Source: Roseospira navarrensis
GTDB taxonomy: Bacteria > Pseudomonadota > Alphaproteobacteria > Rhodospirillales > Rhodospirillaceae
Direction: 5' to 3'
Length of the DNA stretch: 64,000 nucleotides
Assembly (NCBI RefSeq): GCF_009601025.1
Contig: NZ_WIVE01000006.1
Coordinates: 1-64,000, forward strand
Position numbers and translations under genes: made by a program. Shown one piece after another: positions 1-64,000 of the stretch (position 1 is its first letter; each line of letters opens with the position of its first letter). The notes beneath the pieces were generated by a model. It ran no database searches. It saw only the letters and a list, made by a program, of their open reading frames with translations, and was not told the origin of the DNA.

Positions 1-348
1 CTCCTGGGCATCGCCACCACCAAAGGCCCAATCTCCTACGATATGTTGATCGCGCCGGAAGCAAAGGGATAAGCCTTCACCATTTTTCGTAACGATTCTT
101 ACAAAAGTTTTTCCCGAGAATGCCAAAAGGATTGCCATTCCGCCCATTGAGAACCCAAGAATGCTCGGAATCGCGTTTAGTGCGACTGGCACCCATAAGG
201 GCTGTCCATTGTCGTACACAGCCCAATGATCACCTGACACAAGCGCTACAATCACAGCCCCCCAGAAAAAAGGAGATGAAAACAAAGAATTAAGACCACC
301 ATATACTTGCCAGTATATATACCAGCTTTTTTTCCGAATATTGTTCAT
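1..348 (-). CDS. small integral membrane protein, truncated by the window edge
   Basis: The frame is open for 116 codons from ATG 348 to base 1 with no stop, so the C-terminus lies outside the window. Translation starts MNNIRKKSWYIYWQVYGG and shows two hydrophobic stretches, about residues 24-40 (SSPFFWGAVIVALVSG) and 53-78 (VPVALNAIPSILGFSMGGMA), typical of membrane spans. Its ATG overlaps the stop of the preceding DUF4747-like gene as ATGA, so the two are probably translationally coupled and work together. The DNA is clearly more AT-rich than the rest of the window. I do not recognise the family; a membrane effector or anchoring partner is only an inference. Confidence 0.75.
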   Translation of the reverse strand, partial: MNNIRKKSWYIYWQVYGGLNSLFSSPFFWGAVIVALVSGDHWAVYDNGQPLWVPVALNAIPSILGFSMGGMAILLAFSGKTFVRIVTKNGEGLSLCFRRDQHIVGDWAFGGGDAQE

Positions 349-1196
349 GAAACTTCCTTCGCGACTCTTAGAATCTCAGTAGTGCTCAACTCCCCCTTTT
401 CGACCTCAGCTTCTCTTATTAAAGGATAATCGGAAGTAGCCCCACGAAATCTTTCGCCTTCTTTATTCCGCCCGCTCACTTTAACAAATCCATTATTTTG
501 CGCTACCCTTGCTCTTTTCATATTTTTTTCATTTATTCTTATAGTTTCGCTTTCTTTTGAGCGCTTCATATCTGTTTGTAGTTTCTGAAGCCCCTGTTCA
601 TCAAGCTCTTCCATTATTTCATGTATCTCGTCATCAATGCCATCACTCGGATTAGGCCGCTCCAAATGAATTTCAACGCTATCGATTTGAGGCATAGCAA
701 GCAGGCGGTCCAACGTATCTTTTTCCGGGACTATTGAAACGTTTATCTCGTATATAAAACCGGCTTCCTCATTAAAATTATCAAATAGCCGCATAAGAGC
801 TTTCCTGAGAAGATTGGGTGACAATTTTTTTCCATGTTGGTTTTTTCTCTCGTAATAAAGTCTATGAGTTTTTGGATCAAACAGAAACAAAAAAACTCGA
901 CCATTGTAAAGATGGGTCTTTGATAACCTTGCGTCTTCAGCGCTAGCCTCGGATGTAGTGTAGTCTGACCTATCAACAACAGGATCCCTTAGGTCTATCT
1001 CAGTTCCTAATACGATACTCGATTGGAGGAACCCGTCTCTTCTTTTTCTTATCTTTCGAATAGCGGCATTGGAATCTCCCCAATAATTTGCTTCTTTTTG
1101 AGAAACTTTCTCAAAAAGCTCCGCATATATATCTTCGCTATGCGGATGTGAAACCACGTTTAGCACACCAATTTCAATTGTGATTGGATTCGGCAT
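345..1196 (-). CDS. DUF4747-like protein of unknown function
   Basis: A 283-residue soluble protein whose start (MPNPITIEIGVLNVVSHPHS) and overall layout resemble the DUF4747 family as I remember it; the assignment is from memory. A perfect AGGAGGT ribosome binding site at 1202-1208 lies five bases before ATG 1196, which fixes the start. The protein is charged, has no membrane segment, and its C-terminal third (about residues 195-250) is rich in Lys, Arg and Glu. It overlaps the downstream membrane-protein gene by four bases. Base composition and codon use are AT-rich compared with the ALDH gene 117 bases away, which points to recent transfer. No catalytic motif is evident. Confidence 0.8.
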   Translation of the reverse strand: MPNPITIEIGVLNVVSHPHSEDIYAELFEKVSQKEANYWGDSNAAIRKIRKRRDGFLQSSIVLGTEIDLRDPVVDRSDYTTSEASAEDARLSKTHLYNGRVFLFLFDPKTHRLYYERKNQHGKKLSPNLLRKALMRLFDNFNEEAGFIYEINVSIVPEKDTLDRLLAMPQIDSVEIHLERPNPSDGIDDEIHEIMEELDEQGLQKLQTDMKRSKESETIRINEKNMKRARVAQNNGFVKVSGRNKEGERFRGATSDYPLIREAEVEKGELSTTEILRVAKEVS

Positions 1197-1201
1197 ATCA
1201 G

Positions 1202-1208
1202 ACCTCCT
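1202..1208 (-). promoter_or_regulatory. strong Shine-Dalgarno of the DUF4747-like gene
   Basis: The minus strand reads AGGAGGT here, five bases before ATG 1196. Such a full match is unusual in this window, where most genes rely on partial matches or on overlap with the gene before. Confidence 0.7.
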
Positions 1209-1312
1209 GCTTCAATCGAATGTTCTTGCATTCGCTACCAGGAGTCAATAAGTGGCGGTCGGTGCGTTCGCACCTGCTTAGCGGTCTCCAAACGCACCAA
1301 CCAACCAGAATA

Positions 1313-2806
1313 CTAAGTCATGTTGAAGATGATGGTCTTCTTGTGGGTGAAGTGCTCCAGCATGGACTCCAGCGAGGCCTCCTTGCCCAGCCCCGAGGCC
1401 TTGACGCCGCCGTAGGACAGGTTCGGCTGCACGACCAGGTTCTGGTTGACCTGGACGAAGCCCGCCTCCAGCCGCTGGGTGGCATTCATGGCGGTGCGCA
1501 GATCGCGGGTCCAGATGGTGGCGGCGAGGCCGTATTCGCTGGTGTTGGCCTCCTCGATCACGGCGTCGTAGTCGCTGAACCTGAAGATGCAGGCGACGGG
1601 GCCGAAGACCTCCTCCTTGGCGGGCGGCGCGTCCGGGGCAATGTCGGTGAAGATGACCGGCTGCGCGAACAGGCCCTTCTTCAGGGCCGGGTCCTCCGGC
1701 AGCTTCGAGCAGGCGATGGCGGTGCCGCCGGCCGTCTTGCCGGCCTCGATGTAGCCCTGGACCTTCTCGAACTGCTGCGGCGAGATGATGGTGCCGATGT
1801 CGGTGGCCTCGTCCAGCGGGTCGCCCATGACCATGGCATCGACGCGCGCGCGCACTTTCTCGACGAAGGCGTCATGCACGGCCTCGTGCACATAGATGCG
1901 GGACGACGCGGTGCAGCTCTGCCCCTGGCGGGTGAAGCGCATGCCGGTGATGGCGCCCTCCACCGCGCGGTCCAGGTCGGCGTCGTCCATGACGATCATG
2001 GGGCTCTTGCCGCCCAGCTCCAGCGTGACCGGGATCAGCCGGTCGGCGGCGGCGCGGGAGACGATGCGGCCGGTCTCGACCGAGCCGGTGAAGCTGACCT
2101 TGGCGACCTTGGGGTGGGCGACCAGCGGCCCGCCGCACTCCGGGCCGAAGCCGGACAGCATGTTGAAGCAGCCGGCCGGCAGGATCTCGTTCATGATCTG
2201 GCACACGCGCAGCACGGTCAGCGGCGCTTCTTCCGCCGACTTCACAACCACCGTGTTGCCGGCGACCAGGGCCGGGGCGATCTTCATCGCCATCAGCAGC
2301 AGGGGCACGTTCCACGGGATGATCGCCCCGACCACGCCCACGGGCTCGCGCACGGTCACGGTCATCATGTCCGGGTTGAAGGGCACGGTCTCGCCCTTCA
2401 GCTCGGAGCCCAGACCGCCGAAGAACACGAACATGTCGGCGAGCACCCCCGCCTCGACCCGGCTTTCCGTGCGCAGGGCCTTGCCGGTCTCCAGCGCGAT
2501 CAGGCGGCCCAGTTCGTCGGCGTGCTGCGCCAGACGGGCGCCGCACTCGGCCACCAGCTTGCCGCGCTGGCGCGCCGGCATCCGCTTCCAGTCCGCCTGG
2601 GCGCGGGCGGCGGCCTGGACGGCGCGGTCCACGTCCGTGGCGTCACCCTCGGCGGCCTGTCCGATGACGGCGCCGGTCGCCGGGTTGACCACGTCGAAGC
2701 TGCGGCCGGAGGCGGCGGCGACAAAGGCCCCGTCGATCAGGTGCTGACCACTCAGCGCCTGGGCGAGCGCGAACGGGTCGGTCTGCGGCGTGGTGTCGAG
2801 GGGCAT
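1313..2806 (-). CDS. NAD(P)+-dependent aldehyde dehydrogenase
   Basis: A 497-residue enzyme of the ALDH superfamily, which oxidises aldehydes to carboxylates with NAD(P)+. The general base lies in TLELGGKSP (Glu263) and the nucleophile in GQSCTASS (Cys298); FTGS (about 239-242) is the cofactor-loop motif and IPWNVPLL (163-170) the conserved Rossmann-entry segment. Length is normal for tetrameric class 1/2-like ALDHs. The substrate cannot be read from sequence. The gene sits between an AT-rich island and a divergently transcribed alpha/beta hydrolase; no operon partner is visible. ATG 2806 is preceded by GGAT-rich sequence consistent with a ribosome binding site. Confidence 0.93.
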   Translation of the reverse strand: MPLDTTPQTDPFALAQALSGQHLIDGAFVAAASGRSFDVVNPATGAVIGQAAEGDATDVDRAVQAAARAQADWKRMPARQRGKLVAECGARLAQHADELGRLIALETGKALRTESRVEAGVLADMFVFFGGLGSELKGETVPFNPDMMTVTVREPVGVVGAIIPWNVPLLLMAMKIAPALVAGNTVVVKSAEEAPLTVLRVCQIMNEILPAGCFNMLSGFGPECGGPLVAHPKVAKVSFTGSVETGRIVSRAAADRLIPVTLELGGKSPMIVMDDADLDRAVEGAITGMRFTRQGQSCTASSRIYVHEAVHDAFVEKVRARVDAMVMGDPLDEATDIGTIISPQQFEKVQGYIEAGKTAGGTAIACSKLPEDPALKKGLFAQPVIFTDIAPDAPPAKEEVFGPVACIFRFSDYDAVIEEANTSEYGLAATIWTRDLRTAMNATQRLEAGFVQVNQNLVVQPNLSYGGVKASGLGKEASLESMLEHFTHKKTIIFNMT

Positions 2807-3015
2807 GGTCTGGATCCTCCCATCAGGCCGGCCGTTGCGCGGCCGCGCCCTGTTGAATTGTTGTGCAGGCTGGCAGTCATGCCATGCGGGCGGGCGTCGT
2901 TCAAGCGCCCACCGCCGGCGCTCTCCCCAGCGCTCTCCCCAGCGCTCTTCAATGGATCCGGCGGAGCGCCTGTGGTTCGATGACGGGGCGACATCCGCGA
3001 CAGGGAGAGGCGACC

Positions 3016-3909
3016 ATGACCCGCACCGACGAGACCGGCGCCACGGCCCGTCATGTCCTCTGCGCCCGGCCCGAGGGCCTGAAGCGCATGGTCTATCGGG
3101 AATGGGGACCGCCAGCCACGAGTCCAGACCCCGCCTTGCCGCCGGTCCTTTGCGTCCACGGGCTGTCGCGCAACAGCCACGATTTCGATGAGCTCGGCCA
3201 GACCCTGGCGGAGGCCGGCGGGCGTCACACCCTGGCCTGCGACGTGCTGGGGCGCGGCCAGAGCGACTGGCTGGCCGACTCCAGCGGCTATCAGGTGCCG
3301 AACTATGTCGGCGACATGTCCGCGCTGATCGCCCGCGCGGGCACCGATCAGGTGGACTGGGTGGGCACCTCCATGGGCGGGCTGATTGCGCTGGTGATCG
3401 CCGCCAGCCCGCTGTCGCCGATCCGCCGGCTGGTGCTGAACGACGTCGGTCCCTTCGTGCCCAGGGCCGCGCTGGCCCGGATCGCGGACTACACCACGGC
3501 GCCGCCGCCCACCTTCGCGTCGCTGGACGAGGCCGAGGCCCACTTCCGCGACATCCACGCCGACTTCGGCCCCATGACCGATGACGACTGGCAGGCGTTC
3601 ACGCGCAACTCGACGGTGCTGCTGGACGACGGGTCGGGCTGGGGGCGTCACCAGGACCCCGCCATCGGTGATCCCATGCGCGGGGTCGAACCGGCCGACA
3701 TGGACCTGTGGATGCTGTGGGACATGATCCGCTGCCCGGTGCTGGTGCTGCGGGGCGCCCGGTCGGACCTGCTGCTGCCCGAGACGGTCGCGGAGATGAA
3801 GACCCGAGGCCCGGGCTGCACGGTGTACGAGGTCGCCGAGGCCGGGCACGCGCCCATGTTCACCACCGACGCCCTGACCGGCGTCGTGGCCGACTTCCTG
3901 GCGGGATGA
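3016..3909 (+). CDS. alpha/beta hydrolase
   Basis: A 297-residue alpha/beta-hydrolase-fold enzyme, probably an esterase or C-C hydrolase acting in the cytoplasm. The oxyanion motif is CVHG (46-49), the nucleophile elbow GTSMGG gives Ser119, the acid is in RGARSDLL (Asp251) and the base in AGHAPMF (His278), so the triad is complete. The reading frame is open upstream to 2863, but ATG 3016 has GGAGAGG at 3004-3010 and matches the family start, whereas the upstream extension is low-complexity. The gene stands alone, divergent from the ALDH gene; a joint role with it is possible but not shown. Confidence 0.9.
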   Translation: MTRTDETGATARHVLCARPEGLKRMVYREWGPPATSPDPALPPVLCVHGLSRNSHDFDELGQTLAEAGGRHTLACDVLGRGQSDWLADSSGYQVPNYVGDMSALIARAGTDQVDWVGTSMGGLIALVIAASPLSPIRRLVLNDVGPFVPRAALARIADYTTAPPPTFASLDEAEAHFRDIHADFGPMTDDDWQAFTRNSTVLLDDGSGWGRHQDPAIGDPMRGVEPADMDLWMLWDMIRCPVLVLRGARSDLLLPETVAEMKTRGPGCTVYEVAEAGHAPMFTTDALTGVVADFLAG

Positions 3910-3954
3910 TCCCGGCCGAGGTCCGAGGGGCGAGGTTCAAGGGATCGGTCTTCC

Positions 3955-4081
3955 GGGCCTTTGCAAGGGGTTGGGACCTCATGCTCGAGATCCTTCAGCC
4001 GCGTCGCGGCTTCAGGATGACATCCTGTCATTCTATTGTGTCATCCCGCGTGAGCGAAGCGAGACGAGGGATCTCGGGAGG
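3955..4081 (+). repeat. dispersed palindromic repeat, family A, copy 1
   Basis: This 127-bp stretch contains CTCGAGATCCTTCAGCCGC, a CGGCTTCAGGATGACA arm, then TGTCATCCCG and GAGCGAAGCGAGACGAGGG. It aligns over its whole length with the reverse complement of 18373-18499, differing mainly in the central loop. It is itself made of two inverted halves (CGAGATCC...GGATGACA and TGTCATCC...GGGATCTCG). It lies in the gap after the hydrolase gene and has no coding content. Confidence 0.85.
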
Positions 4082-4230
4082 AACGCGCTGACCGCGAGGA
4101 AAGTGCTGTCATGGTCACCGGAGCCGTCGCCTGTTCCGGTCAGGTGTTCCGCTCAGGGCGGGTCTGGCGTGGGCGCGATCCTGTGATAAGCTGCCCGCCC
4201 CGCCCCGGATCCTTCAGACGAGCCCGCCCG

Positions 4231-4515
4231 ATGCCGCCCCTGCCCCGTTTCCGCCTGCCCGTTCCGGCTCCGGCCGTGGCGCGCGCCCTGTGCGTGCTGA
4301 TCCCCGCCGGCATGACGCTGGCCGCCTGTGGCGGCGGCCCGTCGTCGGGGGAGGTCCAGGATCACATGGAACTGTTCTGCCAGACCCACCGCTGTCTGTG
4401 CGTGGAGGACGGCCTGCGCCCCTTCGGCACGGCAGACAAGCAGGAGCCGGACTGGGCCCTGACCGGCGAGCCCAGTTGCCCGCCGGGCTACACCCTGGAA
4501 GAGGTGGACGACTGA
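4231..4515 (+). CDS. small Cys-containing lipoprotein, unknown function
   Basis: A 94-residue protein starting at ATG 4231. A hydrophobic segment (ALCVLIPAGMTLAAC, about residues 18-32) ends in a lipobox-like LAAC followed by GGG, as expected for signal peptidase II processing and lipidation. The mature part is short and acidic and holds four further cysteines (CQTHRCLC and SCPPG), suggesting disulfides or metal binding in the periplasm. I do not recognise a family. The frame is open further upstream to 4111, but that part reads as low-quality coding sequence. The downstream gap carries repeat family B copy 1. Confidence 0.6.
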   Translation: MPPLPRFRLPVPAPAVARALCVLIPAGMTLAACGGGPSSGEVQDHMELFCQTHRCLCVEDGLRPFGTADKQEPDWALTGEPSCPPGYTLEEVDD

Positions 4516-4551
4516 TCCCGACCGCGGCGCTCCGTCGTGCCGGACCGCCTG

Positions 4552-4669
4552 GGCCGGCGCCCTCGGCGCCGCATCGCGGCGCCTGTCCAAAGATGGCCGC
4601 TCAAGGGGCGGCCGGGGCGGCGGCGGCGACGACCCGGACATGTCCGGGGCGTCGCCGATCAGGATCAAT
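4552..4669. repeat. dispersed structured repeat, family B, copy 1
   Basis: About 118 bp built of three successive inverted repeats: a GGCGCC-rich hairpin, a GGCCGC...GCGGCC hairpin, and a 15-bp-armed hairpin at 4625-4656 (GGCGACGACCCGGAC / GTCCGGGGCGTCGCC), ending in GATCAGGAT. The second copy is at 43711-43831. It sits between the convergent lipoprotein and NifX-like genes, the place for a bidirectional terminator. Confidence 0.8.
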
Positions 4670-5127
4670 CAATGACCCCCACAGCAGCCGTGACCGTGGT
4701 CATGGTCATGATCGTGGTTGGGGCCTTGGCCGTGCCCATGCCCATGCCCATGACCCTTCCCCTGACCGTGCCCACCGCCGCAGGAAACGGCCGTCGGCTG
4801 GCTGATGTCGATGCGCCCTTCGGCGATGCCGCGCAGCACGCTGGCGGGGTCGGTGTCCTCCGGGCTGGTCACGACGATCACGCCGCGCGCGCCCATGCGG
4901 CGCAGGAATCCCGCGCCGCATTCCTTCGTCACCAGCACATCCAGAGCGTCGATCGGATGCGGGCCCTGCCCATGGAATTCGTGCAGGGTCATCTCGGGCG
5001 GCAGGTCGATGGGCTCCAGCGGGGTCGCCGCGCCGTCCGCCGCCAGATCGTAGACCAGAAACCGGCGGGTCCGTCCGGCATGGGCGGTGATGGTCTTCAG
5101 GTTCTGACTGGTGAATCCGATCCGCAT
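4669..5127 (-). CDS. dinitrogenase iron-molybdenum cofactor (NifX/NifB-C) domain protein with His-rich tail
   Basis: A 152-residue protein beginning MRIGFTSQNLKTITAHAGRT, the usual opening of the small NifX/NifB C-terminal-type cofactor-binding domain; LDVLVTKECGAGFLRRMGARG fits the core of that fold. After about residue 122 comes a tail rich in HGHG and HDHD with a CCGGH end, which should bind transition metals. ATG 5127 is preferred because AGGAG lies just before it; an in-frame ATG at 5208 would add 27 poorly supported residues. No nitrogenase genes are nearby, so a general role in iron-sulfur or metal-cofactor handling is more likely than nitrogen fixation. A Fur-like site lies upstream. 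Confidence 0.8.
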   Translation of the reverse strand: MRIGFTSQNLKTITAHAGRTRRFLVYDLAADGAATPLEPIDLPPEMTLHEFHGQGPHPIDALDVLVTKECGAGFLRRMGARGVIVVTSPEDTDPASVLRGIAEGRIDISQPTAVSCGGGHGQGKGHGHGHGHGQGPNHDHDHDHGHGCCGGH

Positions 5128-5197
5128 GATGGCTCCTGAGGCTTGGGACGGGCGGGGACATGGTCCACCCCCCGCTTTACGCGTCCGCGCCTCAAGG

Positions 5198-5219
5198 GCG
5201 AATAACAATTCTCAATCGC
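5198..5219 (-). promoter_or_regulatory. possible Fur/Irr-type operator before the NifX-like gene
   Basis: The sequence GCGATTGAGAATTGTTATTCGC (minus strand) is a partly symmetric, AT-rich 22-mer in an otherwise GC-rich gap, 70 bases before ATG 5127. TGAGAAT and TTATTC halves resemble Fur-box hexamers. The match is by eye and imperfect. Confidence 0.35.
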
Positions 5220-5261
5220 AGCGAAATAAAGTCCGCCCGGCTGTCGCACCACCCGGCCCAT

Positions 5262-5293
5262 GGCTATTGTCCTGACGGGTCAGGACAATAGCC
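5262..5293 (-). terminator. perfect 15-bp hairpin after the secretion operon
   Basis: Arms GGCTATTGTCCTGAC (5262-5276) and GTCAGGACAATAGCC (5279-5293) pair perfectly around a two-base centre, nine bases past the last gene of the minus-strand operon. There is no T-run, so it is either a weak terminator, a 3'-end stabiliser, or a protein-binding palindrome. Confidence 0.5.
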
Positions 5294-5301
5294 GGCCAGA
5301 C

Positions 5302-7410
5302 CTACGTCCCCCACTCGCGCACCAGCACGATCAGCACGGAGCGCGCCACACGCGCAAACAGGCTGCGGGCCTCGCCGGCGATGTGGACCCGGCCCACCTG
5401 CTGCAGGTCCGGCGGCGGCCCGTCCAGCGCCACCCGCACACGGTAGACCGCCTGCTCGGGCACGAGGCCGCCCTCCGCCCGGCGCGTCGCCAGCGGCCCG
5501 CCATGGACCGAGCCGAGCACCGCATCGGGTCGCGGCAGCGGCCGCGCCGGCGATGCGGAAACGGCCACGACCCGTCCGGCGCGGGACGGGGCTTCGGTCC
5601 CGACGGGATGGAACACGGCCTCCGCCCCCACCGCGAACCGAGCCAGATCGCCCTCCTCCACATAGGCGTCCACCACCGGCGGTGCGTCCGCCCGCACCAG
5701 CGCCAGCCGGGTGCGCGGCGACAGCCACAGGCCCGGGCGCAGGTCGGGCAGCGGATCCAGCACCGTGCCCGCCAGGGGCGCGACCAGGGTCAGGCGCGCC
5801 GCCTGCTCCGCCAGGGCGCGGACCTCGGCCTCGGCCTGGGCGAGGCGCTCGCGGATCTCGCCGGTCGCCGCCCGCACCACCGGGTCGAGGGCGGCGATCC
5901 GCAGTTCCCGGCGGGCGGTGGCCCGGCGCGCCTCAGCCTCGGCCAGCCCCAGCGTGATGTCGGGCGCCGCGAACACGTAGAGCACATCCCCGGCGGCCAC
6001 ACGGTCGCCGCGCGCCGCCGCCACCCGCTCCAGGCGGGCGGGAAACGGCAGGTACAGCGCGGCCGTCTCGGCCCCCTTCAGCACCGCCGGCGCGGCGATG
6101 CGCGTGGTCCAGGGCACCAGACCGGCCACCACCAGCCCCGCCAGCACCGCGCCGGTGACCGCCGTCCGCCGCCGCCGCAGGATGCGGCGGCGCAGCCGGC
6201 CCCAGACCCGAAGCTCCCGCCAGATGGGCAGCAGGATCAGCCACACGATCTCGGCCACGAACAGCACCACGCCCAGCGCCTTGAAGGCGAAGGTGTAGAC
6301 CAGCAGCGCGATGCCCAGGAACACCACCAGCCGATAGAGCCACGTGGCGATGCCGAAGGCGATCAGGAACCGACGCCGCCCGGGCGCCAACGGCTCCGGC
6401 GGCGGATCGCCCAGGCCGAACAGCCGCTCGCGCAGCCACCACCTGGCCAGCGCGAACGCGCGGGCGTGCAGGTTCGGCATCTCCAGCGCGTCCATGAGCA
6501 GGAAATAGCCGTCGAAGCGCATGAACGGGGAGGCGTTGATGGCCAGCGACGACACCCAGGTGACCGCCGCCAGCACGAACGCCGCCTGCCGCGCCGGACC
6601 CTCGGGCAGCAGGCTCCAGGCCAGCGTGGCCCAGGCCGCCACGGTCAGTTCAGCCCGCATGCCCGCCGCGCCCACCAGCAGCCGCCGCCGCCGCTCGCGC
6701 AGGGTCCAGGCCGCGTTGACGTCGGTGTACAGCATGGGCAGCAGCACCATGAAGGCGACCCCCATGGCCGGGACGCGACAGCCGAACGTCTTGGCGGTGT
6801 AGGCGTGGCCCAACTCGTGGACGGCTTTCACGGCCACCAGCGCGACCGCGAAGGCGACCAGCCCGGCCGGGGTGAAGGCCCGTTCGAACGCCGCCACGAA
6901 CAGGTCCCCCTGCCGCACGATCATCACCAGCCCCAGCAGCAGCGCCGCCACGGTCGCCCCCAGGAACGTCCGCGAGCCCAGCCAGGCCACCGCCCCCCGG
7001 GTGGCGGACAGAAACCCGTCCGGCCGCACCAGCGGCACCCGGAAGAACAGGTAGCGGTGGACCAGCCACGCCCCCGGCGAGGGCCGCGCCGCGCGCGCCG
7101 CCTCGGCGAGGCGCCGGGTCCCGGCCGGGCTGGCGTCCTCGGTCAGTTGCTGGTCGCGCAGGAACACGGCCAGCGCGGCCACGTCATCCGGCGCCAGCCG
7201 CAACGTGGTCTCGCCCGAGACGGCGGCGGCCACCGCCGCAGGGCGCCCCAGATCCCAGCGCACGAGCATTTCGAACGCCGGCCAGTCGATGCGGACATAG
7301 CGGTTGCGGGCCGGGTCGCCGATGGTCCAGGTGGGCGCGCCGTCCAGGGCCGGCGGCCCGGAATGAAGGGTCAGGTCGGCGCGCAATGGCGGCAGAGCGG
7401 CGGTGGTCAT
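5302..7410 (-). CDS. M50-type membrane metallopeptidase fused to a HlyD-like adaptor
   Basis: This 702-residue protein joins three parts. Residues 1-~110 form a soluble N-terminal region (possibly PqqD/RRE-like, inferred). About 145-440 is a polytopic membrane region with an M50 zinc site: HELGH at 198-202 within KAVHELGHAYTA and the third ligand Asp300 in RFDGYFLLMD. After a last membrane segment (~415-435, VTGAVLAGLVVAGLVPW) comes a periplasmic HlyD-type barrel-sandwich and hairpin with the lipoyl-like segments around LERVAAARGDRVAAGDVLY. It is the last gene of the operon, three bases after the GAF-HlyD gene. It probably takes part in exporting or processing the large surface protein; the ATPase of a classical type I system is absent. 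Confidence 0.85.
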   Translation of the reverse strand: MTTAALPPLRADLTLHSGPPALDGAPTWTIGDPARNRYVRIDWPAFEMLVRWDLGRPAAVAAAVSGETTLRLAPDDVAALAVFLRDQQLTEDASPAGTRRLAEAARAARPSPGAWLVHRYLFFRVPLVRPDGFLSATRGAVAWLGSRTFLGATVAALLLGLVMIVRQGDLFVAAFERAFTPAGLVAFAVALVAVKAVHELGHAYTAKTFGCRVPAMGVAFMVLLPMLYTDVNAAWTLRERRRRLLVGAAGMRAELTVAAWATLAWSLLPEGPARQAAFVLAAVTWVSSLAINASPFMRFDGYFLLMDALEMPNLHARAFALARWWLRERLFGLGDPPPEPLAPGRRRFLIAFGIATWLYRLVVFLGIALLVYTFAFKALGVVLFVAEIVWLILLPIWRELRVWGRLRRRILRRRRTAVTGAVLAGLVVAGLVPWTTRIAAPAVLKGAETAALYLPFPARLERVAAARGDRVAAGDVLYVFAAPDITLGLAEAEARRATARRELRIAALDPVVRAATGEIRERLAQAEAEVRALAEQAARLTLVAPLAGTVLDPLPDLRPGLWLSPRTRLALVRADAPPVVDAYVEEGDLARFAVGAEAVFHPVGTEAPSRAGRVVAVSASPARPLPRPDAVLGSVHGGPLATRRAEGGLVPEQAVYRVRVALDGPPPDLQQVGRVHIAGEARSLFARVARSVLIVLVREWGT

Positions 7411-7413
7411 GGC

Positions 7414-8772
7414 CTACCACCCAAACGTCCGGCGGGCGACCGCCAGTGGCTTGCGCAACAGCCAGTAGCCCAGGGGAACCGTCTCGCCGTCCAGGCGCGC
7501 TGTGCCCTTCAGACCCAGACGCGGCGGGGCTCCCTCTCCCTCCCCCGCCCCCTCCTCTTCCGCCACGATCGCCGCCCGCGCCCGATGGGCGAACAGGCCG
7601 TTGGGTTGCTCCGCCGCCGCATAGGACAGCGTGCGCAGGCGCGCCGGTACGGGCCGGACCGGATCCACGTTCAGGAACAGGGTCACGGGCGCGCCGGGAT
7701 CCAGCGGGATCATGTCATCCGGCGAGACCCAGGCCTCCACCTCCACATCCGCCGGATCGGCGACGGACAGCACGCGCTCGCCGGTGGCCACCGGCCGGCC
7801 GATCCAGGTCGAAGGATCGTCGAGCACCGCCGTTCCAGCGCGCGGCGCGGTGACGGTGGCGCGATCGAGTTGGTCCTGCAGGCGAGCGACCTCGGCCCGG
7901 CGCTCCTCGATGCGGCTTTGCAGCACCGCCAGATCGGCCTTGGCGCGGGCATCGGCGAAGGCCTGCTGGGTGGCCCGCTCAAGCCGGGCCTGCTCGGTCG
8001 CGAGCGCCGTCTGCGATACCGCGAGTTGCCCGGCGAGCCGGGTCCGGTCCAGCTCGAACAGCACCTGGCCCTGGGCCACGGCCTCGTTGGGCTCCACCAG
8101 CACGCGGCGCACCACGCCGTCGAGCGGGGCGCGCACCACCGCCGGGTCGCGGGCCACCACCTCGGCCGGGGCGAGCACGGACAGGCGCACGGGCACGGCC
8201 ATCACGGCGGCCACCAGCACCAGCGCCAGCAGACGCCAGCGCGGCACCCGCCGCAGACCCCGCCGGAAACGCGTCCAGAGGCCCGGCCGCCGCCGCCACG
8301 CCCAGGCCAGCCCATAGATCGCAGCCAGCCGGCGCAGCAGGTCCACGTGGGAGTCCCGCCACACCCCGTCGCGCACGAACAGCAGGGCCCCCAGCGGCCC
8401 GCCATCCGGGTCGCGCAGCGGCACGAACAGCCCGGCGCCGGGCATCCATTCGTCCCAGCCGGGGCGGAGTTTCTCAGGCAGGCCGGCGGTCTCCAGCGGG
8501 CCGGCATCCCGGTCCCCCAGGTGCCGGAACAGGGCCGCCAGCCACTGCGCGAACGGCCCGGTCCGGTCCGGGTCGGAGACCCCGGAGACCGCCACCAGCC
8601 CCTGATCGCGGGTGAACAGCGCGGCCTGACGGTAGCGCACCAGGGCGCGGCTCTCGTTGACCATCACGAAGCCCAGTTCGGCGGCCGTGGCCGCCGTGCG
8701 CGCCCGCGCCTCCAGGGTCAGCAGGGCCGCGAGCGCCGGTTCGGGGGCTGGCGCAGGGGCGGCGTCCGTCAT
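7414..8772 (-). CDS. HlyD-family adaptor with N-terminal GAF-like domain
   Basis: A 452-residue inner-membrane adaptor starting MTDAAPAPAPEPALAALL. Residues ~15-165 look like a cytoplasmic GAF-like sensor domain (FVPLRDPDGGPLGALLFVRDG is its typical core strand pair). One membrane span follows (RLLALVLVAAVMAVPVRLSVL, ~185-205), then a biotinyl-lipoyl half, a coiled-coil hairpin (~245-310) and a beta-barrel. Its ATG overlaps the stop of the preceding adaptor gene (ATGA at 8772-8769). A cytosolic sensor on a secretion adaptor is uncommon and suggests gating by a small molecule or partner. The GAF call is from pattern only. Confidence 0.82.
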   Translation of the reverse strand: MTDAAPAPAPEPALAALLTLEARARTAATAAELGFVMVNESRALVRYRQAALFTRDQGLVAVSGVSDPDRTGPFAQWLAALFRHLGDRDAGPLETAGLPEKLRPGWDEWMPGAGLFVPLRDPDGGPLGALLFVRDGVWRDSHVDLLRRLAAIYGLAWAWRRRPGLWTRFRRGLRRVPRWRLLALVLVAAVMAVPVRLSVLAPAEVVARDPAVVRAPLDGVVRRVLVEPNEAVAQGQVLFELDRTRLAGQLAVSQTALATEQARLERATQQAFADARAKADLAVLQSRIEERRAEVARLQDQLDRATVTAPRAGTAVLDDPSTWIGRPVATGERVLSVADPADVEVEAWVSPDDMIPLDPGAPVTLFLNVDPVRPVPARLRTLSYAAAEQPNGLFAHRARAAIVAEEEGAGEGEGAPPRLGLKGTARLDGETVPLGYWLLRKPLAVARRTFGW

Positions 8773-9581
8773 TCGGCCCCGAGCCTGATCCGGCCCGTCA
8801 TGCCGGCCAGCAGACCCCCGGTCTCCCCCTCGACGGTTGCCACCGCATCCAGCGAGTGACTGACCGGATCGACGCGCGCGCCCAGCCGGGTGATGGTGGC
8901 CGGATGGGTGCGGCCGGTCTCGTCCACGGTCAGGCGGACCCGCTGGCCGATGGCGACCCGATCGACCCAGTGGGACGGCAGGATGAACTCGGCCTCCAGC
9001 GCGCGGTCGTCCAGGATGTCCAGCACCGGCTGGCCGGCCTTCACGTACTCGTGCGGCCGGGCGAGGCGTTTCACCACGCGGCCGGCGAAGGGCGCGGCCA
9101 CGGCGCACTTGGCGGCGACGGTGCGCGCGGATTGCAGTTTGGCGCGGGCCTGCGCCGCCTCGGCGACGGCGAGTTCCGTTTCCAGGGTGCTGGCGGAGTT
9201 CAGGTCCCGCAGCCGCCTGTGAACCGCGCTGGCGGTGTCCGCGGCGTGGCTGGCGGCGCGGGCCTCGTCCACCCGGGCGTCGTGGATGGCGCAGTCGATG
9301 CCGATCAGCACGTCGCCCTCGGCGAAGCGGTCGCCCAGCCGGACCGGCAGCCGGTCGATGCGGCCGGCGATCTCCACCGACAGCACGGTCTGACGCGCGG
9401 CCACGAGCTGCGCCGGCAGCGGCGTGTCCGCCGTCTCCCGCGCTCCCGACTGGGCCCACACGCCGGACGCGCCGACCAAGACCAGCGCGACGGCGGCAAG
9501 GCAGGGGGCGAGGATCCGCACCGGCTCAGCGCGGCGCAGGGGGCGGCCCCGCGTCATCCATGAGCAGGGCCACGGGCGCAC
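8769..9581 (-). CDS. periplasmic adaptor (membrane fusion) protein, HlyD/RND type
   Basis: Up to 270 residues: a signal-like segment (ILAPCLAAVALVLVGASGVWAQ, ~23-44), then lipoyl half-motifs (IDRLPVRLGDRFAEGDVLIGID and APFAGRVVKRLARPHEYVKAGQPVLDI), a short helical hairpin between them and a beta-barrel. It should bridge inner-membrane parts to the TolC-type channel. The start is uncertain: ATG 9581 overlaps the preceding gene by 56 bases; ATG 9557 and GTG 9521 (directly after that gene's stop) are alternatives, and GTG 9521 leaves the cleanest signal peptide. Confidence 0.82.
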   Translation of the reverse strand: MRPWPCSWMTRGRPLRRAEPVRILAPCLAAVALVLVGASGVWAQSGARETADTPLPAQLVAARQTVLSVEIAGRIDRLPVRLGDRFAEGDVLIGIDCAIHDARVDEARAASHAADTASAVHRRLRDLNSASTLETELAVAEAAQARAKLQSARTVAAKCAVAAPFAGRVVKRLARPHEYVKAGQPVLDILDDRALEAEFILPSHWVDRVAIGQRVRLTVDETGRTHPATITRLGARVDPVSHSLDAVATVEGETGGLLAGMTGRIRLGAE

Positions 9582-11223
9582 CCTCGGCCGGGGTTTCGTC
9601 GGTCGCCTCTGCCTCCTCCGCCTCGGGGTCCGCCACCGCCGTCACGGGCGGGCGCGCCCAGTCCTCGCCGCGCGCCAGGGCGTCCAGACGCACCCGGATG
9701 GCCTCGGCCAGATCCGGCAGCGCGTGGCCGTCCACGGTCTCCGGAACGGGATCGACGCCCACCGTAGCCATCAGCCGGCCATAGGCCATCTGGGCCTCGG
9801 CGAAGGTCTGATAGCGCCGCAGTTCCGCGCCGATGGCGGCGGTTTCCGCCGTGATGCGGTCCACGGGATCGCCGGCCCCGCCCGTCTGGCGCCGCCCGGT
9901 GGCCTCGGCCAGCCGGGTCTCGATCCGCCACAGGCGGTCGGCCCGGTCGAACTGACGGGTGGCGCTGGCCAACTGATGCGAGACCACATGCACCTGCGCC
10001 AGCACCGCCATGCGCAGCGCGAGCCGGCGCGCGTCCGCCACCTCCTCGGCGGTCTCCGCATGGGCGATGCGGTCGGGGGCGGACACGATGTTCACCAGGT
10101 TCCAGGTGATCATCGCGCCCCAGTGGTTCCAGTGATTGTTCGCCAGGAAAGAGTTGCTGTTGTATTCGCGGCTGAAATCCAGGGTGATGCCCGGCAGCAG
10201 CTTGAGAATCTCCTTGCGGGTCTCGCCCGTGGCGATGCGGCCCAGATAGACCTGTTCGCGCAGGTCCGGGTTGTTCACCAGGGCGGCCAGTTCCAGGTCC
10301 TGGATGGGTACGGGCACACCCGGCACCGCCATGGTCTCCGGATCGGGCACGGCGATGGTGAACGGGCGGCCGGGCGGCAGGTTGACCAGCGCCGCCAGTT
10401 CCGCGCGGGCGGCCACCATCTCGCGCTCGATGCGCTCCAGTTGGCGGATGGTTTCCAGCAGGGTCTTCTGCCGCTGCAGCACCTGGGTGGGCGGGGCGAG
10501 ACGCTCCCGCTCCACCTGCTCCAGGTCGGCGAGCGCGCCATCGGCCTGCCGGATCGCGTCGGCCACCCGGTCGCCCAGCACCTGGGCGGCGGCCGCGCGC
10601 CAGAAGGCGTAGCGCACCTCCTGCACCAGATTGGCGACCGCCTTGCGGCGGCGCTCGCTGGCGATCAGGGCGCGGTCGGCGTTCTGCTTGGCGGCGTACC
10701 AACTCACCCCGAAATCCAGGATGTTCCAGGTCGCGCCCAGGTTCGCCGTGAACAGGTCTCTGTCCGTCGAGGTGGTGGGGTTCGCGTCCGACAGCCGCCC
10801 GGTGATGATGTCCCGGCTGGTCGAGGCATTCTCGTTGCTGCGGCTGGTATAGCCGGCCCCGGCCGCCAGTTCGGGCAGCAGGTCGAAGCGGTCCACATCC
10901 AGTTGGCCGAGCGCGAGCGCCTCTTCCATCACCCGGGCGCGGCGGTCCAGGTTGAAGCGCAGCACGCGGGCCAAAGCCTCGTTCAGGGTCAGGGGACCGT
11001 CCAGGGCCGGCTGGTCGGCGAACATGGCGGCGCGGTCCTCGGCCGCGCGGGCCTCGAACTCCGCCTGGGTGAAGGGGTCGGGCGTCATGGCGCAGGCCGC
11101 CATGAGCGCGCAAGCGGAGACGGCCGACACGACCCGGACGAGAACGCGCCCGGCGGCAGGCGGACGCGGCCCCTGGAAAGGCCGCCCTGATGGCAACGAA
11201 ACAACACCGCGACTGTCGGTCAT
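9526..11223 (-). CDS. TolC-family outer membrane efflux lipoprotein
   Basis: A 565-residue outer membrane factor. The N-terminal hydrophobic stretch ends in ALMAAC (Cys44), a plausible lipobox, and two long coiled-coil repeats follow, each opening with the family pattern (LTLNEALARVLRFNLDRRAR; QDLELAALVNNPDLREQVYL). The C-terminus is acidic and Pro/Ala-rich. In the operon it lies between the giant surface protein and the adaptors, so it should be the exit duct of this export system. Only 67 bases separate it from the surface-protein gene. Confidence 0.88.
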   Translation of the reverse strand: MTDSRGVVSLPSGRPFQGPRPPAAGRVLVRVVSAVSACALMAACAMTPDPFTQAEFEARAAEDRAAMFADQPALDGPLTLNEALARVLRFNLDRRARVMEEALALGQLDVDRFDLLPELAAGAGYTSRSNENASTSRDIITGRLSDANPTTSTDRDLFTANLGATWNILDFGVSWYAAKQNADRALIASERRRKAVANLVQEVRYAFWRAAAAQVLGDRVADAIRQADGALADLEQVERERLAPPTQVLQRQKTLLETIRQLERIEREMVAARAELAALVNLPPGRPFTIAVPDPETMAVPGVPVPIQDLELAALVNNPDLREQVYLGRIATGETRKEILKLLPGITLDFSREYNSNSFLANNHWNHWGAMITWNLVNIVSAPDRIAHAETAEEVADARRLALRMAVLAQVHVVSHQLASATRQFDRADRLWRIETRLAEATGRRQTGGAGDPVDRITAETAAIGAELRRYQTFAEAQMAYGRLMATVGVDPVPETVDGHALPDLAEAIRVRLDALARGEDWARPPVTAVADPEAEEAEATDETPAEGAPVALLMDDAGPPPAPR

Positions 11224-11290
11224 GTTGGACTGCCCCTATCACAAAGACGGGAGATGCTATCATGCCTCTCGTATTGGGTCACATCCTTCT

Positions 11291-14200
11291 CTAGCGCCAC
11301 CGATCAGCCTCCCGCGCCAGGGCTTCCAGTGCCGCCGCCTGCCGCACCGCCTGACCGGCCCGCGCCTCGCGCAGGTCGGCCATGAAGCCGGCCCGCCCTG
11401 TGGGCCGCGCCTCGGCCGGGTCGGCGTCGTTGGCGGCGTCGGGCAGACCGGAGACCCCCGCGAGCATGACGGGCGCTCCCTCGATCACCGGGACAGCCTC
11501 GGCCTGGGTTCCGGCGCGACTCAGATCGATGCGCACCAGCACGGCGGCCTCGCGGCCGGCCTGATCGCGGGCGATCACCCGCACCACGATCTCTCCCGTG
11601 GCCCCGGCCGGAACCTCGCCCACGAAGGTGCCGGTGGCCGGATCGAACGTCAGCCAGTCGGGCAGAGCCTCGCCGTCGGCCAGGGTCGCCGTGAGCCCGA
11701 TCAGCGCGCCCGCGTCGGTGTGCGCGAACGCATTCGGCGGCAGCGCGTAGGAGAACCCGCCCTGCGCATTGACCGAAGGGGCCTCCACCACCGGCCGGGT
11801 GGCGAACAATCCATCGCCCGGACCATCCGCGCCACCAATCACGACCACGGGGAAACTGCCGCCGGCGGTGGACGTGGTGCCGATGATGGGTCCGGGCAGC
11901 GCGCCCGCTCCGACGCCGGCGGGGACCGGGACAGGCGCCGGCGCGGGCGGCGCCGGTCCGGTCGCGCCATCGCCATCGCCATCGCCATCGCCATCGCCCG
12001 CGCCGAACGCGCCGCTGCCCCCACCCGTCGGACGGATGACGGTGACGATCCCCGGAGCCGGGGGCGGGACTGGTGGTGGGTCCGGCGGAGCCGGGGGCGC
12101 CGCCACCGGGGTCGGAGGCGGAGGCGGCGGTGGTGGCGGCGCGTCAGTCCCGCCCTCCGCCGGGGTCGTTTCATCCACATCGGTCACGGAGACCGACAGC
12201 ACGGTGTCCGTGGTGTTCCCCGCCGCGTCCGAGGCCCGCACGGTGATGTCGTGGGCGGTCCCGCTTTCGTGGTCCAGCAGGGTCCCGTTGGCCACGGTCA
12301 CCACGCCCGTCGCGCTGATGGCGAAGCGGCCGTCGGCGTCGTCCGCCAGCGCGTAGGTGCTGGCGCCGGAGGCACTCACCGTGCCCACCTGGGTGCCGTT
12401 GGCGGCATTCTCGGCCACGCTCAACGCACCGGCGGTGGCGCCGGGCGGCTCGCCGTCCACCACCAGGGCGGCATTGGCCCCCAGGGAGCCCGCCGCGCCG
12501 GGCGTTGCGAGCGTCAGGGTGGCGTCGTTGCCGGCCGCGTCCTTGATGGTGCCGCCGTTCAGCGCCAGCGCGCCGGTGCCGGTGTAGTCCAGGTCCGCCG
12601 CCGTATCGCCCGCCTGCACCGTGTAGGTGAACGACAGGGTGTCGGTGCCGCTGCCGCTGGCATAGGTCGCGGGCCGATCCGTCGCGCCGGTCTCCAGCGT
12701 CAGGGTAGGCGTGCCGCCCGTGGTGTTGACCGTCACCGCTTCGTCGAACTGCACGGTCACCGTCACCGTGTCGCCGATGCCGTAGGCCCCGTCGGCGGTC
12801 GAGGACGCCACCCCGGCCACCGTGGGCGCCGTCAGGTCCACGATGGCGATGTCCTTGCTAGCGCCCAGCGATCCGGCCGCGCCGGGGCTCGGCAGGGTCA
12901 GCGTGGCATCGTTGCCGGCCGCGTCCTTGATCGTGCCGCCGGACAGAGCCAGCGCGCCGGTGGAGACATAGTCCAGGTCGGCGGCCAGATCCCCCGCCTG
13001 CACCGTGTAGCTGAACGACAGCGTGGTGGTGCCGCTGCCGCTGGCATAGGTGGCGGCGCGGTCGGTCGCGCCGGTCTCCAGCGTCAGGGCGGGCGTGCCG
13101 GTCACGGTCACGGTCTCGTCGAAGGTCACGGTCACCGTGATCGTGGAACCGGCCCCGTAGGACCCGTCGGCCGTGGTCGCCGAGACCCCCGTCACCGCCG
13201 GCGCGGTGCCGTCGATCGCCAGTGCCGCGTTGGCCCCCAGCGAGCCCGCCGCGCCGGGCGTTGCGAGGGTCAGGGTGGCGTCGTTGCCGGCGCCGTCCTT
13301 GATGGTGCCGCCGTTCAGCGCCAGCGCCGTGGTGCCGGTGTAGTCCAGGTCGGCCGCCGTGTCCCCCGCCTGCACGGTGTAGGTGAACGACAGCGTGTCC
13401 GTGCCGCTGCCGCTGGCGTAGGTCGCCGTTCGGTCCGTTGTGCCGGTCTCCAGCGTCAGGGTCGGCGTGCCGCCCGTGGTGGTGACCGTCACCGCCTCGT
13501 CGAACTGCACGGTCACCGTCACGGTGTCGCCGATGCCGTAAGCGCCGTCCGCCGTGGACGACGCCACCCCGGCCACCGTGGGCGCGGTCAGGTCGGTGAT
13601 GACGATATCCGCGTTCGCCCCCAGCGACCCCGCCGCGCCGGGGCTCGGCAGGGTCAGGGCGGCGTCGTTGCCGGCCGCGTCCTTGATGGTCCCGCCGGCC
13701 AGGGACAGCGCCGCCGTGGAGACATAATCCAGGTCGGCGGCCAGATCGCCGCCTTGCACCGTGTAATTGAAGGTCAGCGTGGTGGTGCCGCTGCCGCTGG
13801 CGTAGGTGGCCGCCCGGTCGGTCGCGCCGGTCTCCAGCGTCAGGGTGGGCGTGCCGGTTACCGTCACGGCCTCGTCGAAGGTCACGGTCACCGCGATGGT
13901 GGACCCGGCGCCGTACGCGCCGTTCCCGGTGGTGGAGGCCACGCCGGATACCGTCGGGGCGGTGCCGTCGATCGCGACGGCCGCGTTGTCGCCCAGGGAT
14001 CCGGCGGCCCCCGGGCTCGCCAGCGTCAGGGTGGCGTCGTTGCCGGTGCCGTCCTTGATGGTGCCCCCGTTGAGGGCCAGCGCGCCCGTCCCGGTGTAGT
14101 CCAGGTCGGCGGCCGTATCGCCCGCCTGCACGGTGTAGCTGAACGACAGCGTGTCCGTGCCGCTGCCGCTGGCGTAGGTCGCCGTCCGGTCGGTCGTGCC

Positions 14201-17200
14201 GGTCTCCAGCGTCAGGGTGGGCGTGCCCGTCACGATGACCGCTTCGTCGAACTGCACCGTCACGGTGACCGAATCGCCGATCTTGTAGGTCCCGTCCGCC
14301 GTGGACGTGTCCACCGCCGCCACGGTGGGTGCGGTCAGGTCGGTGATGACCAGATCCTTGTTCGCGCCCAGGGATCCGGCCGCCCCGGGCGTCGGCAGGG
14401 TCAGGGTGGCGTCATTGCCGGCCTGGTCCCGGATCGTGCCCCCGGCCAGGGCCAGCGCGCCGGTGGAGACGTAGTCCAGGTCGGCGCTCGCGTCGCCCGC
14501 CTGCACGGTGTAGCTGAACGACAGCGTGTTGGTCCCGGAGCCCGACGCGTAGGTCGCGGCGCGGTCCGTGGTGCCGGTCTCCAGCGTCAGGGTGGGCGTG
14601 CCGGTCACGGTCACGGCCTCGCTGAACTGGACGGTCACAGTGATCGCCTCGCCGGCCTCGTAGGAGCCGTTCGCCTTTGTCGAGGAGACATCCGAGACCG
14701 TGGGCGCGGTGCCGTCGATCACCAGCGCCTTGTTGGCGCCCAGGGACTCGGCATCGCCCGGGTTGGCCAGGGTCAGGGTGGCGTCGTTGCCGGCCGCATC
14801 CTTGATCGTGCCGCCGGCCAGGGCCAGCGCGGCGGAAGAGACATAATCCAGGTCCGCCGATGTGTCGCCCGCCTGCACCGTGTAGGTGAACGACAGGGTG
14901 TTGGTGCCGCTGCCCGAGGCATAGGCGGCCGTCCGGTCCGTGGCGCCGGTCTCCAGCGTCAGCGTGGGTGTGCCGGTCACGGTGACCGCTTCGTCGAACT
15001 GCACCGTGACGGTCACCGTGTCGCCCACGCCGTATGACCCATTGGCCGTGGTCGCCGACACGGTCGAGACCGTGGGCACGGTGCCGTCGATCACCAGCGC
15101 GGCGTTGGCGCCCAACGAGCCGGCGGCTCCCGGGGTCGGCAGGGTCAGGGTGGCGTCGTTGCCGGCGGCGTCCTTGATGGTGCCGCCGTTCAGCGCCAGC
15201 GCGGCGGTGGACACATAGTCCAGGTCGGCAGCCGTGTCGCCGGCCTGCACGGTGTAGGTGAACGACAGCGTGTCGGTCCCGCTCCCGCTGGCATAGGTGG
15301 CGGCACGGTCGGTGGCGCCGGTCTCCAGCGTCAGCGTCGGCGTGCCGGTCACGGTCACTGCTTCGTTCAAGGTGACCGTCAGCGTGAGGGTGTCGCCGGC
15401 CTTGTAGGCGCCGTTCCCGGTCGAGGATGAGACCGACGACACCGTGGGGGCCACGTCGTCGGTGACGTTGACCGTCACGGACACATCGGAATTCGTGGTG
15501 CCGTCGCCGGCCCGGATGCCGAGCGTGTAGCTTGGGATCGCGCTGGCATCCAATTGAGTGGTGTCGTTGACGGTGATCTGCCCGGTGCCGGCATTGATGG
15601 CGAAGGCGTTGCCGGTATTGCCCGACTGGATGGAGAAGGTCACCGAATCGTCGTCGCCGGTGGTGGCGACCGTCCCCAGCGCCGTGGTGTTGGCGTCCGA
15701 TTCGTTGGCGGCGAAGCTCTGTCCGCCGGTGATGGTGGGCGCGACATCGGTGACCGAGATCGTCACGTCGTTCGTGGCCGTGCCGCCGCCGTCATCGGCC
15801 TGGATGGTCAGGGTGTAGGAGGACGTGGTTTCGAAATCCAGGTCATCGGCATCGTTGACGGTGACCGCGCCGGTGCCGGCATTGATGGCGAAAGCCAGAT
15901 TGCCATCCCCGTCGCCGTTCAGGTTGCCGGCGGTGATGGAATAGGTGATGCCCACATCCGACCCGCCGCCGTCGCCGTCGTTGGCCTCCACATCGCCGTC
16001 GGCCAGCACGGTCGTGCCGTTGGTCGCGGTCTCGGAGACGCTGCCGTTGTTCGCGGTCGTGAACACCGGATCATTGGACGGCGTCTGGAGATTGGCCAGC
16101 ACAAGCTCGTCGATCTCGAAGTTATTGGCCGCACCGTCTTGCGCGTTGATGTAAAGCTTCGAGATCCCCGTAAAACCTGTCAGATTGACCGTTACGGTTC
16201 CGTCGCCACCAACGGCGCTGGTCGTGTGCGTATCGCCCTTGTCGGATGTGATAATGAAGGTTTCGCTTGAGCTGTCCCAGTTCGTGATGCTGAAGCCGGA
16301 GATATCAAACGTCTTGCCGCCCTGGAAATAGAGGGTCCCCTGTGTCTCTCCGTTGGCGCCCCCGCCGAAGTTCACATACCCGTCGTAATCGGGGGTAATG
16401 TACGTGCTGTTCGTCTGGCCGTCCGCAACCAGAGTGTAATTGCCGCCGTCAAATGCGTACGTGGCGTTCGTGCCGCCCGCGCCACTGTCGAAGGCCCCTG
16501 AGACGGTCGCACTGCCAAAGGTCAGGGTGCCGTTGAACGCCAGCAGCCCGCCGAAGGCGCCCATGTCGCCCCGGCCGCTGCCCAGGGCGGCGGTCTCGAT
16601 GACGCCCTCGCGCGCTTCCAGATCCCAGTCGCCGCCAAGACCCGCCGCGCCGGTGGCATCGTCGGAGGCGGCCACGTCGGCCCCCGTGCGAATGGCCAGG
16701 GAGTCGATGAAATCGCGGCCCGCGTCGCCCTCGCCCACCTCGCAGCCGTACAGCAGCAGGTCGCCGTCCGGCGCAAGGCTGCCCGACAGGATCGCCAGCA
16801 GATCGCCGGCCTGGTCCAGCGTGTCCGACGACAGCACCTCGTTGCCGATCCGCACCGCGCCGACGTCGCCGTGGGACAGGATGTGCAGGCCGTCGATGCC
16901 CGACCGCCCGTCCAATGCCCGGGCGACCGCGCCGAACCCGTCGTCCTCGCCCGCGACGACGATCACCTCCAGCCCGGCGGCCTCGGCGGCGGCGGCCAGG
17001 GCCTCGTGCCCCTCGACGCTGGAATCCACGAGGGCGACATCCGTCCGGCCGTCCCTGGTCGGCGCCGGGCCGGAGTCGCCTTCCGAATCGCCCCCCGAAT
17101 CGCCCCCCGAATCGCCCCCCGAATCGCCCACGGCCTCGCCGGCGGTGGCCACGGCCGCGCCGTCGAACATCAGGCGCGGTTCAAGGGCAAGGGCATACGG

Positions 17201-17239
17201 CCGGCGCGACGCGGCCGGGGCGCGGTCGATGATCCCCAT
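11291..17239 (-). CDS. giant surface/secreted protein: LEPR-XLL, DUF4347, cadherin-like and eight Ig-like repeats
   Basis: 1982 residues from ATG 17239, chosen because GGAGGAAGG precedes it by a proper distance; ATG 17254 in frame adds five residues. Order: LEPR-XLL motif (ALEPRLMFDGAA, 18-29) found at the N-terminus of very large repetitive exported proteins; a GDSG-type repeat linker (~38-56); DUF4347 (~66-215) with HILSHG (His123) and LLYGC (Cys166); a lower-GC region (~230-375) of unknown fold; two cadherin-like repeats; eight tandem ~124-residue Ig-like repeats each starting D(G/L)TAPTV; another cadherin-like repeat; a Pro-rich linker; a putative Ig domain; and an Ala-rich helical tail. 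No RTX nonapeptides are seen. It is likely an adhesin or biofilm protein exported by the downstream genes. Confidence 0.9.
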   Translation of the reverse strand: MGIIDRAPAASRRPYALALEPRLMFDGAAVATAGEAVGDSGGDSGGDSGGDSEGDSGPAPTRDGRTDVALVDSSVEGHEALAAAAEAAGLEVIVVAGEDDGFGAVARALDGRSGIDGLHILSHGDVGAVRIGNEVLSSDTLDQAGDLLAILSGSLAPDGDLLLYGCEVGEGDAGRDFIDSLAIRTGADVAASDDATGAAGLGGDWDLEAREGVIETAALGSGRGDMGAFGGLLAFNGTLTFGSATVSGAFDSGAGGTNATYAFDGGNYTLVADGQTNSTYITPDYDGYVNFGGGANGETQGTLYFQGGKTFDISGFSITNWDSSSETFIITSDKGDTHTTSAVGGDGTVTVNLTGFTGISKLYINAQDGAANNFEIDELVLANLQTPSNDPVFTTANNGSVSETATNGTTVLADGDVEANDGDGGGSDVGITYSITAGNLNGDGDGNLAFAINAGTGAVTVNDADDLDFETTSSYTLTIQADDGGGTATNDVTISVTDVAPTITGGQSFAANESDANTTALGTVATTGDDDSVTFSIQSGNTGNAFAINAGTGQITVNDTTQLDASAIPSYTLGIRAGDGTTNSDVSVTVNVTDDVAPTVSSVSSSTGNGAYKAGDTLTLTVTLNEAVTVTGTPTLTLETGATDRAATYASGSGTDTLSFTYTVQAGDTAADLDYVSTAALALNGGTIKDAAGNDATLTLPTPGAAGSLGANAALVIDGTVPTVSTVSATTANGSYGVGDTVTVTVQFDEAVTVTGTPTLTLETGATDRTAAYASGSGTNTLSFTYTVQAGDTSADLDYVSSAALALAGGTIKDAAGNDATLTLANPGDAESLGANKALVIDGTAPTVSDVSSTKANGSYEAGEAITVTVQFSEAVTVTGTPTLTLETGTTDRAATYASGSGTNTLSFSYTVQAGDASADLDYVSTGALALAGGTIRDQAGNDATLTLPTPGAAGSLGANKDLVITDLTAPTVAAVDTSTADGTYKIGDSVTVTVQFDEAVIVTGTPTLTLETGTTDRTATYASGSGTDTLSFSYTVQAGDTAADLDYTGTGALALNGGTIKDGTGNDATLTLASPGAAGSLGDNAAVAIDGTAPTVSGVASTTGNGAYGAGSTIAVTVTFDEAVTVTGTPTLTLETGATDRAATYASGSGTTTLTFNYTVQGGDLAADLDYVSTAALSLAGGTIKDAAGNDAALTLPSPGAAGSLGANADIVITDLTAPTVAGVASSTADGAYGIGDTVTVTVQFDEAVTVTTTGGTPTLTLETGTTDRTATYASGSGTDTLSFTYTVQAGDTAADLDYTGTTALALNGGTIKDGAGNDATLTLATPGAAGSLGANAALAIDGTAPAVTGVSATTADGSYGAGSTITVTVTFDETVTVTGTPALTLETGATDRAATYASGSGTTTLSFSYTVQAGDLAADLDYVSTGALALSGGTIKDAAGNDATLTLPSPGAAGSLGASKDIAIVDLTAPTVAGVASSTADGAYGIGDTVTVTVQFDEAVTVNTTGGTPTLTLETGATDRPATYASGSGTDTLSFTYTVQAGDTAADLDYTGTGALALNGGTIKDAAGNDATLTLATPGAAGSLGANAALVVDGEPPGATAGALSVAENAANGTQVGTVSASGASTYALADDADGRFAISATGVVTVANGTLLDHESGTAHDITVRASDAAGNTTDTVLSVSVTDVDETTPAEGGTDAPPPPPPPPPTPVAAPPAPPDPPPVPPPAPGIVTVIRPTGGGSGAFGAGDGDGDGDGDGATGPAPPAPAPVPVPAGVGAGALPGPIIGTTSTAGGSFPVVVIGGADGPGDGLFATRPVVEAPSVNAQGGFSYALPPNAFAHTDAGALIGLTATLADGEALPDWLTFDPATGTFVGEVPAGATGEIVVRVIARDQAGREAAVLVRIDLSRAGTQAEAVPVIEGAPVMLAGVSGLPDAANDADPAEARPTGRAGFMADLREARAGQAVRQAAALEALAREADRWR
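11967..11996. repeat. hexanucleotide tandem repeat CCATCG x5
   Basis: Five perfect CCATCG units in frame inside the giant surface-protein gene, encoding an alternating Gly-Asp stretch between the Pro-rich linker and the C-terminal part. Unit changes would keep the frame. Confidence 0.85.
12455..15460 (-). repeat. eight tandem ~372-bp repeats coding Ig-like domains
   Basis: Each unit codes about 124 residues running from D(G/L)TAPTV through TLTLETG, YASGSGT, YTVQAGD, GGTIKDAAGND and GAAGSLGAN. DNA identity between units is high enough for recombination. From the third unit on, the opening alternates DGT, DLT, DGT, DLT; units 5 and 7 resemble each other, as do 6 and 8, showing duplication of a two-domain block. 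Confidence 0.9.
17083..17130. repeat. 12-bp tandem repeat x4 in the surface-protein gene
   Basis: Four 12-bp units of CCGAATCGCCCC (last base varies) encode a repeated Gly-Asp-Ser-Gly linker between the LEPR-XLL motif and DUF4347. It is in frame, so copy changes alter linker length only. Confidence 0.85.
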
Positions 17240-17288
17240 GGAACCTTCCTCCATCGTTGCGCCGGGGGCCCGCCCCGGCTCTCGGGCG

Positions 17289-18239
17289 CTAGCCGTTCTG
17301 ATGCGCCACAGGGCGTACCGGGGCGCCGTCGCGGTGGGCGGCGATCACGTTCGCGCGACTTCCGGTCACGTCGTGCCAGAAATCCATGTCCCTGTATTTC
17401 CGGAACAGATCGGGCGGCAGGATGGTCCGCCGCTCCTCGAAGCTCACCCGGGGCCGCACCTGATGCAGGCCGCGCAGCCCCAGCGCCTCGTCGAAGGCCG
17501 GCGCGTCGAATGTGACATGCTCGACATCGTGGCCGTCGTACCAGGGTTCGTCCAGGAACCCGTAAACCAGCCGCAGCACCTGTTCGGGGGCGCGGCACAG
17601 ATATTCGTAGTCCACCACCAGAAGGCGGTCGGCCTGGTCGCCGTAGAACGCCTCCTTGAGCGCGGCCCAGGGATACCCCACCAGCCGGTTCGGCCGGGTC
17701 AGGGTCTCCACCCGGCCGTAGACGGTGTTGCCGCCCCCATCGGTGCCGAACAGCAGCGTATTCTCGTACGGGTCGCGGCGGATCAGCCGCTCCAGGCTGT
17801 CCAGCACCCAGGAGACATCGCGGACACAGGCGATCACCCGCGCCCGGGGGAACAGGTCGGCGAGCAGGGGCAGACGCGCGCTCCAGGCCCGATTGGTGTC
17901 GAAGATCACCGGGCGGTCGGTCACGCCCTCGTAATACGACTCGAACAAGGCGCGCAGGATGCGGGGGCGCTGCTCCGGCTGTACCAGCAGCGAAGTCTCG
18001 CTGCCCGCGCTCATGAGCTGGAGGTTCGCCGACACCAGCGCGTGCAGACCGCTGGACATCGAGGCATGAAAGCGCGGGTTCTGGCGCAGCAGGGCGGCCA
18101 GCAGCGTCGAGCCCGACCGTGGCAGGCCCGAGATGAAATGCCGTGTGATGCCCGGTGTGCCCACGGACGCCCACTCCGAACGCTTCCACGCAAACAAATT
18201 GTGCGGGAAGCCCCGCTTGAAATCCCCCCTTGATAGCAT
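17289..18239 (-). CDS. sulfotransferase family protein
   Basis: A 316-residue PAPS-dependent sulfotransferase. The 5'-phosphosulfate loop is HFISGLPRSGSTLLAALL (~34-51) and the 3'-phosphate-binding segment is ARVIACVRDVSWVLDSLERL (~131-150). It lacks a signal peptide, so it acts in the cytoplasm or at the membrane face. It is 49 bases upstream of the giant surface-protein start on the same strand, hence probably co-transcribed. A protein, lipid or polysaccharide acceptor cannot be chosen from sequence. Its donor PAPS can be made by the CysD/CysNC proteins at the other end of the window. Confidence 0.88.
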   Translation of the reverse strand: MLSRGDFKRGFPHNLFAWKRSEWASVGTPGITRHFISGLPRSGSTLLAALLRQNPRFHASMSSGLHALVSANLQLMSAGSETSLLVQPEQRPRILRALFESYYEGVTDRPVIFDTNRAWSARLPLLADLFPRARVIACVRDVSWVLDSLERLIRRDPYENTLLFGTDGGGNTVYGRVETLTRPNRLVGYPWAALKEAFYGDQADRLLVVDYEYLCRAPEQVLRLVYGFLDEPWYDGHDVEHVTFDAPAFDEALGLRGLHQVRPRVSFEERRTILPPDLFRKYRDMDFWHDVTGSRANVIAAHRDGAPVRPVAHQNG

Positions 18240-18317
18240 GTGGCCGCGCGTTCGTCACCCCTTGCGGGCGCACCGCGAAGCGGCGCGCCCTTGGCCTGAG
18301 AGAATGGTCAGGGGTCA

Positions 18318-18499
18318 GGGCAGGGCTCCGAACCCGGATGACCGTTCTGTGACCCTGATGGGGTCGACCCCGCCTCTCGAGATCCCTCGTCTCGCTTCGC
18401 TCGCTCGGGATGACAAGATACAACTAATGGTTGTATTCCTGAAGCCGCGAAGCGGCTGAAGGATCTCGAGCTTGGGTCTCCGAACCGCTGCAAAGACCC
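18318..18499 (-). repeat. dispersed palindromic repeat, family A, copy 2
   Basis: Positions 18373-18499 are the reverse complement of copy 1 (3955-4081), with the same CTCGAGATCC, CTTCAGCCGC and GAGCGAAGCGAGACGAGGG blocks. The adjoining 18318-18372 module (GGCAGGGCTCCGAACCCGG then GATGACCGTTCTGTGAC) is shared with copy 3. It fills most of the 338-base gap between the tail-collar and sulfotransferase genes, which otherwise holds nothing I can identify. Confidence 0.85.
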
Positions 18500-18577
18500 G
18501 CAAGAGGGATGCCGTTAACCTGAGCCCGTCGCCCTGGGCGCACCGCGAGCCGGTGCGCCCAGGGCCTGCAGGATCAG

Positions 18578-19285
18578 TCAGGGACGGGGCGGATAGATCC
18601 CGTCGTGGGCAATGCAGGGCGTCAGCGCGAGTTGCGGCGGAATGTTGTAGTGCGGCTGCCCCCCACCGGCCGGCCCAGCCTGCAGCTCGGACGTATCGAG
18701 CGTCACGCCCCCGACCTGGGCCGGATTGCTGCCGGGGGTGGCGGGCGTATAAGGTCCCTCAAGGTTGCGCCCCGCCATTCCCCCGAGAAAATAGCCTGTC
18801 CCGGCGACCGGCTCGGTCACGCTGCCGCTGGCGGGCCCGCCAGGCACCACATCGATGGTCCCTTGCCCCGTGCCGCTCCCCGAGTCGGCGATGGGGTGGG
18901 TGTGGGTCGGCATCGTGCTCACATCGAGTGGCACGGTCTCCACGCCACGCTTGTCACCGAGCCTCACCGGGTTCAGCCCCGGCGCCGTGCCCGCGCCGAT
19001 CATGGACCGGCCGCGCAGGTCCGGCAGTTGGAACGTTGTGGTGCCGTTGCCGCCGTACGTGGTGCCCAGCAGGGAGAACAGGGCCTGAAATTGCGAGATC
19101 TGGACCATGCCGCCGGTCGCCGACAGGTAGACCCCGTCGGGGCAGAACGTGGCGGCGGTAAAGCAGATCGACCCGATGAACGGGTCCGACGAACAGGCCT
19201 GGGCCGCGCGCGGGGTCAGGGCCACGGCGGCCAGGCCGACGGCGGCACCGGCGACGGCCAGCGTCAGGGGTTTGCGCAAGGTCAT
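18578..19285 (-). CDS. secreted tail-collar-domain protein (microcystin-dependent-protein type)
   Basis: A 235-residue protein with a clear signal peptide (LAVAGAAVGLAAVALTPRAAQA, cleavage near residue 30). The mature start CSSDPFIGSICFTAATFCP and the segments ALFSLLGTTYGGNGTTTFQLPDLRG followed by MPTHTHPI and NIPPQLALTPCIA are diagnostic of the phage tail collar domain family, which is also widespread in bacteria outside phages. There are no phage genes nearby. Free-standing versions with signal peptides are probably surface or extracellular; function unknown. The TATAAA at about 19397-19402 upstream could be a -10 element. Confidence 0.85.
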   Translation of the reverse strand: MTLRKPLTLAVAGAAVGLAAVALTPRAAQACSSDPFIGSICFTAATFCPDGVYLSATGGMVQISQFQALFSLLGTTYGGNGTTTFQLPDLRGRSMIGAGTAPGLNPVRLGDKRGVETVPLDVSTMPTHTHPIADSGSGTGQGTIDVVPGGPASGSVTEPVAGTGYFLGGMAGRNLEGPYTPATPGSNPAQVGGVTLDTSELQAGPAGGGQPHYNIPPQLALTPCIAHDGIYPPRP

Positions 19286-19506
19286 GGGGCGTCCTCCCGG
19301 TCCGGGGAGCGCGCGGGCACCGCACCCGCGCGCGGGGCCGTTCGATCCCGACCGGGGTGCCGCACCTCGGGCACGCCCAATCCGAACACCGAACGCCCTT
19401 TTATACCGGAAGACGCAGATTTTTGCACGTCTTTGATGTGTTGAAAAGACTCCGATAGGAATGACCGCAACACCGGGGGACCCGCAGTCCGCCTGACGTC
19501 CTCGCG

Positions 19507-20199
19507 TCAGGGGTCCTCGGGATCGAGCGGATCGAGCGGCTCGGCCGCCGCGTCGTCCGGTCCGTCGGGGTCGGGCAGCACACCGTGATCGGCCGCGCGC
19601 GCGCCATAGGCCGCGATGGCCGGCCGGGCATCCAGCAGGCCGGCGGCCTTCATCTCCTCCACCCCCGGCAGGTCCTTCAGGCTCTCCAGCCCGAAGTGGT
19701 CCAGAAACGCGTCGGTGGTGCCCCAGGTGAGCGGCCGCCCGGGCGACTGCCGCCGACCCCGGGGGCGGATCCAGCCGGCCTCCAGAAGCACGTCGAGCGT
19801 CCCCTTGGACACGGCCACGCCCCGGATCTCCTCGATCTCGGCGCGGGTGACGGGCTGGTGATAGGCGACGATGGCCATGGTCTCGACCGCCGCCCGGGAG
19901 AGCTTCTTCTGCTCCACGGACTCGACAGTCAGCACCGCGGCCAGATCGGGCGCGGTGCGGAAGGCCCAGGTGGCGCCCCGCCGCACCAGCCGCACCCCAC
20001 GCCGGTCGTAGTGCGCCGCCAGCTCGGCCAGCAGCCCTGAAACGTCCGTCCCACCGGGCAGGCGCGCCGCCAGCGCCTTTTCGGTCATGGGCTCGGCGGC
20101 GGCGAACAGGATCGCCTCCACCATGCGCAGAAGCTGGAACGGCTCCGTCTCCGCCGATGGCCCCTCCGCCTCGGTCCGGTCCTCGGGCTCATCCGTCAT
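19507..20199 (-). CDS. scpB: segregation and condensation protein B
   Basis: A 230-residue ScpB, the kleisin-binding winged-helix partner in the SMC-ScpAB condensin. It shows the two winged-helix halves: MVEAILFAAAEPMTEKALAARL (~26-47) and VEQKKLSRAAVETMAIVAYHQPVTRAEIEEIRGV (~94-127) with the conserved GRPLTWGTTDAFLDHFGL. The acidic Asp/Pro-rich tail is longer than in many homologues. Its start overlaps the scpA end by 11 bases and it ends the run that begins at dgt. Confidence 0.95.
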   Translation of the reverse strand: MTDEPEDRTEAEGPSAETEPFQLLRMVEAILFAAAEPMTEKALAARLPGGTDVSGLLAELAAHYDRRGVRLVRRGATWAFRTAPDLAAVLTVESVEQKKLSRAAVETMAIVAYHQPVTRAEIEEIRGVAVSKGTLDVLLEAGWIRPRGRRQSPGRPLTWGTTDAFLDHFGLESLKDLPGVEEMKAAGLLDARPAIAAYGARAADHGVLPDPDGPDDAAAEPLDPLDPEDP

Positions 20200-21028
20200 G
20201 ATCGTCCCCCGGCTCGCGACGGCGCACGTACAGCGGCGAGAACGGACCGCCGTCCTGGCGCACCTCCGCCCGGCCCTGGCGCGCCAGTTCCAGGGTGGCC
20301 ACGAAGGTGGCCCCGATGGCCGAGCGCCGGTGCAGGTCGTCGGTCAGGTCCTCGGGCAGGAAGCGCATCAGCGCCGTCCACTCCAGGGTCGTGCCCAGCA
20401 GCGCGTTCAGCCGCGACAGGGCCTGTTCCACCGAGTACAGGTCGAAGGGCTCCACGGACAGCGCGGTGGCCTGGGTGCGCCGCTGAAGGTCGGCATAGGC
20501 CCGCAGCAGGTCGTGAAGGGTCAGGTCGAAGACCGCGTGATGAACGATGGAGACCGCTTCGGGCGCCCCCCGGGCCAGGGTCTCCCGGCCCAGGCGCGGG
20601 CGCTCGAACAGGGTGCGTCCGGCGGTGCGCATGGCCTCCAGCCGCTGCAACTGGAACTGCAGGGCGGCGGCCATCTCGGCGCCGCTGGGCTCGTCGTCGG
20701 CCTGGGGCACGGGCAGCAACAGGCGCGACTTCAGGAACGCCAGCCACGCCGCCATGACCAGATAGTCCGCCGCCAGATCCAGGTGCCGCTGACGGACGGC
20801 CTTGACGAAGGCCAGGTACTGTTCGGCCAGATGCAGGATGGAGATGCGGGCCAGGTCCACCTTCTGGTCCCGCGCCAGCGCCAGCAGCACATCCAGCGGC
20901 CCATCGAAGCCGTCCAGGTTCACCACCAGGGCATCGGGCACGGCCGGCGCCGCGCCCTCGACATCGTCGGCGAAGGGCGGCGCCCCCGTGGCGGCAGCGC
21001 CGCCGTCGTCTCTCGGGGGACCGCTCAT
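20189..21028 (-). CDS. scpA: segregation and condensation protein A (kleisin)
   Basis: A 279-residue kleisin that bridges the SMC heads in chromosome organisation. The conserved start LDGFDGPLDVLLALARDQKVDLARISI and the segment LAADYLVMAAWLAFLKSRLLLP are clear, and the C-terminal winged helix holds TFVATLELARQGRAEVRQDGG. ATG 21028 is chosen because the frame further upstream has no similarity to the family and overlaps the M50 gene. It follows the M50 peptidase gene by 23 bases and overlaps scpB by 11. Confidence 0.95.
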   Translation of the reverse strand: MSGPPRDDGGAAATGAPPFADDVEGAAPAVPDALVVNLDGFDGPLDVLLALARDQKVDLARISILHLAEQYLAFVKAVRQRHLDLAADYLVMAAWLAFLKSRLLLPVPQADDEPSGAEMAAALQFQLQRLEAMRTAGRTLFERPRLGRETLARGAPEAVSIVHHAVFDLTLHDLLRAYADLQRRTQATALSVEPFDLYSVEQALSRLNALLGTTLEWTALMRFLPEDLTDDLHRRSAIGATFVATLELARQGRAEVRQDGGPFSPLYVRRREPGDDHDG

Positions 21029-21051
21029 GGCCGCGTCCTCCCTGCGGGGCC

Positions 21052-21732
21052 CTAGAGAAACGCCAGGGTCACGATCAGGTCGTTGACCCACGCCATGACG
21101 GGCAGCAGCACCGCCCGGAAGGGATCGAAGCCGATCCCGAACTCCGCCAGCAGGAACGGCAGCACCAGCAGCCCGCCGATCAGGATCAGCAGCCCGAAGC
21201 GCTCCAGCCGCGCCAGCCGCACGGCCAGGGGCCGGGGCAGCAGGCCCACGGCCACCCGGCCGCCGTCCAGCGGCGGCAGCGGGATCATGTTCACCACGGC
21301 CAGCAGCACGTTCAGCAGGATCATGTTGCTGAGCGTGCGCCACATCCACTCGCTCATCACATCCGGCGTGAAGGCGACCAGATGCAGCGACAGCGCCGCG
21401 GCGAAGGCCATGACCAGATTGCTCGCCGGCCCGGCGGCGGCCACCAGCACCATGTCGCGGCGCGGATTGCCCAGGCCGGCGAAGTTGACCGGCACGGGCT
21501 TGGCCCAGCCGAACAGGAACGGCGCCCCGGACAGGAACAGCATGCCGGGCAGCACCACGGTGCCGATGGGATCCACGTGCCGGATCGGATTGGCCGAGAC
21601 CCGCCCCAGGCTGTACGCGGTGGAATCGCCCAGTTTCCAGGCGGCCCAGCCATGCGCGGCCTCGTGCAGGGTGATGGCCAGCAGCACCGGCAGGATCCAG
21701 GTGGTGGCCGTAACGATGAGTTCGGGCGTCAT
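21052..21732 (-). CDS. site-2-protease family (M50) membrane metallopeptidase
   Basis: A 226-residue polytopic membrane protein. The zinc site is HEAAHG (about residues 23-28, in AITLHEAAHGWAAWKLGD) with NMIPLPPLDGGR (~147-158) supplying the third ligand, and AGPASNLVMA sits between, the normal S2P order. It matches the short YwhC/YdgE-like group that lies beside scpA in many bacteria; substrates are unknown. ATG 21732 overlaps the nagZ stop as ATGA. Confidence 0.92.
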   Translation of the reverse strand: MTPELIVTATTWILPVLLAITLHEAAHGWAAWKLGDSTAYSLGRVSANPIRHVDPIGTVVLPGMLFLSGAPFLFGWAKPVPVNFAGLGNPRRDMVLVAAAGPASNLVMAFAAALSLHLVAFTPDVMSEWMWRTLSNMILLNVLLAVVNMIPLPPLDGGRVAVGLLPRPLAVRLARLERFGLLILIGGLLVLPFLLAEFGIGFDPFRAVLLPVMAWVNDLIVTLAFL

Positions 21733-22751
21733 GACGCGAGCAGTGTCTCCAGTTGGGCGCGCGCGGCCCCGGCGTCGAAAGACGCCGGTGGCGTCAGCGC
21801 GGCCCGCGCGCGATCGGCCCGGGCCTGCCCCGCCGCATCCAGCGGCCGGCAGCCCGAAACCACGGCCCGCATCTCGTCCCAGTCCCCATTGCAGTGAAGC
21901 ACCACGTCGCACCCGGCCGCGAGAGAGTCGCGCGCCCGATCGGCGAAGTCGCCATCAAGGGCCTTCATGGAGATGTCGTCGGTCATCAACAGGCCGTCAA
22001 ACCCGATATGGGACCGAATGACCCCCTCCACCACATCCGGCGACAGGGTGGCGGGCCGGTCCGGGTCGATGGCGGTATAGACCACGTGGGCGGTCATGCC
22101 CATGGCGGCGTCGGCCAGGGCGCGGAACGGGGCGAAATCCACGGCCTCCAGATCGGCGCGACCGGCCGTCACCACGGGCAGGCTCTCGTGCGAGTCCGCG
22201 CGCGCCCGGCCGTGCCCCGGCAGATGCTTGACGACCGGCAGCACACCCCCGGCCAGCAGGCCCTCGCAGCACACCCGGCCCAGATCGGCCACGGACTCCG
22301 GATCCGCGCCGTAGGCCCGGTCACCGATGATGTCGTGCCCGGCCGGGTCCAGCACATCGAGCAGCGGCAGACAGTCCACATCGATGCCCAGCGCCGCCAG
22401 ATCATGGGCGATCAGCCGGGCGTTCAGACGCACGGCCTCGCGCCCGCGCTCGGGGTCCCGGGCGTAGAGCGGGCGGAACGCCCCCTGCGGCGGATAGGCC
22501 GGCCAGTGCGGCGGCCCCAGGCGGCGCACACGGCCGCCCTCCTGGTCGATCAGCACGAAGGCATCGGGCCGTCCCGCGCAGGCGCGCAGTTCGGCCACCA
22601 GATCGGCGACCTGGCCCGGCGACTCCACGTTGCGGCTGAACAGGATGAACCCCAGCGGACGGACATCGGCGAAAAGGGCCCGCTCTTCCCGGGTCGGACG
22701 CAGTCCGGCGCAGCCCAGGAAAGCGGCCAGCGGCGCCTCACTCACGGACAA
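21729..22751 (-). CDS. nagZ: beta-N-acetylhexosaminidase (glycoside hydrolase family 3)
   Basis: A 340-residue cytoplasmic NagZ that removes N-acetylglucosamine from anhydro-muropeptides in cell-wall recycling. The diagnostic motif KHLPGHGRARADSHESLP carries the catalytic His of the mobile loop, and FDGLLMTDDISMKAL contains the nucleophile Asp. FVLIDQEGGRVRRL is the substrate-binding segment. It overlaps the SPOR gene by 14 bases and the M50 gene by four, so translation is coupled. Confidence 0.95.
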   Translation of the reverse strand: MSVSEAPLAAFLGCAGLRPTREERALFADVRPLGFILFSRNVESPGQVADLVAELRACAGRPDAFVLIDQEGGRVRRLGPPHWPAYPPQGAFRPLYARDPERGREAVRLNARLIAHDLAALGIDVDCLPLLDVLDPAGHDIIGDRAYGADPESVADLGRVCCEGLLAGGVLPVVKHLPGHGRARADSHESLPVVTAGRADLEAVDFAPFRALADAAMGMTAHVVYTAIDPDRPATLSPDVVEGVIRSHIGFDGLLMTDDISMKALDGDFADRARDSLAAGCDVVLHCNGDWDEMRAVVSGCRPLDAAGQARADRARAALTPPASFDAGAARAQLETLLAS

Positions 22752-23940
22752 TCAGACACTCCACGTCGCGTTGCTTCAGGGATTCGCACAGGGTCCGGGC
22801 CGCGTCGTCGCTGCCCAGCGGGCCGGCGCGCAAGCGGTAGAACTGCCCCCGGTCGCCCAGGTCGGCGAACACGATCACGTGCGGCACGTCGCCCAGCAGG
22901 TCGGGGTGGGCGGCGCTGACCCGCTCCCAGTGGCGCTCGGCCAGGGCGCGTTCGCGGAAGGCGGCAAGCTGCACCTGCGGCCCGTCCTGGACGGCGGCGA
23001 CGACGTTTTCCGGCGCAGTGGCCGTCGGGACCTCGGGGGCGGGCGCGGGTTCGGCGGCCGGACCGGGCGGCGCTTCCGGCACCGGGGCCGGCTCGGGCGC
23101 GGCGGGCTCGGACGCGGATGCGGTCTCCTCCGCGTCAGCGCCCTCGGTTTCGGGGACGGGCGGCGCGGCGTCGGAGAACGGCGCGGGAATGCCGTCATCG
23201 GCGGCCGCGTCCGCTGTCGCGGGACCCGCATCGGCCGCCGGCTCGGGTGCGGTGGCGGGCTGTTCGGCCGGGGGCGTCACGGGGGGTTCGGGCGCCGGCT
23301 CGGGCACGGGCGGGGCCATCGGGCGCGCGGGCTCGGGCAGAAGCTGTTCCACCTCGGGCCCGCCGTCGGCCGGATCGCCGTCTTCCAGGCGGCCATAGAT
23401 GAGCTTGTCCTGATCCTCGACGGTCTGGCCGCCGGGGTCCTCGGGACGCACCTTGTAGGGCTCCTCCTCCGCGCGGACCACGGGCAGGTCCGGCGCGGGC
23501 GCGGGCGCGGGGGCCGCCGGCGCGGGCGCGGCGGAGTCGGCCATCCCGGGCCCGCCGTCCGCGGACGGCGCGGCCTCGTCCGGCGCGGCGGGGGCGAGTA
23601 CGGCGACAGAGGGGCCGGACCCGGCCTGCGGGGCCTCATCCGAGGGCGAAAAGATGACCCACAGACCGCCGCCCACCACGACCAGCGCGCCCAGCCCGGC
23701 CGCCATCAGCCACAGCGGCGGCCCGCGCCGCCGCGCGGGCGGCGGCTCGGCCACCAGATCGTCGTCGTCGTCATCCAGATCGAACGTGAACCCGCGCCCG
23801 GACGGATCCGTCCGGGCGTCCTCTCCCGACTCGGACGTCCCGTAGTCCAGGCCGTCATCCGGCAGGATCCGGAACATCTGATCGTCAAGAGCAACGGGTT
23901 CGTCCCGACCGCCCTGGCCGGGTTTCCTGACCCCTGGCAT
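22738..23940 (-). CDS. SPOR-domain membrane protein
   Basis: A 400-residue single-span protein. A cytoplasmic acidic N-terminus leads to one membrane segment (LWLMAAGLGALVVVGGGLWVIF, ~77-98), then a long Pro/Ala/Glu-rich periplasmic linker (~105-315) and a C-terminal SPOR domain (QVQLAAFRERALAERHWERV ... FYRLRAGPLGSDDAARTLCESL) that binds denuded peptidoglycan at the septum. Position between argS and nagZ is common in alphaproteobacteria. Its ATG shares one base with the argS stop (TGATG). Confidence 0.9.
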   Translation of the reverse strand: MPGVRKPGQGGRDEPVALDDQMFRILPDDGLDYGTSESGEDARTDPSGRGFTFDLDDDDDDLVAEPPPARRRGPPLWLMAAGLGALVVVGGGLWVIFSPSDEAPQAGSGPSVAVLAPAAPDEAAPSADGGPGMADSAAPAPAAPAPAPAPDLPVVRAEEEPYKVRPEDPGGQTVEDQDKLIYGRLEDGDPADGGPEVEQLLPEPARPMAPPVPEPAPEPPVTPPAEQPATAPEPAADAGPATADAAADDGIPAPFSDAAPPVPETEGADAEETASASEPAAPEPAPVPEAPPGPAAEPAPAPEVPTATAPENVVAAVQDGPQVQLAAFRERALAERHWERVSAAHPDLLGDVPHVIVFADLGDRGQFYRLRAGPLGSDDAARTLCESLKQRDVECLIVRE

Positions 23941-25715
23941 CAGCGAAGTTCCTCGACGGGCTGAACCCCAAACACCTGAAGGCCCGACGCTATCACCGTC
24001 GCAACACCCTGGACAAGCGCCAGACGCGCCAGCGACCGGGTTTCATCCTCGGGGATCAGGAAGCGCAACTCCGTATCGTCCTTGCCCTTGGTCCACAACC
24101 CGTGGAAGGCCCCGGCGACCTCGGCCATGTAATAGGCGACGCGGTGCGGCTCGTGCGCCTCGGCCGCGCTTTCCACCAGGCGCGGCCAGCCGGCCAGCAC
24201 GCGGACCACCTCCAGGTCCTCGGGCGCGTCCAGCACCTCCAGCGGCCCATCGGCCAGCGCGGCCGGGCTGAGATCACGGCCCGGGAACACCTCGCCGGCG
24301 TGGCGCAGCACGGAACAGGCCCGGGCGTGGGCGTACTGCACGTACCACACCGGGTTGTCGCGGCTCTGCTCGGTCACCTTGGCGAAGTCGAAGTCCAGCG
24401 ACGCGTCGTTCTTGCGGGTCAGCATGATGAAGCGGACCACGTCCTTGCCGACCCGGTCCACGACGTCGCGCAGGGTGACGAAGGTCCCCGCGCGCTTGGA
24501 CATCTTCACCGGCTCGCCCCGGTCCAGCAGCTTGACGAGTTGGCACAGCTTGACGTCCAGCGTCGCGCGGCCGTCGCTGACCGCCTTCACCACCGCCTGC
24601 AGGCGCTTGACGTAGCCGCCGTGATCCGCGCCGAAGACGTTGATGAGTTCCTCGAAACCGCGCTCCACCTTGTCGCGGTGATAGGCCATGTCGCCGGCGA
24701 AGTAGGTCCATGACCCATCCGATTTCCTCACCGGGCGGTCCACGTCGTCGCCGTAGTCGGTGGCCCGGAACAGGGTCTGCGGGCGCGGCTCCCAGTCCTC
24801 CGGGGCCTTGCCCTTGGGCGGTTCCAGAACGCCGGTGTAGATGAGGCCCTGTTCCTCCAGCCAGGCAAGCGTACCGTCCACGCGGCCGGCCGCCACCAGC
24901 CCGCGTTCGCTGGTGAACACATCGAACCGCACCCCCAGGGCATCCAGATCGTCGCGGATCCTGTCCAGCATCATCTCCACGGCGAGGTCCCGGACGGGTT
25001 CCAGCCACTGGGCCTCGGGCGCGTCGGCGTATTGATCCTCCACCCGCTCGGCCAGCGCTTGCCCGACCGGCACCAGATAGTCGCCGCCGTACTCCAGGTC
25101 CTTGCGCGCGAGCATGCCCGCGAGGTCATCGTCGGACAGACGCCCCAGGGCCTGGAGATACCGGGCGTGCGCGGCGCGGGCCAGGGCGTCCACCTGCGCG
25201 CCGGCGTCGTTGATGTAGTACTCGCGGGTCACCCGGAACCCGGCCTTTTCCAGCAGGGCGGCGAGCACATCGCCCACCACGGCGCCCCGGGCGTGGCCCA
25301 CGTGCATGGGGCCGGTGGGGTTGGCCGAGACGAACTCGACGTTCACCTTGCGCCGGTTGCCCATGCGGCTGTCGCCGTAGCCCGGGCCGGCGCGCAGACA
25401 ATCGCGCAGGCAGCCGATCCAGATCGCCGCGGACAGGCGCAGGTTGATGAAGCCCGGCCCGGCCACCTCGGCCGCCGTCACGCCGGAAATCGTGGCCAGC
25501 CGCGCCGCCAGCCGCTCGGCCAGATCGCGCGGCTTCAGCCCGGCCGGCTTGGCCAGCACCATGGCGGCGTTGGTGGCCATGTCCCCGTGAGACGGGTCGC
25601 GGGGGGGCTCCACCGTCAGGCGGCCGGTGTCCAGCCCGTCGGGGAGGCTGCCTTCCGAAACCAGGGCGGCGACCTGCGCCAGGACGAGATCCTTGTAGAC
25701 GGCGAAAATGTTCAT
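23940..25715 (-). CDS. argS: arginyl-tRNA synthetase
   Basis: A 591-residue class I synthetase that charges tRNA-Arg. The HIGH signature appears as [14 protein letters not shown] (~130-143) and the KMSKS-like motif as [12 protein letters not shown]; the N-terminal Arg-tRNA-synthetase additional domain ([23 protein letters not shown]) and the DALR anticodon-binding C-terminus are present. Length is normal. It lies 36 bases downstream of dgt and one base overlaps the SPOR gene. Confidence 0.97.
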
Positions 25716-25751
25716 GGGGTCGGGTGTCCGGCAAAAAGACCAGGAAGGGTG

Positions 25752-26996
25752 TCAGGGCTTGACCACGGGATCGAACAGGCGGGCGTGTTCGTCAAGGGCG
25801 AAGCGGTCGGTCATGCCCGCGATGTAATCCGCCACCACCCGCGCGCGCCGGGAGTCGTCGCCGCCGGCGGCCCGGGCGCGGGTGGACCAGTCCCCCGGCA
25901 GAAGGGCCGGTTCCGCCAGCAGCAGGTCGAACAGGTCGCGCACCACGCGGCGCGCCTTGCTGGTCATGCGATTGACCCGGTGGTGGCGGTACATGTTGGG
26001 GAACAGGAAGTCCTTGAACGCGCGATCGTGGGCCGTCATGGCGTCGGAGAACGCCACCAGCGGCCGGCCCAGGGCGCGCACGTCCTCCACGCTCTCCGGC
26101 CGGTCCTCGGCGAAGCGGCGGCCGGTCTCGGCGCACAGGTCCGAGACCATGGCGTCGATGATCCGGCGCACGGACTCGTGGATCAGGCGGCTGCGCTCCA
26201 GGCCCGGATGGGCGTCGGCGACGGCGGCGAACACCGGACCGGCCAGCGGCACGTCGCGCAGGTCGGACTCGGTGAACAGGCCGGCGCGCAACCCGTCGTC
26301 GATGTCGTGGGCGTTGTAGGCCACATCGTCCGCCACGGCGGCCACCTGCGCTTCCGGCCCCGCATGGGTGTGCAGCTCCAGGTCATGCGTCTCGGCATAC
26401 TCCTGGATGGCCAGCGGCAGCGGCTCCGTGCGCCCGGGTCCGGTCAGGGGGCCGTTGTGCTTGACCAAGCCTTCCAGGCTCTCCCAGGTCAGGTTGAGTC
26501 CGTCGAAGGCGGCGTAGCGGTGCTCCAGCTTGGTGACGATGCGCAGGCTCTGGGCATTGTGGTCGAAGCCCCGATAGGGCGCCATGCAGTCCTTGAGCGC
26601 CCGTTCGCCGGCATGACCGAAGCACGTGTGGCCCAGATCGTGGGCCAGCGCCAGGGCCTCGGCCAGATCCTCGTTCAGGCCGAGCACGCGGGCGAGCGAG
26701 CGGGCGATCTGCGCCACCTCCAGGCTGTGGGTCAGCCGGGTGCGGTAGTTCTCGCCCTCGTGATAGACGAAAACCTGCGTCTTGTACTGGAGGCGACGGA
26801 ACGCGCCGGAATGAATGATCCGGTCGCGGTCGCGCTGGAAAGGCGTGCGGGTGGCGGACTCAGGCTCGGCCACCAGCCGGCCCCGGGTCCGCGCCGGATC
26901 ACTGGCGCAGCGGGACAGGACCCCCGGCACAGGCGCGGGCGGCGACAACGAGGCCGGAGGCGAAACCGGGGCGGCGACAGGTGTGGACGGCATCAT
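25752..26996 (-). CDS. dgt: deoxyguanosinetriphosphate triphosphohydrolase-like protein
   Basis: A 414-residue HD-domain dNTPase that hydrolyses dGTP to deoxyguanosine and triphosphate. Metal ligands lie in [16 protein letters not shown] and [16 protein letters not shown], with [16 protein letters not shown] completing the HD set. N-terminal [26 protein letters not shown] is typical of the alphaproteobacterial type. Two adjacent ATGs (26996 and 26993) are possible. It heads the dgt-argS-SPOR-nagZ-M50-scpAB run. Confidence 0.94.
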
Positions 26997-27104
26997 GGCC
27001 GCACCCTACCCCCCGCCCGGTCCGGAGGCAACGTCCGGCGTCGGCCGCGCCCGCCCCTCCGGCCCGCGCCGAAGGGACGAGAGGACGGCCCGCGCGGCGC
27101 CGGA

Positions 27105-27350
27105 TCAGGCCTGCAGGGTCTCGAACTTGGCCTGAAGCTGCGCCGGGGTCTCGGCGTGCGCCGGATCCTTGACGATGCACTCGACGGGGCACACGGCCAC
27201 GCACTGCGGCTCGTCGAAGTGGCCGACGCACTCGGTGCAGCGGGCCGGATCGATCTCGTAGATGATGGCGCCGGCCGTGATGGCTTCGTTCGGGCACTCG
27301 GCGGGGCAGGCATCGCAGTTGATGCACTGATCGGTGATCTTGAGGGCCAT
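27105..27350 (-). CDS. 2[4Fe-4S] ferredoxin (YfhL type)
   Basis: An 81-residue ferredoxin starting MALKITDQCINCDACPAECP. The first cluster motif is CINCDACPAEC followed by P; the second is spread over CTECVGHFDEPQCVAVCPVEC with the extra spacer seen in YfhL-type proteins. It should carry low-potential electrons. Divergent from korAB across a 344-base regulatory region, it is the natural electron acceptor or donor for KorAB. ATG 27350 is chosen over the longer frame because the protein starts exactly at the family start. Confidence 0.92.
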   Translation of the reverse strand: MALKITDQCINCDACPAECPNEAITAGAIIYEIDPARCTECVGHFDEPQCVAVCPVECIVKDPAHAETPAQLQAKFETLQA

Positions 27351-27541
27351 GAATTCAGTGTCCTGGTTGAAGGTGGCTCGGGTCCGCGCGGGCGCGGTCG
27401 ACCGGCGGCGGCCGTGAGGGCGCCCGATCCCCGCCACGCTATGCCAAAACCGCGCCCCGGACGCAACCGAATGGCTCGGCCCGGTGCGCCAACGGCGGCG
27501 GCGGGAGCGGCCGTGCGTATCCGGAATACCGCAAGGCTGCA

Positions 27542-27555
27542 TTGATCCGGGTCAA
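27542..27555. promoter_or_regulatory. FNR/FixK-type binding site between ferredoxin and korA
   Basis: TTGATCCGGGTCAA fits the FNR/FixK consensus TTGAT-N4-(A/G)TCAA exactly, and one more base pair on each side keeps the symmetry. Its centre is about 64 bases before the predicted korA transcription start, near the class I activator position of -61.5. Confidence 0.7.
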
Positions 27556-27577
27556 TGGGGGACGGGCCACGAGTCCA

Positions 27578-27606
27578 TTGAGGCGTCGCCAGAATGGCGC
27601 TATACC
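27578..27606 (+). promoter_or_regulatory. sigma70-like promoter of korAB
   Basis: TTGAGG (27578-27583) and TATACC (27601-27606) are separated by exactly 17 bases. Transcription would start near 27612, giving a leader of about 80 bases before korA. The rest of the 27351-27694 gap shows no gene. Confidence 0.6.
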
Positions 27607-27694
27607 CCGAGGCTTCATGGCCGGGCGGAGCGCCGTCCGGTGGACGGGCGGCGGGCGCGACACGCCGCGACCTGAACAAGCGGGAGCAGGACAG

Positions 27695-29416
27695 ATGGCG
27701 CTCTCTTCGGTCTCCATCGCCATGACCGGCAGTGGCGGTGCGGGCGTGATGACCGCCGGCCAGATCCTTCTGGATGCGGCCGCGAAGGCTGGCTACTACG
27801 GGCTGATGGGTCGCACCCTGGGCCCCCAGATCCGCGGCGGCGAGTCCGCGGCCCTGTTGCGGCTCAGCACCGAGCCGGTGCAGAGCCCCGACGACGGGTT
27901 CGACATCCTGGTCGCCTTCGACTGGGGCAACATCGAGCGCTTCCGCGAGGAACTGCCCATGAATCCGGGCGGCCTCATCATCGCCGACCCGCATGCCGGC
28001 GATGTCCCGGCGCTGATGCTGGACGCGGAACGGCGCATCGAATACGTGCCGTTCCACGCCATGTCCAAGGACATTCACGGCGGCCGCGTCAACATGGTCG
28101 CCCTCGGCCTGATCGCGGAACTGGTCGGGCTGGACCATGACTGCCTGGTCGAGCGCGTGACCACGCAGTTGTCCGGCAAGGGGCAGACCGCGCTGGACTC
28201 CAGCCGGGCCGGCCTGGACGCCGGGGCCGAGGCCGTGGTCGGCGTCAAGGGCGTGCCCCGGCTCGACCGGCCCAAGCCGCGCACCGGCGACCGCTGGTCC
28301 ATCACCGGCAACGACGCCGCCGGCCTGGGCGCCATCCAGGGCGGCGTGCGGTTCTGCGCGGCCTACCCCATCACCCCGGCCACCGACATCCTGGAGTGGC
28401 TGGCGCCCAATCTGCCCAAGGTGGGCGGCACCCTGGTCCAGTGCGAGGATGAACTGGCCTCGGTCAACATGATCCTGGGCGGCAGCTACGGCGGCGTGCC
28501 CTCCGTCACCGCCACGTCCGGCCCCGGCCTCGCGCTGATGACGGAGAGCATCGGGCTCGCCGTCGCCTCCGAAACCCCGGTGGTCATCATCGACGTGCAG
28601 CGCGGCGGCCCCTCCACCGGCATTCCCACCAAGTCCGAACAGGTGGACCTGAACATCGCGGTGAACGGGCTGCACGGCGACGCCCCGCACGTGGTCACGG
28701 CGCCCCTGTCCATCGGGGACTGCCTGTTCACCACCCAGTGGAGCGTGCATCTGGCCGAGGCCATGCAGACCGCCGTCATCGTGCTGTCGGACCAGACGGT
28801 GGGACAGTCGCGCACCATCATCGACAAGCCCGCCGAGATCGCCTTCATCGGCCGCCGCAAGGTCGCCGAGACCGTGCCGGGCGAGCGCTACCTGCGCTAT
28901 GCGCTGACCGCCGACGGGGTGTCGCCCATGAGCCTGCCGGGGACGGACGGCGGCGCCTACATCGCCGAGGGGCTGGAGCACGACGAGACCGGCCGCCCCT
29001 CGACCCAGGGCGCCCATCACACCGAGCAGCTCGCCAAGCGCCAACGCAAGATCACGGACTTCGACTACGGCGACCACTGGGCGCTGGTGGACGGCGATCC
29101 CGACGCCGAGGTGGCGGTGCTGACCTGGGGGTCCACCGCCGAGGTGGCGCGCGAGGCCGTCAACCGCGCCCGCGCCCGGGGCGTCAAGGCGCGTCTGGTG
29201 GCGGTCCGCCTGATCGACCCGGTTCCGGCCGACCGGCTGCGCTACGCGCTGGCCGGGGTGTCGCGCACCGTCGTGGTGGAGCAGAACCACGGCGGCCAGT
29301 ACCTGCGCCACCTGCGCGCCCACATGGACCTGCCCGGCCGCGTCGAGGCGTTCCATCGCCCGGGGCCGCTGGGTCTGCGTCCCGGGGAAATCCTCGCCCA
29401 CATCCTGAGTCAGTAA
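27695..29416 (+). CDS. korA: 2-oxoacid:ferredoxin oxidoreductase alpha subunit (2-oxoglutarate type), gamma-alpha fusion
   Basis: A 573-residue KorA. Residues 1-~190 are the gamma domain (MTGSGGAGVMTAGQILLDAA; GRTLGPQIRGGESAALLR) and ~205-573 the alpha domain (FCAAYPITPATDILEWLA; ATSGPGLALMTESIGLAVA; QRGGPSTGIPTKSEQVDL). With KorB it interconverts 2-oxoglutarate plus CoA and succinyl-CoA plus CO2, reducing ferredoxin. ATG 27695 has GGGAG/AGGA before it; the open frame upstream contains the promoter and FNR box. The gamma-alpha fusion without an own iron-sulfur domain is the aerobic/alphaproteobacterial form. Substrate preference is inferred from family resemblance. Confidence 0.9.
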   Translation: MALSSVSIAMTGSGGAGVMTAGQILLDAAAKAGYYGLMGRTLGPQIRGGESAALLRLSTEPVQSPDDGFDILVAFDWGNIERFREELPMNPGGLIIADPHAGDVPALMLDAERRIEYVPFHAMSKDIHGGRVNMVALGLIAELVGLDHDCLVERVTTQLSGKGQTALDSSRAGLDAGAEAVVGVKGVPRLDRPKPRTGDRWSITGNDAAGLGAIQGGVRFCAAYPITPATDILEWLAPNLPKVGGTLVQCEDELASVNMILGGSYGGVPSVTATSGPGLALMTESIGLAVASETPVVIIDVQRGGPSTGIPTKSEQVDLNIAVNGLHGDAPHVVTAPLSIGDCLFTTQWSVHLAEAMQTAVIVLSDQTVGQSRTIIDKPAEIAFIGRRKVAETVPGERYLRYALTADGVSPMSLPGTDGGAYIAEGLEHDETGRPSTQGAHHTEQLAKRQRKITDFDYGDHWALVDGDPDAEVAVLTWGSTAEVAREAVNRARARGVKARLVAVRLIDPVPADRLRYALAGVSRTVVVEQNHGGQYLRHLRAHMDLPGRVEAFHRPGPLGLRPGEILAHILSQ

Positions 29417-29429
29417 GGAGCGCGCCGCC

Positions 29430-30254
29430 ATGGATGCCGTCGTTGCGAAGCCCCAGGACTACAAGTCGGACCTCAAGCCGATCTGGTGCCCGGGCTGCGG
29501 GGACTTCTCCGTGCTGGCCGCGATCACGCGGGGCCTGGCCGAGCTGAACCTGCCGCCGAAGGACGTGGCCCTGGTCTCGGGCATCGGGTGCTCGTCGCGC
29601 CTGCCGGCCTATTCCACCCTCTACGGGTTCCACAGCGTGCACGGCCGCGCGCTGCCGGTGGCCAGCGGCCTGAAGCTGGCCCGGCCCGACCTGACCGTGC
29701 TGTCCGTGGGCGGCGACGGCGACGGGTTCTCGATCGGTGGCAACCACTTCGTCCACGCCTGCCGGCGCAATGTGGACCTGACCTACATCGTCATGGACAA
29801 CAGCGTCTATGGCATGACCAAGGGGCAGGCCTCGCCGACCACGCAGGCGGACTGGACCGGCTCCAAGCTCACGCCGGAGGGGCCGGGCGTCGCCCCGTTC
29901 CGCCCGCTGGAAATGGCGCTGTCGTCCGGCGCGACGTTCATTTCGCGCGCCTTTTCGGGTGATCCCATGGAGCTGACCCGGCAGGTCTGCGCCGCCGTGC
30001 AGCACAAGGGCTTCTCGTTCGTCCATGTGCTCAGCCCCTGCGTGACCTACCGGCCCGAGCAGAAGGGCTGGCGCGAGCTGGTCCACGGCGACTTCACCGA
30101 GCCGTATACGGATCGGCGGGACGCCTTCCTGCGCCTGCTGGACGACGACGGATTCACGACCGGCATCCTCTACCAGGGCGCCGCCGCGCCGTTCCAGCCC
30201 ATGCCGCGCGCCACCCAGTCCGTGGCGGACCTGGGCGACCAGTTCGTCATCTGA
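29430..30254 (+). CDS. korB: 2-oxoacid:ferredoxin oxidoreductase beta subunit
   Basis: A 274-residue thiamine-diphosphate subunit. IWCPGCGDFSVLAAI and GIGCSSRLPAY supply cysteines of the single [4Fe-4S] cluster, GDGDGFSIGGNHFVHA the ThDP/Mg motif and MDNSVYGMTKGQASPT the second ThDP segment. AAGGAG precedes the ATG, which lies 13 bases after korA, so the two are co-transcribed. Length and motifs fit the partner of a gamma-alpha KorA. Confidence 0.93.
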   Translation: MDAVVAKPQDYKSDLKPIWCPGCGDFSVLAAITRGLAELNLPPKDVALVSGIGCSSRLPAYSTLYGFHSVHGRALPVASGLKLARPDLTVLSVGGDGDGFSIGGNHFVHACRRNVDLTYIVMDNSVYGMTKGQASPTTQADWTGSKLTPEGPGVAPFRPLEMALSSGATFISRAFSGDPMELTRQVCAAVQHKGFSFVHVLSPCVTYRPEQKGWRELVHGDFTEPYTDRRDAFLRLLDDDGFTTGILYQGAAAPFQPMPRATQSVADLGDQFVI

Positions 30255-30304
30255 CGAGGCGGCCCCGCCTCCCGTCTTCTTCTGCCGCGAGATCAAGGAT
30301 GACC

Positions 30305-30808
30305 ATGGACAGCCTCGAAGAGTTCATCGCCCATGCCGTGGCCCTGGAGGAGGACTCGGCCGTCCGGTTCGACGACATGGCGGACTCGCTCGACGTCCAC
30401 CAGAACCACGAGGTCACGGACCTGTTCCGCAAGATGGCCCATTACTCCCGCCTGCATCTGGCCGAAGCCCAGAAGCTGGCGGAGGGGATGACGCTGCCGC
30501 ACATCAAGCCCTGGGAGTACAAGTGGCCCGACAAGGAGCCGCCGGAAACGCCGGGGATGGACGCGACCCACTACCTGATGACCCCGCACCACGCCCTTGT
30601 CATGGCCCTGGACAGCGAGAAGCGCGGCCACGACTTCTATGCCGCCCTCGCGGCCACGCACGAGAACCCGCGCATCCGCGAGCTGGCGCAGGAGTTCGCC
30701 GAGGAAGAGGCCGAACACGTCGCCCTGTTGCAGGCCATGCTGCTGCGCTATCCGGCCCCGCCGCCGGACTGGGACGAGGACATGGACCCGCCGGTGAGCG
30801 TGGATTGA
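30305..30808 (+). CDS. rubrerythrin/ferritin-like di-iron protein
   Basis: A 167-residue helical protein. Carboxylate and His ligands appear in AVALEEDSAVRFDDMA, KMAHYSRLHLAEAQ, ALDSEKRGHDFYAALA and EFAEEEAEHVALLQAM, giving the four-helix ferritin-like di-iron pattern; the rubredoxin domain of full rubrerythrins is missing. ATG 30305 is preferred since AAGGA lies at a better distance than for ATG 30299. It follows korB by 50 bases. A role in peroxide or iron protection of the oxygen-sensitive oxidoreductase is inferred from position. Confidence 0.82.
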   Translation: MDSLEEFIAHAVALEEDSAVRFDDMADSLDVHQNHEVTDLFRKMAHYSRLHLAEAQKLAEGMTLPHIKPWEYKWPDKEPPETPGMDATHYLMTPHHALVMALDSEKRGHDFYAALAATHENPRIRELAQEFAEEEAEHVALLQAMLLRYPAPPPDWDEDMDPPVSVD

Positions 30809-30844
30809 GCAAGCCCGATCGCCCACCCTGAAAGGACCTGCCTC

Positions 30845-31897
30845 ATGACCGACATCCCGGAGACCATGCGCGGCGTCTGGCTGACCGCGCACGGCGACCT
30901 GGACTGCCTGGACTATCGCACCGACATCCCCACGCCCCGGCCCGGACCGGGCGACGTGCTGATCCGGGTCACCGCCGCCGGGGTCAACAACACCGACATC
31001 AACACGCGGGTCGGCTGGTACTCCAAAAAGGGCAACGCGGCCGAGGATGCGTCGTGGTCGGGGTCACCGCTGTCCCTGCCCCGCATCCAGGGCATCGACG
31101 CCTGCGGCCGCATCGTGGCCGTCGGCCCGGGCGTGGATGCGGCGCGGATCGGCGAGCGGGTGCTGGTGGAACCCTGCCTGCGCGAGGCCGGCGGCCGGAC
31201 GCTGGATCAGCCCTGGTACTTCGGGTCCGAGTGCGACGGCGCCTTCGCGGACTATACCGTGGTCGCCGGCCGCCACGCCCACCGCATCGACAGCCCGCTG
31301 GACGACGTGGCGCTGGCCTCGTTCCCCTGCTCCTACTCGACGGCCGAGAACCTGCTGACCCGCGCCGGTGTGGCCGCCGGCGAGCGCGTGCTGGTCACCG
31401 GCGCGTCCGGCGGCGTGGGCTCGGCGGCCGTGCAGCTCGCCCGGGTCCGCGATGCCGAGGTGATCGCCGTCACCAGCCCCGCCAAGGCCGAAACCCTGCG
31501 CGGCCTGGGCGCCGCCCGCTGCCTGTCCCGCGACGACGACGTGGTGGAGACGCTGGGCAAGGACAGCGTGGATGTGGTCGTGGATCTGGTGGGCGGGCCG
31601 CGCTGGCCGGCGCTGCTGGACGCGCTGCGCCCCGGCGGACGCTACGCCGCGTCGGGCGCCATCGCCGGGCCGATGGTGACCCTGGACCTGCGCACCCTGT
31701 ACCTGAAGGACCTTACCCTGTTCGGCGGCACGGCCTTGACGCCCGACATCTTCCCGGCCCTGATCGCCGCCATCGAGAGCGGCCGGGTCCGGCCCCTGGT
31801 CGCCGAGACCTATCCCCTGGCCCGCATCCGCGAGGCCCAGACCGCCTTCCTGGCCAAGGGCTTCGTGGGCAAGATCGTGTTGACGCTGGACGCCTGA
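30845..31897 (+). CDS. zinc-type medium-chain alcohol dehydrogenase family protein
   Basis: A 350-residue MDR-superfamily oxidoreductase. GroES-like N-terminus (GPGDVLIRVTAAGVNNTDINTRVGW; RIQGIDACGRIVAVGPGVDAARIGERVLVEP) and a Rossmann NAD(P)-binding half (ERVLVTGASGGVGSAAVQLARV, ~180-201). The catalytic zinc ligands of classical ADH are not conserved in full, pointing to the quinone-reductase/crotonyl-reductase-like group. AAAGGA lies before ATG 30845. It is 36 bases after the ferritin-like gene, and probably in the same transcript. Substrate unknown. Confidence 0.87.
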   Translation: MTDIPETMRGVWLTAHGDLDCLDYRTDIPTPRPGPGDVLIRVTAAGVNNTDINTRVGWYSKKGNAAEDASWSGSPLSLPRIQGIDACGRIVAVGPGVDAARIGERVLVEPCLREAGGRTLDQPWYFGSECDGAFADYTVVAGRHAHRIDSPLDDVALASFPCSYSTAENLLTRAGVAAGERVLVTGASGGVGSAAVQLARVRDAEVIAVTSPAKAETLRGLGAARCLSRDDDVVETLGKDSVDVVVDLVGGPRWPALLDALRPGGRYAASGAIAGPMVTLDLRTLYLKDLTLFGGTALTPDIFPALIAAIESGRVRPLVAETYPLARIREAQTAFLAKGFVGKIVLTLDA

Positions 31898-31959
31898 CGC
31901 CGTCACAGTCGCGGAACCCGAGCGATCCCCCCGCCCACCCGCTGCGCGAGGACCTGCCC

Positions 31960-32676
31960 ATGACCGATGCCGCGCCGCTCGACGGCCCCGCCGCGCCGCC
32001 CGCCTCAGGCGGCCCGGCCCGCCGCCTGATCCTGCTGCTGCACGGCTACGGGGCCGACGGCACTGACCTGATCGCGCTCGCCCCGGTGCTGGCCCCGCTG
32101 TTTCCCGACGCCGCCTTTCATGCCCCGCACGCGCCCGAGCCGTGCGAGGTCATGCCGTTCGGTCGGCAGTGGTTCAGCTTCACCCGGCACGACCCGGAGA
32201 TGTGGCGGCGCGATGCCGCCAATCTGGAACCGGCGCTGGAGATGATGACGGAGGGCGCCGCCAGTGCCGCCCCGAGCCTCAACGCCACCATCGACAGCCT
32301 GATGTCGCGGTACGGCGTCGGGCCGGCGTCCACCGCCCTGGTCGGGTTTTCCCAGGGCACCATGATGGCGTTGCACGTGGCGGTGCGCCGCCCGGCCCCG
32401 CTGGCCGCCGTGGTCGGCTTCTCGGGCGCGCTGACCGGGGCGGCCCGCCTCGCGGACGAGATCACCGCGCGCCCCCCCGTCACCCTGGTCCACGGCGAAG
32501 CCGACCCGGTGGTGCCCTTCCCCGCCCTGGCGCACGCCGAGGCCGCGCTGCGGGCCGCCGGCGTGCCGGTCGCTGCGCACGGCCGGCCGGGCCTGGAACA
32601 CGGCATCGACGAGGCCGGGCTGGAGATCGCCGCCGCCGCGCTGGAGGCGGCGTTCGCCGCGGCCGACGTCCAGTAA
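31960..32676 (+). CDS. carboxylesterase/phospholipase, alpha/beta hydrolase
   Basis: A 238-residue hydrolase of the abhydrolase_2 (phospholipase/carboxylesterase) group. Oxyanion segment LLLHGYGADGTDLIALA (~25-41), nucleophile GFSQGTMMAL, acid in VHGEADPVVPF and base in GLEHGIDEAG. ATG 31960 is chosen as the family start just after GCGAGGACC; the frame runs open further upstream inside the dehydrogenase gene, which is a shadow. It is 62 bases after the dehydrogenase gene, probably the operon end. Confidence 0.9.
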   Translation: MTDAAPLDGPAAPPASGGPARRLILLLHGYGADGTDLIALAPVLAPLFPDAAFHAPHAPEPCEVMPFGRQWFSFTRHDPEMWRRDAANLEPALEMMTEGAASAAPSLNATIDSLMSRYGVGPASTALVGFSQGTMMALHVAVRRPAPLAAVVGFSGALTGAARLADEITARPPVTLVHGEADPVVPFPALAHAEAALRAAGVPVAAHGRPGLEHGIDEAGLEIAAAALEAAFAAADVQ

Positions 32677-32960
32677 ATCCGACCATTCTTCTCGGAAATG
32701 GCAGGCCGACATGAGGCCGCCACCCGGTCGCAGTGAGACTGGGCGGCGCCGCCTTCAGTGCGCTCAAGCACACACGGCCCCTGTCCTTTTTGCGGATATT
32801 TGGGTAGCATGGGCTCAACCTCTCTTGGGCACCCGCACGACCCCGTGCCAGACTTGCCCGCGCATCGGCGTGTTTGAACCTCCACTCGGATGATGGCGTG
32901 GCGGGGCCGACACGCCCCGACCCAGAGGCGCCCCCGCCGCGCCCAACCGGAGCGTACGCG
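32677..32960 (+). other. intergenic region before the chemoreceptor
   Basis: A 284-base gap with no gene. A locally AT-rich patch near 32787-32815 (CCTTTTTGCGGATATTTGGGT) may hold the promoter of the receptor, but no clean -35/-10 pair or sigma54 element could be fixed. Confidence 0.3.
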
Positions 32961-35291
32961 ATGACGATCCTGGCCCGTCTCGTCCTGGCCCTGTGCGGTC
33001 TCGCCATGGTGACCGCGATCCTGATCTCGCTGATGTTCACGCAGGTGCTGGAGCGCCTGACCCTCCAGGCCGAGGAGGACCAGCTTGCCGGGCTGTTCGA
33101 GAACCTGAAGGCCGATCTGTCGGCGGAGGGCTACCGGGCCCTGACGCTGGCCACCCTGGTGGCCAGGAACCCGGTGGCCACGGCCGCCTTCGCCGCCGGC
33201 GACCGCGACGCCCTGCTGGCCATGTACCGCGACGGGTTCGAAACTCTGTCCGCCGAGTTCGGCGTGCGCCAGTTCCAGTTCCACGCGCCGCCCGCCGTCT
33301 CCTTCGTCCGCATCCACAAGCCGGAAAAGTTCGGCGACGACCTGTCCGGCTTCCGCAAGACCGTGATCGCCGCCAACCGGGTGCGGGCCACCATCCAGGG
33401 GTTGGAACGCGGCGTGGCCGGTCTGGGCATGCGCGGCGTCACGCCGGTCTCGCACGAGGGCGAGCATATCGGCTCGGTCGAGTTCGGCCTGTCCTTCGGC
33501 CAGCCGTTCTTCGAGTCCTTCGCCGAGACCTACGGGGTTGAGGTGGCGCTGTACCTGCGCACCGACGCGGGCGGGTTCGAGCCGTTCGCCAACACGCACG
33601 AGGGCGTCCAGTTCATCCCGGAGGACCGGCTTGCCACGGCGCTGAGCGACGGCCAGGTGATCCAGGACTACGAAGCCGAAGACCTGAACCTCGCCGTCAT
33701 GGCCCAGCCCATCCACGACTACGAGGGCCGCTCCATCGGCGTGGCCACCATCGCGCTGGACGCGGCCCCCTATCACGCCCGGATCGCCTCCGCCCGCTGG
33801 CTGGCCGTGATCGCGACGGGGGTCACCCTGGTGGTGGCCCTGATCGCCGGCTATCTGATCGCGCGCGGCATCGCCGGGCCGGTCAAGCTGGTGACCGAAG
33901 CGCTGACCCGGCTGTCGGCGCGGGACTTCTCCATGGACCTGCCGGACCGCAAGGGTCAGGGCGAGATCGCCCGCATGCTGGTCGCGCTGCGGGCCTTCCG
34001 CGATCAGGCCATGAAGGTGGACGCGGCGGAGCGAGAGCAGCACGCCCGTCTGGCGCAGGTGGAGGCCGCCCAGACCCGCCTTGGCGAGCAGGCCCGGCAG
34101 AACCTGCGCGGCGTGGTCCAGGCGGCCATGCAGGCCAACGAGGCCATCGTGGTCCTGGCCTACATGATGCGCGACGTGAACCGCACCAACGCCCAGGCCC
34201 AGAGCATGGCCTCGGCCGTGGAGGAAATGGTCACCTCGACGCGCGAGATCTCGGAATCGTCCGACACCGCCGCCGAAGACGCGGAAGGGGCGCGCGGCGC
34301 CGCCGACGAGGGGGTCTCCAGCGCCAACCGGGCGGTGTCGTCCATGCAGAGCATCCACGCCGCGGTCACCCGCGCCGGCGAGCGCGTGGACGTGCTCGCC
34401 CAGGCCTCCGCCCAGATCGGCGAGATCGTCAAGCAGATCGAGGACATCGCCGCCCAGACCAACCTGCTCGCCCTGAACGCCACCATCGAGGCCGCGCGCG
34501 CCGGCGAGGCCGGCAAGGGCTTCGCCGTCGTCGCCAACGAGGTCAAGGGTCTCGCCAATCAGACCGCCCGCGCGACCGAGGACATCCGCGGCCGCATCGA
34601 GACCCTGCGCGCCGAGATGACCGACATCATCGACGCCATGGGCAGCGGCGCCACCGCCGTGGAGGACGGTCGCGAGGTGGTCACCGGCCTGGGCGGCCAG
34701 CTCGGCACCATCGCCGAGACCGTCGCCCACGTCACCGAGAAGATGCGCGACATCGCCTCGATCCTGAGCGAGCAGACGCTGGCCGCCGGTCAGGTGTCGG
34801 AGGGCACGACCGCCATCGCCGAGCTCGCCCGCATGAACACGGAGGAGATCGAGCAGGCCATGCATGCCATGGACGAGGCCACGGGGGAGTTGAACCAGCA
34901 GGTCAGCATGTTCGCGAACATGGGCGGCATTCAGGTGCTCATCGAGGTCGCCAAGAACGACCACGTCACGTTCAAGAAGCGGATCGTTGACTCCGTGATC
35001 GGCCGCATGCGCTGGGCGGAACAGGACATCCCGGACCACACCACCTGCCGTCTGGGCAAGTGGGCGGCCGGGGTCGATGACCCGGCGCTGCGCGACCACC
35101 CGGCCTTCCGCGCCCTCGAACAGCCGCACAAGGACGTCCACCGGCTGGGCAAGGACGCCGCCCGCAAGGCCGCCAACGGCGATATCGACGGCGCCATCGA
35201 GATGATGGGCGACCTGAACGACGCGAGCCACCGCGTGATCGAGGCCCTCAACGCCCTGGGCCGCGCCGTGGAGGGGATGGAGAAGCAGTAG
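32961..35291 (+). CDS. methyl-accepting chemotaxis protein with Cache-type sensor and C-terminal CZB domain
   Basis: A 776-residue chemoreceptor. Membrane span 1 is residues ~5-27; a periplasmic Cache-like sensor fills ~35-270; span 2 ([21 protein letters not shown]) is ~276-296, followed by HAMP, then the signalling tip [23 protein letters not shown]. After the coiled coil, ~650-776 forms a chemoreceptor zinc-binding (CZB) domain with [16 protein letters not shown] and [18 protein letters not shown] domains sense zinc or HOCl. ATG 32961 gives the normal short cytoplasmic lead. No chemotaxis kinase genes are close by. Confidence 0.92.
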
Positions 35292-35496
35292 GGGGGAGCA
35301 GAGGGGGTCGTATGCCGCTGGTTCTCTACTCGGCGTCAAGGGTCTGCCGTCCTGGTCGTGCTGAGTGTCGGGGTCGCAGGAGGGGTCCCCCATCTGGTTG
35401 AGGCGGCGGGGATTGCCAGACGAGACGCGAAGGCGTAGGCGTGCACGGCGCCGGTATCACAGGGCGCCCGCATCGCCCCCTTGGGAGACCCCCGCC

Positions 35497-36459
35497 GTGT
35501 CCTCCGTATCCCCGAACCCTCCGGCCTCCGCCGCCGGACCGGGTCTGCCCGACCCCCTGGCCGCCGCCCGCCGGATCCGGGCCGGCTATGCCGCCGCCAT
35601 CGGCGCCTATGTGTATTGGGGCCTGTCGCCGGTCTTGTACCACCTGCTGGGGCATCTGCCGCCGCTGGAGGTGATGGCGCACCGCATCGTCTGGGGGCTG
35701 GTGTTCGCGTTGCCGCTGGTGGCTTGGTTCGGCCAGACCGAGGCGCTGCTGCGGATCCTGCGGCGGCCCCGCCTGCTGGCCGTGTTCCTGGGCAGCGGCG
35801 TGGCGATCGCGGTCAACTGGCTGACGTTCATCTACGCCACCGGCAGCGGCCAGAAGCTGGACGCCAGCATGGGCTATTACATCTTCCCGCTTGCCAGCGT
35901 GATGCTCGGCGCGATCTTCCTGCGCGAGCGGCCGAGCCGCTGGCAGTGGGCGGCGGTCGGACTGGCGGTTGCCGGCGTGACGGTCATGCTGGTGGGGCTG
36001 GGGCGGCTGCCCTGGATCGCCCTGGTGCTCGCCGCCAGCTTCGGCACCTATGGCCTGCTGCGCAAGATCGCCCCGGCGGAGTCGCTGGTCGGCTTCACGC
36101 TGGAGGTGCTGCTTCTCGCTCCCGTCGCGGTGCTGTGGCTGGTCTGGCTGGGCTGGACTGGCGCCGGCAGCATGCCGCACGGCGGCGGCCTGGACATGGC
36201 GCTGCTGCTGATCTCCGGCCCGTTCACGGCCGTGCCGCTGCTGCTGTTCGCCATCGGCGCGCGCCGCCTGCCGCTGGGCACGGTGGGGATGCTGCAGTAC
36301 ATCAACCCGACGATCCAGTTCGGCATGGCGGTGGCGGTCTACGGCGAGACCTTCACGCCGGGCCACGCCGCCAGCTTCGCCCTGATCTGGACGGCCGTGG
36401 CCATCTTCGCCCTGGAGCCGATGCTGCGGCGGCGGCGGTTGACAAAGGCTCGTTTATAG
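35497..36459 (+). CDS. rarD: RarD/EamA-family transporter
   Basis: A 320-residue inner-membrane permease with ten predicted spans. The opening AAAIGAYVYWGLSPVLYHLLG and ASMGYYIFPLASVMLGAIFLRERPS match the RarD (chloramphenicol-sensitivity protein) group of the drug/metabolite superfamily; substrate unknown. The start is set at GTG 35497, because GGGAGA lies just before and the family begins there; an ATG at 35365 would add a Pro/Arg-rich stretch with no similarity. The 205 bases after the chemoreceptor gene hold no feature I can name. Confidence 0.88.
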   Translation: MSSVSPNPPASAAGPGLPDPLAAARRIRAGYAAAIGAYVYWGLSPVLYHLLGHLPPLEVMAHRIVWGLVFALPLVAWFGQTEALLRILRRPRLLAVFLGSGVAIAVNWLTFIYATGSGQKLDASMGYYIFPLASVMLGAIFLRERPSRWQWAAVGLAVAGVTVMLVGLGRLPWIALVLAASFGTYGLLRKIAPAESLVGFTLEVLLLAPVAVLWLVWLGWTGAGSMPHGGGLDMALLLISGPFTAVPLLLFAIGARRLPLGTVGMLQYINPTIQFGMAVAVYGETFTPGHAASFALIWTAVAIFALEPMLRRRRLTKARL

Positions 36460-36607
36460 ACGAATTTTGTGTCGGATGTTGGAGCGCTTTTCCGATGTCC
36501 CCATGCAATTCAACCAAAGCCAAAGTCTTGTTGGGATCTGGCGTCGGTCGCGCTTTAAGGTTAGGGTCCGTGGCTTTTTGTTCGAATGGGTGTGGGGAGA
36601 GGACAGC

Positions 36608-36967
36608 GTGATCGCACCGCAAGGCGGGTGCTCCTATGCGATCCGCCACTACCTGACGCCGGGCGACGGCCGGGATCTGTTCGCGAACTGGCTGGCGAAA
36701 CTCCGGGACCGGACGTCGAAGCTGGCCATCCTGAGGCGGGTCAACCGGCTCGAACAGGGCCAGTTCGGCGACTGCAAGCCCTGTCGCGATGGCGTGTGGG
36801 AACTGCGGGTGGATGTCGGCCCCGGCTACCGGGTGTATTATGCGCTGGCGGGCGAGACCGTGGTTCTGCTGCTATGCGGCGGCACCAAGAAAACCCAGGA
36901 CCGCGATATCGCGCGGGCCGTTTCCTGCTGGCGCGACTGGTGCCGGCGAGATGATGACGAAAGGTGA
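36608..36967 (+). CDS. RelE/HigB-like toxin (addiction module killer protein)
   Basis: A 119-residue protein from GTG 36608, which has GGGGAGAGG a few bases upstream. The core ...WLAKLRDRTSKLAILRRVNRLEQGQFGDCKPC, GVWELRVDVGPGYRVYYA and VVLLLCGGTKKTQDRDIARA is diagnostic of the small phage-Gp49/HigB-like RelE-ParE toxins that cleave mRNA. The C-terminus ends in WCRRDDDER. Toxin-first order with the antitoxin six bases later is the higBA layout. The open frame upstream to 36467 is not supported. Confidence 0.85.
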   Translation: MIAPQGGCSYAIRHYLTPGDGRDLFANWLAKLRDRTSKLAILRRVNRLEQGQFGDCKPCRDGVWELRVDVGPGYRVYYALAGETVVLLLCGGTKKTQDRDIARAVSCWRDWCRRDDDER

Positions 36968-36973
36968 TCGGCG

Positions 36974-37276
36974 GTGAAGGACCGAGCGCACGATGAGGCC
37001 GTAGCCGATCTGTATCGATCCGATCCGGCCCTTGCTGTGGACATGCTGAACGCCATTCTGGAGGATGGCGATCAGGCGGAATTGCTCATCGCCCTTCGCC
37101 AGATGACGAGGGCTTTCGGGGGTGTGCCCCGGGTGGCCGAAGAGGCCGGCCTCAACCCGACCCAGTTGTACCGGACCCTGTCGGAGGCCGGGAATCCCGA
37201 GTTGCGGGGATTCCAGGCTATTTTGCGGGCAATGGGTCTCAGGCTGGCCGTGCGCCCCCTCGACAAGGCCTCCTGA
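36974..37276 (+). CDS. HigA-like antitoxin with helix-turn-helix
   Basis: A 100-residue antidote protein from GTG 36974. The HTH lies at about 47-95 (FGGVPRVAEEAGLNPTQLYR then TLSEAGNPELRGFQAILRAM), ending GLRLAVRPLD as in the addiction-module antidote family. It should neutralise the preceding toxin and repress the shared promoter, which must be upstream of 36608 in the 148 bases after rarD. The gene ends 14 bases before the convergent chemoreceptor gene. Confidence 0.85.
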   Translation: MKDRAHDEAVADLYRSDPALAVDMLNAILEDGDQAELLIALRQMTRAFGGVPRVAEEAGLNPTQLYRTLSEAGNPELRGFQAILRAMGLRLAVRPLDKAS

Positions 37277-37290
37277 CCCTGGTGCCTCCT

Positions 37291-39549
37291 TTACGCCGCC
37301 TGCGGCCGTTCTGCCTGCCCCGGAGCGTCCGTCTCCGCCGTCCGGCCGTCCTGAACCGCGCGCAGGAACGCGGCCACCTGCCGACGCAACGCGGCCGTCT
37401 GGGCGGCGACGCTTTCCGATGTCTCGGCGATGACCCGCGCGGTGGTGTCGGAGCGTTCCGCCGCCGTGCGCACATCGTCGATGGAGGCCGACACACCCTG
37501 GGTGCCGGTCGCGGCCTCCTGGACGTTGCGGGCAATCTCCTGGGTCGCGGACCCCTGCTGTTCCACGGCAGCCGAGATCGACGAGGAGATGGCCCCGATC
37601 TCGCGGATCACGGCGGTGATGCCGGCGATGGAATCCACCGCGTCCCGGGTCGAGGCCTGGATGCGGCCGATCTGCGTGCCGATCTCGTCGGTGGCCCGCG
37701 CAGTCTGCGCGGCCAGATCCTTGACCTCGGTGGCGACGACGGCGAAGCCCTTGCCGGCCTCGCCGGCGCGCGCCGCCTCGATGGTCGCGTTCAACGCGAG
37801 AAGGTTGGTCTGGCTGGCGATGTCGTTGATGAGGGCGACGATCTCGCTGATGGTGCCCACGTTCTCCTGCAGCACGCGGATGCTCTCCGAGGTCCGGTCG
37901 GCCTGCGTGTTGGCCTGTCCCGAAACGCCTGTCGCCTGCGAGACCTGACGGGCGATCTCGCGGATCGACGACGACAACTCGTCGGCCGCGCTGGCCACGG
38001 TTTCCACGTTCGCCGTCGCCTGATCGGCGGCGCTGGCCACACTGACCGCCTCGGTGCGGGTGTGCTCGGCGTTTTCGCGAACGTCGCGCGAGGCGGCGCG
38101 CATCTCCTCCTCGGCCTGTTGCAGCCGCTCGAACACCGCCATCACGGCGCCGTCGAAGTCCGCGATCAGGGTCCGGACCCGCTCGGTCTCGCGCGCCTTG
38201 CGGGCCTCTTCCTCGCGCTGTTCGGCGGCCATGCGCTCGGATCGCACGAGGCCGTCCTTGAACACCGCCACCGCCTGCGCCATGTGGCCGACCTCGTCCC
38301 GACGCTCCAGGGCGGGCACGTCCGTGGTCAGGTCGCCGGCGGCCAGGGCGTCCATGGCGGCGGTCATGCCTTTGATCGGGCGGATCACGGTGCGGCCAAC
38401 GAACACGATCAGGGCGATGGTGCCGGCGATGACGGCGATGGTCAGCGCCATCATGATCGCCTGGGCCTGGGTCACGACCGAGGTGGCGGCGGCATCGGCG
38501 GCCGCCCCGCGCGCCTCGGCGCTGGCGACGACGGTGGACAGCGCCGCCGCGACGGCGTCGCCCTGCCGGTCGAGCAGGGCGGCGGCGTCCCGCGCCTCCT
38601 GGCGGGCCCTCAGCATGGCCTGCACCGTCTCGAACAGGTTGCCGTCGCCGGAGGCGGCCAGCGTCCATGTGTTGAAGGTCTCCCGGACGGCCGCGATCTC
38701 GGCTTCGTCCGCGTCAGTCTCGGCATGACGGGTGAGAACCTTGAAGGGCCGGGCGGACTCCGCCGCCAGGGCCTCGAATTCGGTCACCAGCGGCGTCAGG
38801 TGCTCCCGGTGGTCTTCCGCCATGAAGGCGCCCACGATGCCCTGCATCTCCAGGATGATGGCCTGCAGCCGCTGCGAGGCGGCATAGACCGGGAAGTCAT
38901 CCTCGAACAACTGGCGCATCAGCTTGTTGATGTGCTGGGCCGTGGCGGCGGCGCTCATCATCATCATGTTGGCGTCGCGCTTGGCCTGGGCCATGTCGGC
39001 CTCGCTGTCGGAGGCCAGATCGTCCAGCATGTCGAACAGCACCCGCCCGGTCTCATCGAACGCGGCGTGCATGGCCTCGACGCTCTCGAAGGCCTCCAAG
39101 GCGGCGCGGCGGCGCGCGATGGCGATGTCCTGCTGTTCGACGAACTGGTCGTGGCCCGCATGGGCGTCGGCCAGCGCGTCGGCCGTCTCCGCGCTGTCCA
39201 CCAGGCCCGTCAAGGTTTGGTAAGACTGCTCGAACCCGTCATTGAGGGTATCCAGGTGTTGCGACACTCGTGTGATTTGTTCGGGATCGACCTCTGAAAG
39301 AATGCCATGCGAAACGTTCGTCGAGATCAGAGTATTATTGACAAGGTCGTCTGCCGTGTTCGTGGCTGGGCTGGCGATCTCTGTAATCTGTTTGATTTTT
39401 CCTTGGATCTCGACAATGTAATATATGCCGGCAATGGCAATGAACACTGACATGACGGCAACAGCGATCAAGCCCATCATGATTTTTCTGGACATGCTGA
39501 GGCCAACTTTATTGGAATGATTTGAGTTAAAGAGATTGCCAGTGCTCAT
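37291..39549 (-). CDS. methyl-accepting chemotaxis protein with long helical sensor (HBM-like)
   Basis: A 752-residue chemoreceptor. Span 1 ([23 protein letters not shown]) is ~24-46, an all-helical periplasmic module of about 310 residues follows, then span 2 ([22 protein letters not shown]), HAMP ([23 protein letters not shown]) and the signalling tip [23 protein letters not shown]. The sensor length and helicity suggest the helical bimodular (HBM) type, inferred. The 5' ~300 bases and the upstream gap are richer in A+T than the rest. It ends convergent to the antitoxin gene. Confidence 0.9.
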
Positions 39550-39748
39550 GGCGCGGAGTCCTTCTGCGTTTGGCCTGGACCCAAGCTCTTTCCGTCTTGG
39601 GTGTGACTGCGAACCTATTTAAAATGCCGCGAAAATCCCTGGATTTGCGCGGGCGTGATTATATCGAGTCTTTTGCGATACGGTGAGAAAAAATGAGGCC
39701 ATTGTGATGGGTGACCATTTTTTATGCGCATGACACAGGGGGCCGTCC
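39550..39748 (-). other. AT-rich leader/promoter region of the chemoreceptor
   Basis: About 200 bases of unusually AT-rich DNA with no gene, upstream of ATG 39549. AAGGAC lies just before the start. It probably contains the promoter; no single -35/-10 pair stands out. Confidence 0.4.
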
Positions 39749-40005
39749 GGCAGGGCTCCGAATCCGGATGACAGGGGTGTCTTGGTTCGTGCCCCATCAC
39801 GAGATTCTTCGCGCCCTAAGGGCGCTCCGGATGACACTCTCTATTAAAAGTGTGTCGTCCTGAGGGAGCCCCCGCGACCATCGTTCCGATGGTCGCGCTC
39901 CTTTGCGGCGACGCGACGCGTCGCCGGGGGCGACCGAAGGACCTCGTGAGGCGGGTTCGACCCCATCCGTGTCACAGAACGGCAATCCGGGTTCGAAGCC
40001 CTGGC
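39749..40005. repeat. dispersed palindromic repeat, family A, composite copy 3
   Basis: Left end GGCAGGGCTCCGAATCCGG then GATGACA, right end GTGTCACAGAACGG then ATCCGGGTTCGAAGCCC: an inverted arrangement of the module also seen at 18318-18372. Between them are a GGATGACAC / GTGTGTCGTCC pair and GACCGAAGGACCTCG, diverged versions of the other family A blocks. It fills most of the 532-base gap between the chemoreceptor and mfd genes. Confidence 0.75.
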
Positions 40006-40081
40006 CGTCCGGTGCGCGAATTGACTCCGCCCCGGCGGACGCGGTATTCCCGCCATCCCGTCGCCTCGGAACCGTCGCCCC

Positions 40082-43000
40082 GTGCTCAAACGTCAAATCG
40101 AGAAGGCCCTGCACGAGACCAGGGGCCGCGTCACCCTGGCCGGCATGCCGGAGGGCCAGGACGCCCATGTGCTCGTCGCCCTGGCCCGCGCCCGCAAGGG
40201 CCGCCCGCTGCTGCATGTGGCGCGCGACGACGTGCGCCTTGCCACGCTGGTCGAGCTGGCCCGCTTCATGGCCCCGGACCTGCGGGTGCTGGACCTGCCG
40301 GCGTGGGACTGCATGCCCTATGACCGGGTCTCGCCGCACGCCGACATCCTGGCCCGGCGGATCGACACCCTGGCCGCGCTGGCCGCCCTGCCGCCGGAGG
40401 GACCGGGCCCCGAGCCGCTGCTGGTGGTCACCACCGTCAACGCCATCACCCAGCGCGTGCCGCCGCGCGACTCCCTGGCCGGAGCCTCGTTCCCCATCCG
40501 CAAGGGCGAGAGCCTGGACATGGAGGCGCTGCTCGCCTTCCTGGGCCGGACCGGCTATGTCCGCGCGGAACAGGTCATGGAGCCGGGCGAGTACGCCGTG
40601 CGGGGCGGTCTGGTGGACCTGTTCCCGCCCGGCCTGTCCGATCCCCTGCGCCTGGACCTGTTCGGCGACGAGGTGGACGCCATCCGCGTGTTCGATGCCG
40701 TCAGCCAGCGCACCACGGGCGACGCCGACGGCGTCATCCTGAAGCCCATGAGCGAGCTGACGCTGGACGACGAGTCCATCGCCCGGTTCCGCACCGGCTA
40801 TCGCGAGCTGTTCGGCGCGCCCCGGCGGGACGACCTGCTGTACGAGAGCGTCTCCGCGGGCCAGGCCATGCCGGGCATGGAACACTGGCTGCCGCTGTTC
40901 CACGCGGGCATGGACACGCTGCTGGCCTATCTGCCCGAGGCCGCGATCACCCTGGACGCGGACACCGAGGCCGCCCGCGTCTCCCGCTGGGAGCAGATCG
41001 AGGAATACCACGCCGCCCGGCGCGACATCGCCCAGTCCGGGTCGGGCGAGGGCGGCATGATCTATAACCCCATCCCGCCCGACCGGCTGTACCTGACCGA
41101 AGAGGACTGGGCGCGGATGCTGGCGGCGGCGCTGCGCGTGTTCGACCTGTCGCCCTATGCGCCGGCGGAGGTCGCACCCAACACCCTGGACATGGAAGGC
41201 CGGCCGGGCCGCGACTTCGCCGACGTGCGCGCGCGCACCGGCGAAAACGTGTTCGAGGCCGTCGCCACCCATGCCGCCGACCGCATGGCGCAGGGCAAGC
41301 GGGTGGCGCTGGCGGCGTACTCGCTGGGCTCGCGGGATCGTCTGGGCGGGCTGATCCGCGACCACGCGGGCCAGGGCGGGGGGGCCGCCCGGCTGGAGAC
41401 CGTCGAGTCCTGGGCCGATCTGGCCACGGCGCCCAAGGAGGCGCTGGCCCTGGTGGCGCTGGGCCTGGACCGGGGCTTCGAGACGCCGGACCTGGCCGTC
41501 ATCGCCGAACAGGACGTGCTCGGCGACCGCCTCGCCCGGCCGCAGAAAAAGAAGCGCAAGGCCGACTCCTTCATCCAGGATGCCTCGACCCTGGTCGAGG
41601 GCGATCTGGTCGTGCATGTGGACCACGGTATCGGCCGCTATGACGGGCTGGAGACCCTGCAGGTCGGCGGTGCGCCGCACGACTGCATCCGCGTGACCTA
41701 TGCCGGCGAGGACAAGCTGTTCGTGCCGGTCGAGAATATCGAGGTCCTGTCGCGCTATGGCTCGGAAACCGCCGGCGTGCAGCTCGACAAGCTGGGCGGC
41801 GTGGGCTGGCAGGCGCGCAAGGCCAAGCTGAAGAACCGCATCCGCGACATGGCGGACAAGCTGATTCAGGTCGCCGCCGCCCGCCATCTGCGCAAGGCCG
41901 AGAGCTACGCCCCGCCGGAGGGCCTGTACGACGAGTTCGCCGCCCGCTTCCCCTACGCCGAGACCGACGACCAGCTCCGCGCCATCGGCGAGACCATCGA
42001 GGACCTGAGCAGCGGGCGGCCCATGGACCGCCTGATCTGCGGCGACGTGGGCTTCGGCAAGACCGAGGTGGCGCTGCGCGCCGCCTTCGTCGCCGCCCTG
42101 TCCGGCCAGCAGGTGGCGGTGGTGGTGCCCACGACCCTGCTCGCCCGCCAGCACTACAAGGTGTTCAGCGAGCGGTTCGCGGGGCTGCCGGTGCGGGTCG
42201 GCCACCTGTCGCGGCTGGTCACCGGCAAGGCCGCCACGGCCACCAAGAAGGAACTGGCCGACGGCACCCTGGACATCATCGTCGGCACGCATGCGCTGCT
42301 CGCCAAGAGCATTTCGTTCAAGAATCTCGGCCTGCTCATCATCGACGAGGAGCAGCACTTCGGTGTCGCCCACAAGGAGCGGCTGAAACAGCTCAAGAGC
42401 GACGTGCATGTGCTGACGCTGTCGGCGACGCCGATCCCCCGCACCCTGCAACTGGCGCTGACCGGCGTGCGGGAAATGAGCCTGATCGCCACCCCGCCCG
42501 TGGACCGGCTGGCGGTGCGCACCTTCGTCCTGCCGTTCGACCCGGTGGTGATCCGCGAGGCCATCCTGCGCGAGCGCTATCGGGGCGGGCAGTGCTTCTA
42601 TGTCTGCCCGCGCCTGAAGGACATCGACGAGGTGGCCGAGCGCCTGGAGGCCCTGGTCCCCGAGGTCAAGGTGGCCATCGCGCACGGCCAGATGGCGGCC
42701 CGGCAGCTTGAAGACGTCATGACCGCCTTCGCGGACGGGCAATACGACATCCTGCTGGCGACCAACATCATCGAGTCCGGCCTGGACATGCCGCGCGTCA
42801 ACACGATCATCATCCACCGCGCCGACATGTTCGGGCTGGGGCAGTTGTACCAGTTGCGCGGCCGCGTGGGCCGGGCCAAGGCGCGCGGTTATGCCTATCT
42901 GACCATCCGGCCGAACCGGACGCTGTCCAAGGCCGCCGAAAAGCGTCTGGACGTCATGCAGACGCTGGACACCCTGGGCGCCGGGTTCACCCTGGCCAGC

Positions 43001-43609
43001 CACGACCTGGATATCCGGGGCGCGGGCAACCTGCTGGGCGACGAGCAGTCCGGCCACATCAAGGAAGTCGGGATCGAGCTGTACCAGCACCTGTTGGAAG
43101 AGGCCGTGGCCGCCGCCCGCGCCGGCGAGGGCATGGAGGCGCTGGACGATGCGTGGTCGCCCCAGATCACCCTGGGCTCGCCGATCCTGATCCCCGAAGG
43201 CTACGTGCCCGACCTGGGAGTGCGGCTGTCGCTCTATCGCCGCATCGGCGACGTGACGGCGGACGACGAGATCGAGACCCTGGCCGCCGAGATGATCGAC
43301 CGCTTCGGCCCGCTGCCGACCGAGGTGGAGAACCTGCTCAAGGTGATCCGCATCAAGGTTCTGTGCCGCGCGGCCAACGCCGAGAAGATCGACGCCGGGC
43401 CGAAGGGCGCCGTGATCGCGTTCCGCAACAACGACTTCCCGAACCCGGCCGGGCTGGTGCAGTTCATCGGCAAGAACACGGCGACGGTCAAGCTGCGCCC
43501 CGACCACAAGCTGGTCGCGAAACGCGACTGGGACGACCCCGCCCGCCGGCTGCAGGGCCTGCACCGGCTGATGAAGGATCTGGCGGCGGTGGCTGGCGGG
43601 GCCTCGTGA
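40082..43609 (+). CDS. mfd: transcription-repair coupling factor
   Basis: A 1175-residue Mfd, which removes RNA polymerase stalled at DNA damage and recruits UvrA. In order: UvrB-homology N-terminus (LDLPAWDCMPYDRVSPHADI), RNA-polymerase-interacting CarD-like domain (VEGDLVVHVDHGIGRYDGLE, ~505-530), RecG-like helicase with Walker A GDVGFGKTEVALRA and DEEQHFGV, motif VI around QLRGRVGRAKARGYAY, and the C-terminal TRCF domain. GTG 40082 is the first plausible start and gives the usual length; its ribosome binding site is weak. It stands alone between repeat elements. Confidence 0.97.
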   Translation: MLKRQIEKALHETRGRVTLAGMPEGQDAHVLVALARARKGRPLLHVARDDVRLATLVELARFMAPDLRVLDLPAWDCMPYDRVSPHADILARRIDTLAALAALPPEGPGPEPLLVVTTVNAITQRVPPRDSLAGASFPIRKGESLDMEALLAFLGRTGYVRAEQVMEPGEYAVRGGLVDLFPPGLSDPLRLDLFGDEVDAIRVFDAVSQRTTGDADGVILKPMSELTLDDESIARFRTGYRELFGAPRRDDLLYESVSAGQAMPGMEHWLPLFHAGMDTLLAYLPEAAITLDADTEAARVSRWEQIEEYHAARRDIAQSGSGEGGMIYNPIPPDRLYLTEEDWARMLAAALRVFDLSPYAPAEVAPNTLDMEGRPGRDFADVRARTGENVFEAVATHAADRMAQGKRVALAAYSLGSRDRLGGLIRDHAGQGGGAARLETVESWADLATAPKEALALVALGLDRGFETPDLAVIAEQDVLGDRLARPQKKKRKADSFIQDASTLVEGDLVVHVDHGIGRYDGLETLQVGGAPHDCIRVTYAGEDKLFVPVENIEVLSRYGSETAGVQLDKLGGVGWQARKAKLKNRIRDMADKLIQVAAARHLRKAESYAPPEGLYDEFAARFPYAETDDQLRAIGETIEDLSSGRPMDRLICGDVGFGKTEVALRAAFVAALSGQQVAVVVPTTLLARQHYKVFSERFAGLPVRVGHLSRLVTGKAATATKKELADGTLDIIVGTHALLAKSISFKNLGLLIIDEEQHFGVAHKERLKQLKSDVHVLTLSATPIPRTLQLALTGVREMSLIATPPVDRLAVRTFVLPFDPVVIREAILRERYRGGQCFYVCPRLKDIDEVAERLEALVPEVKVAIAHGQMAARQLEDVMTAFADGQYDILLATNIIESGLDMPRVNTIIIHRADMFGLGQLYQLRGRVGRAKARGYAYLTIRPNRTLSKAAEKRLDVMQTLDTLGAGFTLASHDLDIRGAGNLLGDEQSGHIKEVGIELYQHLLEEAVAAARAGEGMEALDDAWSPQITLGSPILIPEGYVPDLGVRLSLYRRIGDVTADDEIETLAAEMIDRFGPLPTEVENLLKVIRIKVLCRAANAEKIDAGPKGAVIAFRNNDFPNPAGLVQFIGKNTATVKLRPDHKLVAKRDWDDPARRLQGLHRLMKDLAAVAGGAS

Positions 43610-43710
43610 TCAGCGGTTCATACGGCCGACGGAGAGGTTCATCCTTTTCGTTGGCCGGCCGGCCCGCCGCTGGCATCGCTGTGCGATGCCGGTTTTGAAC
43701 AGGACTGGGG

Positions 43711-43831
43711 GTCGGCGCCCTCGGCGCCCTCGGCGCCATATTGGGGCGCCGGTCCACAGATGGCCGCCCCTGGGCGGCCGGGGCGGCGGAGGCGATGAGC
43801 CGGATCAGTCCGGTTCATCGCCGATCAGGAT
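43711..43831. repeat. dispersed structured repeat, family B, copy 2
   Basis: About 121 bp matching 4552-4669: a GGCGCC hairpin with an extra CTCGGCGCC unit, CAGATGGCCGCCCCTGGGCGGCC, and a hairpin with arms GGCGATGAGCCGGA / TCCGGTTCATCGCC, ending GATCAGGAT. Bases that differ from copy 1 in the last hairpin change on both arms. It sits between convergent mfd and lptE. Confidence 0.8.
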
Positions 43832-43868
43832 AAGAGAGCAGACCGGACGTGGCGGTGCGGCATCCCGC

Positions 43869-44396
43869 CTAGGGATAGCGGCCCCCGCTCCCCCGTTTCG
43901 CGAAATAGGCCACCACCTGCATCTCGATGTCCGCGGCCAGGATCTGGGCCATGTCGGCCTCGGTCTTGGCGCGGTTGCGATCGGTCGCGTATTGATTGTC
44001 CAGCACGTTGTAGACGGCGGACGACCGCGTCGAACCGTCGGCCACGCCAAGCGGACGCCCGTCCTCTCTCCGGGCCGCCAGCGACCAGTTGGCCCTCGCG
44101 TTCAGGTTGGCCAGGGTCGCTTCGTCATCGCGGCGAATGCCCAGATTGCCGGTTGTCACCGTCACCGTCACCTGCAGTTCGTACCGCGGGTTCGGCCCGG
44201 TTTGCAGACGGTGCAGCAGCGCATTGCGCAGAAGCTGCCCGACCCGTTCGGAAATCGGCCCCACGGCCACGGACGGCAGTTGGGGCCCGCCGCGGCCCCG
44301 CGTTCCGTACACCGGACGGAAGCCGCAGCCCGCCAGGGCAAGCAACGGTCCCGCCGCCAGAACCGCGCGGCGGGCGATGGCGGCGGGCCGGCTCAT
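43869..44396 (-). CDS. lptE: LPS-assembly lipoprotein LptE
   Basis: A 175-residue outer membrane lipoprotein that plugs LptD during LPS insertion. Signal and lipobox read [21 protein letters not shown] (Cys24), the GC-GFxPxYG start being diagnostic of LptE/RlpB. Then IADYE-type central strands and a basic C-terminus follow. Its ATG overlaps the leuS stop (ATGA). The holA gene that usually follows in alphaproteobacteria is absent here; repeat family B and convergent mfd come next. Confidence 0.92.
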
Positions 44397-47011
44397 CCCG
44401 CCACGACGATGTTGACGATGCGATTCGGCACCACCACCACCTTGCGGATGGTCTTGCCGTCGGTGTGGGCGCGCACGTTCTCGACCGCCAGCGCGGCCGC
44501 CTCGGCGTCCTCCTTGGGGCAGTCCTTGGGCACCTCGATGTTGCCGCGCAGCTTGCCGTTGACCTGTACGGCCAGGGTCACCGTGTCATCCACGCACAGG
44601 GCGGGATCGGCCTCGGGCCAGTCGCTTTCGGCCAGAATCCCGTCGTGACCCAGCACGGCCCAGGCGGCCTCGGTCACGTGCGGCACCATGGGATTGAGCA
44701 GCCGCACCGCCGTTTCCAGCGCGAACCGGCAGACCGCGCCCGCGCCCTCGGTCTCCGCCTTGAGATCGGGGATGGCGTTGGTCAGCTCGCGGATCCGGGC
44801 GACCGCCGTGTTGAACCGGAACCGCTCCAGATCCTCGGTCACGCCGGCGATGGTCTTGTGCGTCCGCTTCAGCAGGTCCAGGGCCGGGCGGTCCAGGGCG
44901 GCCGCCGCCGGGACCGGCGCGCCCACCGGGGGCAGGTCCACGGGCGGTCGCGCCACCAGACGCCAGACGCGGTTGATGTAGCGCCACGCCCCTTCCAGGC
45001 CGGCGTCGGACCACTCCATGTCGCCGTCGGGCGGGTTGTCCGAGACGATGAACAGCCGCGCCGCATCCGCGCCGTAGGTTTCCAGGATCCGTTCCGGATC
45101 GACCGTGTTGCGCTTGGACTTGGACATCTTCTCGGCCCGACCCACGGTCACGGGCGCGCCGTCCGACAGCCGCCGCGCGGTGCCGTCCTGGCCGATCTCC
45201 ACCTCGCCGGGCTCCAGCCAGTCGCCTTCAGGACCCTTGTAGACCTCGTGCAACACCATGCCCTGGGTGAACAGGCCCGCGAAGGGCTCGGCCAGACCCA
45301 CATACCCGCAATCCCGCAGCGCCCGCGTGAAAAAGCGCGAGTACAGCAGATGCAGCACGGCATGTTCGACGCCGCCGATGTACTGGTCCACCGGCAGCCA
45401 GTAGTCCACGGCCGCGCGGTCGAACGCCTCGGACTCGCTCCAGGGCGCGCAGAACCGGGCGAAGTACCACGACGATTCCATGAAGGTGTCGAACGTGTCG
45501 GTCTCGCGCCGCGCGGGCTTGCCGCAGGTGGGGCAGTCCACATGCTTCCAGGTGGGGTGCCGGTCGAGCGGATTGCCCGGCGCCTCGAAGTCCACGTCCT
45601 CGGGCAGGGTCACCGGCAACTGATCCTCGGGCACCGGAACGATGCCGCAGGATTCGCAGTGGATCACCGGGATCGGGCAGCCCCAGTAGCGCTGGCGGGA
45701 GACCCCCCAGTCGCGCAGGCGGAACTGCACGGTGCCCTCGCCCCGGCCCAGGCTCTCCACCTTCTCGATCGCGGCGCGCTTGGCGTCGGTGACGGAGAGC
45801 CCGTCCAGGAACCCGGAGTTGACGGCCACACCGTCGCCCACGAACGCCTCGTCCCCGGCGGCCAGATCGGCCGAGAACCGGGCCACATCGGCGTCCTTGG
45901 GCGCGACCACGGTCAGGATCGGCAGGCCGTACTTCTTGGCGAAATCAAAGTCGCGCTGGTCGTGCGCCGGACAGCCGAAGATCGCGCCCGTGCCGTATTC
46001 CATCAGCACGAAGTTCGCCACGTAGATCGGCACCGTCCACGACGGATCGAACGGATGCACGGCCTTCAGGCCGGTGTCGTAGCCCTTCTTCTCGGCGGTC
46101 TCGATGGCCTCTTCGCTGGTGCCGATGCGGGCGCACTCGGCGACGAAGGCCTTCAGGGCCGGGTCGCGCTCGGCCAGTTCCAGGGTCAGCGGATGGTTCG
46201 GCGACAGGGCGCAGAACGACGCCCCGTACAGCGTGTCCGGCCGGGTCGTGAAGACCTCCAGGCCCGCGTCGCGGCCCTCGATGTCCCAGCGCAGACGGGC
46301 GCCCTCGGACCGGCCGATCCAGTTGGTCTGCATGGTGCGGACCTTGTCCGGCCAGCGCTCCAGGTCGCCGATGGCCTGAAGCAGGTCGTCGGCATACCGG
46401 GTGATTCGGAACGACCACTGGGCCAGCTTGCGCCGCTCCACCACGGCGCCCGAGCGCCAGCCCTTGCCGTCGATGACCTGTTCGTTGGCGAGCACGGTGT
46501 GCTCGACCGGGTCCCAGTTCACCCAGGCTTCCGTGCGATAGGCCAGCCCCGCCTTGTAGAAGTCCAGGAACATCTTCTGTTCATGGCGGTAGTATTTCGG
46601 CTCGCAGGTCGAGATTTCGCGCGTCCAGTCGATGGACAGGCCCATGGGCTTGAACTGCTCGCGCATGGCCGCGATGTTCTCGCGGGTCCACTTCGCCGGA
46701 TGCACGCCGCGCTGGATGGCCGCGTTTTCCGCCGGCAGCCCGAAGGCGTCCCACCCCATCGGATGCAGCACGTTGAAGCCGCGCGCCCGACGGAAGCGGG
46801 CCACCAGATCGCCCATGGTGTAGTTGCGCAGGTGGCCCATGTGGATGCGCCCCGACGGATACGGGAACATCTCCAGCACGTAGTACTTCTCGCGGGACGG
46901 GTCCTCGACGGCGCGGAAGCAGTCGCGCTCGGCCCACACCTTCTGCCAGTGGGCCTCGGTCTCCTTGACGGAATAGCGTTCGGGGACGGAATAGCGTTCG
47001 GGGGCGGCCAT
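44393..47011 (-). CDS. leuS: leucyl-tRNA synthetase
   Basis: An 872-residue class I synthetase. HIGH motif [19 protein letters not shown], editing (CP1) domain with [20 protein letters not shown], zinc-like insert ([24 protein letters not shown]) and [13 protein letters not shown] are in order, and the C-terminal anticodon and tail domains are complete. The N-terminus carries a small in-frame duplication, PERYSV twice (18-bp unit at about 46968-47003). It follows the DUF3576 gene across a palindromic repeat, and overlaps lptE by four bases. Confidence 0.97.
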
Positions 47012-47079
47012 GTGCCAACGGTCCTTGTGGTTCTGTCGTCTGCCGGTCTCGGGAGGGAACGGGATGGCGCGAGCGCCTT

Positions 47080-47228
47080 ATACCAACGGCATCTGACGAT
47101 GACCGTCGGAGTCCTTCGCCGGCCCTCTCCCCCACCCGGCCACCCAACGCCAGTATCCTGTGGGTGGCCGGGTGGGGGAGAGGGCCGGTGCCGCTCGGCG
47201 GGTGAGTCACACTCACCCGCCTCTGGTA
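47080..47228. repeat. long palindromic element between leuS and the DUF3576 gene
   Basis: A perfect 28-bp inverted repeat (47119-47146 with 47161-47188, 14-base loop) built around CCCTCTCCCCCACCCGGCC, followed by an 11-bp hairpin GGCGGGTGAGT-CAC-ACTCACCCGCC (47197-47221). ATACCA near the left end and TGGTAT near the right end are inverted. It looks like a small non-coding mobile or REP-like element inserted in the gap. Confidence 0.7.
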
Positions 47229-47795
47229 TTACTGCCCGCGCAGGGCCGCCATGCGAAGCTGACGGGCGCGGGTCAGGATGGCGTCCTCCAGGTCGGTGCC
47301 CACCTGCTCGTCCACCGGCACGTCGGTCCAGGCCTCGCCGGGCACGCTGTCGTCGCCGGTCATGCGCTCCTGCTTGAACACCGACACCTCGATGCCGTCC
47401 GCGCGCAGGGCCTTGGCCAGGATGTAGACGTTGACCTTGAAGCGCTCGGCCGGGGTTTCCGGCGGCGTGTACCAGTCCGTGATGATGACGCCGCCGAACG
47501 GATCGGCCGAGGTCAGCGGCATGAACGCGATGGTGTCGAGCGAGGCCCGCCACAAAAAGCTGTTCACGCCGATGCCGGGGCCGCCCTGGGACGGGCGGTT
47601 GTCGTCGCCGCCGCCGAACAGTTCGATGCCGCCGGGGCCGAACACGGTGTTGCGCTGATAGGGCTTGCTGAGGTCCCGGCGAACCGTCGTGTCCGACCCG
47701 GGCGGGCGATCGGGATAGATCGGATCGGCATACTGGCAGGCGCCCAGCACGCCCGCCATCGCCACCGCCACACAGACAGATCTCGTCAGTCCCAT
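47229..47795 (-). CDS. DUF3576 lipoprotein
   Basis: A 188-residue exported protein. VCVAVAMAGVLGACQYADP gives a signal peptide with lipobox (Cys20). The body (NSFLWRASLDTIAFMPLTSADPFGGVIITDWY; RFKVNVYILAKALRADGIEVSVFKQ) is the conserved DUF3576 core. DUF3576 genes lie directly before leuS in many alphaproteobacteria, and a role in the envelope together with lptE is likely but unproven. The frame ends at 47229 exactly where the palindromic element begins. Confidence 0.9.
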   Translation of the reverse strand: MGLTRSVCVAVAMAGVLGACQYADPIYPDRPPGSDTTVRRDLSKPYQRNTVFGPGGIELFGGGDDNRPSQGGPGIGVNSFLWRASLDTIAFMPLTSADPFGGVIITDWYTPPETPAERFKVNVYILAKALRADGIEVSVFKQERMTGDDSVPGEAWTDVPVDEQVGTDLEDAILTRARQLRMAALRGQ

Positions 47796-47928
47796 GCCAT
47801 CCCCTTCCGACCGGACACCGGATCAGCACGGCGTTCCGCGCCGCCGCCGCTAGTTCCGGTCCTTTCTTATAAGAGGCGCGGCCCCCAAGCAACAGGGCCC
47901 GCGCGAAAGCCGGACCCCGGACACACGA

Positions 47929-47964
47929 ACGCCGCGCCCGCCCCCTGGAGGGCCGGCGCGGCGT
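47929..47964 (-). terminator. hairpin after cspA
   Basis: Arms ACGCCGCGCC (47929-47938) and GGCGCGGCGT (47955-47964) form a 10-bp GC-rich stem 18 bases past the cspA stop, with no T-run. A rho-independent terminator of the GC-rich kind is possible. Confidence 0.4.
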
Positions 47965-47982
47965 CGCGGGTCGGGACCCGGC

Positions 47983-48192
47983 CTATTCGGCGCGCAGGTT
48001 CACGGCCGAGGACTTGCCGCGACGGCGGTCCACCTCGATCTCGTAACTGACACGCTGGCCTTCATTGAGGGTGCCCATGCCAGCGCGCTCAACGGCACTG
48101 ATGTGAACAAACACGTCCGCACCACCCTCGTCCGGGGCGATGAAGCCGTAACCCTTGGTGCTGTTGAACCACTTCACGGATCCGCTGCTCAT
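47983..48192 (-). CDS. cspA: cold-shock domain protein
   Basis: A 69-residue single-stranded nucleic-acid chaperone. RNP1 is KGYGFIAP (~13-20) and RNP2 VFVHISA (~27-33), with the aromatic surface Trp8, Phe9, Tyr14, Phe16, Phe28 and His30 intact. GGAGACTCCC lies before ATG 48192. It follows a DEAD-box helicase gene by 91 bases on the same strand, a sensible cold-adaptation pair that unwinds and holds RNA. Confidence 0.96.
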
Positions 48193-48283
48193 GGGAGTCT
48201 CCTTTTCTTGAGCGTCAGCGTTTCTGGGGAAATGCCGGTCGCGGGGTCATGCCCCACGCCGGGCAACGGAACGATCGCGCTAA

Positions 48284-49714
48284 TCAGGCGTCGGCGGCGG
48301 CGGCGACGCGGGGGCGACCCGAATGGGTGCCTCCGCCCCGACCGCCATTGCCGCCCCGGCGCGAGCGCTTGGGGCGGGATGCCCCGGGGCTCTCGGTGCC
48401 GGCGATCATGCGGGTGAGCCCGTCGGTCGGGGTCTCGGCGCCCGGCCGGGCCTCGCCATGCCGCGTGGCGGCGGCGGGCTTGGCCGGACGATGAGACGCA
48501 GCGGCGGGACGGGCTTCGTTGGCGGGGCGCTGGCGCCCGCCGCCGGACGGCCGGCGGCGGCCCTCCTTGCGGGCCGGGGCCGGCTCGTCGGGGGTGCCGT
48601 CCGGCGCATCGATGGACCGCCCGATCAGGCGTTCGATATCGCGCAGCAGGCCGCGTTCCTCGCGGTCGCACAGCGAGATGGCCGTGCCGCTCTTGCCGGC
48701 GCGGGCCGTGCGCCCGATGCGGTGCACGTAGGATTCGGGCACGTTGGGCAGTTCGAAGTTCACGACGTGCGAGACGTCGTCGATATCGATGCCGCGCGCC
48801 GCGATGTCCGTGGCCACCAGGACCGAGACGCCCCCTTTGCGGAACGCGGCCAGGGTCCGCTCGCGCTGGCTCTGGCTCTTGTTGCCGTGGATGGCGTCGG
48901 CGGCCAAGCCGGCCTTCTGCAGGTGCTGACTCACGCGGTCCGCGCCCCGCTTGGTGCGGGTGAAGACGATGGCGCGTTCCACCTCGGGCACGGCCAGCAG
49001 GTCCACCAGAATCTCGCGCTTGGCGGCGCCGTCCACATGGACCACCGTCTGCGCGATGCGCTCGATGGGCCGGGCGGCCGGAGCCACGCTGATTTCCGCC
49101 GGATCGGTCAGGAAGTCGGCGGCCAGGGCGCGGATGGGCTTCGGCATGGTCGCGGACAGCAGCACGGTGCGGCGCTCTTTCGGCAGCGCCGCCATGACGC
49201 GGCGGATGGCCGGCATGAAGCCCAGGTCGAGCATCTGATCGGCCTCGTCCAGCACCACGGTGTCCGTGGCGTCCAGCGAGACCGCGCCCGTGCTCATGTG
49301 GTCGAGCAGCCGGCCCGGCGTGGCGATGACGAGGTCAACGCCGCCCGCCAGGGCGCGGATCTGCGGCCCGGGGCGGGCCCCGCCGATGACGACGGCGACG
49401 GACGGACGGGTGTGACGGCCATAGGCGCGCACGCTGTCGGCCACCTGGCCGGCGAGTTCGCGCGTCGGCACCAGCACCAGGGCATGGCAGCGACGGGCGG
49501 CCGGACGTCGGGTGCGCGCCGCGACGGCCTGCAGCAGCGGCAGCACGAAGGCGGCCGTCTTGCCGGTCCCGGTCTGGGCGATGCCGACCACGTCGCGGCC
49601 CGCCAGCAAGGCAGGGATCACCTGGGCCTGAATGGGAGTGGGATGGGTGTAGCCTTCGGCCTTCACGGCGCGAAGGAGGGGCTCGGCAAGGCCGAGGTCG
49701 TCGAAGAGGGTCAA
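48284..49714 (-). CDS. DEAD-box RNA helicase (RhlE/DbpA-like)
   Basis: A 476-residue helicase. Q motif and GYTHPTPIQAQVIP, Walker A AQTGTGKTAAF, VLDEADQMLDLGF (DEAD), SATMP (SAT), VATDIAARGIDIDDVSHVVN and YVHRIGRTARAGKSG are in order. The C-terminal ~100 residues are Arg/Pro/Gly/Ala-rich and disordered-looking, as in RhlE proteins. It acts in ribosome assembly or RNA decay in the cytoplasm. It is upstream of cspA and faces away from the Wzm-like gene. Confidence 0.94.
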   Translation of the reverse strand: MTLFDDLGLAEPLLRAVKAEGYTHPTPIQAQVIPALLAGRDVVGIAQTGTGKTAAFVLPLLQAVAARTRRPAARRCHALVLVPTRELAGQVADSVRAYGRHTRPSVAVVIGGARPGPQIRALAGGVDLVIATPGRLLDHMSTGAVSLDATDTVVLDEADQMLDLGFMPAIRRVMAALPKERRTVLLSATMPKPIRALAADFLTDPAEISVAPAARPIERIAQTVVHVDGAAKREILVDLLAVPEVERAIVFTRTKRGADRVSQHLQKAGLAADAIHGNKSQSQRERTLAAFRKGGVSVLVATDIAARGIDIDDVSHVVNFELPNVPESYVHRIGRTARAGKSGTAISLCDREERGLLRDIERLIGRSIDAPDGTPDEPAPARKEGRRRPSGGGRQRPANEARPAAASHRPAKPAAATRHGEARPGAETPTDGLTRMIAGTESPGASRPKRSRRGGNGGRGGGTHSGRPRVAAAADA

Positions 49715-50070
49715 ACGGGAACTTTCGTCTGTCGTCGCAGGCCCTGGAATGCTTCAAGCGCGTTCGGGCGCGACGGCGGTGTTCTGTGGGGCGCTCTCGC
49801 GGATCGGTCGCCTGCGTCGTCGAGGGCGTTCAGCCCCCGGTCTCTCGGCAACGATCGGGGTCGATGGCTGCCCGGACAAGGCGCCGCCTGGACCGAGGGG
49901 TCGGTCTCCGCGCGGGGCGCCGTCCCTGTTGAAAGACCACGTTTCGGCGCCCTTGGCAACACTTTTCGTGGGCTGGACGCGCGGCGTGTGCCGCCGTCGG
50001 GTTTATGCTTGCGCCGGGCCGCCGCCACACGCGAAGATTTTGGCGACGGGCATTGGGGAGGTGAACGACC
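49715..50070. other. divergent intergenic region, no gene seen
   Basis: 356 bases between the divergent helicase and ABC-permease starts. It must hold both promoters and, for the helicase, a leader. I could not define a clear promoter, riboswitch or hairpin, and coding potential is poor in all frames. Confidence 0.4.
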
Positions 50071-50853
50071 ATGGACCGAGGGCGGGCGCCGGACACCGGG
50101 CGTCACCATGGTCGGACCGCCCGGGCGCTGGCCCGCCGGGCGCGGCTGGCGCGCATCCGCACCGGCGCGCTCGGCTGGGCCGGCGAGGCCCTGGGCCCGC
50201 TCTGGCCCCTGCTGGTCTATCTGACCCTGGTCGCCGGGGGCGCCCTGCCCCGGCCCGAGACCATGGCCCCGCTGGCCTATGCCGCGCTCGGGTACTGGAC
50301 CTGGAGCCTGATGGTGGATGCCGCCCTCGCTCCGGCGCGGGGGCTCGCCGCGCACCGTCAGCCCGGCACCGCGCCGGAGGCCGCCATGCTGGCGGGCGGG
50401 CTGGACGCCGCAACCCGGGCCGGCTGGCGCGCGGTCGTGCTCGGGCCGCTGGCCGTGCTGGCGACGGGCGGAGCGCTCGACCCGGTGGGGCTGCTCGTCG
50501 CCCTGGCCCTGATCCCCGCCGCCCTGGCATTGCCCCTGGGCGCTGGTCTGATCCTGGCCCTATGGGCCGCGCCGTGGCCGGACGTCCCTGCCGGCGCCAC
50601 CACCGCCCTACGCTTGAGCCTGCTGCCGAGTCTGGTGCTGTTCCCCTTGCCCGAGGCCGCCTGGGCCTGGGCCGCCACGGTGCTGAATCCGCTCGCCCTG
50701 TGGACCGACAGCCTGCGCGCGCTGGCGGGGACCGGCGCCCTGCCCCACCCGGTCGCGGTCGTGGCCTGGACTCTCGCGGGCGGGACCCTGCTCGCCCTGG
50801 GCCTGCGCGGCCTGCGGCACCTGTCGCCCCGGCTGCGGGATGCGATGGCATGA
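50071..50853 (+). CDS. ABC-2-type permease, probable polysaccharide exporter membrane subunit (Wzm-like)
   Basis: A 260-residue membrane protein with about six hydrophobic spans (LGPLWPLLVYLTLVAGG; AYAALGYWTWSLMVDAAL; AVVLGPLAVLATG; LLVALALIPAALALPLGAGLIL; LSLLPSLVLFPLPEAAWAWAATVLNPLALWTDSL; VAVVAWTLAGGTLLALGL). The late PEAAWAWAATVLNPL segment is typical of ABC-2 polysaccharide permeases. The short sequence is Ala/Leu-rich and weakly conserved, so the call rests largely on coupling to the Wzt-like ATPase, whose ATG overlaps this stop (ATGA at 50850-50853). Confidence 0.78.
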   Translation: MDRGRAPDTGRHHGRTARALARRARLARIRTGALGWAGEALGPLWPLLVYLTLVAGGALPRPETMAPLAYAALGYWTWSLMVDAALAPARGLAAHRQPGTAPEAAMLAGGLDAATRAGWRAVVLGPLAVLATGGALDPVGLLVALALIPAALALPLGAGLILALWAAPWPDVPAGATTALRLSLLPSLVLFPLPEAAWAWAATVLNPLALWTDSLRALAGTGALPHPVAVVAWTLAGGTLLALGLRGLRHLSPRLRDAMA

Positions 50854-52154
50854 CCCCCGTCCTGACCCTGGCCGGCGTCAGCAAGCGGTTCGCCGCCAGG
50901 CCCGGCGCCGGCCGCCGGGCCTGGACCCGCGCGGTCTGGGACGCCCTGCGCGGCCGCGATCCGGACCCGGGCGCACTCGGCCGGGACGGCGGGCCGGTGG
51001 TCCCGGCGCTGGCGGATGTCTCGCTGACCATACGCCGGGGCGAGGCGGTCGGCGTCGTCGGCCTGAACGGCGCCGGCAAGACCACCCTGCTTCGGCTGGC
51101 GGCCGGACACCTGATCCCGGATGCCGGCACGGTCACGTGCTCCGGGCGAGTCGGCACCCTGATGGACTTGACGGCCGGCTTCTCGCCCGCCCTGACGGGC
51201 CGTGAAACCATCCCGCTGGCGGCCGCGCTGGCGGGCCGGACAGCCGCCGAGATCGCGGCGGCCACCCCACACATTGAAGCCTTCTGCGGCCTCGGCCCCG
51301 CGCTCGACCGGCCGGTGGGCGGCTATTCCAGCGGCATGGCCCTGCGCCTGGGCTTCGCCATCGCCGCCCATGCGGACCCCGACCTGCTGCTGGTGGACGA
51401 GGTCTTGTCGGTGGGCGACTTCCCGTTCCGGCAGCACTGCCTCGCCCGCATGATGGTCCTGAAGGAGCGGGCGGCGGTGCTGCTCGTCTCCCACAATCTG
51501 GCCGAGGTCGCGCGCTTCTGCGACCGGGTCATTGTGCTGCACGGGGGCCGGATCGCCTTCGACGGCCCGACCGAGGCCGGTCTCGCCGTCTATCGCCGCC
51601 TCGCCGAGGGCGCGGCGGCTCCATGTCAGGATCCCGGCCTGGAGACGGCGGACACGCCCGCGTTCCTGGCGCCGCTGTTCCGCGATGCCGAGCGGGTCGG
51701 CCCCCTGGACCTCGCATGGCTGGACGCGGCGGGCCGCCCCGTCTCCGCCGTGCCCTTCGGCGCGCCCCTGACGCTGCGCCTGCGGGCCACCCTGACCGCG
51801 CCCGCCCGCGCCCTGTTCGTGGGCGTGCCCCTGTATGCGCCGGACGGGACCCGCGTGACGGGCCTCGCCAGCGATCTGGCCGCGCCACCCCTGGCCGCGG
51901 CGGCCGGCGAAACCATCACGGTCACCCTCTCCCTGCCCGCGCCCTGCCTCAACCCCGGCCCCTGGCGCGGCGTGGCGGTGCTGCACGACGGCCCCGGCAC
52001 GCTGGCCCGCCAGCCGCTGCCGCCCCTGACGGTGACCGGCGGCCCCTCGCGCCACTGGGGGCACTGGACGCCCGACGCCCGCTGGAGCCTGTCCGGGTCC
52101 CGAACGATCCCGCGCGAGGGGGGATGCCAAGCCGCCCGCGAGATGGCACAGTAG
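50850..52154 (+). CDS. ABC transporter ATPase with C-terminal carbohydrate-binding domain (Wzt-like)
   Basis: A 434-residue ATPase of the Wzt/TagH group. Walker A GLNGAGKTTLLRLAAG (~69-84), signature YSSGMALRLGFAIAAHADPD, Walker B LLLVDEVLSVGD and H-loop SHNLAEVARFC form the nucleotide-binding domain (~1-250). Beyond ~265 lies a beta-sandwich with a conserved edge (GAPLTLRLRATLTA; LFVGVPLYAPDGTRVTGL) that in Wzt selects the O-antigen terminus. With the permease it would flip a glycan across the inner membrane. No glycosyltransferases lie next to it. Confidence 0.9.
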   Translation: MTPVLTLAGVSKRFAARPGAGRRAWTRAVWDALRGRDPDPGALGRDGGPVVPALADVSLTIRRGEAVGVVGLNGAGKTTLLRLAAGHLIPDAGTVTCSGRVGTLMDLTAGFSPALTGRETIPLAAALAGRTAAEIAAATPHIEAFCGLGPALDRPVGGYSSGMALRLGFAIAAHADPDLLLVDEVLSVGDFPFRQHCLARMMVLKERAAVLLVSHNLAEVARFCDRVIVLHGGRIAFDGPTEAGLAVYRRLAEGAAAPCQDPGLETADTPAFLAPLFRDAERVGPLDLAWLDAAGRPVSAVPFGAPLTLRLRATLTAPARALFVGVPLYAPDGTRVTGLASDLAAPPLAAAAGETITVTLSLPAPCLNPGPWRGVAVLHDGPGTLARQPLPPLTVTGGPSRHWGHWTPDARWSLSGSRTIPREGGCQAAREMAQ

Positions 52155-52184
52155 GGGCCGGATCCACCACACGGGACCCCCATC

Positions 52185-52949
52185 GTGACCGACGACACGA
52201 TCGACTGGGACGCCTTCTTCACCCTGCACCACGAGATGCCGCGCGAAGGCCCCGGCAGCGATGCCATGACCGAGGCCGTCGCCCGCTCCCTGCCGCCGCT
52301 GCCGGACGGCGCGATCATGGACCTGGGCTGCGGCCCGGGTCGCCAGACCCTGGTGCTGGCCCGCACCCTGCGGCACTCGGTCATCGCCATCGACACCCAC
52401 CGCCCCTATCTGGAGCGGCTGGCCATGGCAGCCGACGACGCCGGGCTGTCCAGCCTGATCGAGACCCGCCAACAGTCGTTCTTCAACCTGGCCGAAGAAC
52501 CGGACGGCGTCGGCCTGATCTGGGCCGAGGGCAGCATCTATATCCCCGGCTTCGTGGGCGGCCTGCGGCTGTGGCGCTCGCTGCTGGTGCCCGGCGGGCT
52601 GCTGGTGGCCAGCGACATCGCCTGGGTGGTGGACGACCCGCCGGCCGAGGCCAAGGCGTTCTGGGACGCCGACGGGGCCGGCATCGAACCCATGGAGGAC
52701 AAGGTCCGCGAGGCCGCCGAGGCGGGATACGAGTTGCTGTCGGCGCACCTGCTGCCGAAGGAGGCCTGGTGGACCGAGTACTACCAGCCGCTGGCCGCGC
52801 GCAGCGCCCGCCTGCGCCCGGATGCCGGTCCGGCGCTGACCCAGGTGCTGGACGACACCGACCGGGAAATCGACATCTGGCAACGCTTCGGCGACAGCTT
52901 CGCCTATGTGTTCTTCGTGCTGCGGAAGATGGATGACGATGCCGGGTGA
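52185..52949 (+). CDS. class I SAM-dependent methyltransferase
   Basis: A 254-residue Rossmann methyltransferase. Motif I is IMDLGCGPGRQTLVLARTL (~43-61) and the post-I acidic residue is in VIAIDTHRPYL; GLIWAEGSIYI and SLLVPGGLLVASDIAW follow. Substrate unknown. Its place between a glycan exporter and another ABC-2 permease would fit capping methylation of a polysaccharide end, but small-molecule methylation is as likely. It starts 30 bases after the ATPase stop. Confidence 0.88.
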   Translation: MTDDTIDWDAFFTLHHEMPREGPGSDAMTEAVARSLPPLPDGAIMDLGCGPGRQTLVLARTLRHSVIAIDTHRPYLERLAMAADDAGLSSLIETRQQSFFNLAEEPDGVGLIWAEGSIYIPGFVGGLRLWRSLLVPGGLLVASDIAWVVDDPPAEAKAFWDADGAGIEPMEDKVREAAEAGYELLSAHLLPKEAWWTEYYQPLAARSARLRPDAGPALTQVLDDTDREIDIWQRFGDSFAYVFFVLRKMDDDAG

Positions 52950-53787
52950 CGTCGCGGCGCCCGCCGATCCGCGCGAGCGGCACGCGGCGCGGGCCTTCTC
53001 GACGCGCCGGGTCCAGGCGATCATGCTGCGGCACTGGTACCTGATGCGGGGGTCCGTGCCGCGCCTGCTGGAACTGGCCTACTGGCCCATCATGCAGATC
53101 ATCACCTGGGGCTTCATCACCCAGTTCCTGGCCAGCGAGTCGAGCCTCATCGCCCAGGCGGCGGGCATCTTCATCGCGGCCGTGCTGCTGTGGGACGTGA
53201 TGTTCCGCGGCAATCTGGGCCTGTGCCTGTCCTTCATGGAGGAGATGTGGGCCCGCAACCTGGGCCACCTGTTCGTCAGTCCGCTGCGGCCGCTGGAACT
53301 GATCGCCGCGCTGATGGCCATGAGCGTCATCCGCACCCTGATCGGCATCCTGCCGGCGACGGCGCTCGCGTACCTGTTCTATGCCTACAACATCTATGAC
53401 ATGGGCCTGCCGCTGCTGGCGTTCTTCATCAACATGCTGGCCATGGGCTGGGTCATCGGGCTGCTGGTCAGTTCGCTGGTGCTGCGCATCGGGCTGGGGG
53501 CGGAAAGCCTGCCGTGGATCCTGATCTTCGCCTTCTGGCCGATCAGCGGCATCTACTACCCCATGGACGTGCTGCCGGTCTGGCTTCAGGTGGTCGGCTA
53601 CAGCTTCCCGCCCGCGCATGTGTTCGAGGGCATGCGCCACGTGCTGTTCGAGGGCGGCATGCACTGGGGGCATCTGGCGGCGGCGGTGGCCCTGAACGTG
53701 TTCTACCTGTTGCTCGCCGTCGGCTTCTTCCTGCGCGTGTTTCGGATTGCACGCATCAAGGGCCTGCTGTTGAATATCGGCGAGTAG
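52933..53787 (+). CDS. ABC-2-type transporter permease lacking an adjacent ATPase
   Basis: About 284 residues from ATG 52933 (ATG 52939 also possible), overlapping the methyltransferase end by 17 bases. Six spans with the ABC-2 signature (LLELAYWPIMQIITWGFITQFL; LWDVMFRGNLGLCLSFMEEMWARNLGHLFVSPLRPLELI; WILIFAFWPISGIYYPMDVLP; FEGMRHVLFEGG). It matches NodJ/DrrB-like permeases. The only ATPase nearby is the Wzt-like one four genes parts upstream, so either that ATPase serves both or its own partner is elsewhere. Confidence 0.88.
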   Translation: MTMPGDVAAPADPRERHAARAFSTRRVQAIMLRHWYLMRGSVPRLLELAYWPIMQIITWGFITQFLASESSLIAQAAGIFIAAVLLWDVMFRGNLGLCLSFMEEMWARNLGHLFVSPLRPLELIAALMAMSVIRTLIGILPATALAYLFYAYNIYDMGLPLLAFFINMLAMGWVIGLLVSSLVLRIGLGAESLPWILIFAFWPISGIYYPMDVLPVWLQVVGYSFPPAHVFEGMRHVLFEGGMHWGHLAAAVALNVFYLLLAVGFFLRVFRIARIKGLLLNIGE

Positions 53788-53864
53788 CGGCTGTAACCCT
53801 GCCGAAGACCGGCGGCACGAGGTTTTGACCGTCAGGACAGGTGCCACACCACCAAAAAGAGGGG

Positions 53865-53979
53865 GTCATCCCGAGGGCGCGGAGCGACCGAAGGATCTCG
53901 GGCCGGGGCGTGCATCTCCCGGCCCGGAGTCACCCGTCCTCCCGAGATCCTTCGCCGCCTTCCGCGGCTCAGGATGACA
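53865..53979. repeat. dispersed palindromic repeat, family A, copy 4 (diverged)
   Basis: GTCATCCCGAGGGCGCGGAG and GACCGAAGGATCTCGGG are followed, after a GCCGGG/CCCGGC centre, by CCCGAGATCCTTCGCCGCC and CGGCTCAGGATGACAC: an inverted pair of the same blocks as copies 1-3. It lies in the gap between the ABC-2 permease and DUF2065 genes. Confidence 0.75.
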
Positions 53980-54042
53980 CGAAGGAGGCCGCGAGAGTCG
54001 GACCCTTTCACCGCTGGTATACAACTGGACCCGTGGAGCATC

Positions 54043-54231
54043 ATGTTTGAAGATATTCTGACCGCCATCGGCCTCGTGCTGGTGATCGAGGGCCTGCTGT
54101 ACGCCGTGTTCCTCGGCCCCATGCGGGCCATGATCCGCGCCGCCCTCGACATGTCCGAAAACCAGTTGCGCATCAGCGGGCTGGTGACGATGGCGGCGGG
54201 CGTGCTCGTGGTCTGGCTGGCGCGGCTGTAG
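54043..54231 (+). CDS. DUF2065 small membrane protein
   Basis: A 62-residue protein from ATG 54043, with GTGGAGC just before. Two spans (MFEDILTAIGLVLVIEGLLYAVFLGP, ~1-26; ISGLVTMAAGVLVVWLARL, ~44-62) flank MRAMIRAALDMSENQLR, the standard DUF2065 pattern. Function unknown; it is common in proteobacteria. It stands alone, convergent with the M16 gene. Confidence 0.88.
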   Translation: MFEDILTAIGLVLVIEGLLYAVFLGPMRAMIRAALDMSENQLRISGLVTMAAGVLVVWLARL

Positions 54232-54280
54232 GGGCGGGGACCGCCCGCCCCGGATAGCGGGACGGACGGTCCCCGGCGGA

Positions 54281-55624
54281 TCAGTTCGACGCGGTGACAC
54301 CCTCCGGCTGGCCCACCACCACGGTGGTCAGCGCCTGCGGGTCCATCAGGCGATCGGCGATGCGGCGCGCGTCCTCCAGGGTGACGGCCTCGATGTAGGT
54401 GTTGCGGTCATCCAGGTACGAGATCGGCAACCCCTCCTTCTGCATGGCCACCAGGATGCGCGCGATCGCCCCGGTCGAGGTGAATCGCAGCGGCCACGCC
54501 CCCGTCAGGTAGGTCTTGGCGTCGGCCAGTTCCGCCTCGCCCGGCCCGTTCTCGGCCATGCGCGCCCATTCCGCCCGGATCAGGTCCAGGCTCTCGCCCA
54601 TGCGGGCGTTGTTGGTGGCCACGCCGCCGATCCAGACCGGCGCATGGTCATAAGGCATGAGATAGCTGTAGACGGAATAGGCCAGCCCGCGTTCCTCGCG
54701 CACCTCCTCCACCAGCCGCGACGAGAAGCCGCCGCCGCCCAGGATGTAGTTGACCACATAGGCGGTGTACCAGTCCGGGTCGGACCGGGCGATGCCGGGC
54801 TGTCCGAACATGGCGACACTCTGCGGCACGGCCTGCTCGATCACCACCGTGCGGCCGTCGGCGGCGGGCGCGGCTTCGGGCACGGCCGGCAGGTCCGAGG
54901 CTCCGGGCAGCGCGCCGAAGGCGGTGTCCAGCATGGGCCCCAGCACCTCGGCCGACACATCGCCGGACACCCCGATCGTGAGGCGATCCCGGGTCAGGTG
55001 CCGACGGGCGAAGGTCTTCAGGTCGTCCACGGTGATGGCGGCCACGCTGTCCGCCGTGCCCTCGACGGCGTGGCGATAGGGATGGTCGGGGAACATCGCC
55101 TGGAACCAGGCCCGCGAGGCGATCTCCTGCGGGTCGTTCTGGGCGTAGCGCAGGCCGGCCAGCACCTGCCCCCGGATGCGCTCGACGGCGTCCGGGTCGA
55201 AGCGCGGTTCGCTCAGGGCGACTCGCAGCAGCCCCAGGGCTTCGTCCAGGTGCTCGGTCAGGGTCTTCACCGTGCCGCCGAAGGAATCCCGCCCGGCGTC
55301 GAAGTCCAGTTCGATGGCCAGCGCCGCAAGCCGCCGCTGGAAGGTGCGGGAGTCCATGTCCCCCGCGCCCTCGTCCAGCAGGCCGCTGACCATGTAGGCG
55401 AGGCCGGCCTTGCCGTCCGGATCGAGCGCGGCCCCGCCGTCAAACGCGAACTCGATGGTGACCATGGGGTTGGCGGTGTCCTGGACCAGCCAGGCGGTCA
55501 GGCCGCCCGGGGTCTGCAGGGTCTCGACCTCGATGGCCCGGGCCTGGGGCGGGGCGACCAGCAGCACGAGCGCGACGAGGCCGGCCATCGCCCCCGCGAT
55601 CCGGGTGGAGACGGGCTTGAGCAT
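54281..55624 (-). CDS. M16-family peptidase homologue, non-catalytic partner
   Basis: A 447-residue exported protein (signal IAGAMAGLVALVLLVAPPQARA) with the two-domain M16 fold. At the place of HxxEH it reads GLAYMVSGLLDEGAGD, so the zinc site is lost, as in the inactive half of paired M16 proteases. It keeps the RVYYRLYS-like segment (SRLVEEVREERGLAYSVYSY). It is directly downstream of the active subunit gene, 12 bases apart. Confidence 0.9.
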   Translation of the reverse strand: MLKPVSTRIAGAMAGLVALVLLVAPPQARAIEVETLQTPGGLTAWLVQDTANPMVTIEFAFDGGAALDPDGKAGLAYMVSGLLDEGAGDMDSRTFQRRLAALAIELDFDAGRDSFGGTVKTLTEHLDEALGLLRVALSEPRFDPDAVERIRGQVLAGLRYAQNDPQEIASRAWFQAMFPDHPYRHAVEGTADSVAAITVDDLKTFARRHLTRDRLTIGVSGDVSAEVLGPMLDTAFGALPGASDLPAVPEAAPAADGRTVVIEQAVPQSVAMFGQPGIARSDPDWYTAYVVNYILGGGGFSSRLVEEVREERGLAYSVYSYLMPYDHAPVWIGGVATNNARMGESLDLIRAEWARMAENGPGEAELADAKTYLTGAWPLRFTSTGAIARILVAMQKEGLPISYLDDRNTYIEAVTLEDARRIADRLMDPQALTTVVVGQPEGVTASN

Positions 55625-55636
55625 GGGAGCGCTCCT

Positions 55637-57088
55637 CTAGCTGGTGGACTCGGGTTTCAGGATGGCGGTGGCGCTGGAGGCCCCGACGAACACGGCGCGG
55701 GCGGCGTCCATCACGTCCTCGGCGGAGACGGCGGCGACGGCCTCGGGCCAGCCCTCGATGTCCTCCAGCGTGGCGCCCGTGGCCATGGCCGCGCCAACGA
55801 TGCGGGCGGCGCCGAACATGCTGTCGCGGGCATAGACCACCGAGGCCTTCAGCCGGGTCTTGGCCCCTTCCACCTCGGCCTCGGTCACGCCCTCGTCCAG
55901 CAGGCGGACGATCTCCGCCTCGACGGCCGCGCCCACGTCGGCGGGCGTCCGCCCGGCGGCGGGGGTGGCGTACAGGCTGAACGTGCCGAAGTCCACGGCG
56001 CGGCCGCTGTAGCCGGCCCCGGCGGAGACGGCGACCTTCTGCTCCATCACCAGGCTGTCATAGAGGCGGCTGACCGGGCCGCCGCCCAGCAGTTCGGCGA
56101 GCACCTGAAGGGGCGCGTACAGCTCGGCCTGTTCGGTGTTGTGGCTGGGGGCGATGATGCGGCGCCACCAGCTCGCCTGGGCGACGCGGGGGTGGGTCAT
56201 GGTCACGGTCACGTCCACCGGGGGCGGCAGGTCGCGCACCCGCGCGCGTTCCGGCGCGGCATGGTCCGCCGGCACCGTGCCGTAGGTGCGTTCGGCCAGG
56301 GGACGCAACTCATCGGCGGTGATGTCGCCGGCGACCACGACCACGGCGTTGTTGGGCGCGTAGAAGCGGTCATAGAAGTCCAGCGCGTCCTGGCGGGTCA
56401 GCGCCTCCAGTTCGTGCGCCCAGCCGATGATCGGGTTCTTGTAGGGATGCACGGACCACAGCGCCTGATCCAGGCGCTCGCCCAGCAGGGCCGACGGCTC
56501 GTTCTCGGTGCGGCTCAGGCGCTCCTCAATGACCACATCGCGCTCGGTCTGGAAGTCCTCTTCCGCGAGGCGCAGGTTGGCCATGCGGTCGGCCTCCATC
56601 TCCATCACCGTTTCCAGGCGGTCGCGGGCGATGTTCTGGTAGTAGCCGGTGAAGTCGCTGCTGGTGAACGCGTTGTCCCGGCCGCCGTTGCGCGCCACGA
56701 TCTTCGAGAACTGGCCCGGGGGAATGCTGTCCGTGCCCTTGAACATCATGTGTTCCAGCACGTGGGCGAGGCCCGACTTGCCGGGCGGCTCGTCGGCCGC
56801 GCCGACCCGGTACCAGACCATGTGCGTCACCACGGGCACCCGGTGATTGGGCAGCACCACCACCTGAAGGCCGTTGTCGAGGGTGAAGCTGTCCGGCTCG
56901 AACAACTGCGCCCGCGCCTGGCCGGGCGCCAGCACCAGCAGGGCGAGCAGCGTCAGCGCCAGCAGCAGGCCGCCGCCGGTCATCCACAGGCGGGCGCGGG
57001 CCTGGGCCTGGGCCTCGGCCTCGCGGCGGGCGACCGCGATGGCGACGGCGCGGGATCGGGCGGGGGGACGCGAAACGGGACGGGACAT
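55637..57088 (-). CDS. M16-family zinc peptidase, catalytic partner
   Basis: A 483-residue peptidase with an N-terminal membrane/signal segment (LLLALTLLALLVLAPGQARA, ~36-55). The inverted zinc motif HVLEHMMFKG (HxxEH) lies at about residue 105 and the distal Glu in ERDVVIEERLSRTENEPS; SLFERLYDSLVMEQKVAVSAGAGY contains the Arg-Tyr substrate loop. Processing of periplasmic peptides or signal sequences is likely. Together with the next gene it forms the common M16 pair of alphaproteobacteria. Confidence 0.93.
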   Translation of the reverse strand: MSRPVSRPPARSRAVAIAVARREAEAQAQARARLWMTGGGLLLALTLLALLVLAPGQARAQLFEPDSFTLDNGLQVVVLPNHRVPVVTHMVWYRVGAADEPPGKSGLAHVLEHMMFKGTDSIPPGQFSKIVARNGGRDNAFTSSDFTGYYQNIARDRLETVMEMEADRMANLRLAEEDFQTERDVVIEERLSRTENEPSALLGERLDQALWSVHPYKNPIIGWAHELEALTRQDALDFYDRFYAPNNAVVVVAGDITADELRPLAERTYGTVPADHAAPERARVRDLPPPVDVTVTMTHPRVAQASWWRRIIAPSHNTEQAELYAPLQVLAELLGGGPVSRLYDSLVMEQKVAVSAGAGYSGRAVDFGTFSLYATPAAGRTPADVGAAVEAEIVRLLDEGVTEAEVEGAKTRLKASVVYARDSMFGAARIVGAAMATGATLEDIEGWPEAVAAVSAEDVMDAARAVFVGASSATAILKPESTS

Positions 57089-57293
57089 GGACGGGCCCTC
57101 GTGTGCGGGAATGTCTGACGGGATCGGTTGGCCTTTATATGGGCGGCGGAGCGGTTCGGCTCAACGCCGGCTCACATTTCCACAACGGGCAAGCGGGCGC
57201 CGGGTTCCGGAGGGCGAAACCCTCTTGACGCCCTCCGATTTTCCTCCAAACTCTTGGGTATGACATGAAGCGATCCGTCAGGAGTGGCGCATC

Positions 57294-57557
57294 ATGACCA
57301 AGGCACGGGTTCAGTTCGATCTCACACCGGAGCGGTTGGAAGAGCTCGACCGCCTGATGGCGGTTTGCGGGTTCGAGACCCGCAAGGAGTTGTTCAACAA
57401 CGCGCTGTCGTTCTTCGAGGCGGCGGTGGACGAGGTCCAGCGGGGCAACGACATCGCCGCCGTGAACATGGACGAAAAGACGTACAGCCGGCTCGTATTG
57501 CCAGCGCTTGTGCGGGTCGCCCAGGTCGCCAAGCGCGACCACGCGGCGGCGGAATAG
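57294..57557 (+). CDS. ribbon-helix-helix-like small protein
   Basis: An 87-residue protein, ATG 57294, with CAGGAGT before it. Residues 1-45 (KARVQFDLTPERLEELDRLMAVCGFETRKELFNNALSFFEAA, read in parts) have the beta-strand plus two-helix pattern of CopG/ribbon-helix-helix regulators; the rest is helical. It could be a regulator or a partner of the adjacent membrane protein, 16 bases downstream. Confidence 0.65.
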   Translation: MTKARVQFDLTPERLEELDRLMAVCGFETRKELFNNALSFFEAAVDEVQRGNDIAAVNMDEKTYSRLVLPALVRVAQVAKRDHAAAE

Positions 57558-57573
57558 GGCGCGCGGCCGGACC

Positions 57574-57972
57574 ATGGCGGAGCCGACCCGATTATTGCCC
57601 GACCTGCTGCGCGCGGTCCGGGAAACGCCGATTTCGCCGAAGGATTTCGTGGCGCTGGAAACGCACCGCGTGGCCGCCGACCATGAAACCCGGCGGCTCG
57701 CGATCCGGGCGGCCCAGACGCTCGGCCTTTCGGCCATGGGCGCGAGTGGCCTGTTCGCGGTCCTCGGCGTCGTGTTCGTCCTGCTGGCCGGTGACCAGCA
57801 ACGCACCGACATCGACCTGTTCGGCTTCGGCGTCGGCACGGACAGTGTCGGCGTGGCCTGCGTGGCCCTGGGGGCCGGGACCTTTCTGTGGTCGCTCCGC
57901 GCCGTCCTGAAGGTCATGGACAGCGCCGCGCGCGCGGTCGGCGGAACCGCCCCATCCTCGCGGACCGAATAA
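57574..57972 (+). CDS. small two-span membrane protein of unknown function
   Basis: A 132-residue protein from ATG 57574. A soluble N-terminal ~50 residues with AVRETPISPKDFVALETHRVA leads to two spans (AMGASGLFAVLGVVFVLLAG, ~53-72; VGVACVALGAGTFLWSLRAVL, ~92-112). No family recognised. It follows the ribbon-helix-helix gene by 16 bases and ends eight bases before the convergent imuB stop. Confidence 0.65.
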   Translation: MAEPTRLLPDLLRAVRETPISPKDFVALETHRVAADHETRRLAIRAAQTLGLSAMGASGLFAVLGVVFVLLAGDQQRTDIDLFGFGVGTDSVGVACVALGAGTFLWSLRAVLKVMDSAARAVGGTAPSSRTE

Positions 57973-57979
57973 TCCCCCC

Positions 57980-59458
57980 TCACGGAAACACCCCCCGTTT
58001 GGTCCAACCGACGCGGTCGCGGGCGATCCAGGCGCGGGCGCCGTCCGGGTCCTCGACGCGCAGCAGGTCCACGACCTCGCCGCCCGCCGGACCCTGCCAC
58101 CATTCGCCGCCGATGCGTTCGGGGATCGTTCGCCCGGCCTCCGTCGGCGGGATCACGGGGACGGGCCGGCGCAGCAGGCGCACCGGGCGCGGCGCGCGGT
58201 GCGCGGGCCAGTCCTGAGCCGCCTGCGGCGCGTCGGGCGCGACGGCGCGCTGGGCGCGCTCCGGCCGGTGGCTGCGCCAGGCCGACAGCCGCACCACGTT
58301 GTCGGCCCCGCAGCGCTCCACCAGACGGTCGATCAGGCGCGGCAGGGAGTCGCGCGCGCCGTCTGCCCCCGTCTCCGCCGCAAGAGTCGTCTGCGCCGGC
58401 GTCATCGGCTGGTGACGGGTCGCGTCCAGCCCCATCACCTCGATCCCGAAGCCGGCATCGAGCCCGTCGAGCCGCTCGCGGAACAGCCGCGCCAGATGCG
58501 CCGGATCGCGGCTGGGCCGCCCCGTGCCGATGCGCGCCCGGGTCACGGTGCCGTCCACCCGGTAGACCGTCAGGTCGAGCCGCCGCACCCCGCGCCCCGC
58601 CTGGTCCATCACCCCGCACAGCCGCGCCAGCAGATCGTCGAGCGCGGCGGCCACGTCCTCGGTGCGTCCGATGGGCTCGGCGAAGGCGATGCGGACCCGG
58701 TGCGCCACCGCCGGACGCAGCGGCGCCAGCGGCTCCGGCGCATGCCCGAGAAGCTGATCCAGGCGACGCCAGACCTCCGGCCCCAGACGGCGGGACAGCG
58801 GCGCGCGCGGCCGGCGCAACAGATCGTCGAGGGTGCGCAGGCCGAGGCGGCCCAGCGTCTCCCGCGCCGGCGGCGGCAGACGCAGCGCGGCCACCGGCAG
58901 CCCGCCCAGCAACTGGCGCTGGGCCCCGGGCGGGATCAGGGCCGCCCCCCCGTCCGGCACACCGTCCAGGAACCGGGCGGCCGCCCAGGCCGCGCCCGGG
59001 GTGTCGGCCATGCCGACCCGCACGGTCAGCCCCAGCGCCGCCAGCCGGTCCCGCACCGACTCGAGCAGGGCGGTCTCGCCCCCGAACAGATGCGCGCAGC
59101 CGGTCACATCCAGCCACAGACCGGCGCCGCCGGTGCCGCTCAGGCCCTCCACCGCAACCGTAGGCGTCCAGCGCCCGCACCAGCGCGCCAGCGCCCGGAG
59201 CGCCCGCAGATCGGCGGCGGGCTCCGACTCGGCCACGGCGAGGTCCGGCACCACCGCGCGGGCATCGGCCAGCGGCAGCCCGGGCGCGAGCCCCGCGCCG
59301 GCCGCCGCGCCGTTGACCGCGGCCAGACGACGCGCGCCGGCCACGGCCTCGGTGGTGGCGAAAGCTCGGTCAGCCTGTGCGGCACAGGAGGCATTCCGAA
59401 TCCGCGTCAGACGGTCGGTCGCGAAGGTCGGCAGCCAGATCGAGATCACCCGTGTCAT
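57980..59458 (-). CDS. imuB: ImuB, Y-family polymerase-like mutasome protein
   Basis: A 492-residue inactive Y-family homologue that links DnaE2 and the beta clamp in SOS mutagenesis. The start MTRVISIWLPTFATDRLTRI is the family start, and LWLDVTGCAHLFGGE is diagnostic; the catalytic acidic triad of true polymerases is not in place. PRLLRRPVPVIPPTEAGRTI-like sequence marks the C-terminal region. It overlaps imuA by 89 bases. DnaE2 is not in the window. Confidence 0.9.
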   Translation of the reverse strand: MTRVISIWLPTFATDRLTRIRNASCAAQADRAFATTEAVAGARRLAAVNGAAAGAGLAPGLPLADARAVVPDLAVAESEPAADLRALRALARWCGRWTPTVAVEGLSGTGGAGLWLDVTGCAHLFGGETALLESVRDRLAALGLTVRVGMADTPGAAWAAARFLDGVPDGGAALIPPGAQRQLLGGLPVAALRLPPPARETLGRLGLRTLDDLLRRPRAPLSRRLGPEVWRRLDQLLGHAPEPLAPLRPAVAHRVRIAFAEPIGRTEDVAAALDDLLARLCGVMDQAGRGVRRLDLTVYRVDGTVTRARIGTGRPSRDPAHLARLFRERLDGLDAGFGIEVMGLDATRHQPMTPAQTTLAAETGADGARDSLPRLIDRLVERCGADNVVRLSAWRSHRPERAQRAVAPDAPQAAQDWPAHRAPRPVRLLRRPVPVIPPTEAGRTIPERIGGEWWQGPAGGEVVDLLRVEDPDGARAWIARDRVGWTKRGVFP

Positions 59459-60242
59459 GGGTCCACTCCAGGGTCCAGTGGCGCGGCAGGCCGTTGCGGC
59501 AGTGTTCGAGGGCGACGGACCAGCGCGCGCGGCCGGGCTCGCCCCAGGGAGTGGGCACAGCCGGCGCCGGCGTCACCCGCCAGCGGGTGACGGCACCCGG
59601 CACGCTCTCGGCGGGCTCGCGGGCGGGGCGCAGCAGCACCGCGCCGCCGCCCCCGGCCTCCGCCGCCAGGGTGAGGCGCCGCCCGGCGGCCGGGTCGAGC
59701 CGCCCCGGGATCTGCCCCACCACCGCGCCCACATCGGGGCAGCGCAGGGCCTCCTCCATCGCCCAGGCCACATCGGCGGCCTCGGGCGCGCGGACCACGA
59801 TCAGGCGGGCCGGCGTCAGCCCCAGGGCCGCGAGGCCGGGACCATAGAGACTGTCGTCGGGACTGCCCGCGCGCAGGCACCAGACCACCGGGCGCGGCCG
59901 CGCCATGCCAGAGGTGCGGGCCGGATCGGTGGTCGCCAGCCGGGCCGCCATCAGGGCGGCGAAGGCCAGCGCCGCGCCCCCCGCCCCACCCCCGGCGGCG
60001 CGCTCCAGGGGCGCCCCGTCGGCCACATGGTGCAGGCAACCCAACGCCAGCCCGCCGCCCCCGTCTCCGCCGTCCCCGTCTCCGCCGTCCCCGTCTCCGC
60101 CGTCCCCGTCTCCGCCGTCCGGCAGGGCCGCGTCCACGGCCGGCACCCCCAGCGGCCGGGTCGGACGCACAGGACGCCCGCCGCGCTCCAGCCGCCGCAC
60201 GCGGGCGCGCAGGGTCTCCAGGTCGATCGCCGGTCCGCTCAT
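59370..60242 (-). CDS. imuA: ImuA, RecA-like mutasome protein
   Basis: A 290-residue RecA-related protein acting with ImuB and DnaE2. ATG 60242 starts MSGPAIDLETLRARVRRLER, the usual ImuA opening; further in-frame ATG 60338 is behind the LexA site and not supported. The segment VDAALP then Gly/Asp repeats then LALGCLHHVAD contains an insertion of four GGDGD units not typical of the family. GPGLAALGLTPARLIVVRAPEAADVAWAMEEALR fits the RecA-like core. Confidence 0.88.
   Translation of the reverse strand: MSGPAIDLETLRARVRRLERGGRPVRPTRPLGVPAVDAALPDGGDGDGGDGDGGDGDGGDGGGGLALGCLHHVADGAPLERAAGGGAGGAALAFAALMAARLATTDPARTSGMARPRPVVWCLRAGSPDDSLYGPGLAALGLTPARLIVVRAPEAADVAWAMEEALRCPDVGAVVGQIPGRLDPAAGRRLTLAAEAGGGGAVLLRPAREPAESVPGAVTRWRVTPAPAVPTPWGEPGRARWSVALEHCRNGLPRHWTLEWTHDTGDLDLAADLRDRPSDADSECLLCRTG
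60061..60120. repeat. 15-bp minisatellite x4 inside imuA
   Basis: Four perfect copies of CCGTCTCCGCCGTCC. In frame they encode a repeated Gly-Gly-Asp-Gly-Asp insertion in a loop of ImuA. Copy number changes would not shift the frame. Confidence 0.9.
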
Positions 60243-60302
60243 GGGGGGGCCGCCTCGGGTCTGACGATGAGGGGAAGCGGGCCACCGGCGCCGCGTCATT
60301 GT

Positions 60303-60317
60303 GTTCCTATTTTGTTC
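60303..60317 (-). promoter_or_regulatory. LexA (SOS) box upstream of imuA
   Basis: GTTCCTATTTTGTTC is GTTC-N7-GTTC, the alphaproteobacterial LexA site. It lies 61 bases before the imuA start in an AT-rich patch, as expected for damage-inducible control of imuAB. Confidence 0.85.
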
Positions 60318-60342
60318 TTTCGACGCCACCCCTGTCAAGCCC

Positions 60343-60501
60343 GGGGGCCCTCAACGGAGTCCGCATTTTACACTACATTTATGTCTTTTAATTATGTTTA
60401 ACATTGCACAATGATCTATTTTCGAAGACGCTTGCCGCGCGCCCGAACCGAACTCATAGTCCGGCTCGACCCGCCGCCCCGCTCACCCCGCCGGAGTTCC
60501 C
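60343..60501 (+). promoter_or_regulatory. AT-rich promoter region of cysDNC
   Basis: TTTACA at 60367-60372 followed by AAT- and TAAT-rich sequence about 17 bases on could be a sigma70 promoter. The stretch 60360-60425 is markedly AT-rich compared with its surroundings. The exact -10 is uncertain. Confidence 0.4.
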
Positions 60502-61413
60502 ATGTCCAGCGCCGACCGCCTGACCCACCTGCAACGCCTGGAAGCCGAGAGCATCCACATCATCCGCGAGGTGGTCGCGGAGTTCCGCAAGCCGGTGATG
60601 CTGTATTCCATCGGCAAGGATTCGTCCGTGATGCTGCATCTGGCCCGCAAGGCCTTCGCGCCCGGGCCGCTGCCGTTCCCGCTGATGCACATCGACACCA
60701 CCTGGAAATTCCGCGAGATGATCGCCTTTCGCGACCAGACGGCGCGGGATCTGGGCCTGGATCTGCTGATCCACACCAACCCGGACGGCCTGCGCGACGG
60801 GGTGGGGCCGATCACCCACGGCTCGGGCGTGCATACGGACGTGATGAAGACGCAGGCGCTCAAGCAGGCCCTGACCCGGTACGGCTTCGACGCGGCCTTC
60901 GGCGGCGCGCGGCGCGACGAGGAGGCCAGCCGCGCCAAGGAGCGCGTGTTCTCGTTCCGCACCGCGACCCACCAGTGGGACCCGCGCAACCAGCGCCCCG
61001 AGCTGTGGTCGATCTACAACGCCCGTATCCAGACCGGCGAGAGCATCCGCGCCTTCCCCCTGTCCAACTGGACCGAACTGGACGTGTGGCAGTACATCCA
61101 CCAGGAGGACATCCCGGTGGTGCCGCTGTACTTCGCCAAGCCGCGCCCGGTGATCCAGCACAACGGCATGTGGGTGATGGTGGACGACGACCGGCTTCCC
61201 ATCCCCGAGGGCGCCGCACCCGAGATGAAGAGCGTGCGCTTCCGCACCCTGGGCTGTTATCCGCTGACCGGCGCGGTGGCGAGCACCGCCACCACGGTCG
61301 CCGAGGTGGTCGCCGAAATGCTGAACTCGCGCACCTCCGAGCGCGCCGGCCGCGCCATCGATCACGATCAGGCCGGATCCATGGAACTCAAGAAGCGGGA
61401 CGGGTACTTCTGA
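60502..61413 (+). CDS. cysD: sulfate adenylyltransferase subunit 2
   Basis: A 303-residue PP-loop ATP sulfurylase subunit. The motif [21 protein letters not shown] (~32-52) is the PP-loop, [21 protein letters not shown] (~133-153) is the conserved substrate loop. It makes APS from sulfate and ATP with CysN. Its stop shares bases with the cysNC ATG (TGATG), so translation is coupled. ATG 60502 has a GGAGTT just before. Confidence 0.95.
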
Positions 61414-63323
61414 TGGCCGACGACGGACGCACGTTCGATGCCGCCGCGACCGAGGCGGTTCTCAGCGGCAAGGCCGCCGAGCGCGACCTGCTGCGATTCC
61501 TGACCTGCGGCAGCGTGGACGACGGCAAGAGCACCCTGATCGGGCGCGTGCTGTACGACTCCAAGCTGATCTTCGAGGACCAGTTGAAGACCCTGGAACG
61601 GGACAGCAAGGCGCGCGGCAACGCCGGCGGCGCCCTGGACCTGTCGCTGCTGGTGGACGGCCTGCAGGCGGAGCGCGAACAGGGCATCACCATCGACGTG
61701 GCGTGGCGGCACTTCACCACCGACCGGCGCAAGTTCATCGTCGCCGACACGCCGGGCCACGAGCAGTACACCCGCAACATGGCCACCGGGGCGTCCAACG
61801 CGGACCTCGCCGTGCTGCTGGTGGACGCGCGCAAGGGCGTGCTGGTGCAGACCCGCCGCCATGCCACCATCGCGCGGCTGATGGGTCTGCGTCATGTGGT
61901 GGTGGCCATCAACAAGATGGACCTGGTGGGGTACGACCGGGCGACCTACGAGGCCATCCGCGACGACTTCGTGGCCTTCGCCCGCGAGATCGACCTGCCC
62001 GAGCCGGTCTGCATTCCGGTGTCGGCCCTGATGGGCGACAACGTGGTGAACCGGGGCGACGGCATGCCGTGGTACGATGGCCCGGCCCTGCTGCCCTTCC
62101 TGGAAGAGGTGGACGTGGTGCAGACCAGCACGCAGACACCGTTCCGCCTGCCGGTGCAGTGGGTCAACCGCCCCAACCTGGACTTCCGGGGCTACTGCGG
62201 CACCCTGGCGTCCGGCCGCGTGCGGCCCGGAGACCGGATCGTGGTCAACCCCTCCGGCCGCGAAACCACCGTGGCCCGTGTGGTCGATTTCAACGGCGAC
62301 CGGGCCGAGGCCATCGCCGGCGAGTCGATCACCCTGACACTGGCCGACGAAGTGGACGTGGCCCGCGGCGACCTGCTCAGCCCGGCGGACGCCCGCCCGC
62401 AGGTGGCCGACCAGATGGCCGCACACATTATCTGGATGGGCGAGGACCCGATGCTGCCCGAGCGGTCGTATCTGCTGAAGATCGGCCACACGACCGTTCC
62501 GGCGCAGATCACCGAGATCAAGTACCGCCTGGACGTGAACACGCACAGCAAGCTGGCCGCCAAGCACCTGGACCTGAACGAGGTGGCGTTCTGCAACCTG
62601 TCCCTCGCCCGCCCCGTGCCGTTCGATCCGTACGAGGAGAACCGGGGCACCGGCGGCTTCATCCTGATCGACCGCACCACGCACCAGACCGTGGGCTGCG
62701 GCATGATCTCCTTCGGCCTGCGGCGGGCCAGCAACATCCACTGGCAGGCGCTGGAGGTGGACAAGGCCGCCCGCGCCCACCAGAAGCACCAGAAGCCCTG
62801 CGTGCTGTGGTTCACCGGCCTGTCCGGCGCCGGCAAGTCCACCGTCGCCAATCTGGTGGAAAAGCGCCTGATGGCCATGGGCCATCACAGCTACCTGCTG
62901 GACGGCGACAACGTCCGCCACGGCCTGAACCGGGACCTCGGCTTCACCGCCGAGGACCGGGTGGAGAACGTCCGCCGCGTGGCCGAGGTCTCCAGCCTGT
63001 TCGTGGACGCCGGGCTGATCGTGCTGGTCTCGTTCATCTCGCCGTTCCGGGCGGAACGCCGGCTGGCCCGCGAGAAGGTCGCCGCCGGCGAGTTCCTGGA
63101 GGTGTTCGTGGATGCCCCGCTGGAGGTCTGCGAACAGCGCGACGTGAAGGGGCTCTACAAGAAGGCCCGCGCGGGCGAGATCAAGAACTTCACCGGCATC
63201 GACTCCGACTACGAGCCGCCCGAAGCCCCCGAACTGCACCTGCGCACCGATCAGGCCGAACCGGATGAACTGGCCGATCAGGTGATCCAGGCCCTGCGCG
63301 CGCGCGGCCTGCTGCGGGAGTAG
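61413..63323 (+). CDS. cysNC: bifunctional sulfate adenylyltransferase subunit 1 / APS kinase
   Basis: A 636-residue CysN-CysC fusion (NodQ-like). CysN GTPase: [19 protein letters not shown] (G1), [11 protein letters not shown] (G2), [17 protein letters not shown] (G3), NKMD (G4), then elongation-factor-like barrels. CysC kinase starts near ~460 with [35 protein letters not shown] and [11 protein letters not shown]. The product makes APS and phosphorylates it to PAPS, used for sulfation or reduction. ATG 61413 overlaps the cysD stop; upstream frame is a shadow. Confidence 0.95.
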
Positions 63324-63399
63324 GCCGGGGCCCCATCTTGATTTGGTCCGGTCCCGTCGCAATGTCTCCCTGAACCGAAAAAGCACAGGGAGGCCCGCC

Positions 63400-64000
63400 A
63401 TGACGTCTCACCCCCAGGCCCGACACCGTGACCGCGCCCGCGCCCACGCCATTCCGGCGGCGGACCCGCGTCCGCTCCAGTGGCTGGCCATCGCCGGCCT
63501 GACCCTGGCCCTGCTGGCCGGACTGGCCATCGCGCAGACGGCCCGGGCGGCCACCTGGACCCTGGACGGGGCCACCTCGTTCCTCAGCTTCGCCTCGATC
63601 AAGGCGCAGGACATCGGCGAGGTGCACAGCTTTGGTGACCTGTCCGGGTCCGTCGGCGAGGACGGCAGCGCGGAGGTGGCCATCGACCTGGCCTCGGTCA
63701 GCACCGGCATCGACCTCCGCAACGAGCGCATGCGCGAGATGCTGTTCAACGTGGCCCAGTTTCCGGTCGCGACCATCTCCGCCAATGTCCCCCTGGACAG
63801 CCTGATGGAGATGCCGGTCGGCGACTCGGCCGTGCGGGATGTAACCGCTCAACTGACGCTGGCCGGCGAGAGCAACGATCTGGCCATGCCCATGATGGTG
63901 ACCCGATTGGGCGAGGGCCGCGTGATGGTCCAGCCGCTCCAGCTCCTGATGGTGCAGGCCGACGACTATGCGCTCGGCGAGGGCATCCGCAAGCTGCGCG
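63400..64000 (+). CDS. YceI-family periplasmic protein, truncated by the window edge
   Basis: The frame is open from ATG 63400 to the last base (200 codons). CAGGGAGGCCC precedes the start. A hydrophobic segment (LQWLAIAGLTLALLAGLAIA, ~28-47) ending near TARA suggests export, followed by TWTLDGATSFLSFASIKAQDIGEVHSF and VSTGIDLRNERMREMLFNV, the YceI lipocalin-like core that binds isoprenoid or similar lipids. The C-terminus lies outside. It is not overlapping cysNC (76 bases apart). Confidence 0.9.
   Translation, partial: MTSHPQARHRDRARAHAIPAADPRPLQWLAIAGLTLALLAGLAIAQTARAATWTLDGATSFLSFASIKAQDIGEVHSFGDLSGSVGEDGSAEVAIDLASVSTGIDLRNERMREMLFNVAQFPVATISANVPLDSLMEMPVGDSAVRDVTAQLTLAGESNDLAMPMMVTRLGEGRVMVQPLQLLMVQADDYALGEGIRKLR

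Follow-up and report, generated by a model that had tools for sequence, protein, structure and literature searches.

An FNR-type box between a ferredoxin gene and korAB in Roseospira navarrensis probably serves the ferredoxin gene

FNR/CRP-type activators act from characteristic positions relative to the transcription start: class II sites are centred at -41.5, and class I FNR sites are centred near -61.5, -71.5, -82.5 or -92.5. The alphaproteobacterial FnrN/FixK proteins recognise the consensus TTGANCNNGATCAANG, and PMC4999443, in the portion drawn on here, describes the Rhodospirillales as carrying only FnrN, with cco, hemA, hemN, fnrN and cycA as the targets named. A second relevant system is that of Thauera aromatica, in which, according to the corresponding portion of PMC9973337, KorAB is a 2-oxoglutarate:ferredoxin oxidoreductase that works with a low-potential ferredoxin to supply benzoyl-CoA reductase. 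The locus described here shares features with each of these systems and departs from each. As in the FnrN/FnrL regulon, TTGANCNNGATCAANG is matched in full, an Fe-S regulator is encoded, and boxes precede fnrN itself and the cco genes; in contrast, neither a YfhL-type ferredoxin nor korAB is among the Rhodospirillales targets named in that portion of PMC4999443. As in Thauera, a 2-oxoacid oxidoreductase is paired with a low-potential ferredoxin, but the Thauera pair supplies benzoyl-CoA reductase (PMC9973337, same portion), whereas the genome studied here also encodes nifH and an aerobic 2-oxoglutarate dehydrogenase E1, so that KorAB would not be its sole 2-oxoglutarate oxidase. As in class II FNR/CRP-type promoters, the box is placed by sequence at -41.5 and there is no usable -35; unlike in the standard class II case, the -10 is poor and lacks T at -7, and the start is a predicted one. 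In the literature titles and abstract openings searched, we found no FNR control of a YfhL-type ferredoxin or of korAB, for which supplementary tables could contain an entry.

The window, a 64-kb stretch of DNA from this Rhodospirillales genome, contains a single match to TTGAYNNNNRTCAA, located between a minus-strand ferredoxin gene and the plus-strand korA gene (Table 1), where the plus-strand letters read TTGATCCGGGTCAA. On the minus strand the box agrees with all 16 specified positions of TTGANCNNGATCAANG, and on the plus strand with 15 of the 16. The original prediction had called this an exact FNR-type site, which is right for TTGAN6TCAA but not for the E. coli-type palindrome TTGATNNNNATCAA, from which it differs by one mismatch. 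The nearest named relatives of the window's KorA (71-76% identical across the 235 residues used as query) are those of Roseospira marina, a Rhodospira MAG and Rhodospira trueperi, all of which share the window's genus in the genome collection. No Rfam match to a structured RNA was obtained within 27300-27750, and the plasmid collection gave partial matches only, mostly to ferredoxin genes, with none covering 80% of the query. The rubrerythrin-domain gene lies directly 3' of korAB, perhaps in one operon with it.

Table 1. Features of the ferredoxin–korAB region, in window positions
Feature	Coordinates	Strand	Basis or remark
FNR/FnrN-type box, TTGACCCGGATCAA read toward the ferredoxin gene	27542..27555	-	Consensus match, kept in relatives
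korA promoter, TTGAGG (27578-27583), 17-bp spacer, TATACC (27601-27606)	27578..27606	+	Box centre at -64.5; equalled in 1/500 shuffles of the 139-bp stretch
Ferredoxin promoter, putative -10 hexamer TACGCA	27514..27519	-	TA at the same offset in 10/10 box loci
Ferredoxin gene, 81 aa, YfhL-family 2[4Fe-4S]	27105..27350	-	NF033683, 128 bits, above the cut-off of 86
korA, 2-oxoacid:acceptor oxidoreductase subunit alpha, ATG at 27695	27695..29416	+	TIGR03710, 557.6 bits, cut-off 482.75
korB, 2-oxoacid:acceptor oxidoreductase subunit beta	29430..30254	+	Best profiles PRK11866 (283.4 bits, below the cut-off of 402) and PorB_KorB (260.4 bits, below the cut-off of 261.9)
Rubrerythrin-domain protein, next gene after korB	30299..30808	+	PF02915, 50.2 bits

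The control at this locus is of an ordinary kind that was first read in the wrong direction: judging from sequence comparison, FnrN probably activates the divergent YfhL-type ferredoxin gene at low oxygen from a class II promoter. On the minus strand, 22 bp separate the box from the TA that opens the hexamer 27519-27514, whose first base lies 29.5 bp from the box centre. Counting from this TA, transcription is predicted to start at 27507, which would centre the box at the class II position of -41.5 and give the gene a long leader of about 157 nt. A TA stands exactly 22 bp past the box on the ferredoxin side in all ten family loci that have a box, a constant class II distance to the putative -10; at any other offset from 0 to 109, TA occurs in at most one of the ten loci on the ferredoxin side and at most two on the korA side (mean TA frequency about 0.02). 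This offset was found in the same ten loci that were used to count it, the ccoN/ccoG register described below being the only separate check, and, because they are drawn from four genera, the ten loci do not represent ten independent events. The remaining promoter elements on this side are poor. TACGCA matches TATAAT at two of six places and has no T at -7, while its first two places are T and A in 10/10 loci; the -35 slot has one to three matches out of six in nine loci and four out of six in L030, where the box carries a mismatch. The T at -7 and the promoters of Rhodobacter sphaeroides are treated in the portion of PMC10473679 drawn on here, which cites Henry et al. 2020. A second, vegetative ferredoxin promoter closer to the gene (TTGCGT-N17-CATAGC, 27466-27438), plausible in the alignment, was rejected, as 77% of 200 shuffles were as good.

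Under the proposed mechanism, the [4Fe-4S] regulator FnrN would bind the box at low oxygen and recruit RNA polymerase to the poor -10 without the help of a usable -35. More ferredoxin would then be available to carry low-potential electrons to or from KorAB, and possibly for nitrogenase, with korAB itself being driven by its own promoter, which has both hexamers. The gene pairing, together with the Thauera KorAB, suggests by analogy that KorAB and the ferredoxin exchange electrons at low oxygen. The divergent ferredoxin, which the original prediction had named only as a ‘perhaps’ beside korAB, thus becomes the favoured target on account of the phased -41.5 position. Beyond correcting which gene a regulatory site serves and giving a precise predicted start for it, this would extend the likely FnrN regulon by a low-potential ferredoxin in a bacterial group with nitrogenase. 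More generally, it indicates that when an FNR box lies between divergent genes, the gene it serves can be recognised by conserved spacing and not by how close a good promoter lies.

Among the relatives, a box with at most one mismatch to TTGAN6TCAA is present in 10 of the 21 family loci that have both a divergent ferredoxin and a readable korA start, and is missing from the other 11. For these counts, L016-L018, which duplicate L028, L029 and L027, were counted once, L045 and L049 were excluded as having no korA start, and G197 was left out for the same reason. The ten box loci fall in four genera (g1, g8, g14 and g20), and the boxes of g8 and g14 are asymmetric, with TTGC instead of TTGA in one half-site. 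Outside the family, 77 korA loci were available, ten of them with a divergent ferredoxin, and none of these ten has a box on which the 22-bp rule could be applied. Motif conservation, which had been put forward as a check, holds for the box in about half of the family loci and for its spacing toward the ferredoxin, but not for its distance to korA. In L046, the ferredoxin–korA region is without a box, and by eye TTGGTT can be read 17 bp before a TAGAGG that occupies the ferredoxin -10 position; from the sequence, an activator site has possibly been replaced there by a -35.

On the korA side, the TTGAGG-N17-TATACC promoter had been correctly recognised. Its proposed relation to the box was less exact: the box was expected near -61.5, and with the -10 hexamer set at -12 to -7 the start falls at 27613 and the box centre at about -64.5, 3 bp off; -61.5 would require a start just 4 bases past the -10 hexamer. 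Over the window and nine relatives this distance varies from -63.5 to -240.5. In the five g1 loci it is -64.5 (window), -113.5 (L027, Roseospira marina), -69.5 (L028), -63.5 (L029, Rhodospira trueperi) and -74.5 (L030), and in the five loci of other genera it is -240.5, -94.5, -188.5, -136.5 and -137.5, these distances being less sure in six of the ten loci because more than 10% of shuffles equal the korA promoter named there.

These figures bear on two alternatives in which korAB is a target. The first, which we regard as possible though considerably less probable than control of the ferredoxin alone, is that one FnrN dimer serves both genes, as a class II activator of the ferredoxin and a class I activator of korAB, such that enzyme and carrier rise together. 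Four of the five g1 loci have the box between -63.5 and -74.5 from korA and at -41.5 from the ferredoxin, as such sharing would have it; against this, L027 and the loci of the other genera (-94.5 to -240.5) lie farther out, and the phase differs even among the four near loci. The same dimer may aid korAB in this species, in an arrangement that is not conserved. The second, that of the original prediction, takes the box as a class I site through which korAB is activated at low oxygen, and it now appears unlikely. A good korA promoter does lie downstream of the box, and the distances in the window, L029, L028 and L030 lie between -63.5 and -74.5; but the spacing wanders over the ten loci without settling near the class I positions or keeping their phase, whereas the ferredoxin spacing is invariant in those same ten, the window's own -64.5 misses -61.5, and the korA promoter already has its own -35. 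What stands of the original claim of low-oxygen activation is the nature of the site, and what does not is its assignment to korAB.

Some support for korA as a target comes from other lineages. Among the 68 loci, one a member of the family, that lack a divergent ferredoxin, an exact box occurs within 400 bp in three, against 0.5 expected. L095 (G097) has boxes at -182 and -100 from korA, the first of which is followed, 22 bp on and toward korA, by a perfect TATAAT; the divergent neighbour is a gene for 6-oxocyclohex-1-ene-1-carbonyl-CoA hydratase of the benzoyl-CoA pathway (TIGR03200, fragment, 456 bits, slightly under the cut-off of 464). L138 (G241) has two boxes, at -264 and -206 from korA, each with a hexamer 22 bp away, which for one box is TATTGA on the side of korA and for the other TATTTC on the side of a divergent pyruvate:ferredoxin oxidoreductase gene; these hexamers count for less because the sequence near the boxes is AT-rich. 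The third locus, L120, has a box that is not in the 22-bp register. Since the boxes of L095 and L138 face korA in the class II register, control may fall on different genes in different lineages. We tentatively suggest a module that in the Rhodospira/Roseospira group and its sister genera is placed under oxygen control via the electron carrier, and that elsewhere has a class II box on korA, as in L095, or one each on korA and the divergent pyruvate:ferredoxin oxidoreductase gene, as in L138. If so, lineages would differ in which gene is regulated but share the -41.5 geometry.

As to the regulator, a search of the genome's ORFs in which only Crp/Fnr-like frames were considered yields a protein (L008/L142) with the marks of FnrN/FnrL. 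It has an N-terminal C-x2-C-x7-C cluster, a fourth, central Cys aligned in all orthologues (11-orthologue alignment), and an ETVSR recognition helix of the E-x-x-S-R type. We term it FnrN-like because it scores under the NCBIfam cut-offs of 300 bits for both FixK of Caulobacter (170.6 bits) and FnrL (136.7 bits). Orthologues with at least 49% identity are found in 11 of the 18 genomes searched, including all six g1 genomes and nine of the ten box genomes (window included; 49-76% identical to the window genome's protein). Of the genomes with a divergent ferredoxin but no box, six were within the search and one of these (G016) has FnrN, five more such genomes lying outside it. An exact TTGAN6TCAA stands upstream of 10 of the 11 fnrN orthologues (including L142-L151). 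Conservation, the FnrN-like gene and the boxes before fnrN itself together support the prediction of an FNR/FixK-type site that is likely to act at low oxygen. In the g1 genomes, a TATCA...TGATA-like element is also seen upstream of fnrN, on the other side of the box.

It is improbable that the box is bound by another Crp/Fnr protein, for example L010, a CxxC protein with ETTSR encoded on contig C122, or by regulators that vary from genus to genus. This would account for G020, which has the box and only a distant FnrN homologue (29%), and for the asymmetric boxes of g8 and g14, but it sits poorly with the presence of FnrN in every g1 genome and with the same kind of box before its own gene. 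That the box is a chance match without function is very hard to credit: although 6 of 100 shuffled windows contained one such match (0.06 expected), 5 of the 21 family loci have the exact TTGAN6TCAA in the ferredoxin–korA interval, against 0.05 expected from shuffles, and the ferredoxin spacing is invariant.

The preferred class II reading for the ferredoxin can be compared with other boxes of the same type. Genome-wide, TTGAYNNNNRTCAA occurs at 16 sites against two for a reversed control pattern, several of the 16 falling within coding frames. Across 58 sites, 29 were labelled intergenic by a crude GC-by-phase cut of 0.2, which placed the fnrN site L064 under coding. In 6 of the 28 scorable intergenic sites, a set in which the window's locus and three of its relatives are counted, a hexamer with at least 4/6 matches to TATAAT lies at offset 22, compared with at most 2/28 at the other offsets from 14 to 31. 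None of the fnrN boxes L064, L178, L182 and L186 has a -10-like hexamer at this offset. At the ccoN-type sites of the genus the hexamer 22 bp from the FNR box is AATAGT (L062) or GATAGT (L206, L209, L229), and at the ccoG-type sites it is TAACAG (L059, L225); gene identity was established by profile for L062 (ccoN), L059 (ccoG) and L063 (MarR-like), the rest being matched by site and flanks or hexamer. A MarR/SlyA-like gene is likewise preceded by an FNR box with CATAGT in the class II register (L063, L201).

Follow-up and report, generated by a model that had tools for sequence, protein, structure and literature searches.

A repeat of covarying hairpins in Roseospira navarrensis as part of a probable MITE-like transposon that inserts at TNA

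Introduction

The BOX elements of Streptococcus pneumoniae have a modular build of boxA, boxB and boxC. They are named in a review of bacterial MITEs, elements that are short and gene-less, carry terminal inverted repeats, duplicate their target, lie in intergenic DNA and form stable stem-loops (PMC10969869). Within the IS5 family, the IS1031 group takes 5'-TNA-3' as its target and produces exclusively a 3-bp direct repeat (PMC12016507). The REP/BIME and CGTC/GTAG-tagged repeats are palindromic and intergenic, form alternative complementary stems, and are common beside 3' ends and between convergent genes (PMC3733652). As to the origin of paired changes in such stems, template switching can create and maintain stems, and switching between the two arms can introduce multi-base paired changes in one step (PMC8794818).

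Here we analysed a window of 64,000 nucleotides of Roseospira navarrensis (positions 1 to 64,000 of contig NZ_WIVE01000006.1, assembly GCF_009601025.1), for which a preliminary description had reported a structured repeat in two copies with compensatory changes, called family B.

Results

Extent and parts of the window copies

The two copies, at 4552-4665 and 43711-43831, align and share their hairpins as first described, and the paired differences reported for the last hairpin are found as well: the C:G pairs that copy 1 has at arm positions 6 and 9 are replaced in copy 2 by T:A and G:T, respectively. Copy 1 has in addition an A.G mismatch at arm position 8 of this hairpin, which was missing from that account. 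Both copies fold far more stably than shuffled sequence (z of -4.9 for copy 1 and -4.7 for copy 2). The original coordinates cover a partial element, since copy 1 starts near 4516 and copy 2 near 43621; the element is a mosaic with the ends TACCG...GTA, of which the stretch reported earlier takes in no more than the 3' half (Table 1). Nor do two copies make up the family, which numbers at least about 110 in the genome and has a diverged third relative within the window, resembling variant ii copies elsewhere. With 0 Rfam matches at gathering score in the window, neither copy fits any Rfam family, and a tRNA scan found nothing.

Table 1. Parts of family B elements, and an unoccupied relative of a host repeat, in the window
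Feature	Position	Strand	Basis or remark
Copy 1, candidate left target triplet TGA, also the stop codon of ORF 4111-4515	4513..4515	+	
Copy 1, degenerate hairpin 1 and module Z	4516..4624	+	
Copy 1, hairpin 4	4625..4656	+	Covariance model match, 47.1 bits, E 2.2e-6
Copy 1, 3' tail GATCAGGA	4657..4664	+	Followed by TCA at 4665-4667
Third, diverged member: hairpin 4 variant ii GGCTATTGTCCTGA CGGG TCAGGACAATAGCC, tail GGCCAGACC	5231..5302	+	Covariance model match, 25.1 bits, E 0.012
Copy 2, candidate left target triplet TCA (TNA)	43618..43620	+	Sequence and family TNA rule
Copy 2, hairpin 1 with left terminal inverted repeat TACGGCCGACGG...	43621..43660	+	Module opens many copies directly after TNA
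Copy 2, module W (CGCCGCTGGCATCGCTGTGCGATGCCGG...CTGGGGG)	43661..43710	+	Common to copies C22:67313, C153:16737 and C180:13875 of the same genome
Copy 2, module Z, two GC-rich hairpins (GGCGCC... and GGCCGCCC..GGGCGGCC)	43711..43784	+	
Copy 2, hairpin 4, covarying 14-bp stem	43791..43822	+	Covariance model match, 57.4 bits, E 4e-8
Copy 2, 3' tail GATCAGGA, right end	43823..43830	+	Consensus tail CAG(T/G)A, then TNA, in intact copies
Copy 2, right flanking triplet TAA	43831..43833	+	Sequence
Unoccupied paralogue of the repeat holding C122:8889-8966	53928..54012	-	Joined flanks align over 85 bp without gaps, 83.5% identity

Architecture of the family

A complete element measures about 45 to 290 bp, and its body is a mosaic in which one to five GC-rich hairpins stand between short terminal inverted repeats, TACCGNCCGNCG on the left and TACCGNCCGNCG or TACTGATC/TACTGGCC on the right; inverted end pairs are seen in individual elements. 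When TACCGNCCGNCG preceded by TNA was scanned with one mismatch allowed, the genome gave 106 matches against 31 for the reversed pattern used as control, and congener G003 gave 112 against 18. In the common form, hairpin 1 consists of varied palindromes, hairpin 2 is GCCGGC(N)CGAC(N)G(N)GCCGGC, hairpin 3 is GCCGCGAAGCGGC, and hairpin 4 has a 14-bp stem with the loop CGAG, followed by the tail GATCAG(T/G)A. Unlike this form, window copies 1 and 2 have Z as their middle module, to which copy 2 adds module W, a module also present in full-length copies of G003. Hairpin 4 exists in at least three types, namely type i, that of the window copies, type ii (GGCTATTGTCCTGACGAGTCAGGACAATAGCC, with the tail GGCCAGTA) and type iii (GGAGCCGCGCGCCCC..., with a longer 3' arm carrying CGTCGGCCGGTA at its end). 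The loop GACGAGTC and a GCGAAGC mini-hairpin are conserved although the stem sequence varies. Small members of about 45-60 bp (e.g. L306 and L317) contrast with full members of about 290 bp in G003; L317 (contig C131, about 42,465-42,524) is an element of about 60 bp flanked on each side by TCA, its only component being variant ii of hairpin 4. The elements have no coding capacity, and all copies but one lie outside predicted genes.

Copy number and distribution

A DNA search of the genome returned more than 40 copies. The covariance model called for by the preliminary description was built on the common three-hairpin form (31 sequences, 26 pairs) and found at least 109 matches at E<=0.01 in the same genome, about 110 copies, and at least 6-31 in each of five congeners, so that congeners differ about 18-fold in copy number (6-109 among the matches listed). 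A DNA query against 60 relatives, this genome included, matched all congeners and few of the 54 genomes of other genera (best E 4.8e-9), and an exact-pattern scan of named genomes gave no match. As judged from these searches, the family appears to be largely confined to the genus Roseospira. The genus assignment agrees with a congener locus whose sequence is identical to a contig of Roseospira marina DSM 15113. At one locus (L112, C66:16099-16335) three members stand in tandem beside a gene that in congener G004 has a single member next to it (L066); an ancestral insertion in common and local amplification are both candidate origins of this shared position.

Target duplication and unoccupied sites

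The family is flanked by a 3-bp direct repeat of the form TNA. Among 61 copies with ends assignable by rule, the left and right triplets agree in 18, compared with 5.7 expected; 18 was reached in 0 of 20,000 shuffles, and a shift of the right frame by 1-4 bases abolishes the signal. Where such rule-placed copies have TNA on both sides, the triplets are identical in 16 of 16 (7.1 expected; 0 of 20,000 shuffles), namely TGA in 10, TCA in 3, TTA in 2 and TAA in 1. This last result holds for rule-placed copies only, and the window copies are not among the 61, since their 5' halves have a different build and the rule does not place their ends. They have TNA on both sides in unequal triplets (TGA/TCA for copy 1, TCA/TAA for copy 2), and therefore their own duplications are not intact; some small and long members, likewise outside the 61-copy test, also have TNA triplets that differ between the two sides. 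Type iii and small elements have the same ends, and several of their copies have the same duplication. An intact duplication is absent in 43 of the 61 copies, which we attribute to age and to different 3' modules.

One element, C122:8889-8966, sits inside another repeat whose unoccupied paralogues show a single triplet where the occupied copy shows two. For this comparison the flanks were joined with one triplet removed before alignment; one such paralogue lies in the window itself (Table 1) and a second unoccupied relative is found in L155. The triplet matches and the unoccupied sites together therefore demonstrate, for the family, insertion with duplication of a 3-bp TNA target. The stretch 53928-54012 on the minus strand is itself a member of another dispersed repeat family (TACCAGCGGTGARAGGG...TCATCCTGAGCCGCTGAAGGCGGCGAAGGATCT), which also has TACC at its start. 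At five congener sites orthologous to filled sites we saw neither a copy nor an empty allele, and the intergenic DNA there could not be aligned. Two other readings of the ends were rejected: a closing helix TNATAC/GTATNA, in which the middle base is unpaired and obeys the direct-repeat rule instead, and an IS200/IS605-type insertion beside TTGAT, prompted by the 5' TGAT and ruled out by the 3-bp duplication.

Gene context and stop codons

Both window copies lie between convergent genes, as originally stated: copy 1 between an ORF of 134 aa (4111-4515, +) and a His-rich ORF (4669-5208, -) that matches a dinitrogenase-cofactor domain weakly and below the cutoff, and copy 2 between mfd (40082-43609, +) and lptE (43869-44396, -). 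The mfd-lptE junction is missing from the congeners, where both genes have other neighbours, and copy 2 is therefore lineage-specific. The interval 43609-43869 is thus a junction unique to this genome, with the element at a rearrangement junction.

Using a home-made gene finder, we classified 103 copies outside genes for which both neighbours were resolved, 38 of them convergent, 60 tandem and 5 divergent. The check for orientation bias suggested in the preliminary description revealed none, tandem copies being sense in 29 cases and antisense in 31. The flanking triplet is exactly the neighbour's stop codon in 27 of 114 copies, and in all 27 this codon is TGA or TAA and in none TAG, which makes up 67 of 295 stops (chance about 0.001). 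The coincidence arises because TGA and TAA both fit TNA, as do TCA and TTA, their forms on the opposite strand, and the neighbour's protein is unchanged because the duplicated stop codon stays intact. The convergent position is in part, then, a consequence of TNA targeting, stop codons included, and avoidance of promoters and genes would account for the remaining placement bias.

Covariation of the hairpins

Pairing is preserved across many copies. In the 31 sequences of the model, 95.4% of cells are paired, in comparison with 89.0 +/- 0.5 after shuffling, and there are 46 double changes against 13.0 when shuffled; the cells counted are not independent events. What these numbers establish is either a constraint on structure or a process by which structure is preserved, and to this extent the selection for structure proposed earlier is partly supported. 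Paired changes do not by themselves establish the family B repeat as a working RNA.

If selection acted on one transcribed strand, G.T mispairs should outnumber A.C mispairs and most changes should be transitions. Among 83 hairpin-4 stems, in which 92.3% of cells are Watson-Crick, we counted 16 G.T and 20 A.C mispairs, that is, no excess of G.T (p 0.62), and of the 138 cells with a double change, 108 require a route that avoids G.T. These counts argue against selection on a one-strand RNA but, as here too the cells are not independent events, they are no proof. The hairpins could nevertheless be selected as RNA if they served as bidirectional 3'-end elements, terminators or exonuclease stabilisers, maintained after insertion; strong covariation, very stable folds and placement at gene ends with few divergent locations are in agreement with this. 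We consider it unlikely, given that G.T is not above A.C on the element strand, that most double changes are unable to go via G.T, that tandem contexts are without orientation bias, and that the hairpins have no T-run and no terminator-like site overlaps either window copy, whose sequence does not support termination. These observations do not establish an RNA function or termination for what is a mobile element.

Template switching between arms, or a constraint on both strands of the DNA, fits the covariation better than one-strand RNA selection. The latter constraint would apply if the hairpins were DNA-level signals under both-strand selection, such as cruciforms or sites for a nucleoid protein or gyrase, a reading that accommodates the symmetric G.T and A.C mispairs and the loop and mini-hairpin kept despite variable stems. 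It becomes improbable in view of the roughly 18-fold spread in copy number among the matches listed for the congeners, and of the five orthologous sites without a copy, from which no single site appears to be required.

Search for a transposase

The profiles PF01609, PF13340 and PF13586 gave no match in the genome, an absence that is weak in a draft assembly. PF13586 transposases of the congeners have ends that differ from those of family B wherever ends are recognisable, and no transposase with family B ends was found in the draft genomes of R. navarrensis and its congeners. IS5-type transposase genes with the ends GAGTGTCTGTCCGG occur in two congeners (L299 in G005 and L298 in G003) and are absent from this genome.

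The genome contains a single RAYT-like Y1 transposase gene (L041 1200-2200; contig C106, about 245.5-246 kb). This Y1_Tnp gene and the dispersed intergenic palindromes would suit a REP/BIME-type repeat moved by a RAYT (Y1, TnpA-REP) transposase, but the repeat that borders the gene is another one, GGCGGGTTGCGCC...CGAACCCGCCCTAC, which probably represents a REP family belonging to the gene itself, and the terminal inverted repeats and 3-bp target duplication of family B, together with the unoccupied sites, disfavour movement by Y1. Y1-mediated REP movement is not known to yield a 3-bp target duplication, and we regard this origin as very improbable. Chance similarity or GC-rich palindromic noise is refuted by the fold z-scores, copy number, covariation and triplet matches and has practically no likelihood.

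Discussion

Considering these alternatives, we think it highly probable that the repeat is the 3' half of a MITE-like non-autonomous transposon that inserts at TNA, often at stop codons, and whose hairpins may be copied from arm to arm. This explanation joins what is observed across the family, namely dispersed copies, common ends, target duplication, coincidence with stop codons and covariation without a strand signature. A DDE-type transposase acting in trans, with an IS1031-like target choice, would move the elements; insertion at TNA duplicates the triplet and leaves intact a stop codon used as target; and counter-selection would purge insertions in genes and promoters, so that the survivors would be found at gene ends, often between convergent genes. 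The paired changes may be kept mainly by template switching between hairpin arms, the copying of already paired master elements would also preserve pairing, and selection on a one-strand transcript would not be their main keeper. More tentatively, and as one possibility that could well fail, stop codons may act through TNA as harmless landing sites on either strand while the multi-hairpin body diversifies by arm template switching.

A mobile element can thus exceed 100 copies at gene ends with little damage, its target triplet regenerating the stop codon it enters. The copies in this genome, at least about 110, and those of the congeners make a large natural data set for compensatory changes that does not assume an RNA function, and in which selection and template switching can be tested directly against each other. 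If the element is indeed a transposon diversified by template switching, its RNA-like covariation would exist without RNA function and would constitute a natural false positive in covariation-based RNA discovery.

Literature searches returned no report of this Roseospira hairpin repeat family. Like the BOX elements of S. pneumoniae, its members are short, mobile and modular, but their sequence is unrelated, the host is another one, and their hairpins covary extensively. With the REP/BIME and CGTC/GTAG-tagged repeats (PMC3733652) they share every trait given in the Introduction, and they differ from REP/BIME in having terminal inverted repeats and a target duplication and in copies unlinked to the RAYT gene. 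The TNA target with a 3-bp repeat is also that of the IS5/IS1031 group; the ends TACCGNCCG (TACCG...), unlike the GA-type ends of IS1031 (GAACC... in ISLrh), and the lack of a match to a transposase of that type in the draft assembly of this genome are the reasons why family B is not assigned to this group. Closest are the bacterial MITEs, to which family B corresponds in being short, multi-copy and gene-less, with terminal inverted repeats, target duplication, an intergenic location and stable stem-loops (PMC10969869). It departs from them in its very high GC content, in a duplication that often falls on a stop codon, in a body made of exchangeable covarying hairpins, and in that no parental transposase was found; unusual features are the hairpin mosaic with its covariation and the coincidence with stop codons. 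We rate the general kind, a bacterial MITE, as already known and the Roseospira family itself as a new variant of it.
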